Source: Kineosporia sp. R_H_3
Lineage (GTDB): Bacteria > Actinomycetota > Actinomycetes > Actinomycetales > Kineosporiaceae
Reading direction: 5' to 3'
NCBI RefSeq assembly: GCF_002198675.1
Contig: NZ_MWLL01000125.1
Span: 1 to 42,532 of the forward strand
Length of the DNA stretch: 42,532 bases
Below the pieces are notes generated by a model, which saw nothing but the letters and a program-made list of their open reading frames with translations, had not been told where the DNA came from and ran no database searches. Positions 1 to 42,532 of this stretch are shown piece after piece. How positions within the stretch are numbered: position 1 is the first letter of the stretch; every line of letters begins with the position of its first letter. The translations under genes and the position numbers were made by a program.

Positions 1-173
1 CACCTCCCTGCGCACCGCCGCCCTCGTGGCGCTCGGCGTAGGCCTGGGCGTCGGGGACGACGCATGGTTGCAACCTTCTTCGGTGTCGGTGCTCGGATGG
101 TGCGGATGGCTCGAGGCCCGGAAGGCTCGATGGCTCTGACGCACGAGGTGGTGCCACGAGGCACGAGGTGGTG
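1..173. other. Window edge without an assignable gene
   Basis: No gene can be supported here. One plus-strand frame stays open from the window edge to a TGA near 140 and could be the tail of a gene beginning outside the window, but it has no recognisable motif. A minus-strand ATG at 65 with AGAAGG upstream is another weak possibility. A 13-nt direct repeat, GCACGAGGTGGTG, lies at 141-153 and 161-173 and abuts the stop codon of the next gene. Confidence 0.4.
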
Positions 174-947
174 CTACTGCCGTCGGTGCGGCGGTGACGC
201 CGGCTCCGGCGGCCGGACGACCCGGGTGCCCCGGGCCGGGAAGAGCACCCGGATCCCGAGGACGAGCGCGAGCAGCGCGGCGAGGCCGCCGGTGAGACCG
301 ACGAGCGCCTGCCGGACCTGCTCGTCGGTGCCGTCCCGGCCGGGGTGCCGGGGGTCGCCGAGGAGCACGAACCGGTGCTCCTCGGCCGCCGGTCCGGTGA
401 GCGGCGGGAGGTGCCCGTAGTCGACGGCGCCGGTGCTGTCGAGCAGGTCGAGGTGGGTCTTGACGAAGTCGTTCGCGTCGTTGGCGAGCTCGCGGACGAC
501 GGGGTCCCGGGTGCCGGCCCGCACTGCCGCGATGGCGGGGAAGATCCGGCCGTGCGCCTCCCGCAGACGCTGCGCGAAGACCCGGTCGAACGTCGGCCCG
601 GAGGCCGCCCGCATCTCGCGCAGCCAGTACGCCTGCTCCGGCGTCGGCTCGTCGGGCAGCTCGATGCCCAGCCGGCGTGCGGCGGTGACGGCGAGCTTGT
701 CCAGGGCGATGTGCTGCGCCGAGATGAGCTTGCCGACCTCGCGGACCCGGGCCGTGGAGCCCTTGGTCTCGGCCATGTCACCGGCCGGGATCTCCCAGAG
801 GCCGGCGAGCCGGACCCGGACGACGAGGTCCCGGTCGGCGGCGGTCAGCGAGGGTGCCTGGTCCGCCGCGGCCGGGCCGGTGCCGGCCCCGACGAGGGTG
901 GCCATCGCGAGCAGAAACGCTGCGGCGCAGCGGGTCCGTCGGTTCAT
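174..947 (-). CDS. DUF4142 family secreted/membrane-anchored protein
   Basis: 257 aa. An N-terminal signal peptide (about residues 1-28: Arg-rich start, hydrophobic core, Ala-rich cleavage region) precedes a four-helix, ferritin-like DUF4142 domain (about 35-185). One C-terminal transmembrane helix (about 216-236) ends in a basic tail, so the bulk should lie outside the membrane, tethered at the C-terminus. DUF4142 proteins are widespread and of unproven function; some are induced by stress. The start at 947 is chosen over an upstream in-frame ATG at 977 because AGGAGG sits nine bases before it and it begins the signal peptide directly. It is divergent from the redox pair that starts at 1302. 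Family assignment is good; function is unknown. Confidence 0.8.
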   Translation of the reverse strand: MNRRTRCAAAFLLAMATLVGAGTGPAAADQAPSLTAADRDLVVRVRLAGLWEIPAGDMAETKGSTARVREVGKLISAQHIALDKLAVTAARRLGIELPDEPTPEQAYWLREMRAASGPTFDRVFAQRLREAHGRIFPAIAAVRAGTRDPVVRELANDANDFVKTHLDLLDSTGAVDYGHLPPLTGPAAEEHRFVLLGDPRHPGRDGTDEQVRQALVGLTGGLAALLALVLGIRVLFPARGTRVVRPPEPASPPHRRQ

Positions 948-1301
948 CGCGTCGGTCCTCCTCTCTGTCGCCGTCACCGTGCGTTGCCTTTCGGACCGCG
1001 CTCATTCAAGGAAGGCCGGGAGGTGGCGTCAACGCGCAGAGGTGCCGTTTAACGATTCCCTAACGTCTCGCTATGGTCACGGGGCAAAGATCGAGGTCTA
1101 CTGTCGCCCCATGACAACCTCCGCCAACGCCTTGTCAGGGCTGGCGTTTCAGCGCAGGCCTCCAGGTCGCGGCCGGGATGCGACATCCTCCGGCCGCCGG
1201 GCGTCGCGAAGACTGCCCTTGAGACGCCACCGCACCGGGAGCCATCCGGCAGCCGGTCCACCGGTGTCGACCCGCACTCACGCTGCGTAGCAGGGCCGTC
1301 G
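948..1301. other. Divergent intergenic region
   Basis: 354 bases between the DUF4142 gene (minus) and the ferric-reductase/ferredoxin gene (plus). No convincing ORF. It holds a plausible plus-strand promoter (1049-1077) and a small hairpin with AACGCC/GGCGTT arms (1126-1148). The leader from that promoter to the start codon would exceed 200 nt. No known riboswitch was recognised in it. Confidence 0.5.
1049..1077 (+). promoter_or_regulatory. Candidate promoter for the redox pair
   Basis: TTAACG (1049-1054), a 17-nt spacer and TATGGT (1072-1077) form a reasonable -35/-10 pair in a comparatively A+T-rich patch. It reads toward the gene at 1302. Inference from sequence only. Confidence 0.35.
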
Positions 1302-2249
1302 ATGATTTCGGGGATCACGACGGCACTGACCAGCACCGCGGCTCTCGCCGCACCGCCCGACAACGGTGTCCACGTCGTCGCCGCGTCGGCCGGGTTCGCC
1401 TCCTACCTGCTCGTCTGGGCAGCGGTCATGTGGGGCATGTTCCTGCGCAACGGCTGGGCGTCCACCCGCGTCCGGCACTCCACCCTGTACTCCACGCACA
1501 TGGGGCTAGGGCTCACCGGGCTCTGCCTGGGCCTCGTCCACGGCGCCGCCCAGGCCGCGGCGCCCGTGACAGCGACCGGCCTGCTCGACGTGTTCCTGCC
1601 GTTCCGCAACCTCGACCACCCGGCCTGGGGCGACCTGCCGCGGCTCGTCCGGCTCGGGGAGGGCGTCGGGACGCTCGCCTTCGAGCTCATGGTCGCCGCG
1701 ACGCTCGCGACCGCGGTGCGGCACCGGCTCGGCCAGAACCGCTGGCGGGCGCTGCACATGCTCAACTACGTCGGCTACCTGCTCATGGTCACCCACGTGC
1801 TCGTGAGCGGCAGCGACGCCGGCCGGCCCTGGGCCTGGGGCACGGTCGTCGGCACGACCCTCGTCACCGCGGTGACGTGGGCCTGGACGACGCGCTGGGC
1901 GACCGCCGCCCGGCGCCGCGGCGAGCGCACCCTGAGCATCAGCCGGCCCGGCAGCCGGCTGGAGATCGAGGTCGACGCCTCGCTGTGCCTGCGCTTCGGC
2001 TTCTGCGAGCACGAGGCGCCCGGGGTGTTCCAGCTCAGCGGTGACGGCCGGCTCACCTACGACGCGTCCGTCCCCGTGGACGCCGCGGACTCCGTCGTCC
2101 GGGCGGCCCGGGTCTGCCCGGCGCGTGCCATCCGGCTCGGCCAGGGCGCCACCGAGGTCGTCATGGCGGCACCCCCCACACCCCCGCACGGGTCGGTCGT
2201 CCCGCCGCCCGTGCCCATCGACCGTGCGAGCAGAAAGGTCCGGACATGA
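1302..2249 (+). CDS. Ferric reductase-like transmembrane domain fused to [3Fe-4S]-type ferredoxin
   Basis: 315 aa. Residues about 25-200 hold five to six membrane helices of the ferric-reductase/YedZ type. Two histidine pairs lie where this fold binds two haems: His66/His80 (13 residues between) and His152/His165 (12 between). Residues about 218-285 form a small ferredoxin with Cys229, Cys235 (C-x5-C) and Cys272 followed by Pro, the pattern of actinobacterial [3Fe-4S] ferredoxins of cytochrome P450 systems. A Pro-rich tail follows. One polypeptide could thus pass electrons between a cytoplasmic ferredoxin and membrane haems. The stop codon overlaps the next ATG (ATGA), and the next gene encodes a flavin ferredoxin-reductase, the expected electron donor. 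The physiological acceptor (quinone, iron, other) is not shown. Confidence 0.85.
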   Translation: MISGITTALTSTAALAAPPDNGVHVVAASAGFASYLLVWAAVMWGMFLRNGWASTRVRHSTLYSTHMGLGLTGLCLGLVHGAAQAAAPVTATGLLDVFLPFRNLDHPAWGDLPRLVRLGEGVGTLAFELMVAATLATAVRHRLGQNRWRALHMLNYVGYLLMVTHVLVSGSDAGRPWAWGTVVGTTLVTAVTWAWTTRWATAARRRGERTLSISRPGSRLEIEVDASLCLRFGFCEHEAPGVFQLSGDGRLTYDASVPVDAADSVVRAARVCPARAIRLGQGATEVVMAAPPTPPHGSVVPPPVPIDRASRKVRT

Positions 2250-3547
2250 CAGCGAGCCGCCAGCGGGCGGTCGTCGTGGGCGCCGGCCGCGCCGGGACGG
2301 CTGCCGTCGAGCAGCTGCGCGCCGCCGGGTTCGACGGCGAGGTCGTCGTCCTCCACGACGAGACGACACCCCCCTACGACCGGACGGCGTGCGCCAAGGG
2401 CGTCCTGTCCGGCAAGCAGCGTCCGGCCGACGTGGCGCTGCCGATGGACCCGCGGCTCGACGTGACGTGGCGGCTCGGCCGCCGGGCCGCGGCGCTCGAC
2501 CCGTGGGCCAAGGTGCTGACGACCGACGAGGGCGAGGAGATCGGCTACGACGGGCTCGTCGTCGCGACCGGCGCCGCGCCCGTCGTCCCGCCCGGGTGGC
2601 CGGTCGGGCAGCCGGGCTTCCACGTCCTCTACACGCTCGCGGACGCCTGGCGGCTGCGCGGCGAGCTGCGGACGGCGTCCGTCGTCGCCGTCGTCGGCGG
2701 CGGGCTCACCGGGTGCGAGGTCGCGTCGTTCGTCTGCTCGAGCGGCCGCACGTGCATCCTCGTCGACCCGTCGGACCGCGTGCTCGGCCGTCCGCTGGGG
2801 CCGATGGCCGGGGCACTCGTCACCGACGAGCTCGCCCGGCAGCGGGTCGACCTGCGGCTCGGGCGCCGCGTCCGGCGGGTGGAGCCGGTCCGGCGGGGCT
2901 GGCTGCTGCTGCTCGACGACGGCACCGAGGTCGTCGCGGACGCCGTCGTCGCGACGGTCGGCGAGCGTCCCGACACGGGCTGGCTGGACGGCGTCCCCGG
3001 CCTGGACACCAGCGACGGCCTGCTGTGCGACGAGCGGCTGCGCGTCGTGGGCGCCCCGGACGTCGTCGCCGCCGGCACGGTGGCCCGCTGGCCGAACCTG
3101 CAGTACTCGCCCCGGCCCGTCCGGCTCGGGCAGTGGATCACCGCCTGGGAGCACGGCCGGGCGGCCGCGGCGACCCTGCTCGGCGGGGAGCCGCCGGGCG
3201 GCGCGGTGACGCACGTGCCGCGGTTCTGGTCCGAGCAGTTCGGGCTCCGGATCCAGGTGATCGGCATGCTGCCGTCGGACGGCGAGGTGCGGGTGACGTA
3301 CCTGCGGCCCGGGCGCCGCGACGTCGCCCGCGGCGGCGTCCTCATCAGCCACTACGGCAGCACCGGCCTCGAAGGGGTCGTGGCGGTCAACGCCACCCGG
3401 GCCTTCACCTCCATGGCCCGCGGCCTGCTCGCGACGTCCGGCGCGGCGATCCACGCCGTGGCCGAGATCCAGGCACCGACCCACGCACCGATCCACGCAG
3501 GGATCCAGACACCGATCGAGGCACCGCGGCTGGCGGCCGTCGGCTGA
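2246..3547 (+). CDS. FAD-dependent oxidoreductase, ferredoxin reductase-like
   Basis: 433 aa, pyridine-nucleotide-disulfide-reductase fold like putidaredoxin/rubredoxin reductases. An FAD-binding GAGRAG lies at residues 12-17, an ATGA element near 107-110, and the NAD(P)H-binding GGGLTG at 151-156. A reductase C-terminal domain follows. It probably takes electrons from NAD(P)H to the ferredoxin domain encoded immediately upstream; the 4-nt ATGA overlap implies coupled translation. Oddity: the second FAD motif, usually AAGD, reads AAGT (within VVAAGTVARW), so the Asp that normally contacts the flavin is replaced by Thr. The C-terminal tail consists of five 12-nt repeats (3470-3529) encoding QAPT/HAPI-like tetrapeptides that are probably unstructured. 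No redox-active CxxxxC is present, as expected for this subfamily. Confidence 0.85.
   Translation: MTASRQRAVVVGAGRAGTAAVEQLRAAGFDGEVVVLHDETTPPYDRTACAKGVLSGKQRPADVALPMDPRLDVTWRLGRRAAALDPWAKVLTTDEGEEIGYDGLVVATGAAPVVPPGWPVGQPGFHVLYTLADAWRLRGELRTASVVAVVGGGLTGCEVASFVCSSGRTCILVDPSDRVLGRPLGPMAGALVTDELARQRVDLRLGRRVRRVEPVRRGWLLLLDDGTEVVADAVVATVGERPDTGWLDGVPGLDTSDGLLCDERLRVVGAPDVVAAGTVARWPNLQYSPRPVRLGQWITAWEHGRAAAATLLGGEPPGGAVTHVPRFWSEQFGLRIQVIGMLPSDGEVRVTYLRPGRRDVARGGVLISHYGSTGLEGVVAVNATRAFTSMARGLLATSGAAIHAVAEIQAPTHAPIHAGIQTPIEAPRLAAVG
3470..3529 (+). repeat. 12-nt tandem repeat inside the reductase C-terminus
   Basis: Five imperfect copies of a 12-nt unit (consensus CACGCACCGATC) encode the tetrapeptides QAPT, HAPI, HAGI, QTPI and EAPR in frame. 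Length changes in whole units would keep the frame. Confidence 0.7.
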
Positions 3548-3554
3548 CGCGAGA

Positions 3555-3593
3555 GGCCCGGCCGCGGGACGACGAGGTCCCGCGGGCCGGGCC
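3555..3593 (+). terminator. Stem-loop terminator after the reductase gene
   Basis: GGCCCGGC-CGCGGGA pairs with TCCCGCGGGCCGGGCC (one bulged base) around a short loop, eight bases after the stop codon at 3547. No U-tract follows, as is usual for actinobacterial terminators. It separates the redox pair from the regulator downstream. Confidence 0.75.
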
Positions 3594-3617
3594 GAAGGAA
3601 CCGGAGGCATGTCGGCG

Positions 3618-4322
3618 ATGGCCCGACTGCTCGTGATCCACCAAGACATCGACGCACGTGCGTCGCTCATCCACCGGCTCACGGACGCCGGCCACACGGT
3701 CCGCAGCGTCCCGCGGGTCCGGGACTCGCTCGAGGAGCTCGTCTCGAACCCGCCCGACGTCGTGGTCATCGGCTTCGACGCGACCGACGAGGAGAGCGTC
3801 GAGTCCCTCGAGGCGGTCCGCCGGGTCACGTCCGCGGCGGTGCTCGCGGTGACCCGGCGCAGCGACGAGGCCGGCGCGACCCGGCTGCTGCGCGGTGGTG
3901 CGGACAGCGTGCTGCCCCGGCCCTGGGCGGCACCGCTGCTGCTGGCGCGGGTCCGCGCGCTGCTGCGCCGGACGAGGACCGTCGCCGCCCCGGACGCCGT
4001 CGTCGTCGGCGGCCTGCGGGTCGAGCCCCGGCGCCGGGTCGCCGTCGTCGACGGCCGCACGCTCTGCCTGACCCCGCGCGAGTTCGAGCTGCTGCTCTAC
4101 CTCGCGCGCCGGCCCCGGCAGGTCGTCTCCCGGCGGACGATCCTCGCCGAGGTCTGGGAGAGCGCGTACGTCGACCCGCAGACGGTCGACGTCCACCTCT
4201 CGTGCCTTCGCCGCAAGCTCGGGGAGTCGGCGTCGCGCCCGCGGTACCTCTGGACGGTGCGCGGGGTCGGCGTCCGGCTCGAGCCCCCGGAGGACGACGC
4301 GCTCGCCGTGGGGACGTCGTGA
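3618..4322 (+). CDS. Atypical OmpR-family response regulator (pseudo-receiver)
   Basis: 234 aa from this start. GGAGG (3603-3607) lies 10 nt before the ATG at 3618; the ATG at 3609 is only one base from it but could use AAGGA further upstream. Residues about 1-115 form a receiver-like domain and about 125-225 an intact winged-helix DNA-binding domain of the OmpR/PhoB type (LTPREFELLLYL ... VDVHLSCLRRKLG ... VRGVGVRL). Key phosphorylation residues are missing: the segment PDVVVIGFD has Gly where the acceptor Asp should be, and the conserved Lys-Pro is Arg-Pro. It therefore probably works without classical phosphotransfer. No histidine kinase is adjacent. Its stop overlaps the GTG of the sigma4/anti-sigma fusion gene, so the two are likely co-translated and functionally linked. 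Confidence 0.85.
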   Translation: MARLLVIHQDIDARASLIHRLTDAGHTVRSVPRVRDSLEELVSNPPDVVVIGFDATDEESVESLEAVRRVTSAAVLAVTRRSDEAGATRLLRGGADSVLPRPWAAPLLLARVRALLRRTRTVAAPDAVVVGGLRVEPRRRVAVVDGRTLCLTPREFELLLYLARRPRQVVSRRTILAEVWESAYVDPQTVDVHLSCLRRKLGESASRPRYLWTVRGVGVRLEPPEDDALAVGTS

Positions 4323-5629
4323 CCGCGCCGTCCGGCGGCCCGGTCCTCGCGACCCCGGCCGGCGGGGTCGGCGTGGGCCCGGGCGCCGTGCCCGGCGCGT
4401 GGACCCAGGGGACCGCCGTCGTCGACGCGCTGCGGGCGCTGCGGCCCGAGCACCGGCAGGTCCTCGCCGACACGTGGCTGCGCGGCCGCGGCGTCGTCGA
4501 GGCCGCGGCGGCGGCCGGCGTCCCCGCGGCGGTGCTCACCCAGCGGCTGCACGAGGCGCTGCGCGCGCTGGCCGCCGGCCAGGGCGGCCGGCGGGACTGG
4601 GCCGCCGGGGCGCACGTCGGGGTCGGGGCGTACCTGCTCCGGCTGCTCGACGCCGACGCCGAGCGGGTCTTCAGCGAGCACATGACGTCGTGCCCGGGGT
4701 GCCGCGCCGAGCTCGCCGGGCTGGCTCCGGTCGTCGTCATGCTCACCCGCGCCAGGACGCAGACCGACCAGGCCCGGAGCGGGCCGCGGGTGGCCCGGGC
4801 GATGGCGCCCGGCGCCGACGTCACGCCGCCCGTCGGCTTCCCGCGGCCGGACGGCGTCGCCGCCGTGCGCAGCCCTCCCGCCGGTGGTCCGGTGGTCGGC
4901 GCCCGGTCGTCGCCGGTGCCTGCGCACGTCGCACGGGGCGACGTCCGGGCCGTCGACGGCGTCGCCGGCGTCGCCGGCACCCGGCGCACGGCGCGGGCCG
5001 GGCTCCGGGCCCGCCGGGCGGGCCGCCCGAGGCTGCTCCTGCCGCTCGCGGCGACCGTCGCCCTGCTCGCCGCCGGCGGTGTCGCCGGTGCCGACGAGCT
5101 CGGGCTCGCCCCGGCGCCGGTCGTCGTGCCGCGGACGTCGGAGAGCGCGCCCGGACCTGCGTCCGGTCCGGCCTCCGACCAGCCGTCCGACGAGCCGTCC
5201 GACCAGTCGTACGACGAGCCGCCCGACAAGCCGTCGAGCGGGTCGTCGAGCGGGTCGTCGGGCGGGTCGTCGGGCGGGTCGTCGGGCGACGGCGTCCGGC
5301 GGGCCGACGCCGCCGACCCGAAGACCGGGGTGGCGGCCGAGGTCGAGGTCACGCCCGCACCGCCGGGCACACCGGGCTCTCGGGTGTCGCTGTCGCTGAC
5401 GGGCCTGACGGGGCCGCGGTCGTGCCGGCTCGTCGCCCTGCGCGGCGACGGCGCGACGCAGGTGCTCGCGACCTGGCAGGTCCCGGCGTCCGGGTTCGGG
5501 ACGTCCGGGCAGCCCGACCCGTTCACGCTCTCGGTCAGCGCGGCGGCCCCGGCCGCCGACCTCACCGGGCTGCGGGTCGAGTCGGTCGACCCGTCGGGCG
5601 GCGGCGTGCTGGTCCGGGTCCGGCTCTGA
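4319..5629 (+). CDS. Sigma-region-4-like / zinc anti-sigma / single-pass membrane fusion protein
   Basis: 436 aa from the GTG that overlaps the regulator stop (GTGA). Upstream in-frame starts would lie deep inside the regulator gene. Residues about 33-85 read like region 4 of an ECF sigma factor (LRPEHRQVLADTWLRGRGV ... GVPAAVLTQRLHEALRAL), but region 2 is absent. Residues about 95-135 form a ZAS/zf-HC2 anti-sigma module with H-x3-C-x2-C (EHMTSCPGC). After a disordered stretch comes one transmembrane helix (LLLPLAATVALLAAGG, about 240-258), then a low-complexity linker of SDxP and SGGS tetrapeptides (5174-5281) and an extracytoplasmic beta-rich domain. It may be a membrane-bound regulator that uses a decoy sigma4; the role is inferred. 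No full sigma factor lies beside it. Confidence 0.75.
   Translation: MTAPSGGPVLATPAGGVGVGPGAVPGAWTQGTAVVDALRALRPEHRQVLADTWLRGRGVVEAAAAAGVPAAVLTQRLHEALRALAAGQGGRRDWAAGAHVGVGAYLLRLLDADAERVFSEHMTSCPGCRAELAGLAPVVVMLTRARTQTDQARSGPRVARAMAPGADVTPPVGFPRPDGVAAVRSPPAGGPVVGARSSPVPAHVARGDVRAVDGVAGVAGTRRTARAGLRARRAGRPRLLLPLAATVALLAAGGVAGADELGLAPAPVVVPRTSESAPGPASGPASDQPSDEPSDQSYDEPPDKPSSGSSSGSSGGSSGGSSGDGVRRADAADPKTGVAAEVEVTPAPPGTPGSRVSLSLTGLTGPRSCRLVALRGDGATQVLATWQVPASGFGTSGQPDPFTLSVSAAAPAADLTGLRVESVDPSGGGVLVRVRL
5174..5281 (+). repeat. Two abutting 12-nt tandem repeat arrays
   Basis: Five 12-nt units (5174-5233, consensus TCCGACSAGCCG) are followed directly by four units (5234-5281, consensus TCGRGCGGGTCG). 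In frame they encode SDQP/SDEP-type and SSGS/SGGS-type tetrapeptides, forming the linker just outside the membrane helix. Confidence 0.8.
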
Positions 5630-5662
5630 GCCCGGCGCGGGCGGGCTGTCCCCGCCGGGCGG

Positions 5663-5668
5663 CAGGAT
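5663..5668 (+). promoter_or_regulatory. Candidate leaderless -10 element
   Basis: CAGGAT ends six bases before the GTG at 5675, the spacing expected when transcription starts at the start codon. No Shine-Dalgarno sequence competes. Confidence 0.35.
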
Positions 5669-5674
5669 CGGACC

Positions 5675-6250
5675 GTGACCTCAGCGCAGCCCGCCGTGCC
5701 GCCGCGGCTCGTCCTGCTCAACGGCCTGCCGGGCAGCGGGAAGTCGACGCTCGCCGGGCGCTGGGCCGCGGAGCACCCGCCCGCGGTCGTCGTCGACGTG
5801 GACGTCGTCCGCGCCGGCCTCGACCATCCCGACCCGGCGGACGTCGACGCGGGCCTGCTCGCCCGCGAGGTCGCCGTCGAGCAGGCCCGGGGGCTGCTGC
5901 TGGCGGGCCGCGACGTCCTCGTGCCGCAGTTCCTCGCGCGGACGCCGTTCGTGGAGACCCTGGCCGCGCTCGCGGCGGGCACCGGCGCCCGGTTCGTCGA
6001 GGTCTGCCTCGACGTCGACCTGCCCGTGGCCGCCGCCCGGCTCGCCGTCCGCGCCGGTCGCGCCGAGCGGCCCGAGCACACGCTCGCGGCCGAGCTCCTC
6101 GCCCGGGCCGGCGGCCCGCAGGCGTTGGTGGACAAGCACTCCCGGATGCTGGACCTCGTCCGGTCCCGGCCCGGCACGCACGTCGTCCGCACCGTCGACG
6201 GCGACCCGGACGCCGGGTACCAGGTGCTGCTCGCGTTGCTGGCGGGCTGA
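5675..6250 (+). CDS. P-loop ATPase/kinase (AAA_33-like)
   Basis: 191 aa. The Walker A motif GLPGSGKST is at residues 17-25, followed by an Asp-rich strand (VVVDVDVVRAGL) and an Arg-rich lid-like region (AARLAVRAGRAERPEH). This is the layout of small P-loop phosphotransferases such as gluconate-kinase-like or zeta-toxin-like AAA_33 proteins. The substrate cannot be read from the sequence. It starts with GTG at 5675, probably on a leaderless mRNA. Nothing nearby suggests a toxin-antitoxin pair; it lies between the anti-sigma-like fusion and a DUF1697 gene with short gaps. Confidence 0.75.
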   Translation: MTSAQPAVPPRLVLLNGLPGSGKSTLAGRWAAEHPPAVVVDVDVVRAGLDHPDPADVDAGLLAREVAVEQARGLLLAGRDVLVPQFLARTPFVETLAALAAGTGARFVEVCLDVDLPVAAARLAVRAGRAERPEHTLAAELLARAGGPQALVDKHSRMLDLVRSRPGTHVVRTVDGDPDAGYQVLLALLAG

Positions 6251-6267
6251 CCGCGCGACCGGGCGGA

Positions 6268-6273
6268 TACCCT
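6268..6273 (+). promoter_or_regulatory. Candidate leaderless -10 element
   Basis: TACCCT, six bases before the ATG at 6280, with no Shine-Dalgarno in between. Confidence 0.45.
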
Positions 6274-6279
6274 GCGGTC

Positions 6280-6819
6280 ATGCCGGTCTGGGTGTCCCTG
6301 CTGCGCGCCGTGAACCTCGGTGCCCGCAACAAGGTGAACATGCCGCGGCTGCGGGAGGTGCTGTCGGACAACGGGTTCCGCGACGTCCGAAGCTACGTCC
6401 AGAGCGGCAACGTCATCACGACGTCCGGTCACCGTTCGCCGGAGCGGGTCGCCGCGACGGTCCGCGCCGTCGTCCGCGAGCACTTCGGTGTCGACACGCC
6501 CGTCGTCGTCCGGTCGCCCGCAGACCTGAGGGCGGTGCACGGCTGGTGCCCGTTCCCGGAGGCCGCTTCCGCCCCCACGCGGGTCCACGTCGTCCACCTC
6601 ACGGCCGAGCCCGATCCGGACAGGCTCGCGGCGTTGCTCGCGGTCGAGCGGGGGCAGGACGGGCTGGCGGCCCGCGGCCGCGAGATCGTCGTCCGGTACG
6701 CGTCGTCGATCGACGGGAGCCGGCTCCAGCACGCGATGCTGCTCAGGCGGCTGGGCGTCGACGGCACCGCCCGGAACTGGCGCACCCTCACCGCCCTCGT
6801 CGACCTCACGAGCGGCTGA
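6280..6819 (+). CDS. DUF1697 family protein
   Basis: 179 aa, full length for DUF1697. It opens with the family's typical LLRAVNLGARNKVNMPRLRE and SYVQSGNVI segments and ends with the conserved ARNWRTLTAL segment. The family is common in actinobacteria and its biochemical role is unknown. The ATG at 6280 begins the conserved domain directly; the TACCCT six bases upstream suggests a leaderless transcript. It stands alone between the kinase and a small hypothetical gene. Confidence 0.9.
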   Translation: MPVWVSLLRAVNLGARNKVNMPRLREVLSDNGFRDVRSYVQSGNVITTSGHRSPERVAATVRAVVREHFGVDTPVVVRSPADLRAVHGWCPFPEAASAPTRVHVVHLTAEPDPDRLAALLAVERGQDGLAARGREIVVRYASSIDGSRLQHAMLLRRLGVDGTARNWRTLTALVDLTSG

Positions 6820-6919
6820 TCCGGCCCGGATCGGCAGGCGCTCCGCGGCGGATCGCGGCGTACTCTCGAAGAGGGCGACGAGGCCCCCGGAGCGCCTCGT
6901 CGGCCACGGGGAGGCCCCC

Positions 6920-7180
6920 ATGGACCTACGGCACCGCGTCGTCCTTCTGCGTGCGCACCTCGTCGTCGCACGGGCCGAGCGGCGGTGGCGCCGCGACCTG
7001 GCCCGCAGCCTCGGCGCCTACGCGACGCAGCGCGAGCGGGACGACCTGCTCGCGACCCTCGACCGTTACCCGGACGCCGAGACCCGGGTGTACCGGGAGG
7101 TTCTCATGCGCCCGGCGTCGCCGTCGTGGCCGGACCGCTGGCCCGCGACGGGCCGCGACGTCGCCGGCCGCCGCCCCTGA
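6920..7180 (+). CDS. Small basic hypothetical protein
   Basis: 86 aa, Arg-rich and predicted helical, with no recognised domain. Support for a real gene: GGGGAGG lies a few bases before the ATG, a TACTCT hexamer lies about 60 bases upstream, and it fills a gap between well-defined genes. It is convergent with the HIT gene, with six bases between the stops. No cysteines, signal peptide or membrane segment are present. Function unknown. Confidence 0.55.
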   Translation: MDLRHRVVLLRAHLVVARAERRWRRDLARSLGAYATQRERDDLLATLDRYPDAETRVYREVLMRPASPSWPDRWPATGRDVAGRRP

Positions 7181-7186
7181 CCCGGC

Positions 7187-7702
7187 TCACCGGGAGGCGC
7201 CCGCCCTGAGGCGCTCGAGGACCGCGCCGATCCGCTCCGCGAGGGCGTCCCGGTCCGCCTCGGTGACGTGCGCGGCCGGGTCCCCGCCGTGGTAGCCGAA
7301 CACGTACGGACCCCTACGGTCGTCGGGGAGGTCCGCCGCTCGCGGCACGACATGGAAGTGCAGGTGCGCGAACCCCTCCGCCTCGGAGAACTGCATGACG
7401 TACGTCTTGACGCAGCCGACCGTCTCGCGGAGCGCGATCGACAGCGTCCGCAGCAGCTCTCCGAGCTCGCAGGCCTCGTCCGCGGTGAGGTCGGCGATCG
7501 TCGTCACGTGCCGTTCGGGGACGATGACGAGCCAGCCCGGCAGCGACGTCTGGAAGTCGTGGACGACGCGCCAGCGCGGGGTGCGGACGATGCGCTGCCA
7601 GCGGGGCAACGCCGCCGCAGCGGTGCGGTCGCAGACGTAGCACCCGGGCTCGAGCGCCCGGTCCTCGGTGGTGGGAGCGGTCGGGTCGTCGTCGGCGGCC
7701 AT
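7187..7702 (-). CDS. HIT family nucleotide-binding protein
   Basis: 171 aa. The histidine triad HLHFHVVPR (H-x-H-x-H) near residue 120 is the catalytic and nucleotide-binding signature of HIT hydrolases and transferases, which act on nucleoside phosphoramidates or dinucleoside polyphosphates. An N-terminal C-x2-C (residues 21-24, CYVC) is followed by the usual hydrophobic strand (WLVIVPERHV). The start at 7702 begins a short acidic leader before the domain; longer frames upstream would cross the palindromic region. It is divergent from the phosphotransferase gene at 7963, with a large palindrome between them. Substrate not inferable. Confidence 0.88.
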   Translation of the reverse strand: MAADDDPTAPTTEDRALEPGCYVCDRTAAAALPRWQRIVRTPRWRVVHDFQTSLPGWLVIVPERHVTTIADLTADEACELGELLRTLSIALRETVGCVKTYVMQFSEAEGFAHLHFHVVPRAADLPDDRRGPYVFGYHGGDPAAHVTEADRDALAERIGAVLERLRAGASR

Positions 7703-7790
7703 CCGTGGAGTCTCGTGCACCGGCCCCTGACCGTGCTGCCGCACCCATGCTCTGCTCTGCCCGCAGCAGCGAGCCAGAGCACCGGCCGGC

Positions 7791-7864
7791 GATCGATGCA
7801 GTGATCGATGCGCGGTTTCCGGGGTGATGACCCCGCGGACCGCACATCGATGCCTGCATCGATC
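7791..7864. repeat. 26-nt imperfect inverted repeat with four ATCGATG cores
   Basis: Left arm 7791-7816 and right arm 7839-7864 match as inverted repeats at 23 of 26 positions. Each arm carries two ATCGATG/CATCGAT cores, and the 22-nt centre holds a GGGG/CCCC mini-hairpin. It lies between the divergent HIT and phosphotransferase genes, upstream of both starts, which fits a shared operator for a multimeric regulator. A structured element or small non-autonomous repeat is also possible. Confidence 0.75.
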
Positions 7865-7962
7865 GTGGCGACCGCGCGCGGACGGCGGGACGTCTACGGT
7901 CGGGGACCGGGATGCCCGGGACACGGCTCCGGTCATCGGTCGACGGTGGGAGGTGGGCGCGC

Positions 7963-8766
7963 GTGGAGTCGCCGCAGGACGGTCTCCGGGAGCGGGCCGC
8001 CGCTGCGGTCCGCCGCGTCGAGCCGGGCGCCACCGCACGGTCGCTCGACGTCCTCGGGTCCGGGCTCGACCACACCGCCTTCCGGCACGGCGACCTCGTC
8101 GTCAGGGTCGGCGCGTTCCCGGCGTGGGAGCCGGCGCTGCTCGTGCTGCTCCGCGAACGGCTCGGCTGGCCGGCCCCCGTACCGCGGCACGTCGAGGACG
8201 GCGCCATGGTCCTGGACCTCCTCCCCGGCGAGCCGCTCCTCGGTCGGCGGCCGCCGGCCGGTCTCGCTGCCGGTCTCGCCGCCCTGCTCACGGACCTGCA
8301 CGCCGCGGACGGCGGGCTGCTCGAGGAGTTCGAGGCGCTGCTGCCGGACGACGACGCGGAGCCGGGGGAGTGGCTCGACGGTCTCGACGGCCCCGCCGAC
8401 CTGCTCGCCGTCGTGCGGCGCGACGTCCCGCCTGCCGCGCCGGTGCGGGTGCCGGTCCACAACGACCTCGGGGCGGAGCACCTGCTCGTCGAGGGCGACC
8501 GGCTGACCGGCGTCCTCGACTGGTCCGACGCAGCGCTCGCCGACCCTGCCGTCGACGTGTCGCGGCTCCTGCGGGACCTCGGGCCGGGGTTCGTCGCCGG
8601 GCTCATGGCGCGGTACCGGGGACCGGTCGACCCCGGGTTCGACGACCGCGTGCTGTTCTACGCGCGGTGCGCCGCGCTCGAGGATCTCGCGTTCGGTGCG
8701 GAGACCGGGCGGCGGGAGTATGTCGAGAACGCCGTGCGTGCGGTGGGGTGGTTGTTCCCTGGGTGA
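7963..8766 (+). CDS. Aminoglycoside phosphotransferase-family (kinase-fold) protein
   Basis: 267 aa. Kinase-like APH fold: an ATP-binding lobe with DHTAFRHGDLVVRVG, the catalytic-loop motif VHNDLGAEHLLV (Brenner-type H-x-D) in the second half, and the metal-binding GVLDWSDAALADPAVD. The usual catalytic-loop Asn is replaced by His (HNDLGAEH). Family members phosphorylate antibiotics, sugars, choline or other small alcohols; resistance should not be assumed. The GTG at 7963 is chosen because GGGAGG lies nine bases before it; an ATG at 7912 is in frame but has no such site. The stop codon is embedded in GGGTGACGGG, a motif shared with the repeat array and the tRNA-Gly 3' end that follow. Confidence 0.8.
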   Translation: MESPQDGLRERAAAAVRRVEPGATARSLDVLGSGLDHTAFRHGDLVVRVGAFPAWEPALLVLLRERLGWPAPVPRHVEDGAMVLDLLPGEPLLGRRPPAGLAAGLAALLTDLHAADGGLLEEFEALLPDDDAEPGEWLDGLDGPADLLAVVRRDVPPAAPVRVPVHNDLGAEHLLVEGDRLTGVLDWSDAALADPAVDVSRLLRDLGPGFVAGLMARYRGPVDPGFDDRVLFYARCAALEDLAFGAETGRREYVENAVRAVGWLFPG

Positions 8767-8768
8767 CG

Positions 8769-8793
8769 GGGCCCGCTCGTTCCTCGCGGGCCC
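8769..8793. repeat. Hairpin A1 of the array
   Basis: Eight-bp stem GGGCCCGC/GCGGGCCC around the loop TCGTTCCTC (8777-8785). Confidence 0.8.
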
Positions 8794-8831
8794 GCTGCGC
8801 TCCGCCCGATCCCCGGCAGCGCTCCTGGTCC

Positions 8832-8882
8832 GGTCGTCGAAGGGGCGGGCCCGAAAAGCGTGGGCCCGCCCCTTCGACGACC
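8832..8882. repeat. Hairpin B1 of the array (21-bp perfect stem)
   Basis: Arms 8832-8852 and 8862-8882 pair perfectly over 21 bp around the loop GAAAAGCGT (8853-8861). Confidence 0.9.
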
Positions 8883-8909
8883 AGAGCGGGTGACGGGATC
8901 CGTCGCTCC

Positions 8910-8938
8910 GCGGGCTCGCTCGTTCCTCGCGAGCCCGC
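8910..8938. repeat. Hairpin A2 of the array
   Basis: Ten-bp stem GCGGGCTCGC/GCGAGCCCGC around the same loop TCGTTCCTC (8920-8928) as hairpin A1. Confidence 0.85.
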
Positions 8939-8971
8939 TCCGCTCCTCCCGATTCCCGGCATGACCATTGG

Positions 8972-9028
8972 TCGTTGCGCGAGGAGGGCGCCCCCGAAAA
9001 GCGTGGGGGCGCCCTCCTCGCGCAACGA
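8972..9028 (-). terminator. Hairpin B2 of the array: 24-bp perfect stem abutting tRNA-Gly 3' end
   Basis: Arms 8972-8995 and 9005-9028 pair perfectly over 24 bp around GAAAAGCGT (8996-9004). In the tRNA transcript the stem begins at the discriminator base, so it could act as terminator or as a 3'-processing block. There is no U-tract after it, and the loop is identical to that of hairpin B1. Confidence 0.6.
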
Positions 9029-9098
9029 GCGGGTGACGGGAATCGAACCCGCATGACCAGCTTGGAAGGCTGGGGCTCTGCCATTGAGCTACACCCGC
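9028..9098 (-). tRNA. tRNA-Gly (anticodon TCC)
   Basis: Full cloverleaf on the minus strand: acceptor GCGGGTG/CACCCGC, D-arm GCTC...GAGC, anticodon stem CCAGC/GCTGG with loop CTTCCAA (anticodon TCC), T-arm GCGGG-TTCGATT-CCCGT, discriminator T. CCA is not encoded. A 24-bp hairpin starts at its 3' end. Confidence 0.97.
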
Positions 9099-9152
9099 GC
9101 GATGGTCGGCAGCGGGGCGGAATGCGTGCCCGGCGTCGACCTCGCACGTCGT

Positions 9153-9158
9153 AGCCTA
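9153..9158 (-). promoter_or_regulatory. Candidate -10 for tRNA-Gly
   Basis: TAGGCT on the minus strand about 55 bases upstream of the mature tRNA-Gly 5' end. The -35 is not clear. Confidence 0.3.
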
Positions 9159-9265
9159 GTGCCTGCCGCCCGCTGGACGGGTGGCCGAACGGTTCCCGGC
9201 GGTGCCCCGGCCGTCGTCCTGGGCAGAGGCCACGGACGGTGCGCGGGGAGTGCGCCGGGCAGCCA

Positions 9266-9339
9266 CGGGGTATGGCGCAGCTTGGTAGCGCGTCCGCTTT
9301 GGGAGCGGAAGGCCGCCGGTTCGAATCCGGCTACCCCGA
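9266..9339 (+). tRNA. tRNA-Pro (anticodon TGG)
   Basis: Full cloverleaf: acceptor CGGGGTA/TACCCCG, D-arm GCGC...GCGC, anticodon stem TCCGC/GCGGA with loop TTTGGGA (anticodon TGG), T-arm GCCGG-TTCGAAT-CCGGC, discriminator A. CCA is not encoded. It is divergent from tRNA-Gly. Confidence 0.97.
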
Positions 9340-9380
9340 CCGGCAGGAGAAGCCCGCGACGCGGGTGCGGGAGGTACGGC

Positions 9381-9788
9381 ATGCCGCTGCGGACGCGGTC
9401 CACCTGGTTCGGGGTCGTCCTCGACTCCACCGATGCCCGGGCCCTGGCCCGGTTCTACGCCGACCTGCTCGGCTGGCAGATCTTCAACGAGAGCGACACG
9501 TGGGTCGACCTCGCCCCGTCCGAGGACGCCGGCTACAACTTCGCCTTCGCGACCGACCCGCTGTACGTCCCGCCGGTCTGGCCGACGGTCGAGGGCCGCC
9601 CGCAGATGTCGATGCACCTCGACCTCGAGGTCGACGACCTCGCCGAGGGGGTCGCGCACGCCCTCGCGGTCGGGGCCCGGCTCGCGGACGTGCAGCCCCA
9701 GGACGACGTCCGCGTGCTGCTCGACCCGGCGGGTCACCCGTTCTGCCTCTACACGGACAGCCAGGGCGGGTCCGCCGCCGACGCCTGA
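9381..9788 (+). CDS. VOC (glyoxalase/bleomycin-resistance fold) family protein
   Basis: 135 aa, a two-module VOC protein: first module RTRSTWFGVVLDSTDARALARFYADLLGW, second MSMHLDLEVDDLAEGV, ending in the typical LLDPAGHPFCLY. Possible metal ligands (His in the second module, the Asp/Glu strand) are present, but the substrate cannot be inferred; the group includes lyases, dioxygenases and binding proteins. ATG at 9381 follows GGAGG. It sits right behind tRNA-Pro and in front of the tig promoter. Confidence 0.85.
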   Translation: MPLRTRSTWFGVVLDSTDARALARFYADLLGWQIFNESDTWVDLAPSEDAGYNFAFATDPLYVPPVWPTVEGRPQMSMHLDLEVDDLAEGVAHALAVGARLADVQPQDDVRVLLDPAGHPFCLYTDSQGGSAADA

Positions 9789-9818
9789 TTCGGACGCCCG
9801 CACGCAGACGGCTACGAT
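9789..9818 (+). promoter_or_regulatory. Promoter of tig
   Basis: TTCGGA (9789-9794), an 18-nt spacer and TACGAT (9813-9818), followed by a leader of about 85 nt to the GTG start. The same TTCGGA-18-TAnnAT arrangement precedes valS and ileS. Confidence 0.55.
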
Positions 9819-9910
9819 GACGGGCGGCGCCGTCGCCGTCCGGGCGATGCGCACGCGTTCCGAGCGCGCGGTGCCTGACCCACGCCATCCATCCGCAGGA
9901 GAAGCCCGCA

Positions 9911-11347
9911 GTGAAGAGCGCCGTCGAGACCCTCAACCCGACCCGGGTGAAGCTCACCGTCGAGGTGCCGTTCGACGAGCTCAAGCCGAGCCTCGACGCG
10001 GCCTACAAGTCCATCGCGAGCCAGGTGAACATCCCCGGGTTCCGCAAGGGCAAGGTCCCGCCGCGCATCATCGACCAGCGGATCGGCAAGGGCGCGGTCC
10101 TCGAGGAGGCCGTCAACGACGCCCTCCCGAAGTTCTACGCCCAGGCGGTCGAGGAGAGCGACGTCCGCCCCCTCGGCCAGCCGACCGTCGACGTCACCGA
10201 CGTCCCGGACCCGACCGCCGGTGGTGACCTCAAGTTCACCGCCGAGGTCGACGTCCGCCCGCAGATCGACCTGCCGGAGCTCGAGGGCATCGTCGTGACG
10301 GTCGACGACATCGAGGTCAGCGACGAGGACGTCGACACCCGCGTCGAGAGCCTGCGCGAGCGGTTCGGCACCCTGACGACCGTCGAGCGCGCGATCGCCG
10401 AGAACGACTTCGTCTCCATCGACATCACCGCGTCGATCGACGGCGAGGAGATCGACGCCGCGAACAACGTCTCGTACCAGCTCGGCAGCGGCACGATGCT
10501 CGAGGGCATGGACGACGCCCTCGCCGGCCTGCAGGCGGGGGAGACGACGACGTTCGTCTCCAAGCTCGCTGGCGGCGACCGCGCCGGCCAGGACGCGACG
10601 ATCACGCTGACCGTCCAGGCCGTCAAGGAGCGCCAGCTCCCCGACCTCGACGACGACTTCGCCCAGCTCGCGAGCGAGTTCGACACCCTCGCCGAGCTGC
10701 GCGACGACCTGCGCGAGAAGACGGCCGAGAGCAAGAAGTTCGAGCAGGGCCTGCAGGCCCGCGAGCGGCTCCTCGACCACCTCACGGAGAGCGTCGAGGT
10801 CGCCGTCCCGGACGGCGTCGTCACCGAGGAGGTCAACCGCCACCTCGAGAACGAGGGGCGCCTCGAGGACGACGAGCACCGCGCCGAGGTCGAGGAGGAG
10901 ACCCGCAAGGGCGTCCGCATGCAGCTCCTGCTCGACGCGATCGCCGAGAAGGTCCAGGTCTCGGTCGGCCAGAACGACCTGCTCCAGTACCTCGTGTCCT
11001 CCGCGCAGCAGTACGGCATGGACCCGAACGAGTTCATCCGCATGGTCGACCAGTCGGGCCAGATCCCGGCGATGGTCGGCGAGGTCGCCCGCCGCAAGGC
11101 GCTCGCCGCCGTCCTCGAGAAGGCCGTGGTGAACGACGCGTCCGGCAACGTCGTCGACCTCCAGGCGCTCTTCGCGCAGGACGAGGACGGGGACGACGGC
11201 ATCCAGCTCATCTCCCCGGACGACGCGCAGGCCGAGGCCGGCGTCGAGGAGGCCGTCCCGGCCGCCGCGCCGTCCGCCGCCGACCCGACGGCGATCACCG
11301 TCTCCGACATCGGCGGCTTCGAGCCCGCCGAGGACCCGAAGAGCTGA
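9911..11347 (+). CDS. tig: Trigger factor (ribosome-associated chaperone / prolyl isomerase)
   Basis: 478 aa, normal size. The N-terminal ribosome-binding domain carries the signature GFRKGKVPP (near residue 40), which docks at the exit tunnel. The FKBP-type PPIase domain spans about 155-245 ([18 protein letters not shown] ... [21 protein letters not shown]), and a long helical chaperone domain runs to about 430. The last ~45 residues are Ala/Asp/Glu-rich and probably disordered, typical of actinobacterial versions. GTG at 9911 is supported by AGGAGA upstream. It heads the tig-clpP1-clpP2-clpX cluster, placing nascent-chain folding beside protein degradation. A strong hairpin terminator follows, so the clp genes have their own promoter. 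Confidence 0.98.
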
Positions 11348-11380
11348 CCGCCCGCACCACCCGCACCACCCGTCCCGTCC

Positions 11381-11417
11381 GTCGCGCCGTCCGGAGCTCC
11401 GCCCCGGGCGGCGCGAC
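11381..11417 (+). terminator. Terminator after tig
   Basis: GTCGCGCCGTCC pairs with GGGCGGCGCGAC (12 pairs, one G-T) around a 13-nt loop. It lies 34 bases after the tig stop and just before the clp operator. Confidence 0.8.
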
Positions 11418-11420
11418 GAC

Positions 11421-11474
11421 TTTGTTCGCGCACGGCGCAGCCGTTCGGCGGGCCCGCGTGCGCCGTCAGCGAAC
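11421..11474. promoter_or_regulatory. Probable ClgR operator (two inverted boxes) upstream of clpP1
   Basis: GTTCGCGCACGGCGCA (11424-11439) and, inverted, GTTCGCTGACGGCGCA (11474-11459) match at 14 of 16 positions. Both resemble the actinobacterial ClgR box (CGC-Y-N-A-N-R-GCG core); the right-hand copy differs from it at one position by my alignment. ClgR is known to activate clpP1P2 in several actinobacteria. A TAGGGT hexamer (11512-11517) could be the -10 of the activated promoter. Confidence 0.55.
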
Positions 11475-11640
11475 ATCGGTCGGGCCGGGAGCAAGACCTG
11501 CCGTAGTGGGCGTTAGGGTCGCTCGTAACGACGCCCCGCGCGTCGGCCGTCAGAGCTCGTGTGACACGCTCTGTCGACCGCCGCGACCAGCGTCACCGAA
11601 GACGTCGTCATCGCCGTCCGAGATCACCGGGAGTGCCATC

Positions 11641-12300
11641 GTGAGCCAGCTGATCGTGCCGGGGACGCCTTCCTTCGGCGAGCTCGCCGAGGGTCCGACC
11701 GCCCGCGGCCCGCAGCCCGGGATGGGTCTGGACGACCACATCTACAACCGGCTCCTCCGCGACCGGATCCTGTTCCTGGGGTCCGAGGTCCGCGACGAGA
11801 ACGCCAACGCCATCTGCGCGCAGCTGCTGCTGCTCGCGGCGGAGGACCCCACCAAGGACATCTACCTCTACATCAACTCGCCCGGCGGCTCGGTCACGGC
11901 CGGCATGGCCATCTACGACACGATGCAGTTCGTCCAGCCGGACGTCGCGACGGTCGCCATGGGTCTGGCCGCGTCGATGGGGCAGTTCCTGCTCTCCGCC
12001 GGTGCAAAGGGCAAGCGCTACGCCCTGCCGCACGCGCGGGTCATGATGCACCAGCCGCTCGGCGGCATCAGCGGCACGGCCAGCGACATCAAGATCCAGG
12101 CCGAGCTGATCCTCCACATGAAGCGCCAGATGGCCGAGCTCATCGCCGAGCAGACCGGCCAGACGCCCGAGACGATCGCCCGTGACTCCGACCGCGACCG
12201 CTGGTTCACCGCGGAGCAGGCGCTCGAGTACGGCCTCGTCGACCACGTCGTCCGCTCGGCCGGTCAGGTCAGCGGCGGCGGCGGCACGACGGCGTCCTGA
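11641..12300 (+). CDS. clpP1: ATP-dependent Clp protease proteolytic subunit 1
   Basis: 219 aa. Catalytic triad by family alignment: Ser112 (AASMGQF), His137 (MMHQPLG) and Asp186 (SDRDRW). The YINSPGGSV segment lines the substrate channel. In actinobacteria ClpP1 and ClpP2 form a mixed 14-mer that works with ClpX or ClpC and is often essential. The GTG at 11641 is chosen because GGGAG lies a few bases upstream and conservation starts there; the frame stays open upstream through the operator region, which is non-coding by context. clpP2 follows 79 bases later, as one operon. Confidence 0.97.
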
Positions 12301-12379
12301 CGCCCGACCAGCCCGCTGCGCGAGCCCTCACGGGTGCCGCGCCGACCGCAGCCACCAGACTCGTCCCCGGAGGACAGAC

Positions 12380-13054
12380 ATGAACGTGAACCCGCTCCGC
12401 GGCGGCCAGCAGATGCCGCAGATGCCCAGCAGCCGCTACATCCTGCCGAACTTCGAAGAGCGCACCGCCTACGGCTTCAAGCGGATGGACCCGTACACGA
12501 AGCTGTTCGAGGACCGCATCATCTTCCTCGGCGTCCAGGTCGACGACGCGTCGGCGGACGACATCATGGCCCAGCTCATCGTCCTGGAGAGCCAGGACCC
12601 GGAGCGGGACATCATCATGTACATCAACTCGCCCGGCGGCTCCTTCACGGCGCTCACGGCGATCTACGACACGATGCAGTACGTCAAGCCCGACATCTCC
12701 ACGGTCTGCCTCGGGCAGGCCGCGTCGGCCGCTGCCGTCCTGCTCGGCGCCGGGGCCAAGGGCAAGCGCCTGGCCCTGCCGAACGCACGCGTCCTCATCC
12801 ACCAGCCGGCGATGTCCGGCGGTGACTACGGCCAGGCGAGCGACATCGAGATCCAGGCCAACGAGGTGCAGCGCATGCGTGGTTGGCTCGAGGAGACGCT
12901 CGCCCGGCACTGCGGGCGGGACGTCGAGAAGGTGCGAACCGACATCGAGCGGGACAAGATCCTCACCGCCGAGCAGGCGGTGGAGTACGGTCTCGTGGAC
13001 GTCGTGCTCGGGAGCCGGAAGACGGACACCCCCGCGTACGGCACCGAGAACTGA
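12380..13054 (+). CDS. clpP2: ATP-dependent Clp protease proteolytic subunit 2
   Basis: 224 aa. Triad residues Ser116 (QAASAAA), His141 (LIHQPAM) and Asp192 (ERDK) are present, so both subunits should be catalytically competent. An N-terminal extension ([15 protein letters not shown]) precedes the conserved [12 protein letters not shown] propeptide-like segment seen in actinobacterial ClpP2. ATG at 12380 follows GGAGG. It partners ClpP1 in the hetero-tetradecamer; clpX lies 131 bases downstream behind a possible separate promoter. Confidence 0.97.
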
Positions 13055-13185
13055 CACGCCGATCCGTCAGGGTCATCCGCTGACAGGGGGGCTCGGGTGG
13101 CGTTCAATGGATACGGGGCCGTTCCACGCACGAGACGCCGCCCGTATCTCGCGACACACCCGGCCCCCAGGAGGAAGGACACCTC

Positions 13186-14466
<1,281 letters not shown>

Positions 14467-14483
14467 CACCCGGTCCACCGAGA

Positions 14484-14519
14484 CGACGGGCCGCCCTGCA
14501 GACGCAGGGCGGCCCGTCG
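14484..14519. terminator. Bidirectional terminator between clpX and the convergent gene
   Basis: Perfect 16-bp stem CGACGGGCCGCCCTGC / GCAGGGCGGCCCGTCG with loop AGAC, between the clpX stop and the stop of the minus-strand gene at 14536. Confidence 0.9.
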
Positions 14520-14535
14520 GCGTTCGTGGACCCGG

Positions 14536-15597
14536 CTACGGCGTGGCGCGCAGCTCCACCGCGGCCCGGGCCTCCCGGGCGAGCGTGAGCGCCGAGCCGC
14601 CCGTCGCGGTCACCGTGACGCTCACGACGGCGCCCGCGTCGACGGCGAGGCACATCGTCGTGCGGCCCTTGTGGACGCCGCAGCCGAACCAGCCGCCGAG
14701 CTCGCCGGGGTCGCGTTCGGTGAGGACGACGCCCGACTCCGCGACGGCGCGGGTGAAGCCGGCCCGCACGAGCTCGCGCTCGTCCGCCTCGAGCGGGTGC
14801 TGCGGGCGGCCGACGACGACGACCACCCGGGTGCCGGCCTTGCCGCCGTAGACGGCGAGGTCGGTGATCATCTGCCCGGCGCCGGAGCCGAGCAGCCCGG
14901 TCTGGGCCGCCCTGGCCTGGGCCGTGGCGCTCGCGGTCGTGATCCGGGTCATGCCGGCGACCGTGCGCGGGACGTGCACGCTCGTGCGCTCCCAGACGAC
15001 CCGGTCCTCGTGCTCGAGGTAGCGGGGCACGCCGACGACCGCGCCGTAGCCGGCGGCCCCGGCGAGCAGCGCGGCGAGCACCGACGCGACGGCGACCCGG
15101 CCCGGGCGGCGGCGGGCCCGCCGGCCAAGCGTCACGTCCTGCGGCGGTGCCGGGAGCGGTCGCGGGGACGGCGCCCGCCATGCCGCGTCCTGCCCGGCGG
15201 GCGGTGCGGGGCGGCCGGACACCGGCGCCGCGGCGTGCGCGGTGAACGCGGGCACCGGGCGGCCGGGCACGCCGGCCGGGGGCACGGCCAACGAGGGCCC
15301 GGCGGACGAGGTCACGGACGCCGGGGGAGCGGCGGCCGGGGACCGGCCCGACGAGCTCCACGGCCGCTGGTCGCCGGGCGGCTGCACCGGCCGCTCGAAG
15401 ACCGGCGGCAGGTTGGGCGGCGGGGCGGACAGCCGGCCCGCGGGCACGAAGGGTGCGTCGGGGCCGTCGTCCTCGGGGGCGAGGGTCTGCAGGGGCCGTG
15501 AGCGCTGCGCGGGGAGACGCCCCGCGACGGGGGCCTCGGCGGCCCGGCCGGGGCGGCCCTGCGGGAAGTAGTCGTACCCGGGCTCCGTGCGTGCCAC
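14536..15597 (-). CDS. Hypothetical single-pass membrane protein with Pro/Ala-rich cytoplasmic region
   Basis: 353 aa. Residues about 1-165 are Pro/Ala-rich and low complexity, without a signal peptide. An Arg-rich stop ([10 protein letters not shown]) precedes one transmembrane helix (about 170-190). The remaining ~165 residues should be extracytoplasmic and contain two cysteines ([17 protein letters not shown]) that may form a disulfide. I recognise no named domain. The start is GTG at 15597 with GGGGAGGTGG upstream. It is divergent from valS and convergent with clpX; the position gives no clear functional hint. Confidence 0.7.
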
Positions 15598-15670
15598 CGG
15601 CGTCCACCTCCCCGCGCTCGACGTTCGTCCCCGCTCTCCTCGGCACGACGCGCCCCGACCTTGAGCCCGG

Positions 15671-15700
15671 TTCGGAGCACACCCCGAACCTCCGTAGGAT
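15671..15700 (+). promoter_or_regulatory. Promoter of valS, probably leaderless
   Basis: TTCGGA (15671-15676), an 18-nt spacer and TAGGAT (15695-15700), which ends seven bases before the valS ATG. Transcription would start at or next to the A of ATG. No Shine-Dalgarno is present. Confidence 0.6.
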
Positions 15701-15707
15701 TTCGGCC

Positions 15708-18359
15708 ATGCCTTCGACCAGCCCCGACGCGACGACGCGCCCGACCACCAGCCTCCCGCCGAAGTTCGTCCCGGCCGAGGTAGAGGGGCCGCTGTACTCG
15801 GGCTGGGTATCGAAGGGCTACTTCACCGCCGACCCGGCCTCCGGGAAGCCGCCGTTCTGCATCGTCATCCCGCCGCCGAACGTCACGGGCAGCCTGCACA
15901 TCGGGCACGCCCTCGACCACACGATCCAGGACTCGGTGATCCGCCGCCGCCGGATGCAGGGCTTCGACGCCCTGTGGCTGCCCGGCATGGACCACGCCGG
16001 CATCGCGACCCAGAACGTCGTCGAGCGCGGCCTGCGCGCGGAGGGCAAGACCCGTCACGACCTCGGCCGCGAGGACTTCGTCGCGAAGGTCTGGGAGTGG
16101 AAGGAGGAGTCGGGCGGCACGATCCTCGGCCAGATGAAGCGCCTCGGCGACTCCGTCGACTGGAGCCGCGAGCGCTTCACGATGGACCCGGTGCTCTCGC
16201 GCGCCGTCCAGACCATCTTCAAGCGGCTCTACGACGACGACCTCATCTACCGCGCCGAGCGCATCATCAACTGGTGCCCGCGCTGCCACACCGCGCTGTC
16301 GGACATCGAGGTCGAGCACCACGAGGACGAGGGCGAGCTCGTCGAGCTCGTCTACGGCGACCCGGCCGGCGACGACCGGATCGTCGTCGCGACGACCCGG
16401 GTCGAGACGATGCTCGGCGACACCGCGATCGCGGTGAGCCCCGGTGACGAGCGCTACGCCCACCTCGTCGGGCGCGACGTCGAGCTGCCGCTCACCGGTC
16501 GCCGGATCCCCGTCGTCGCCGACGACCACGTCGACCCGGAGTTCGGCACCGGCGCGGTCAAGGTCACCCCCGCGCACGACCCGAACGACTTCGAGATCGG
16601 CCAGCGGCACGACCTGCCGATGCTCGACATCATGACCAACGAGGCCGTCATCGCGAACACGGGCACGCGCTTCGACGGGCTCGACCGGTTCGCCGCCCGG
16701 GTCGCCGTCCGGGAGGCCCTCGCCGAGCTCGGCCGGGTCGGCGCCGAGAAGCGGCCGTACGTGCACGCCGTCGGGCACTGCTCGCGGTGCGACACGGTCG
16801 TCGAGCCGCGGCTGAGCAAGCAGTGGTTCGTCAACGTCGCGCCGCTGGCGAAGGCCTCCGGGGACGCCGTGCGCGACGGCCGGGTGAAGATCCACCCGAA
16901 GGAGCTCGAGCCGCGCTGGTTCGGCTGGGTCGACAACATGCACGACTGGTGCATCTCGCGGCAGCTGTGGTGGGGGCACCGGATCCCGGTCTGGTACGGC
17001 CCGGACGGCGAGGTCCGCTGCGTCGGCCCGGACGACGAGGCGCCCACCGGCGAGGGCTGGACCCAGGACCCCGACGTCCTCGACACGTGGTTCTCCAGCG
17101 CGCTGTGGCCGTTCTCGACCCTCGGCTGGCCGGACGACACCGCCGACCTCGAGCGGTACTACCCGACGAGCGTCCTCGTGACGGGCTACGACATCCTCTT
17201 CTTCTGGGTCGCCCGGATGATGATGTTCGGCCTCTACGCGATGGACGGCCGGCAGCCGTTCGACGTCGTCGCCCTGCACGGCCTGGTCCGCGACCAGTTC
17301 GGCAAGAAGATGTCGAAGTCCCGCGGCAACGTCGTCGACCCGATCGAGTGGATGGACAAGTACGGCGCCGACGCGCTGCGCTTCACCCTCGCCCGGGGCG
17401 CCAACCCCGGCTCGGACCAGGCGATCAGCGAGGACTGGGCCGCGGGCAGCCGCAACTTCTGCACGAAGCTGTGGAACGCCACCCGGTTCGCGCTGCTCAA
17501 CGGCGCGACCGTCGAGGGCGACCTGCCGCCGGCGGCCGAGCAGTCCGTCGTCGACCGCTGGATCCTCTCCCGGCTCGCGACCGTCACCGCCCAGGTCGAC
17601 GCCGGGTACGAGGACTTCCAGTTCGCCAAGACCACCGAGGCGCTCTACCACTTCGTGTGGGACGAGGTCTGCGACTGGTACCTGGAGCTCGCCAAGCTCC
17701 CGCTCGCCGAGGAGGGTTCGGCCGCGCAGGTGACCCGGCGCGTCCTCGGTGAGGTGTTCGACGTCGTCCTGCGCCTGCTGCACCCCGTGACGCCGTTCGT
17801 CACCGAGGCGCTGTGGACCGAGCTCACCGGCGGCGAGTCGCTCGTCGTCGCGGCCTGGCCGCAGGTCGACCCGGCCCGCGCGACGGCCCCGCTCGACCCC
17901 GCCGCCGAGGCAGAGGTCGCCGACCTGCAGCGCCTCGTCACCGAGGTCCGGCGGTTCCGCGCCGAGCAGGGGCTGCGGCCCGGCAAGCGGGTCCCGGGCC
18001 GGCTGAGCGGTCTCGAGGCGACGGGTCTCGCGGCGCACGAGGGCGAGATCCGGGCGCTGTCGACGCTCGACCCGGCGGACGCCGGCTTCACGCCGTCCGC
18101 GAAGCTCGCGGCCGGCGCGGTCACGGTCGAGCTCGACCTCATCGGCGCGATCGACGTCGCCGCCGAGCGCAAGCGGCTCGAGAAGGACCTCGCCACCGCC
18201 CGCAAGGAGGCCGACGCCGCGCAGGCCAAGCTCGGCAACGAGCAGTTCCTCGCGAAGGCCCCGGCGGACGTCGTCGCGAAGATCGAGGGCCGCCTCGCCG
18301 CCGCCCGCGCCGACGTCGAGCGGCTCGACGCCCAGCTCGGAGCCCTCCCGGTCGCCTGA
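15708..18359 (+). CDS. valS: Valyl-tRNA synthetase
   Basis: 883 aa, class I synthetase that charges tRNA-Val. The HIGH signature is at residues 64-67 (LHIGHALDH) and KMSKS near 535 ([10 protein letters not shown]). The editing (CP1) domain lies between them ([19 protein letters not shown]). The Val-specific C-terminal coiled coil is present at the end ([20 protein letters not shown]). The ATG at 15708 is chosen because it sits seven bases from a clear -10 hexamer; the open frame upstream overlaps the divergent gene. It is monocistronic, closed by the 18378-18415 hairpin. No T-box is visible in front, unlike ileS. Confidence 0.98.
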
Positions 18360-18377
18360 CCGGACGAACGGCACGGA

Positions 18378-18415
18378 CGACGGGGCCCGCGGGGAAACCT
18401 CCGCGGGCCCCGTCG
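18378..18415 (+). terminator. Terminator after valS
   Basis: Perfect 15-bp stem (CGACGGGGCCCGCGG with its complement) and an 8-nt loop, 18 bases after the valS stop. Confidence 0.88.
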
Positions 18416-18475
18416 CGTGTGGTGGGGTGAGGACGGCGCCCGCACGCGGAGCCGCGGGCGGTCAGGGGCGTCGGC

Positions 18476-18997
18476 ATGGGTGACGGGACGGTCGAGGACT
18501 TCGACGCGTACGTCCGCGCGAGCGGCCCCCGGCTCGCCCGGCTGGCGTTCCTGCTCACCGGCGACCACGACACCGCGGAGGACCTGCTCCAGACCGCCTA
18601 CGCCAAGGTGCTGCCGCGCTGGCGCCAGGTGAGCACGTACGAGGACCCCGACGCGTACCTGCGGCGGGTCATGGTGAACACCCGGACGTCGTGGTGGCGC
18701 AGGCACCGCGGTCGCGAGTCGTCCTGGGCGCAGGTGCCGGACGCCGCCGGTCGCGGGGACGTCGCCGACGACGAGGCCGTGCTCGACGAGGTGCTCGCGG
18801 CGCTGCGCCGGCTGCCGCGGCGCCAGCAGGTGGCCGTCGTCCTGCGGCACTACTGCGACCTGTCCGAGGCGGAGACGGCCGCGGTCATGGGCATCTCGGT
18901 CGGCGGCGTGAAGAGCACGACGAGCAAGGGGCTCACGGCGCTGCGCGCCGTGCTGCGCACCGACCCGACGGCGACGAGCGAGGAGGCGGCCCGATGA
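18476..18997 (+). CDS. SigE-family ECF RNA polymerase sigma factor
   Basis: 173 aa. Region 2 (about 8-75: FDAYVRASGPRLARLAFLLTGD ... AEDLLQTAYAKVLPRW) and region 4 (about 105-165: LDEVLAALRRLPRRQQVAVVLRHYCDLSEAETAAVMGISVGGVKS) are both complete, as in the actinobacterial SigE-family (TIGR02983-type) sigma factors. It directs RNA polymerase to a small stress or envelope regulon. Its stop overlaps the ATG of the next gene (ATGA), the usual layout for sigma/anti-sigma pairs, but that partner appears frameshifted here. Start at 18476; the next upstream features are the valS terminator and a short spacer. Confidence 0.9.
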   Translation: MGDGTVEDFDAYVRASGPRLARLAFLLTGDHDTAEDLLQTAYAKVLPRWRQVSTYEDPDAYLRRVMVNTRTSWWRRHRGRESSWAQVPDAAGRGDVADDEAVLDEVLAALRRLPRRQQVAVVLRHYCDLSEAETAAVMGISVGGVKSTTSKGLTALRAVLRTDPTATSEEAAR

Positions 18998-19652
18998 GCA
19001 CCGACGACCTGGTGCACGACACCCCGGACGACCTCGGGCGGGCCCTGGACCTGCTCGCGCGCCGGGCCGACCGGCAGGCCCCCTCCGACCGGCTGCCCGC
19101 CGGTGGACGGCGGCCCTCGCGGCCGCGGTCGTGCTCGCCGTCGCGGGCGGCGGCGCGCTCGTCGACGGCGTGGCGCGCTCGGACCGGGGGAGCGGCCCGG
19201 CGGTCACGCCCACCCAGGCGCCGAACGGGCTCTTCGACGTCGTCCAGGTCACCGACCCGGTCGTCGTCGGGGCCGCGGCCGGGCCCTACGCCGGCACGGG
19301 CGCCCGGGTCGTCGTCGTCGACATCGTCGTCGACGGGGCGGTGCCGGGCACCGCCCCCGCGGGCGCCGCCGAGGGATCGGGGTCGTCGGAGGACCCGACG
19401 CCGTTCGCCGTCCGGGTCGAGCAGCCGGGCCTGGGGTTCCAGGGCAGCGGCGACGCGCCGCGGTGCCCGCCCGGCGCGCCCCTGGTCGACGTCACCGCGC
19501 GCGAGTCCGTGACACTCGTCTACGGCCCGGACTTCCCGGACGCGACGGCCGACGTGATCGTCACCCTGACGGCCTGCGCCCCGGTCGGCGCGGTGACCCG
19601 GGGCATCACCGTCCGGGTGCCGCCACCGACGACGGCGCCGCCGACCGGCTGA
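18994..19652 (+). pseudogene. Apparently frameshifted membrane (anti-sigma-like) partner of the sigma factor
   Basis: An ATG overlapping the sigma stop (ATGA) starts a cytoplasmic segment (MSTDDLVHDTPDDLGRALDL ... DRLPAG) in one frame. From about 19104 the protein-like reading moves to another frame, with a transmembrane helix (TAALAAAVVLAVAGGGALV) and a ~140-residue extracytoplasmic region ending at 19652. The original frame runs on to 19512 as Arg/Ser-rich nonsense. Restoring one base in the GCCGG-TGG stretch at 19099-19106 would give one ~219-aa single-pass protein. It is a mutation, a sequencing error in a G+C-rich run, or (less likely) a programmed shift. If real, the sigma factor may be unrestrained. 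Read as intact, 18994-19512 would be a 172-aa ORF. Confidence 0.65.
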
Positions 19653-19693
19653 CCGGTCGACGACGCCGTCACCTGCTGCCGTGCGGCCGGGCC

Positions 19694-20116
19694 TCAGCCC
19701 ATCGGCGTCCGCTGCGACACCCGGACCGTGTTGCCGGACGGGTCGCGGAAGCCGAAGTCGATGCCGTAGGGCTGCTCCGTCGGCTTGTCGGTGAACTCGA
19801 CGCCCTTGGCGGCGAGAGCGTCGTAGGTCGCGTAGGCGTCCTCGGTCGTGAAGAAGAGCGCGCCCGCGAACCCCTTGCCCATGAGCTGGGTGACCTCGGC
19901 GCGGGTCGCGTCGTCCATGACCGGCGCCCCGGGGATCGCCATGAGCACGACGGCGCAGCCGGACGAGCCCTTCGGTCCGACGGTCAGCCACCGGAAGTTG
20001 CCCATCTCGGGCACGGTGACGTCCTCCTTGACCTCGAAACCGACCTTCTCGGTCCAGAAGGCGAGCGCCTCGTCCTGGTCGTGCACCCAGAGCTGCGTGG
20101 TCGAGAGCGTGAGCAT
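19694..20116 (-). CDS. VOC family protein (glyoxalase-like)
   Basis: 140 aa. Two-module VOC fold: TTQLWVHDQDEALAFWTEKVGF at the N-terminus and GVEFTDKPTEQPYGIDFGFRDPSGNTVRV at the C-terminus. The early His and the late Asp/Glu positions look compatible with metal binding, but the substrate is unknown. Start at 20116: GGAGG lies nine bases upstream. It follows the AraC-type regulator gene by 86 bases in the same direction, a pairing seen often in actinobacteria, which suggests the regulator controls it. Confidence 0.85.
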   Translation of the reverse strand: MLTLSTTQLWVHDQDEALAFWTEKVGFEVKEDVTVPEMGNFRWLTVGPKGSSGCAVVLMAIPGAPVMDDATRAEVTQLMGKGFAGALFFTTEDAYATYDALAAKGVEFTDKPTEQPYGIDFGFRDPSGNTVRVSQRTPMG

Positions 20117-20202
20117 GTGCGTGAGCCTCCATCGTCGTTCGGTCGTCGTGGTGTGTGACGACCGTAGGCGCGGACGGCGGCCCGGGTCTTCTCCGTTCGT
20201 GC

Positions 20203-20652
20203 TCAGTCCCGGGGCGGGTCGGTCGGCTCCCCGGGCCCGTCGTCCGGACGGCCGCGGACCGGCCGTCCGTAGGCACGCAGCACGCACCCGGGGATCGGCA
20301 CGAGCGCCGCGGCCGGCGGGAAGAACTCGCGGTACGCGGTCGGGGTGCGCCCGTACGCCGCCGTGAAGCTCGTCGTGAACGACCCGACGCTCGTCAGGCC
20401 GACCGCGACGCAGATGTCGGCGACGGACCAGTCGGTGCTGCGCAGCAGCGTCGCCGCCCGCTCGAGCCGGCGGGTCAGCAGGTAGGCGTGCGGCGACTCC
20501 CCGAAGGCACGCTTGAAGGCCCGGCTGAAGTGCGCCCGGGACAGGTGCGCCGCCGCGGCGAGGTCGTCGACGGTGAGCGGCTCGGTGTACCGCGCGTCGG
20601 CGAGGTCGCGGGCCCGCACGAGATGGCGCACGGGCGGCGTCGGGCTCGTCAC
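20203..20652 (-). CDS. Small AraC-type transcriptional regulator (HTH domain only)
   Basis: 149 aa. It has only the double helix-turn-helix AraC DNA-binding domain (about 10-110: LTVDDLAAAAHLSRAHFSRAFKRAFGESP ... VADICVAVGLTSVGSFTTSF) plus a disordered tail; the usual sensing domain is missing. The GTG at 20652 sits six bases after a TACCCT hexamer, so the mRNA is probably leaderless and its promoter lies against the stop codon of the MFS gene. The VOC gene downstream and the MFS gene upstream, all on the same strand, may be its targets. Confidence 0.85.
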   Translation of the reverse strand: MTSPTPPVRHLVRARDLADARYTEPLTVDDLAAAAHLSRAHFSRAFKRAFGESPHAYLLTRRLERAATLLRSTDWSVADICVAVGLTSVGSFTTSFTAAYGRTPTAYREFFPPAAALVPIPGCVLRAYGRPVRGRPDDGPGEPTDPPRD

Positions 20653-20658
20653 GACGTC

Positions 20659-20664
20659 AGGGTA
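20659..20664 (-). promoter_or_regulatory. Leaderless -10 of the AraC gene
   Basis: TACCCT on the minus strand, six bases before the GTG at 20652. Confidence 0.5.
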
Positions 20665-20669
20665 GGTGG

Positions 20670-21866
20670 TCAGACCGACGGTCTCGCGCGCACCGAGGCG
20701 ACGGTGAGGAGCACGGCGGCGGCGACGGCCCCCGCGGCCGCGACGGTCAGGGACGCCGACATCGCCCGGTGGTACACGGGCAGCAGCACGAGCGGGGCGA
20801 TCGCCGACCCGAGGAACTGCCACGACAGCGTCATCGACGTCGCGCCACCCCGGTTCTCGGGCGTGCTCGTCACGGCGAGGGTGTTGACGACGACCCGGGC
20901 CGCCGTCGACGCCGCACCCGCCGTGGCGACGGCGGCGACGAGCATCCACACCGCCGGCACGACCCCCGCGGCGGCCGTGACCGCGGCGAAGACGAGCAGG
21001 GCGGTGACCCCGGCCCGGCCGAGCCCGAACCGGTCGGCGAGCCGGCCGAGGACCCGGCCGGTGGCCAGCCCCGCGACGCCGAAGGACGCGATGACCAGGC
21101 CGCGGGCGTCCGGGCCGAGCCCGAACCGGTCGCCGCCGAGGAGCGCGACGAGCACCATGAGGCCCGTCGTCGACAGGTAGAGGCCGAACGCGACGGCGCA
21201 GGCGAGCGCGAGCGGCCGGTTCGCGAGCGCCTTGTAGCGGCCCCAGGCGGTGAGGGTGCCGGCCGCCCCCGGCTCGGCGGGCGCGGCGTCCGACGGCGGC
21301 ACGAACGCCAGCCCGGCCGCGGCGAGCGCGCTCGCGACGAACGCCCAGCGGTAGTCGAAGGCCGCCGCCCCGCCGCCGACGAGCGGCGCGAACGCCTGCC
21401 CGGCGGCCTGCATGCTCGCGTACCACCCGAGCGAGCGGCTGAGCCGCTCGCGCGGGACGGCGTCCGAGATCGCCGCGACGAGCAGCGGGGACGTGAACGC
21501 GTTCGCCGCGCCCTGCAGGGCCCGGCCGCCGAGGAACAGGCCCGCGGTCGGGGCGAGCGCGCAGCCGAGCGAGGCGACGGCGTAGACGACGTAGGCGCCC
21601 CGCACGGTCCGTGCCCGGCCCCAGGACTCCGCGAGCGTGCCGGAGACGAGCATGATCCCGGCGAACGGGATGAGGTAGGCGGTGAGCGCCCAGGCGGCCG
21701 TCGAGAGCGACGTGTCGAGCCCGGAGGCGAGCTCGGGGAGCATCGGGGTGACCATCGCGCCGCCGAACGGGCCGAGGAAGCCGCCGATGTAGAACGCCCA
21801 CATCCGCCGTGGGGCCGGTGCGCCGGCGCCGGGGGCGTGGGAGCGGCCCTCGGCGGTGTCGGTCAC
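20670..21866 (-). CDS. MFS transporter
   Basis: 398 aa with about 12 hydrophobic helices. MFS markers: the loop 2-3 segment GTLAESWGRARTVRGAYVVY and a repeat of it in the second half (GRVLGRLADRFGLGRAGVTALL). A short cytoplasmic N-terminus precedes helix 1. It fits the general proton-driven drug/metabolite exporter group; the substrate is unknown. It starts with GTG at 21866, six bases after TACCCT, so it is probably leaderless. The AraC and VOC genes follow in the same direction, with 17 bases between the MFS stop and the AraC GTG. Confidence 0.88.
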   Translation of the reverse strand: MTDTAEGRSHAPGAGAPAPRRMWAFYIGGFLGPFGGAMVTPMLPELASGLDTSLSTAAWALTAYLIPFAGIMLVSGTLAESWGRARTVRGAYVVYAVASLGCALAPTAGLFLGGRALQGAANAFTSPLLVAAISDAVPRERLSRSLGWYASMQAAGQAFAPLVGGGAAAFDYRWAFVASALAAAGLAFVPPSDAAPAEPGAAGTLTAWGRYKALANRPLALACAVAFGLYLSTTGLMVLVALLGGDRFGLGPDARGLVIASFGVAGLATGRVLGRLADRFGLGRAGVTALLVFAAVTAAAGVVPAVWMLVAAVATAGAASTAARVVVNTLAVTSTPENRGGATSMTLSWQFLGSAIAPLVLLPVYHRAMSASLTVAAAGAVAAAVLLTVASVRARPSV

Positions 21867-21872
21867 CGGATC

Positions 21873-21878
21873 AGGGTA
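21873..21878 (-). promoter_or_regulatory. Leaderless -10 of the MFS gene
   Basis: TACCCT on the minus strand, six bases before the GTG at 21866. Confidence 0.5.
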
Positions 21879-21915
21879 GGCAGCGGCACCGGGCCGCGGC
21901 GCGCGGGGATATCGG

Positions 21916-21945
21916 TTCGGACGACGCGCGCACGGCGTCTACCAT
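21916..21945 (+). promoter_or_regulatory. Promoter of the T-box/ileS transcript
   Basis: TTCGGA (21916-21921), an 18-nt spacer and TACCAT (21940-21945). The predicted start at about 21952 lies directly in front of T-box stem I. Confidence 0.6.
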
Positions 21946-21951
21946 GGGGCG

Positions 21952-22215
21952 CACAGGCGTCGACCCGGCCATCACCGGCGAGCCTCCGGAAGAACGGGAC
22001 GTCCGCCTCCCGCCCGCGGGTCGGCAGGCGTCCTCACTAGAACCGGACGGAACCGGCCCGTCAGCCGGCGAACGAGCGGTCGCCGCTCCTGGTCGTGAGG
22101 CCGGGACGGCGGCAAGCGAGGTGGTACCGCGGTGCCGTCCGGCCGGTCCGGGCGCGTCGTCCTCGCACGGAGCACCGGTGACGGTGCGGACGAGCGCGAC
22201 GCGGAAGGCACGACG
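21952..22215 (+). promoter_or_regulatory. T-box riboswitch (Ile), translational type
   Basis: Stem I (about 21955-22008; AGGCG/CGCCT base) shows the actinobacterial ileS pattern, with specifier codon ATC at 21971-21973 and the following CACCGGCGAGCCTCCGGAAG. The T-box sequence AGGTGGTACCGCGG (22119-22132) pairs with the uncharged acceptor end of tRNA-Ile. No intrinsic terminator with a U-run follows. Instead GTGCCGTCC can pair with the GGAAGGCAC ribosome-binding region at about 22203-22211, so control is probably by freeing the start of ileS when tRNA-Ile is uncharged. Confidence 0.93.
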
Positions 22216-25397
<3,182 letters not shown>

Positions 25398-25401
<4 letters not shown>

Positions 25402-26744
25402 CGCGCACCGCGCAGGAGGCGTACGCCGAGATCCTCGGCCGGGCGCCCGAGCACGACCTCGTACCGAGCCTGGACCGGATCGCCGCCGTCTGCGAGATGC
25501 TCGGCGACCCGCAGCGGTCGTTCCGGGTCGTCCACCTCACGGGGACGAACGGCAAGACGTCGACGACGCGGATGGTCGAGCGGCTGCTCCGCGAGCACGG
25601 CCTGCGGACGGGGCGGTTCGTGAGCCCGCACCTCACGGACGTCCGGGAGCGGATCGCCCTCGACGGCGAGCCGCTCTCCCCGGAGCGGTTCGTCGAGGTC
25701 TACGAGGAGGTCCTGCCGTACGTCGAGGTCGTCGACGCGCGCTCGGCGCAGACCGGCGAGCCGCGGATGACGTTCTTCGAGGTGCTCGTCGCCATGGCCT
25801 ACGCGGCCTTCGCGGACGCCCCGGTCGACGTCGCCGTCGTCGAGGTCGGCATGGGCGGTGCGTGGGACGCGACGAACGTCGCGGACGGCGAGGTCTCGGT
25901 CGTCATGCCGATCGCCGTCGACCACGAGCGCTTCCTCGGGCACGACGTCGCGACGATCGCCGGCGAGAAGGCCGGGATCATCAAGAAGGGCGCGACCGCC
26001 GTCCTCGCCCAGCAGCCCGTCGAGGCCGCCGAGGCGCTCCTGCGCCGGGCCGGCGAGGTCGGCGCCCGGGTCGCCCGCGAGGGCCTGGAGTTCGGCGTCG
26101 TCCACCGCGACGTCGCCGTCGGCGGCCAGCTCGTCACGCTCTCCGGCCTCGCCGGCACCTACGAGGACGTCTACCTGCCGCTGCACGGCGAGCACCAGGC
26201 GCACAACGCGGCCTGCGCGCTCGCCGCCGTCGAGGCGTTCCTCGGGGCCGACTCGGAGCAGGCACCCGACGGTCTCGACCGGGACGTCGTCCGGGCCGGG
26301 TTCGCCGGGGTCGACTCGCCGGGCCGGCTCGAGGTCGTCCGGCGCGGCCCGACCGTGCTCGTCGACGCCGCGCACAACCCGGCCGGGGCCGCCGTCCTCG
26401 TCGACGCGATGCGCGAGGCGTTCACCTTCACCAAGCTCGTCGGCGTCGTCGGCGTGCTCCAGGAGAAGGACGCCGACGGCATCCTCGGTGCGCTCGAGCC
26501 GATCCTCGACGAGATCGTCGTCACCCAGTCGTCGTCGCCGCGCGCGATCCCCGCCGAGGAGCTCGGCGAGCTCGCCGAGGAGATCTTCGGCGAGGAGCGG
26601 GTGCACGTGCGGCCGCGGCTCGACGACGCCCTCGACGACGCGATCGGGATCGTCGAGGCCGGCGGCGCCGTCGGCGGGGGAGTGCTCGCGACCGGCTCGG
26701 TGACGATGGCCGCCGACGTGCGCACCCTGTTCAAGGTGCGGTAG
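25398..26744 (+). CDS. folC: Folylpolyglutamate synthase / dihydrofolate synthase
   Basis: 448 aa, Mur-ligase family. ATP loop [12 protein letters not shown] (47-57), then the [11 protein letters not shown] folate-binding segment, [22 protein letters not shown] and [10 protein letters not shown] in the expected order. It adds glutamate to dihydropteroate and/or folates using ATP. The GTG start overlaps the ileS stop by four bases. Synteny with the DUF4233 gene right behind is standard for actinobacteria. Confidence 0.97.
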
Positions 26745-26753
26745 GCAGGTCCG

Positions 26754-27131
26754 GTGCGTGCACCCAAGCGGGCCCTCGCGGCGAGCGTCCTCGGCCTGGA
26801 GTCGTTCGTCGTCCTCTTCGCCGGGCTCGTCGCGTTCGGCCTCGCCCGCCGGTCGGACGGCGCGGCGGCGACCGGTGGCGACACCCGTGCCCTCGTCGTC
26901 TGCGCCGTCCTCGCCCTGGCCTGCCTGCTCGGTTCGGGGCTGCTGCGCCGGCCGTGGGGCTACGTGCTCGGCTCGGTGCTCCAGGCCGCCGTCCTCGCGA
27001 CCGGGTTCTGGGTGCCGGCGATGTTCTTCCTCGGCGCGGTGTTCGCCGCCCTCTGGGTGACGGCCCTGCGGGTCGGCGCGCGCATCGAGCGCGAGCGCGC
27101 CGAGTACGCCGCGAGCCACCCCGCCCCGTAG
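26754..27131 (+). CDS. DUF4233 family membrane protein
   Basis: 125 aa with four predicted membrane helices and a charged C-terminus. It has the DUF4233 opening (MRAPKRALAASVLGLESFVVLFAGL). The family nearly always follows folC in actinobacteria and often precedes ndk; its role is unknown. GTG start at 26754, nine bases after folC. Here ndk is separated from it by two minus-strand genes. Confidence 0.92.
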   Translation: MRAPKRALAASVLGLESFVVLFAGLVAFGLARRSDGAAATGGDTRALVVCAVLALACLLGSGLLRRPWGYVLGSVLQAAVLATGFWVPAMFFLGAVFAALWVTALRVGARIERERAEYAASHPAP

Positions 27132-27143
27132 CCGGGGGCGGGC

Positions 27144-28388
27144 TCAGGACGCCGCGGCCTTCGCCGACACCGTCCGCCAGGCCTGCGCGACGACCTGGTT
27201 GACCCCTTCGCCGACGACCGCCTCGGCCTGCCGGCCGAGCGCCGCGGCGGCCTCGGCGCGGGCCTCGGCGGTCGGTGCGGGCGCAGGGGTGCCCAGGTTC
27301 GCGTGGATGTCCCGCTCGGCGGCGGTGAGCAGGGTGACGAGCCCGCCGTCGTCCCAGGGGTGCATGACGGCCCGGCCGAGGACGAGGCGGCGCGGCCAGA
27401 CCTCCGGCGGGATCGGGCAGTCCTGCGCGAGCTTGGCCGCGATGCGCTGCTCGAGGACGTCCATCGGGGCGCCCTGGCCGTGGGTGACGACGACGAGCAT
27501 CCCCTCGCGCCAGCGCCCGACGACGTCGGTGGCGCGCACGACGGACCGGGTGATCCCGCAGACGTGCCGCACGAGCGTGTCGACGCCCTCGCTACCGCCC
27601 CAGGCGTGGACGGCGGCCATCCCGTCGACGCCGACGAACGTGCAGCCGACGGCGCCGCCCTCGCGGCGGGCGATGGCCACGAGGTGCTGGCCGACGAGCT
27701 GCAGGCCGCGGCGGTCGGGCAGCCCGGTGAGCGGGTCGAGGACGGCGAGGCTCGCGCGGGTCTCCAGGGCCGCGACCCGGCCGCCGAGCGTCTCGAGCTC
27801 GCCCTCCAGGGTCTCGACCTCGGTCTCGAGGGCCTCCACCTCGGCGAGCGCGGTGAGCCGGACCCGGCGCATCGACAGCCCGCCGGCGCCGGCGACGAGC
27901 ATCGTGAAGACGGCGTAGGGCAGCGTCGCGACCGGGCCGGTGAGCGCCGCCGCCCCCCATATGCCGAGCAGGAGCGCGAGCGTCCCGACGAGCCAGCGCC
28001 GGTCGAGCAGGACCGCGCAGCCGCCCGCGACGACGAGCACGAGGTCCGCCGAGCGCTCCAGGCCGCCGGTGGCGCGCTGCGCGACGAGCGCGTCGAGGGC
28101 GGCGAGGACGAGGCACAGCGCCAGGACGGCGTGCGCCCGGTGCCCGGTGGGCCGGCGCCGGCGCAGCACGAACGCGGCGACGCAGACGGCGACCCCGAGG
28201 GTGCCGGAGGCGAGCGCGAGAAAGCTGCCGACGACGTCCTGCACGGATGCCAGGTGGGCCAGTGACATCGAGGCGAGGAGCGCGCCGAGCACGGCGGGCG
28301 CGAGGGGCACGAGCCGGCCCGTCGCCCGGGCGTAGGCGTCCGAGGCGGGGTCGACCGCGGGCGTCGCCCGCGCTGCCCTGCGGATCAC
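27144..28388 (-). CDS. Membrane protein with degenerate GGDEF domain
   Basis: 414 aa. Residues about 25-190 form about six membrane helices. A heptad-rich coiled coil (LAEVEALETEVETLEGELET) links them to a GGDEF-type domain (about 225-340), recognised by DPLTGLPDRRGL. The catalytic GGDEF signature is replaced by REGML (GRWREGML), so diguanylate cyclase activity is unlikely. The RxxD inhibitory-site motif (RATD) just upstream is intact, so the domain may bind cyclic-di-GMP and act as a receptor. An Ala-rich tail follows. It starts with GTG at 28388 and probably forms a transcription unit with the small gene upstream (40-base gap). It interrupts the usual folC-DUF4233-ndk order. Confidence 0.8.
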   Translation of the reverse strand: MIRRAARATPAVDPASDAYARATGRLVPLAPAVLGALLASMSLAHLASVQDVVGSFLALASGTLGVAVCVAAFVLRRRRPTGHRAHAVLALCLVLAALDALVAQRATGGLERSADLVLVVAGGCAVLLDRRWLVGTLALLLGIWGAAALTGPVATLPYAVFTMLVAGAGGLSMRRVRLTALAEVEALETEVETLEGELETLGGRVAALETRASLAVLDPLTGLPDRRGLQLVGQHLVAIARREGGAVGCTFVGVDGMAAVHAWGGSEGVDTLVRHVCGITRSVVRATDVVGRWREGMLVVVTHGQGAPMDVLEQRIAAKLAQDCPIPPEVWPRRLVLGRAVMHPWDDGGLVTLLTAAERDIHANLGTPAPAPTAEARAEAAAALGRQAEAVVGEGVNQVVAQAWRTVSAKAAAS

Positions 28389-28428
28389 TGCGCCTCCGAT
28401 CCGTGCGTGCGGCGGGTGGGGCTACCGG

Positions 28429-28608
28429 TCAGGCGGCCTGCGGGCGGTCCGGTCCGGGCGTGCCCGGGCGCGGGCGGAGCGGGACGACGGGGGCGAGGTC
28501 CCGGCCCGCGGCGACGAGCAGCGGGTGCCGGTCGCCGGAGGTGTCGAGGGCGGCGGACAGGACGCTCGTGAGGACGAGGGTGAGCGGCAGGTCGTCCGGC
28601 GGCGTCAT
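28429..28608 (-). CDS. Small hypothetical protein upstream of the GGDEF gene
   Basis: 59 aa: a helical N-terminal half (DDLPLTLVLTSVLSAALDTSG) and a Pro/Arg-rich C-terminal half. The ATG at 28608 is supported by GGAGGGA nine bases upstream, which sets it apart from chance ORFs. It is probably co-transcribed with the degenerate GGDEF gene. No known domain; a role in the same signalling module is only a guess. Confidence 0.5.
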   Translation of the reverse strand: MTPPDDLPLTLVLTSVLSAALDTSGDRHPLLVAAGRDLAPVVPLRPRPGTPGPDRPQAA

Positions 28609-28857
28609 GGCGGTCCCTCCGGGTGCTCGGTGCGGGTCGGTCACCCTGAGACAGTCGTCGCGGCAGCCGTCGTCTTGAGGGCTGCGACGTCCGGCGGGCC
28701 CGCGGGCCCCGAGGTTCACCCGACCGACGTCACCCGGCAGGCCCAGTGCGTGCGGAGCGTCACCACCTGGCTAGGCTTCGTGCTGCCGGCGCAGGGTGTG
28801 CCGTCACGCCGCGCGAGCAGCCCCTGCCGCGCCGGTCGAGCAGCAGTGGAGGATCCC

Positions 28858-29283
28858 GTGGCCAGCACCGAGCGGACGCTCGTCCTCGTCAAGCCGGACG
28901 GCGTGCGCCGCGGCCTCACCGGCGAGGTCCTGCGGCGCGTCGAGACCAAGGGCTACGCCGTCGTCGCGCTGGAGATGCGCGTCGCGACCCGGGACCTGCT
29001 CGAGCAGCACTACGCCGAGCACATCGGCAAGCCGTTCTACGAGCCCCTCGTCGAGTTCATGAGCAGCGGCCCCGTCGTCGCGGCCGTCGTCGAGGGCCAG
29101 CGGGTCATCGAGGGCTTCCGGTCGCTCGCCGGCTCGACCGAGCCGACGCTCGCCCCGCCGGGGACGATCCGCGGCGACCTCGGCCGGGACTGGGGCACGT
29201 CCGTGCAGCAGAACCTCGTCCACGGGTCCGACTCGGTCGAGTCCGCCGCGCGTGAGATCGGGATCTGGTTCCCGGGGCTCTGA
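28858..29283 (+). CDS. ndk: Nucleoside diphosphate kinase
   Basis: 141 aa, full length. It balances NTP pools by phosphate transfer through His122 in the canonical QNLVHGSDS active site. Other conserved parts: TLVLVKPDGVRRGL at the N-terminus and APPGTIRGDLG. GTG at 28858 follows GGAGG. In many actinobacteria ndk follows folC-DUF4233; here two minus-strand genes intervene. A second, more divergent ndk lies at 32187. This copy has the standard active site and is probably the housekeeping enzyme. Confidence 0.97.
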   Translation: MASTERTLVLVKPDGVRRGLTGEVLRRVETKGYAVVALEMRVATRDLLEQHYAEHIGKPFYEPLVEFMSSGPVVAAVVEGQRVIEGFRSLAGSTEPTLAPPGTIRGDLGRDWGTSVQQNLVHGSDSVESAAREIGIWFPGL

Positions 29284-29297
29284 GCCCCGCCCGACTG

Positions 29298-29339
29298 CCC
29301 TGACGCTGCCGCCCCGGTGCTGTCCGGGGCCGCTCAGGG
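29298..29339. terminator. Bidirectional terminator between ndk and the MarR gene
   Basis: CCCTGA/TCAGGG outer pairs and GCCCCGG/CCGGGGC inner pairs enclose a TGCTGT loop, with an internal loop in the stem. It overlaps the MarR stop codon. Confidence 0.6.
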
Positions 29340-29840
29340 GGCCGGTTCGTCGTCCAGCGCCCGGCGGTGGGCGGCGATGCCGTCCGCCATGCCCGTGAGG
29401 AACCGCCGGACGACGGCGAGGTCGGCGTCGGACATCGGGCCCATGACCTCCTCCTGGAGCGGCGCGAGGCGGCCGAAGAAGTCCATCGCGACCGCCATCC
29501 CGTGCTCGGCCCAGCGCAGGTGGAGCTTGCGGCGGTCGACGTCGTCCCGGTCCCGCCGGATGTGGCCCTGCTTCTCGAGCCGGTCGACGACGGCGGTCGT
29601 CGCACCCGACGAGAGCCGCAGCTTGGCGGCGAGCTCACCGGGCGTGAGCGGCGCCCCGGCGCCCTCGGCGTCCATGACGTGCACGAGCGCCTCGAAGTCC
29701 GTCGGGTGCAGGCCGTGCCGCGACGCGAACTCGTGACCGAGCCGCTGCGACTCGACCGTGACCCGGCGCAGCAGCGCCTCGACCTCCTCGACGAGGCGTT
29801 CGCGCTCGGTGCCGCGCGGGCCGTACCCGGGCTCGCCCAC
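29334..29840 (-). CDS. MarR family transcriptional regulator
   Basis: 168 aa. Winged-helix MarR fold with a dimerisation helix at each end. The recognition region is LTPGELAAKLRLSSGATTAVVDRLEKQGHIRRDRD and the wing DVDRRKLHLRW. It is likely the repressor of the divergent MMPL exporter gene: the two share a short intergenic region with a palindrome (29893-29917). It starts with GTG at 29840, with AGGAGG about 11 bases upstream. Inducer unknown. Confidence 0.9.
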   Translation of the reverse strand: MGEPGYGPRGTERERLVEEVEALLRRVTVESQRLGHEFASRHGLHPTDFEALVHVMDAEGAGAPLTPGELAAKLRLSSGATTAVVDRLEKQGHIRRDRDDVDRRKLHLRWAEHGMAVAMDFFGRLAPLQEEVMGPMSDADLAVVRRFLTGMADGIAAHRRALDDEPAP

Positions 29841-29892
29841 GCCGTCCCTCGCCTCCTGGTCGTTCGAGTTGCGGAGATCGCTCCACTCGTCG

Positions 29893-29917
29893 AAACTCTC
29901 GACTGTCGAGATAGTTT
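29893..29917. promoter_or_regulatory. Candidate MarR operator
   Basis: CTCGAC-T-GTCGAG core palindrome flanked by AAACT and AGTTT, in the divergent MarR/MMPL promoter region. The palindrome's AT-rich right arm could also be the MMPL -10, which would explain repression. Confidence 0.6.
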
Positions 29918-29944
29918 ACCGCCGAGACACCTCGAGGGCATCCC

Positions 29945-32101
29945 ATGTCCGCTGCATCCGCCGTCACCAGGGGCCGGCTCGCCGCCTGGCTCACCGTAGC
30001 CGCCGCCGTGGTCGTCGGCGCGGCCGTCTTCGGGCTCCCCGCGCCGGACAACCCCGCACCCGTCTCGTCGACGGGGCTGTCCGCGCAGTGGCAGTCCACC
30101 CAGGTCGAGAAGCTCCAGGAGCAGCTGCCGTCCACCGGGGTGGAGCCGGCGGTCGTCGTCGTGAGCCGCTCGGACGGCGCCGCGCTCACCGAGGCGGACC
30201 GGTCCGCCCTCGCCGCCGTCGCGCCCGACCTGGGCCGGTTCGCCGTCGGCGGGCAGGTCGCCCCCGCGCAGGTCTCGCCGGACGGCACCGTCGCCCTCGT
30301 CGCCGTCCCGATGTCCAGCACGGCGGACGACGTGACCACGGCGAAGAACGTCACCGACCTGCGCACGGCGCTGGACGTCCTGCCGGCCGGCCTCGTCGCC
30401 GAGGTGACCGGGGCCCCGGCGATCAACGCCGACCTCTCGGCGGTGTTCGACGGCGCCGACGTGACCCTGCTCGCCGTCACCGCGGGCGTCGTCGCCCTGC
30501 TGCTCCTCGTGACCTACCGCAGCCCGTTCCTCTGGTTCGTGCCGCTCGTCGTCGTCGCGGCGACCGAGCAGATCACCCTCAAGACCGTCGGCGTCGTCGT
30601 CCCGGCGCTCGGCATCAACCTCGTCGAGGGCGCCGTCACCGGCATCGCGAGCGTCCTCGTCTTCGGCGCCGCGACCGACTACGCCCTGCTCCTCATCGCC
30701 CGCTACCGGGAGGAGCTGCGCCGCGAGGAGGACCGCTTCGTCGCCATGCGCACCGCCGTCCGCCGCACCGCGGAGCCGATCCTCGCGAGCGGGTCGACGG
30801 TCGTGCTCGGCGTCCTCACGCTGCTGCTCTCCGAGCAGGAGACGAACCGGGCGCTCGCCGTCGCCTGCGCGATCGGCGTCCTGCTCGCGATGGCGTCCGC
30901 GCTGCTCGTGCTGCCCGCCGCGCTCGTGCTCTTCGGCCGCTTCCTGTTCTGGCCGTTCGTGCCCCGGGTCGGCAGCCCCGCCCGCGAGGGCCGGGTGTGG
31001 GGCCGGCTCGGTGCCGCCGTCCTGCGCCGCCCGGTGCCGGTCGCGGCACTGGCGACGCTGCTGCTCGCGGGGCTCGCGCTCGGCGGGCTCGGGATCCGCA
31101 GCGGGCTGTCGCAGAGCGAGCTGTTCCGGGAGCGGCCCGAGGCGATCGCCGCCGCGGACACCCTCGCGAGGGCCTTCCCGGCGGGCACGACGCAACCGCT
31201 CGCCGTCCTCACCACCCCGGCCGCGGCCCAGCAGGTCTCCGACGCCGCGGCGCAGGTCCCCGGGGTGGCGTCCGCGACGCCCGGCACGACCGCGGGCGGC
31301 ATCGCCCAGGTCGACGTCGTCCTCGACGCCGAGCCGGGCAGCGAGGCGGCGCGCGACGCCGTCGAGGCGCTGCGCGCCGCGCTCGCCGACGTCCCCGGCT
31401 CCGCGCCGCCCGCGGTGCCCGGCGGGCCGGCCCCGGCCGGGGCGGTCGTCGGCGGCAGCGTCGCGGCGACGGTCGACCTGGACGCGGCGAACTCCGACGA
31501 CCGCCGGCTCATCCTCCCGGTGATCCTGCTGCTCGTCCTGGGCGTCCTCGTGCTCCTGCTGCGCGGCCTCGTCGCCCCCGTGCTCCTCATGCTCACCGTC
31601 GTCGCGTCGTTCTTCGCGAGCCTCGGCGCCGCCTGGCTCCTGTTCGACCTCGTGCTGGGCTTCCCGGCGCTCGACAGCGGCGTCGTGCTCCTCGCGTTCG
31701 TGTTCCTCGTGGCGCTCGGGGTCGACTACAACATCTTCCTCGTGACGAGGGCCCGGGAGGACGCCCGCACGATGGGGACCCGCGACGGCATGCTCTCGGC
31801 GCTCAAGGTCACCGGTGGCGTCATCACGAGCGCCGGCATCCTGCTCGCCGCCGTCTTCGCCGTCCTCGGTGTCCTGCCGCTCATCACGCTGACCCAGATC
31901 GGCATCATCGTCGGCATCGGCGTGCTGCTCGACACGCTGCTCGTGCGGACGGTGCTCGTGCCGGCGCTCGCGTTCGTCCTCGGGGAGCGGTTCTGGTGGC
32001 CCGCCCGGGTCGCGGCCGGCCCCGGTGACGGCGCCGCGGACGGTGACCCCGGCGAGGAGCCGGAGGACGACCGGACCTTGGTCGCACCGGCACCGCAGTG
32101 A
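29945..32101 (+). CDS. MMPL/RND family membrane exporter
   Basis: 718 aa. Typical MMPL topology: one N-terminal helix, an external domain (about 35-165), five to six helices, a second external domain (about 375-510) and a final helix bundle. Family markers: the VFGAATDYALLLIARYREEL segment in the first half and its repeat VALGVDYNIFLVTRAREDAR in the second, each with the Asp-Tyr pair linked to proton transfer. Substrates of relatives include lipids and drugs. It is shorter than mycobacterial MmpL and close to simpler actinobacterial MMPL proteins. It is divergent from the MarR gene, likely its repressor, and ends in an acidic cytoplasmic tail. Confidence 0.92.
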   Translation: MSAASAVTRGRLAAWLTVAAAVVVGAAVFGLPAPDNPAPVSSTGLSAQWQSTQVEKLQEQLPSTGVEPAVVVVSRSDGAALTEADRSALAAVAPDLGRFAVGGQVAPAQVSPDGTVALVAVPMSSTADDVTTAKNVTDLRTALDVLPAGLVAEVTGAPAINADLSAVFDGADVTLLAVTAGVVALLLLVTYRSPFLWFVPLVVVAATEQITLKTVGVVVPALGINLVEGAVTGIASVLVFGAATDYALLLIARYREELRREEDRFVAMRTAVRRTAEPILASGSTVVLGVLTLLLSEQETNRALAVACAIGVLLAMASALLVLPAALVLFGRFLFWPFVPRVGSPAREGRVWGRLGAAVLRRPVPVAALATLLLAGLALGGLGIRSGLSQSELFRERPEAIAAADTLARAFPAGTTQPLAVLTTPAAAQQVSDAAAQVPGVASATPGTTAGGIAQVDVVLDAEPGSEAARDAVEALRAALADVPGSAPPAVPGGPAPAGAVVGGSVAATVDLDAANSDDRRLILPVILLLVLGVLVLLLRGLVAPVLLMLTVVASFFASLGAAWLLFDLVLGFPALDSGVVLLAFVFLVALGVDYNIFLVTRAREDARTMGTRDGMLSALKVTGGVITSAGILLAAVFAVLGVLPLITLTQIGIIVGIGVLLDTLLVRTVLVPALAFVLGERFWWPARVAAGPGDGAADGDPGEEPEDDRTLVAPAPQ

Positions 32102-32186
32102 CCCGCGCCTAGCCTGGCGGTGGTCGCCGGCGTCCACCCCGCGTGGACCCGTCGCGGCCACCGCCGGCGCTTTTGCGAGGGAGACC

Positions 32187-32630
32187 ATGGACGGCGCAGC
32201 GACGCTCGAACGGACCCTGCTCGTCGTCAAGCCCGACGGCGTGGCCCGCGGCCACGTCGGCGAGATCCTGCGCCGGGTCGAGGCGAAGGGCTACCGGATC
32301 GTCGCCCTCGACCTGCGCGTCGCGGACCGGGAGACCCTCGCCGAGCACTACGCCGACCACGTCGACAAGCCGTTCTACCCCGGGCTCGAAGCGTTCATGG
32401 CCTCCGGGCCGGTCGTCGTCGCCGTCGTCGAGGGGGTCCGGGTCGTCGAGGGCCTCATGACGCTGTGCGGGCCGACCGACCCCACGGTCGCGCCGCCGGG
32501 CACGATCCGCGGCGACCTCGGGCACGACTGGGGGCACGGCAAGACGGAGAACGTCGTGCACCGCAGCGACTGCCCCGAGGCGGCCGAGCGCGAGATCAAG
32601 ATCTGGTTCGGGGACGTCGCAGGCGTATGA
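32187..32630 (+). CDS. Second, divergent nucleoside diphosphate kinase
   Basis: 147 aa. The overall NDK fold and the active His125 are kept (NVVHRSD), but the canonical HGSDS is HRSDC, placing Arg and Cys next to the catalytic His. TLLVVKPDGVARG and PPGTIRGDLGHDWGHG are conserved. It is a paralogue of the ndk at 28858, about 3 kb upstream. ATG at 32187 follows GAGGGAGA. Its stop overlaps an ATG of the zwf reading frame, so it is probably expressed together with glucose-6-phosphate dehydrogenase. It may have a specialised or reduced activity. Confidence 0.9.
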   Translation: MDGAATLERTLLVVKPDGVARGHVGEILRRVEAKGYRIVALDLRVADRETLAEHYADHVDKPFYPGLEAFMASGPVVVAVVEGVRVVEGLMTLCGPTDPTVAPPGTIRGDLGHDWGHGKTENVVHRSDCPEAAEREIKIWFGDVAGV

Positions 32631-34213
32631 GCGCGGGGTCGTGGGAGGACGAACCCTGGGTGTCCTACCCGTTCGAGGCGGCAGATGTAACAGAGGACTG
32701 TCACGATCATCCGGTGTCCACCGAACACCGTCCGCAGACGATCTCGTACCCCGCGCCCGGGTCCGTGCCGTACCACTCCAACGGCGAGCACGTCGACCCG
32801 CACGTCGTCGTCCTCTTCGGAGCGACCGGCGACCTCGCCCGACGCAAGCTGCTGCCCGGGCTCGCCCGGCTCGCCACGTCGGCGCTCGCTCCCGCCGTCC
32901 GCGTCGTCGCCACCTCCCTGGAGGACTACGACGTCGAGGGCTTCCGGGTCTTCGCCAAGCAGGCCGTCGAGGAGTTCGGCGGCGGCCGCCTCGACCCCGG
33001 GGCCTGGGAGGACTTCGCCTCCCGCCTGACGTACGTGCCGCAGGGCGCCGGCCCCGAGGCGCTGCGGGCCGCGGTCACCGAGGCCGAGGCCGAGCTCGGC
33101 GAGTCCGCGCTCCGGCTGCACTACCTCAGCGTGCCGCCGCGCGCGGCGCTCGCCGTCATCGCGATGCTGCGCGACGCCGGGCTCGTCGAGCGCTCCCGCG
33201 TCGTCATGGAGAAGCCGTTCGGCACCGACCTGCCGAGCGCCGTCGCCCTGAACACGCACCTGCACGAGACGTTCGACGAGAGCCAGATCTTCCGCATCGA
33301 CCACTTCCTCGGCAAGGAGGCGGCGCAGAACATCCTCGCGTTCCGCTTCGCGAACGGGCTGTTCGAGCCGATCTGGAACCGCAACTTCATCGACCACGTG
33401 CAGATCGACATCCCCGAGACCCTCGGGCTCGACCGCCGGGCCGGGTTCTACGAGGCGACCGGTGCCTACAAGGACATGGTCGTCACGCACCTGCTCCAGG
33501 TGCTCGCCTTCGTCGCGATGGAGCCGCCGACGGCGCTCGAGCCGCGGGCCATCAGCGAGGAGAAGAACAAGGTCTTCCGCTCGATGATGCCGATCGACAC
33601 CCGGGACGTCGTCCGCGGCCAGTACACCGGGTACCGCGGCGAGGAGGGGGTCTCACCGGACTCCGACACCGAGACCTTCATCGCGCTCAAGGTGGCCCTC
33701 GACAACTGGCGCTGGGCCGGCGTCCCGTTCTACCTGCGGACCGGCAAGAAGATGGCCGAGGGGATGCGGATCATCTCCATCGCCTTCCGGGAGGCGCCGC
33801 GCTCGATGTTCCCGGCGAACTCCGGCGTCGGGCAGGCCGGGCCGGACCACCTGACCTTCGACCTCGCCGACGCGTCCAAGGTGTCGCTGTCGTTCTACGG
33901 CAAGCGGCCGGGGCCGGGGATGAAGCTCGAGAAGCTCTCGATGCAGTTCTCCACCCAGGAGACCGACCGCGCCGGCGACGTCATGGAGGCGTACGAGCGG
34001 CTCATCCTCGACGCGATGCGCGGCGACCACACGCTCTTCACGACGGCCGACGGCATCGAGAGCCTGTGGGACCGCTCGACGGCGCTCATCACCGACCCGC
34101 CGCCGGTCAAGCCCTACGCGCCCGGTACATGGGGCCCGAACGCCATCCACCAGCTCATCGCGCCGCACGCGTGGCGGCTGCCGTTCGAGCGGGTCTGGCG
34201 CGAGAAGAGGTAG
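32627..34213 (+). CDS. zwf: Glucose-6-phosphate dehydrogenase
   Basis: 528 aa from the ATG overlapping the ndk stop; a GTG at 32714 (499 aa) is an alternative start closer to the conserved region. NAD(P)-binding VVLFGATGDLARRKL lies near the N-terminus, and the active-site signature RIDHFLGKEAAQN follows (His of DHFLGKE). The C-terminal alpha/beta domain is complete. It oxidises glucose-6-phosphate to 6-phosphogluconolactone and makes NADPH for the pentose phosphate pathway. The usual actinobacterial neighbours (tal, opcA, gnd) are absent, so this may be a second isozyme. The 3' end overlaps the convergent AraC gene by 59 bases. Confidence 0.92.
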   Translation: MSAGSWEDEPWVSYPFEAADVTEDCHDHPVSTEHRPQTISYPAPGSVPYHSNGEHVDPHVVVLFGATGDLARRKLLPGLARLATSALAPAVRVVATSLEDYDVEGFRVFAKQAVEEFGGGRLDPGAWEDFASRLTYVPQGAGPEALRAAVTEAEAELGESALRLHYLSVPPRAALAVIAMLRDAGLVERSRVVMEKPFGTDLPSAVALNTHLHETFDESQIFRIDHFLGKEAAQNILAFRFANGLFEPIWNRNFIDHVQIDIPETLGLDRRAGFYEATGAYKDMVVTHLLQVLAFVAMEPPTALEPRAISEEKNKVFRSMMPIDTRDVVRGQYTGYRGEEGVSPDSDTETFIALKVALDNWRWAGVPFYLRTGKKMAEGMRIISIAFREAPRSMFPANSGVGQAGPDHLTFDLADASKVSLSFYGKRPGPGMKLEKLSMQFSTQETDRAGDVMEAYERLILDAMRGDHTLFTTADGIESLWDRSTALITDPPPVKPYAPGTWGPNAIHQLIAPHAWRLPFERVWREKR

Positions 34214-35120
34214 GGCTGACGCCGCGCTCGCGCTTGAACGCGGCGCTGAACGCGAACGGCGTCGCGTAGCCGACCCGGCGCGAGACGGCGGCGACCGTCG
34301 CGCCGGGCTCGGCGAGCAGGTCGGCCGCGAGCGCGAGCCGCCAGCCGGTGAGGTAGGCCATCGGCGGGCGGCCGACGAGGGCGGTGAACCGCCGGGCCAG
34401 TGTCGCCCGGGACACCCCCGTGGCCCGGGCGAGCGACTCCAGGGTCCACGGCGCGGCCGGGTCGTCGTGGAGCAGCCGCAACGCCCGGGCCGCGACCGGG
34501 TCCGTCCGGCCGCGGTACCAGCCGGGGGCGGCGCACTCCGGCCGTGTCAGCCAGGCCCGCAGGCCCGCGACGAGGACGACGTCGAGCAGCCGGTCGACGA
34601 CGGCGTCCTGGCCCGGGGCGTCGCGCGCGGTCTCGGCCGCGAGCAGGGCCAGGGCGCCGGTGTCCCAGTCCTCGCGCGGCAGCACGGTGAGGTGGGGGAG
34701 GACGTCGAGCGCCGCCGCGCCGACGTCGCCGGCCGTCTCGTACGTGCCGACGACCATGGCGACACCGGCGTCGAGCCGGGTGCCCCAGGCCCGGACGCCG
34801 AGGTCGAGGTCGTGGCAGAGCGGGTCGCCGTCCAGGTCGGTGCTCACGTTGCCCGGCCCGATCACGGTCGTCGGACGCCGGTCCGGGGTGTCGGCGAGGG
34901 TCCACGGCCGCGGGCCGCGGGCCAGCACGAGGCCGCCCGGGTCCACCCGCAGGGTGCGGCCGTCGTCGTCCCGGGCCCAGGCCGTGCCGCGCAGCAGCGC
35001 CACGACGCAGAGCGCGGCGCCGTCCGCGACCCGGATCCCGAACGGCGGGTCGACGTGCGCGCGCAGCACCGCCGCCCGGCGGGCCCGCGGGCCGTCGAGC
35101 AGTGCCTCGAGGGCGTCCAT
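34155..35120 (-). CDS. AraC family regulator with cupin-like sensing domain
   Basis: 321 aa. An N-terminal cupin_6-type domain (about 1-195: FGIRVADGAALCVVALLRGTAW) and a C-terminal double helix-turn-helix (about 215-310: WTLESLARATGVSRATLARRFTALVGRPPMAYL ... VGYATPFAFSAAFKRERGVSP). The ATG at 35120 lies seven bases after TACCGT, so the mRNA is probably leaderless. It is divergent from the DUF1772 gene and very likely regulates it; such pairs are common. The last 20 codons overlap the 3' end of zwf on the other strand. Confidence 0.9.
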   Translation of the reverse strand: MDALEALLDGPRARRAAVLRAHVDPPFGIRVADGAALCVVALLRGTAWARDDDGRTLRVDPGGLVLARGPRPWTLADTPDRRPTTVIGPGNVSTDLDGDPLCHDLDLGVRAWGTRLDAGVAMVVGTYETAGDVGAAALDVLPHLTVLPREDWDTGALALLAAETARDAPGQDAVVDRLLDVVLVAGLRAWLTRPECAAPGWYRGRTDPVAARALRLLHDDPAAPWTLESLARATGVSRATLARRFTALVGRPPMAYLTGWRLALAADLLAEPGATVAAVSRRVGYATPFAFSAAFKRERGVSPTSSRARPARTAAATRAAR

Positions 35121-35127
35121 GCGGTCC

Positions 35128-35133
35128 ACGGTA
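35128..35133 (-). promoter_or_regulatory. Leaderless -10 of the AraC gene
   Basis: TACCGT on the minus strand, seven bases before the ATG at 35120. Confidence 0.45.
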
Positions 35134-35166
35134 GGTGCCGGACCCGTGCCCGGAGAAGGTCGTGTG

Positions 35167-35186
35167 AGACGAATGCGTATCCGTCT
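35167..35186. promoter_or_regulatory. Candidate operator between AraC and DUF1772 genes
   Basis: AGACGAAT-GCGT-ATCCGTCT, an inverted repeat matching at 7 of 8 positions with a 4-nt spacer, in the divergent promoter region. It fits a binding site for the adjacent AraC protein. Confidence 0.4.
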
Positions 35187-35235
35187 GCGACGCCGCATCA
35201 TGGATCGTCTCGACCGTGCCGCGCAGAGTGGGCGC

Positions 35236-35724
35236 ATGGACCTCCTTCGCAGGCTCGTCCTGCTCTTCTGCGCCGTCGGCTCCGGGCTCGTCGCCGGGCT
35301 GCTGTTCGCCTACGCGGTCTCGGTGATGCCGGCCCTCGCCCGGGTCGACGACCGGTCGTTCGTCGAGGTGATGCAGCGCGTCAACGTCGCGATCCTCAAC
35401 GGTTGGTTCCTCGTCCCGTTCGTCGGCGTGCTCGCCGGCGGCCTCCTCGCGGTCGCCCTCCACCTGCCCGCCGCCGGGCGCCCCGCGCTGCCCTGGGCCG
35501 CCGCCGGCCTCGCCCTCTACGTCGCGACGCTCGCCGTCACCGGCCTGGTCAACGTGCCCCTCAACGACGCGCTCGCCGCGGCGGGGGAGCCGGCCGCGCT
35601 CGCCGACCCGGCCGCCGTCCGGGCCGCCTTCGAGACCCGCTGGGTGACCTGGAACGTCGTCCGCACGCTGACCGCGACCGGCGCCCTCGCCTGCTTCGCG
35701 TGGGCAGGCGGCATCGTCGGCTGA
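35236..35724 (+). CDS. DUF1772 (anthrone-oxygenase-like) membrane protein
   Basis: 162 aa with four membrane helices. The DUF1772 pattern is clear: GLVAGLLFAYAVSVMPAL at the start, MQRVNVAILNGWF in the middle, VNVPLNDAL between helices and TWNVVRTLTATGAL at the end. The family includes anthrone oxygenase relatives, but most members are uncharacterised. It is divergent from an AraC regulator, likely its activator or repressor. ATG at 35236; the next 400 bases are non-coding repeats. Confidence 0.9.
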   Translation: MDLLRRLVLLFCAVGSGLVAGLLFAYAVSVMPALARVDDRSFVEVMQRVNVAILNGWFLVPFVGVLAGGLLAVALHLPAAGRPALPWAAAGLALYVATLAVTGLVNVPLNDALAAAGEPAALADPAAVRAAFETRWVTWNVVRTLTATGALACFAWAGGIVG

Positions 35725-35765
35725 CCGCTCTCGGTGACGTGCTCCGATGACCTGCTGCCGCGATG

Positions 35766-35954
35766 TTTGCTCTGCCCTCACTTGTGAGGGTGGGCCCGCC
35801 CGGCGCCTGCTCTGCCCTCACAGGTGAGGGTGCGGTGACGGGCGTGCGCCACAGCTTCGTCGTTGCTCCGCGACACGCGGCGAGCGCACCGGGGAGTCGT
35901 CAGGTGACGACGAACCTGTGGCGCGGACACCCTCACAAGTGAGGGCAGAGCAAA
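35766..35954. repeat. Nested inverted-repeat element
   Basis: A 27-nt sequence at 35766-35792 recurs exactly inverted at 35928-35954, and a near copy (25 nt, two differences at its centre) lies at 35808-35832. Each carries the palindrome CCCTCAC-nn-GTGAGGG. Inside them, 35846-35863 and 35907-35924 are 18-nt inverted repeats (17 matches), and GTCGTCA-GG-TGACGAC lies at 35897-35912. The whole would fold into one long cruciform or hairpin. It fills the gap between DUF1772 and the radical SAM gene. No ORF or transposase is present. It could be a REPIN/MITE-like relic, a multi-site operator or a structured RNA. Confidence 0.85.
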
Positions 35955-36024
35955 GCCTCCGGTACGGCACGTCTGGCCGGCGGTCGGGATCGGGCACCGG
36001 TGCGCCGCGCGCGTGCGCGGCGGT

Positions 36025-36030
36025 TACCCT
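36025..36030 (+). promoter_or_regulatory. Candidate -10 for the radical SAM gene
   Basis: TACCCT, which would start a transcript with a leader of about 90 nt before the ATG at 36128. The -35 is not obvious. Confidence 0.35.
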
Positions 36031-36127
36031 GGAACGGCAGTTCCGGCGTCCGCGGGTGAGCGCCGCCGCGGGCCGCCGAGAGCACCGATGTCACCGATCG
36101 CCGTCCACCGGAAGGGTCGTCACGACC

Positions 36128-38083
36128 ATGCCCGTCGAGTCCGTCTTCGACCGGCTCGAGCTGCTCCTGCCGCTCGTGAGCAAGCCGATCCAGTACGTCG
36201 GCGGTGAGCTGAACAGCCAGGTCAAGGACTGGGACGTCGCCGGTGACGCGACCGTCCGCTGGGCCCTCATGTACCCGGACGCGTACGAGGTCGGGCTGCC
36301 CAACCAGGGCGTCATGATCCTGTACGAGGTCCTCAACGAGCGGCCCGACGCCCTCGCCGAACGGACGTACGCGGTGTGGCCGGACATGGAGAAGCTCATG
36401 CGGGAGAACGCCGTCCCGCAGTTCACCGTCGACGGGCACCGCCCCGTCGGCGCGTTCGACGTCCTCGGGATGTCGTTCTCCACCGAGCTCGGCTACACGA
36501 ACATGCTCACGGCGCTCGACCTGGCCGGCATCCCGCTGCTCGCGAAGGACCGCGACGAGTCGCACCCGATCGTCCTGGCCGGCGGGCACGCGGCGTTCAA
36601 CCCCGAGCCGATCGCGGACTTCCTCGACGCGGCGGTCGTCGGGGACGGCGAGCAGGCCGTCCTCACGATGACCGACGTCATCACCGCGTGGAAGCGCGAG
36701 GGCCGCCCGGGCGGGCGCGAGGAGCTGCTCCTGCGGCTGGCGAACACCGGCGGCATCTACGTGCCGCGGTTCTACGACGTCGACTACCTGCCCGACGGCC
36801 GGATCCAGCGGGTCGCGCCGAACCGGCCTGGCGTGCCGTACCGGGTGCACAAGCACACCGTCATGGACCTCGACGAGTGGCCGTACCCGAAGCAGCCGCT
36901 CGTGCCGCTCGCCGAGAGCGTCCACGAGCGGATGAGCGTCGAGATCTTCCGCGGCTGCACCCGCGGCTGCCGGTTCTGCCAGGCCGGGATGATCACCCGA
37001 CCGGTCCGTGAGCGGTCCCTGCAGGGGATCGGGCAGATGGTCGAGAAGGGCCTGGCCGCAACGGGTTTCGAGGAGGTCGGGCTGCTCAGCCTGTCGAGCG
37101 CCGACCACTCCGAGATCGGCGACCTCGCCAAGCAGCTCGCCGACCGCTACGAGGGCACGAACACCGGCCTCTCGCTGCCGAGCACCCGGGTCGACGCGTT
37201 CAACATCGACCTCGCGAACGAGCTGTCCCGCAACGGACGCCGCTCCGGTCTCACGTTCGCCCCCGAGGGCGGCAGCGAGCGGATCCGCAAGGTCATCAAC
37301 AAGATGGTCACCGAGGACGACCTCGTCCGGACCGTCTCCGCGGCCTACGGCAACGGCTGGCGCCAGGTGAAGCTCTACTTCATGTGCGGCCTGCCGACCG
37401 AGACCGACGAGGACGTCCTGCAGATCGCCGAGCTCGCCAAGCGGGTCATCGCGACCGGGCGTGAGGTCTCCGGCAGCCGGGACATCCGCTGCACCGTGAG
37501 CATCGGCGGCTTCGTGCCGAAGCCGCACACCCCGTTCCAGTGGGCCGCCCAGGAGCACCACGAGGTCGTCGACGCCCGGCTCGCCAAGCTGCGCGACGCG
37601 ATCCGCTCGGACCGCCAGTACGCCAAGGCGATCGGCTTCCGGTACCACGACGGCAAGCCGGGGGCGATCGAGGGCCTGCTCTCGCGCGGCGACCGGCGCG
37701 TCGGCAAGGTCATCCGCGCGGTGTGGGAGGACGGCGGCCGGTTCGACGGCTGGAGCGAGCACTTCTCCTACGAGCGCTGGGAGCGCTGCGCCCAGATGGC
37801 GCTCGCCGACGAGCCGGTCGACCTCGGCTGGTACACCACGCGCGAGCGCGAGTTCACCGAGGTGCTCCCGTGGGACCACATCGACTCGGGCCTCGACAAG
37901 GACTGGCTCTGGGAGGACTGGCAGGACGCCGTCACCGGTGTCGAGGTCGAGGACTGCCGCTGGACGCCGTGCTTCGACTGCGGGGTCTGCCCGCAGATGG
38001 GCACGGAGATCCAGATCGGCCCGACCGGCCGCCAGCTGCTCCCGCTCAGCGTCGCCCCGCCGACCGGCGTCCCGGTGGCCTGA
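36128..38083 (+). CDS. B12-binding-domain radical SAM protein (TIGR03960 type)
   Basis: 651 aa. The N-terminal third is a cobalamin-binding-like domain (YPDAYEVGLPNQGVMILYEVLN ... GGHAAFNPEPIADF). The radical SAM core carries C-x3-C-x2-C as GCTRGCRFCQAG near residues 277-284, which binds the [4Fe-4S] cluster and SAM. A C-terminal cysteine-containing segment (CFDCGVCPQMG) may hold another cluster. The substrate is unknown; the family nearly always travels with a DUF2344 (TIGR03936) protein, found here at 41369. The ATG at 36128 begins the family's N-terminus, with GGAAGGG about 12 bases upstream. Confidence 0.95.
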   Translation: MPVESVFDRLELLLPLVSKPIQYVGGELNSQVKDWDVAGDATVRWALMYPDAYEVGLPNQGVMILYEVLNERPDALAERTYAVWPDMEKLMRENAVPQFTVDGHRPVGAFDVLGMSFSTELGYTNMLTALDLAGIPLLAKDRDESHPIVLAGGHAAFNPEPIADFLDAAVVGDGEQAVLTMTDVITAWKREGRPGGREELLLRLANTGGIYVPRFYDVDYLPDGRIQRVAPNRPGVPYRVHKHTVMDLDEWPYPKQPLVPLAESVHERMSVEIFRGCTRGCRFCQAGMITRPVRERSLQGIGQMVEKGLAATGFEEVGLLSLSSADHSEIGDLAKQLADRYEGTNTGLSLPSTRVDAFNIDLANELSRNGRRSGLTFAPEGGSERIRKVINKMVTEDDLVRTVSAAYGNGWRQVKLYFMCGLPTETDEDVLQIAELAKRVIATGREVSGSRDIRCTVSIGGFVPKPHTPFQWAAQEHHEVVDARLAKLRDAIRSDRQYAKAIGFRYHDGKPGAIEGLLSRGDRRVGKVIRAVWEDGGRFDGWSEHFSYERWERCAQMALADEPVDLGWYTTREREFTEVLPWDHIDSGLDKDWLWEDWQDAVTGVEVEDCRWTPCFDCGVCPQMGTEIQIGPTGRQLLPLSVAPPTGVPVA

Positions 38084-38097
38084 CCGGACGGCTGACC

Positions 38098-38137
38098 GGC
38101 TGACCGGACGGCAGCGCGTCCGGCTGTCCGGTCAGCC
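38098..38137. terminator. Bidirectional terminator
   Basis: Perfect 12-bp stem GGCTGACCGGAC / GTCCGGTCAGCC with a 16-nt loop, between the radical SAM stop (38083) and the convergent gene's stop (38146). CTGACCGG is repeated three times in the approach. Confidence 0.8.
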
Positions 38138-38145
38138 GACAGGGG

Positions 38146-39453
38146 TCAGCGCAGCGGCTCGACGTCCGCGACGACGATGGCGACCGGGCTGGCGTCCGAC
38201 GGGAGCCTCGCGGTCCACGTCGTCCCCTCCCGGTCGGCGCAGATCGTCGTGCCGGCGGCCGCGCTGAGGCAGTTGAGGTTGAGGACGCGCGGGTCGCCGA
38301 TCCGGATGACGACCGGGTCGGCGCTCTCGGACGACGCCCGGCTGGTGAACGACGGGACGCCGATGGTCCGGCGGATCGAGCCCGCCCCGTTGAGGTTCAC
38401 GAACGTCCCGGACACCCGGTAGCGCAGGACGACCCGGGTGACCTGCTGGCCGGCGGGCGGGATGGCGAACCAGCCCCCGGCCTCCTGCCGAGGCCGGACG
38501 GCGCGGTCGTCGAGCTCGACCTGGAGGTCCTCGACGACGGGCTTGAAGCCGGTCAGCGTCGTGCCCCAGGAGGCGACGTCCGGCAGCACCAGGGAGACGC
38601 TCGGGCGGGCGGCCGAGAAGACGGCCCGCTCGTAGACGTCGATGTGCTGGAGGTCGCGGTCGATCGCGACGGTGACGTCGGTGCCGGGCGCGTCGATGCC
38701 GGGGCCGGTCGACGGGATGCCGGGCGGGACGAGGACCGGACCGTCGCGCCACGGCATCGGGGTCGTGGACACCGCGGGCGCGGGTGCCGACGAGGGGGCC
38801 GGCGGGACGGGCGCGGACGACGTCGCCACCGGCGCGGAGGATCCCGTCGCCGAGGGGCTCGGGGCCTGTGCGGACGCGGTCGGCGACGGGTCGGCGACGA
38901 CCGCTCCGCCGCCCCCGCGGGTCAGGAGGAACGTGCCGGCGAGCGCCACGACGGCGAGCGCCGCGACGAGCAGCAGCAGGCCGCGACGGCGTCGCCCGCC
39001 GGTCGCCGGCGGCTCGTCGGCCGGCCGGTTCGGGGGAGTGGTGTCGTCGAGCGTGCGGCGCAGGGCGTCGAGCGCCTCCCGGAGCTCGTTGGTCTGCGCC
39101 TCCTTGTCGGCCAGCGACCGGCGCAGCTCGGCGGTGCCCTCCGACGAGGACGCGTTGCGCTGCCGGATCGCGGCGAGCGAGAGCCCGAAGGACGGGGTGC
39201 GGGCCGAGGACGGCCGGGGGAGCCGGGAGCGGCGGCCCGTCGGCTCGGCCTCGGCGACCTCGGCCGCGGACGGGGGCACGGTCTCGGGGACCGGCTGCGG
39301 CGCCGTCACGGGGACGGCGGGGCCGCCCGTCGCGGTCAGGTCGTGCGCCTCGGCCGTCGCGGCGGCGTCGACCGCCCCGGCCTCGGCGGGGGTGGCCCCC
39401 GTCGGGCTGGTGACGGTGTCGGCGGCGCGCTGAGCGCCGTCGCGGTGTGCCAT
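38146..39453 (-). CDS. Hypothetical single-pass membrane protein with extracytoplasmic domain
   Basis: 435 aa. An Ala/Pro-rich cytoplasmic part ends in a coiled coil (AELRRSLADKEAQTNELREA, about 105-140). An Arg cluster and one transmembrane helix (LLLLVAALAVVALAGTFLLT, about 158-178) follow. A Pro/Ala/Ser/Thr linker of ~60 residues leads to a ~200-residue beta-rich outer domain with two Cys (LNCLSAAAGTTICAD) that could form a disulfide. The outer domain resembles carbohydrate-binding beta-sandwiches only in general look, and I do not recognise it. ATG at 39453 follows AGGAGG. It separates the radical SAM gene from its usual DUF2344 partner, together with the sortase pair. Confidence 0.7.
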   Translation of the reverse strand: MAHRDGAQRAADTVTSPTGATPAEAGAVDAAATAEAHDLTATGGPAVPVTAPQPVPETVPPSAAEVAEAEPTGRRSRLPRPSSARTPSFGLSLAAIRQRNASSSEGTAELRRSLADKEAQTNELREALDALRRTLDDTTPPNRPADEPPATGGRRRRGLLLLVAALAVVALAGTFLLTRGGGGAVVADPSPTASAQAPSPSATGSSAPVATSSAPVPPAPSSAPAPAVSTTPMPWRDGPVLVPPGIPSTGPGIDAPGTDVTVAIDRDLQHIDVYERAVFSAARPSVSLVLPDVASWGTTLTGFKPVVEDLQVELDDRAVRPRQEAGGWFAIPPAGQQVTRVVLRYRVSGTFVNLNGAGSIRRTIGVPSFTSRASSESADPVVIRIGDPRVLNLNCLSAAAGTTICADREGTTWTARLPSDASPVAIVVADVEPLR

Positions 39454-39734
39454 CGATCATCCTCCTGGCCCGGCGATGACCCAGCTCGTGCAGATCGGAG
39501 CTGACTGCTTCCCCGTGGTCCGAATAGCTCTTCTCGTGCTCAGGACCTGTCCCCGTGCGGCCCTCGATTCCGCTCGCGCGTACAGGTTAACCCCAGAAGT
39601 GTCACGCACCGTGTGATCGACGCAATCCCTCCCGCACGGTCGCGACACGACTGACTACGCTGCGCACTTCCGACCACGTTCGGGGGCTCCGAGCACTAGG
39701 GTTCGTGACGATCAGTGCTGAAGCGGAGGGTGTC
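39454..39734. other. Divergent intergenic region
   Basis: 281 bases between the membrane protein (minus) and the DUF4397 gene (plus). It contains a quasi-palindrome TCACGCACCGTGTGA (39602-39616) and TAGGGT (39697-39702), a possible -10 for the DUF4397 gene. No ORF. Confidence 0.35.
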
Positions 39735-40607
39735 ATGTCGGGCGGTTGGGTACGGCGGTTGCTGGCAGTCGTCGCAGTGGCGCTCATGGCGTCCGGTGCG
39801 ACGATGGCGGCGGCGTCGACCGCGCGCGCGGCGGGGTCCACGGGCACGGTCTACGTCGTCCACGCGGTCGTCGAGGAGACCGTCGACATCTTCGTCGACG
39901 GCGAGAACGTCTGCCCCGACGCCGCCCCCAAGACGGTGGTCGGCCCGCTGAAGCTCGAGGCCGGCTCGCACGAGCTCCAGGTCAAGCAGGACGGCAAGAC
40001 GCTGCTCACCACGAAGTTCACGGTCAAGGCCGGTGGGAGCACCGACGTCGTCGTCCACCCGAACGCCGACACGTCCGGCACGCTCGCGGCGACGGTCTTC
40101 CCGAACAACGTGAAGCCGATCGGTCGCGGCAAGGCCCGGATCGTCGTCACGCACGTCGCGCTCGCACCGCCGGCCGACATCCGGATCGACGGCAAGGCCG
40201 CCTTCCGGAACGTCGCGAGCGGCGAGTCGCTGTGGCTCGACGTCCCGGCGAAGACGTACAAGGTCGACATCGTCCCCACGACCGGCGGCCCCGCGATCCT
40301 GGAGCCCGTGTCGCTCTCGCTCCCCGCGGGCAAGCTGACCCGCGTCTTCGCCATCGGCGACCCGGCCAAGGGCACGATGGACGCGGTCGTCCAGAAGCTC
40401 GACCTCTCGGTCGTCGGCGCCGCGGCACCCACGAGCGTCCAGACCGGCACCGGCGGCCAGGCCGCCGGCCTGTTCGCCGACCAGGGCCTGCTGTCGCCCA
40501 CCGGCTCGGCGGTCGTCGCGCTGGTCGGCATGGTGCTGCTCGCGGCGTCCCGCGTCGGCCGCGGCCGGGCGGCCGAGGCCGGCATGGGGAGCCGGCACGC
40601 CCGCTGA
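39735..40607 (+). CDS. DUF4397 surface protein, likely sortase substrate
   Basis: 290 aa. A signal peptide (about 1-33: WVRRLLAVVAVALMASGATM ... TARAA) precedes two tandem DUF4397 beta-sandwich units (about 36-235: VYVVHAVVEETVDIFVDGENV and IVVTHVALAPPADIRIDGKAA). The C-terminus has a cell-wall-sorting layout: LSPTG, a hydrophobic helix (SAVVALVGMVLLAAS) and a basic tail (RVGRGR). The pentapeptide is not a standard LPxTG, but the sortase gene 12 bases downstream makes this protein its probable substrate. GGAGGG lies about five bases before the ATG. Confidence 0.88.
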   Translation: MSGGWVRRLLAVVAVALMASGATMAAASTARAAGSTGTVYVVHAVVEETVDIFVDGENVCPDAAPKTVVGPLKLEAGSHELQVKQDGKTLLTTKFTVKAGGSTDVVVHPNADTSGTLAATVFPNNVKPIGRGKARIVVTHVALAPPADIRIDGKAAFRNVASGESLWLDVPAKTYKVDIVPTTGGPAILEPVSLSLPAGKLTRVFAIGDPAKGTMDAVVQKLDLSVVGAAAPTSVQTGTGGQAAGLFADQGLLSPTGSAVVALVGMVLLAASRVGRGRAAEAGMGSRHAR

Positions 40608-40619
40608 GCCGGGTCGACC

Positions 40620-41318
40620 GTGACCGGCACGTCCCGCGCCCTCCTCGCCGTCGGCGGGTACGGCGTCACGCTGCTCGCGACCGGCGCAGCGGTCCTGCTC
40701 GCGCCCGCAGGCGCCCCGGCGGCCGACAGCGGCGTGGCCCTGCCGACCCGCACCGTGAGCGCCGCCCCGGTCGTCGCACCGTCCGTCGGGCCGTCGTCCA
40801 CGCTCGTACCCGCGCCGTCCGCGTCCGGGCCGGTGCCCGAGGCCTCCCAGGGCCGTGACGCCGCCGCCCGGGCCGCCTTCCGCCCGACCGGCCTCGCGCT
40901 GTGGAGCGGCCGCGGCGCCCCCGTCGTCCCGGCGGGCGTGCGCAGCGACGGCTCGCTCGTCGTCCCGGACGACCCGGCCGTCGTCGGCTGGTGGACCGGT
41001 GGTGCGCAGGCGGGGGAGGCCTTCGGCCACGTCGTCATCGCGGGCCACATCGACGACGCCCGCCTCGGCATCGGGATCCTCGCCGAGCTGACCCGGGCGA
41101 AGAAGGACCAGGTCGTCACGCTGACGGACGGCGGCCAGAAGGTCCGCTACCGGGTCGTCTCCACGCGGCAGATCAAGAAGGCCGACCTCGCGAAGGACCC
41201 GACGATCTTCGCCCAGGACGCCCAGCACCGGCTCGTCCTCATCACCTGCGGCGGCCGCTTCGACCCCGTCGCCCACCGCTACGACGACAACCTCGTCGTC
41301 GAGGCGGTCCCGGTCTGA
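40620..41318 (+). CDS. Class F-type sortase
   Basis: 232 aa. An N-terminal membrane anchor/signal (about 7-30) and a Ser/Pro linker precede the sortase domain (about 90-232). Catalytic His143 (VIAGHID), Cys210 (LITCGG) and Arg220 (AHRYDDN) are all present. The compact domain and the single-gene pairing with a DUF4397 protein fit actinobacterial class F (or E/F) sortases. It should cleave a sorting signal and join the protein to the cell wall. It starts with GTG at 40620, in an operon with the gene upstream. Confidence 0.92.
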   Translation: MTGTSRALLAVGGYGVTLLATGAAVLLAPAGAPAADSGVALPTRTVSAAPVVAPSVGPSSTLVPAPSASGPVPEASQGRDAAARAAFRPTGLALWSGRGAPVVPAGVRSDGSLVVPDDPAVVGWWTGGAQAGEAFGHVVIAGHIDDARLGIGILAELTRAKKDQVVTLTDGGQKVRYRVVSTRQIKKADLAKDPTIFAQDAQHRLVLITCGGRFDPVAHRYDDNLVVEAVPV

Positions 41319-41354
41319 CCCCGGCCCGGGGCACGGGCCGCTCCTGCCCGCCCC

Positions 41355-41360
41355 TAGGCT
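41355..41360 (+). promoter_or_regulatory. Candidate leaderless -10 of the DUF2344 gene
   Basis: TAGGCT, eight bases before the GTG at 41369, with no Shine-Dalgarno. Confidence 0.4.
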
Positions 41361-41368
41361 GACCTCTC

Positions 41369-42151
41369 GTGGCTCGAACCCCTGACGGACCGCCGCCGCC
41401 CCCCGTGGTGCAGCGGCTGCGGCTGCGCTTCACCAAGCGCGGCCGGCTGCGGTTCACCAGCCACCGGGACTTCCAGCGCGCGCTCGAGCGGGCCGTCCGC
41501 CGGGCCGGTGTCCCGGTGGCGTACTCGGCCGGCTTCAACCCGCACCCGAAGATCTCCTACGCGGGAGCGGCCCCGACCGGGGCGGCGAGCGAGGCCGAGT
41601 ACCTCGAGATCGCACTGAGCACGAAGGTCGAGCCGGACGCCCTGCGCGCCGCGCTCGACGAGGCGCTGCCCACCGGCCTGGACGTCGTCGAGGTCGTCGA
41701 GACCGCCGGCGGGGCGCTCGCCGACCGGCTCGTCGCCTCGGAGTGGATCGTCGAGCTGCCCGGGGTGACCCCCGAGGAGGCCGCCGGGGCGGTCGTCACG
41801 TTCCTCGCGGCCGACCGCGTGGAGGTGACGAGGCTCACGAAGAACGGCAACCGGACCTTCGACGCACGCGGCGCGGTGGTCCGGCTGGGGGTCGTCGACA
41901 CGCTGCCGGACCTGCTCGTGCGCGCCGGGGCTCAAGTCCCCCCACCCCCCTGTGCGATACTCAACCTGGTTGTACGGCACACCACACCTGCCGTTCGACC
42001 CGACGACGTCCTCGCCGCCCTCCGGTCGCAGGCCCTCCTCGCGCCGCCGTCTCCGCCTCGGATGACGCGGCTGGCGCAGGGGCCGCTCGACGAGGCGGAC
42101 GGCACGGTGGCCGATCCTCTGACCGCCGACAGGAACGCCGCCGGCGCCTGA
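41369..42151 (+). CDS. DUF2344 (TIGR03936) family protein
   Basis: 260 aa. It has the signature RLRLRFTKRGRLRFTSHRDFQRALERAVRRAGVPVAYSAGFNPHPKISYA at residues about 16-65, and the family's LDVVEVVE segment. It partners the TIGR03960 radical SAM protein in most actinobacteria; the joint function is unproven, with tRNA/rRNA modification and cofactor roles suggested for relatives. Here the partner gene (36128-38083) is separated by three genes. It starts with GTG at 41369, probably leaderless. It is followed by an RNase E-like N-terminus, the typical next gene. Confidence 0.92.
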   Translation: MARTPDGPPPPPVVQRLRLRFTKRGRLRFTSHRDFQRALERAVRRAGVPVAYSAGFNPHPKISYAGAAPTGAASEAEYLEIALSTKVEPDALRAALDEALPTGLDVVEVVETAGGALADRLVASEWIVELPGVTPEEAAGAVVTFLAADRVEVTRLTKNGNRTFDARGAVVRLGVVDTLPDLLVRAGAQVPPPPCAILNLVVRHTTPAVRPDDVLAALRSQALLAPPSPPRMTRLAQGPLDEADGTVADPLTADRNAAGA

Positions 42152-42197
42152 ACCGAGCCGCGCCGCACTGACGCCAGCGCGATCGACACGGCGAATA

Positions 42198-42216
42198 CGT
42201 GACGACTTCCGTCACG
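42198..42216 (+). repeat. Short hairpin upstream of the RNase E-like ORF
   Basis: CGTGACG-ACTTC-CGTCACG, seven perfect pairs with a 5-nt loop; another CGTGACG follows near 42226. Possibly part of a leader structure. Confidence 0.35.
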
Positions 42217-42302
42217 CCGAGCCCGGCGTGACGAACCAGACGACCGCCCCGTGCGGTGCCGAGGGGTGTGGCTCTGCACCCGGGGCCGAACGGGAGCACC
42301 CC

Positions 42303-42515
42303 GTGTCGCTCGACGACGAGCCCACCGGCACCACCGAGACGTCCGGCACCGACACCGCGTCGGAGACCGCGACCACCCCTGCCCCGGCGACGAGGACCCG
42401 CCGCCGCGCGGCGTCCCGGCCCGCGGGGCCGCCCGCGGCCCCCGAGGGCGAGGAGACCCCCGCCGCCGAGGCCCCTGCGGAGGAGAAGCCCGTCATCGAG
42501 CCGTCCGGCACGTAG
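42303..42515 (+). CDS. RNase E/G-like N-terminal fragment that ends in a stop
   Basis: 70 aa from the GTG at 42303 (GGGAG upstream; an in-frame GTG at 42228 is an alternative). The protein is Thr/Ala/Glu-rich and contains RTRRRAASRPAGPP, very like the disordered N-terminus of actinobacterial ribonuclease E/G, the gene normally found behind DUF2344. The frame meets TAG at 42513-42515, only 17 bases before the window ends. Either the RNase E start is downstream or in another frame, or the gene carries a frameshift or nonsense change. Not decidable from this window. Confidence 0.45.
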   Translation: MSLDDEPTGTTETSGTDTASETATTPAPATRTRRRAASRPAGPPAAPEGEETPAAEAPAEEKPVIEPSGT

Positions 42516-42532
42516 ACGAGGTAGCGGCCGGG

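Follow-up and report, generated by a model that had tools for sequence, protein, structure and literature searches.

Few understood systems move electrons past the membrane of Gram-positive bacteria. Among the closest described relatives of the locus reported here, the long NOX/FRE forms of Pfam family PF01794 carry four haem histidines, which in human NOX2 are His101/His115 and His209/His222 (PMC3591440), and have an FAD/NADPH domain in the same chain. NOX His119 lies four residues past the outer histidine of TM3, and most short bacterial PF01794 forms retain just two or three of the haem histidines (PMC3591440). MsrQ of the MsrPQ (YedYZ) system is likewise a PF01794 haem protein, passing electrons to an extracytoplasmic partner; in YedZ, an arginine replaces the first haem histidine (PMC3591440). 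MsrQ-like flavinylation clusters, which occur in Actinobacteria (Meheust et al. 2021, PMC8238504), combine a PF01794 protein with a PF00175 domain or NuoF-like protein and an FMN-binding protein, and lead from NAD(P)H to the outside. Finally, there are BphA4-type reductases with [3Fe-4S]-type P450 ferredoxins, of the same reductase fold and ferredoxin type as found here.

We analyzed a stretch of 42,532 nucleotides from Kineosporia sp. R_H_3 (contig NZ_MWLL01000125.1), called the window below, in which three adjacent genes encode a DUF4142 protein, a fusion of a PF01794 haem membrane domain with a single-cluster ferredoxin, and a ferredoxin:NAD reductase-type flavoprotein. The types of part are known, but their combination, found in some soil actinobacteria, seems to be new: it is not described in the accessible text of the literature searched, which took in few subscription journals and no preprints.

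Anatomy of the haem-ferredoxin fusion

The fusion gene (1302-2249, forward strand) encodes 315 amino acids and overlaps the reductase gene (2246-3547) by 4 nt, just as the first-pass annotation of this DNA had placed the two reading frames. Domains above the Pfam cut-off in the chain are confined to PF01794 (Ferric_reduct, residues 31-163, 30.3 bits against a cut-off of 28) and the Fer4 type (Fer4_15, PF13459, residues 222-278, 33.6 bits against 22.4), with no FAD or NAD(P)H domain reaching it. The membrane domain holds two histidine pairs on the forward strand, one at 1497-1541 (His66, 1497-1499; His80, 1539-1541) and one at 1755-1796 (His152, 1755-1757; His165, 1794-1796). The ferredoxin domain (1965-2138, same strand) reads C229-x5-C235-x36-C272, with Phe232 where a fourth cysteine would sit. 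This is a [3Fe-4S]-type single-cluster pattern, C-x5-C and a distant C-P with the middle cysteine absent, and the domain resembles P450-type ferredoxins.

We compared 41 fused homologues: the window, 11 other loci, and 29 loci from a sample of Micromonosporaceae genomes. Left out of this set were L113-L117, whose haem domain comes without a ferredoxin, the split genes of L045 and L046, and two short additional members of the fusion cluster, in L095 and L096. His66, His80, His152, and His165 as well as Cys229, Cys235, and Cys272 are kept at identical spacing in 41/41, so that these residues are not there by chance. The earlier description of two histidine pairs and a ferredoxin in one chain is thereby borne out, and homologues without the paired histidines or cysteines, which it had named as a refutation, did not turn up among the 41. 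The fourth cysteine slot is filled by Phe in 39 homologues, Asp in one, and Cys in one, so that a three-cysteine cluster is likely in most of them, though the slot is not fixed.

The histidine spacing of the fusion (66/80 and 152/165) equals that of human NOX2 in all 41 homologues; by its sequence, the fusion is a short form with as complete a haem set as the long forms have. It differs from the NOX/FRE long forms in having no FAD/NADPH domain in the chain and in having Gln84 at the place of NOX His119 (41/41), and on these grounds we rejected its assignment to them. Unlike MsrQ, it has its own ferredoxin domain and a dedicated reductase gene, and it keeps His66 in 41/41 where YedZ has arginine; with 15.9 of the 130 bits required by the NCBIfam MsrQ model, and no MsrP gene recognized alongside, identity with MsrQ was rejected as well. 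The flavinylated MsrQ-like systems share PF01794, the actinobacterial setting, and the presumed direction from NAD(P)H to the outside, but an Fe-S domain and a separate reductase here replace the PF00175 domain or NuoF-like protein, and DUF4142 stands in the place of the FMN-binding protein. We rejected membership in this class too, as a blast search with one ApbE-like query found no ApbE relative near the 41 fused loci (it matched solely in L116 and L117, both outside the fused set); no FMN-binding protein, a neighbor suggested in the first-pass annotation, occurs among the genes scanned with Pfam. A further architecture for comparison combines the haem domain with Fer2, which is a different ferredoxin type. 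This FRD-Fer2 arrangement appears in a figure legend of Zhang et al. (PMC3591440).

In the five fusion proteins examined, hydropathy indicates four or five helices each, and the charge pattern of the loops places the ferredoxin in the cytosol. A structure model of the fusion, built from an alignment of 10 rows, is poor (mean pLDDT 57.2) and shows, at this low confidence, five long helices followed by the ferredoxin. Foldseek with this model gave nothing at E <= 0.001, the only sensible matches being ferredoxins (best E 0.02). The fusion had no match in PHROGs, and a plasmid search returned a single weak match, to its haem part.

The reductase and its flavin site

The second gene (2246-3547, forward strand) encodes a protein of 433 amino acids with Pyr_redox_2 (157.7 bits, Pfam cut-off 26.1) and Reductase_C (26.8 bits, cut-off 25) domains. 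Its closest relatives in the PDB are BphA4-type ferredoxin reductases (1d7y, 1.6e-42), and the closest NCBIfam models, HcaD and AndAa, are both far below cut-off. The earlier label "flavin reductase" is thus loose. What sets the module apart from BphA4-type systems is that the ferredoxin is fused to a haem membrane protein and that the flavin-site aspartate is lost.

This residue, the Asp of the AAGD motif, which we take to contact the flavin, is Thr278 in the window (AAGT; codon 3077-3079, forward strand), as had been noticed before. We could read the position in 34 of the 35 fusion-linked reductases (that of L005 ends before it) and found Ala in 20, Thr in seven, Ser in four, Val in three, and Asp in none. 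Since Asp is absent throughout and the residue in its place varies, the conserved trait at this position is the loss of Asp and not Thr itself; the check proposed earlier, whether AAGT is conserved, thus upholds the substitution in 34/34 and the threonine in just 7/34.

The aspartate is present in 20/20 reductases that are not linked to a fusion: those of the split-gene loci L045 and L046, four control reductases (two from the same genome and two from relatives), and 14 from Micromonosporaceae. The last belong to a set of 30 Micromonosporaceae reductase loci, in which Asp occurs in 14/14 without an adjoining fusion and in 0/16 with one, the 16 being largely the same genes as in the 34. The rows on either side of the 0/34 versus 20/20 division are related by descent, so that a Fisher test on them yields no fair probability, but the division itself is clean. 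The remaining nucleotide-binding motifs of the fusion-linked reductases are mostly kept. With the flavin-site Asp lost, FAD binding by these reductases is putative. The loss of this usually conserved residue looks new, and one clade of otherwise uniform reductases without it amounts to a natural experiment on flavin binding.

The DUF4142 protein and the proposed path of the electrons

The third gene (174-947, reverse strand; alternative GTG start at 977) is divergent from the fusion across an intergenic region at 948-1301 and encodes 257 amino acids that match DUF4142 (PF13628) with 67.1 bits (cut-off 27). Within 600 bp of the fusion, a DUF4142 gene is found in 30 of the 41 loci, at distances of 20-378 bp, 22 of them divergent and eight upstream in the same direction. 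The first-pass annotation had named DUF4142 proteins among the neighbors to look for, correctly as it proves, and had called the fusion and reductase a self-contained line, a description that this pairing does not support. Seven of the 11 loci without an adjoining DUF4142 gene have room enough for one (L011, L012, L013, L014, L094, L097, and L098), and in another, L091, the fusion begins 584 bases from the contig end. The reductase is found downstream on the same strand, within 500 bp, in 35/41 loci. Of the six others, L006 and L015 are interrupted by contig ends, and L094, L097, L098, and L108 have no reductase within the stretch read, so that L094, L097, and L098 are without both partners.

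Hydrophobic segments at both the N and the C terminus (in the window residues 7-25, signal-like, and 214-232, a membrane anchor) occur in 30/30 of the module's DUF4142 proteins, which are hence probably extracytoplasmic and tethered to the membrane. Five residues, E52, H79, D83, H132, and H165, are likewise kept in 30/30. DUF4142 has been termed ferritin-like, and a member from a metallophore cluster is putatively exported to the periplasm (PMC11317620); the accessible text of the literature naming DUF4142 demonstrates no function for it. A profile search of the PDB gave one chance-level match (E 0.22), and the DUF4142 protein of L007 weakly cross-matches DUF305 (E 0.0033, below cut-off).

On this anatomy, electrons would pass from NADH to the FAD of a cytosolic reductase, from FAD to the fusion's ferredoxin domain, and from its Fe-S cluster through an inner haem (His66/His152) to an outer haem (His80/His165), a sequence of steps that we regard as probable. 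The order NAD(P)H-FAD-FeS-haem in the first-pass annotation fits the conserved residues and the adjacency of the reductase; its cofactors and direction are what we infer from them. From the outer haem, they would leave for a partner outside the cytoplasm. The most likely one is DUF4142, ferritin-like and anchored in the membrane; its gene is the most constant among the extracytoplasmic ones, which makes it the best single candidate. DUF4142 would in turn pass the electrons to a metal ion or to an oxidant, e.g., peroxide; these are natural guesses for a ferritin-like site. For the complete reading, an NADH-driven transmembrane line that ends in extracytoplasmic DUF4142 and handles metal or oxidant, we put the chances at about even.

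We consider it rather unlikely that the outer haem itself promotes metal uptake by reducing extracellular Fe(III) or Cu(II), free or chelated, while DUF4142 and the lipoproteins near some fusions only bind or deliver the metal. This would agree with the inclusion of ferric reductases in PF01794 (PMC3591440), with the DUF4142 gene of the metallophore cluster, and with the requirement of Mycobacterium tuberculosis for SigL, whose relatives lie near some fusions, when growing in low iron (PMC10449499). However, no recurrent iron or copper transporter was seen by eye in the first 40 neighbor clusters present in at least three loci, and metal reduction alone does not explain the tight linkage to DUF4142.

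The split-gene loci bear on a second alternative. L045 and L046 encode the haem protein, a 91-residue ferredoxin, and the reductase as consecutive genes, which supports a joint function of the fused domains. L045 also has an FA_desaturase gene that overlaps the reductase gene by 4 nt, so this core may work with a different acceptor, and in L046 a desaturase-like gene lies some kilobases off. Together with the likeness to P450-type ferredoxins, these neighbors speak for a reductase and ferredoxin that supply a cytosol-side oxygenase, for instance a fatty-acid desaturase, with the haem protein as anchor or relay and no export of electrons. We find this more doubtful still, as blast detected no relative of the L045 desaturase near any of the 41 fused loci, and two haem sites stacked across the membrane with a partner outside favor export.

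The complete set of four NOX/FRE haem histidines would suit an oxidase producing extracellular superoxide or peroxide, which DUF4142 then detoxifies or uses, but the invariant Gln84 and the missing FAD/NADPH domain make a NOX-like activity improbable. Reversed flow, from an outside donor inward to NAD+, is compatible with all the sequence evidence here and nevertheless highly improbable, given that b haems and a three-cysteine cluster usually make NAD+ reduction uphill and that no outside dehydrogenase was recognized among the shared neighbor clusters, read by eye.

The module gives DUF4142 a testable role, and with its steps in three adjacent genes it is small enough for reconstitution in vesicles. 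A broader and distinctly tentative proposal is that it represents a separate class of extracytoplasmic reductant system, in which an Asp-less reductase and an Fe-S/two-haem wire would supply DUF4142 as a surface-tethered ferritin-like reductase or peroxidase within an envelope redox response of the SigL/RslA type. In that case, this domain family would gain a function, and actinobacteria would gain another outward electron route besides ApbE flavinylation and DsbD.

Regulators, neighbors, and distribution

Downstream of the reductase, the window encodes an MtrA/PhoB-type response regulator (3609-4322, forward strand), with Trans_reg_C above the Pfam cut-off (80.4 bits against 26.2) and the receiver domain just below it (28.4 against 30.2); a tie to the electron line is unproven. 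The next gene (4319-5629, forward strand) is a fused remnant of sigma-70 region 4, zf-HC2, and an anti-sigma C-terminal domain. Both of its Pfam matches fall short of the cut-off (20 bits against 24.1 and 20.4 against 22.2), a short stretch (4418-4573) is 44% identical to the sigma factor of L096, and in an alignment of eight anti-sigma proteins its C-terminal domain is that of the module's anti-sigma factors. This remnant is all that the window holds of a SigL/RslA pair, no intact one being present. Closer sigma relatives in the same genome sit on other contigs (at best 58% over 89 residues), and an intact SigL-like factor may therefore exist elsewhere in the genome. Rfam identified two tRNAs and nothing else in 1-9900.

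Lineage-specific neighbors were counted as blast clusters. In 11 loci an ECF sigma factor, and in eight a zf-HC2 anti-sigma factor, is encoded no more than 8 kb from the fusion; we tested the pair of L096. Its sigma factor passes the PRK09645 subfamily model (228 bits, cut-off 202) and has SigL of M. tuberculosis as by far its best PDB relative (6dv9, 4.5e-39); the sole PDB match of its anti-sigma factor (3.4e-4) is the SigL-bound protein of 3hug, which is RslA (PMC2877774). In M. tuberculosis, oxidation makes RslA release its zinc and loosens its grip on SigL (PMC2877774). If this behavior carries over to the module, such pairs next to it in some lineages are a hint of redox or metal stress in the envelope. 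The SigL/RslA literature, in its accessible portions, mentions no electron line of this kind.

Three further families recur near the fusion: a Lipoprotein_15 protein in 19 loci, a secreted domain with four cysteines in 13 loci, and DUF1996 in eight loci of a single clade (one member scanned). We searched upstream of the genes for TGAACC-N13..18-CGT, which we take as the SigL-type promoter motif. It was absent from the divergent region at 948-1301 and occurred before 1/49 fusion-cluster, 0/32 DUF4142, 1/11 sigma, 0/8 anti-sigma, 0/13 secreted-domain, and 0/8 DUF1996 genes. Lipoprotein_15 genes had it in 5/19 cases, four of them from one clade, against a background of 6/437. A looser motif was found before 10/42 fusion, 6/32 DUF4142, 1/19 Lipoprotein_15, 1/11 sigma, and 3/13 secreted-domain genes (background 48/437). 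The motif test thus did not support control of the electron line by SigL.

Two Lipoprotein_15 proteins that we scanned exceed the Pfam cut-off and fall short of the NCBIfam SCO0930-lipoprotein model (159 and 171.5 of 275 bits); a search for this family had no match in the own genome and none in the control genomes either, so that it does not establish absence. In the secreted domain, the four cysteines are invariant across seven aligned rows, and a copy in the own genome lies at the start of another contig. Pfam found nothing in three members but one chance-level match, a PDB profile search gave two matches at chance level (E 0.71 and 1.1), and PHROGs gave none. The structure model (six rows) is poor, with a mean pLDDT of 48.6, and Foldseek gave no match at E <= 0.001, its only sensible ones being generic Ig-like sandwiches, from which we conclude nothing.

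At E <= 1e-25, a search of 394 genomes from the same class with the fusion profile yielded five matching genomes. One is the own genome, another two (L035 and L036) carry split genes, and in the last two the haem part alone matches. In Micromonosporaceae, the family of Asanoa ishikariensis, the stricter threshold of 1e-40 was passed by 33/200 genomes, among them two in which nothing but the haem part matches, in a sample that includes the source genomes of the profile. The secreted domain occurs in 3/396 genomes of the phylum, the own genome counted, and the other two show no fusion within the 18-19.5 kb read. In a tree, the three Kineosporia rows nest among rows of Micromonosporaceae, several of which have the secreted domain. 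The fork that unites this group is weak (85/50), so transfer of the module into Kineosporia is likely and not proven. The same fusion recurs, at 98%, in Kineosporia sp. A_224.

Secreted four-cysteine domain at the contig end

The lineage-specific secreted domain is exemplified by a minus-strand gene at positions 21-770 of locus L005, with relatives in loci L006-L010, L084-L090, L043, and L044. Four cysteines in it are conserved, together with HxH and SHR motifs, and a scan of three members found no Pfam family for it. We also find the domain in two other genomes without a nearby fusion of the haem membrane domain and ferredoxin. The first 53 bases of the window (1-53) are identical to bases 9-61 of L039, the start of contig C71 from the same genome, which carries a secreted-domain gene in forward orientation, and window positions 69-100 match the 5' side of the gene in L005 and L006 in reverse orientation. 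The fold-back at this contig end (window 1-100) is probably an assembly artefact. What truly lies next to the window here is the secreted-domain gene.

Split, multiple, and orphan copies of the fusion

At L045 7099-10366, three consecutive genes separately encode the haem protein, the ferredoxin, and the reductase, and a fatty-acid desaturase gene comes next, overlapping the reductase gene by 4 nt; the divergent upstream genes encode an M48-type peptidase and a small regulator-like protein. One metagenome-assembled genome (G800) contains three fusions (L012, L014, and L015), the last lying approximately 0.1-0.2 kb downstream of PNTB, the transhydrogenase beta-subunit gene. Three further fused homologues (L094 6768-8087, L097 7070-8107, and L098 7417-8442) have no adjoining reductase or DUF4142 gene; possibly, these are orphan paralogues, and the main reductase in the genome concerned (G871 or G887) supplies them.

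Promoter-like motif and tRNA genes

The upstream regions of five Lipoprotein_15 genes (L092, L093, L095, L096, and L107) share a TGAACC-(14-17)-CGTA motif, resembling an ECF promoter. Rfam places tRNA genes at window 9028-9098 (minus strand) and 9266-9339 (plus strand).
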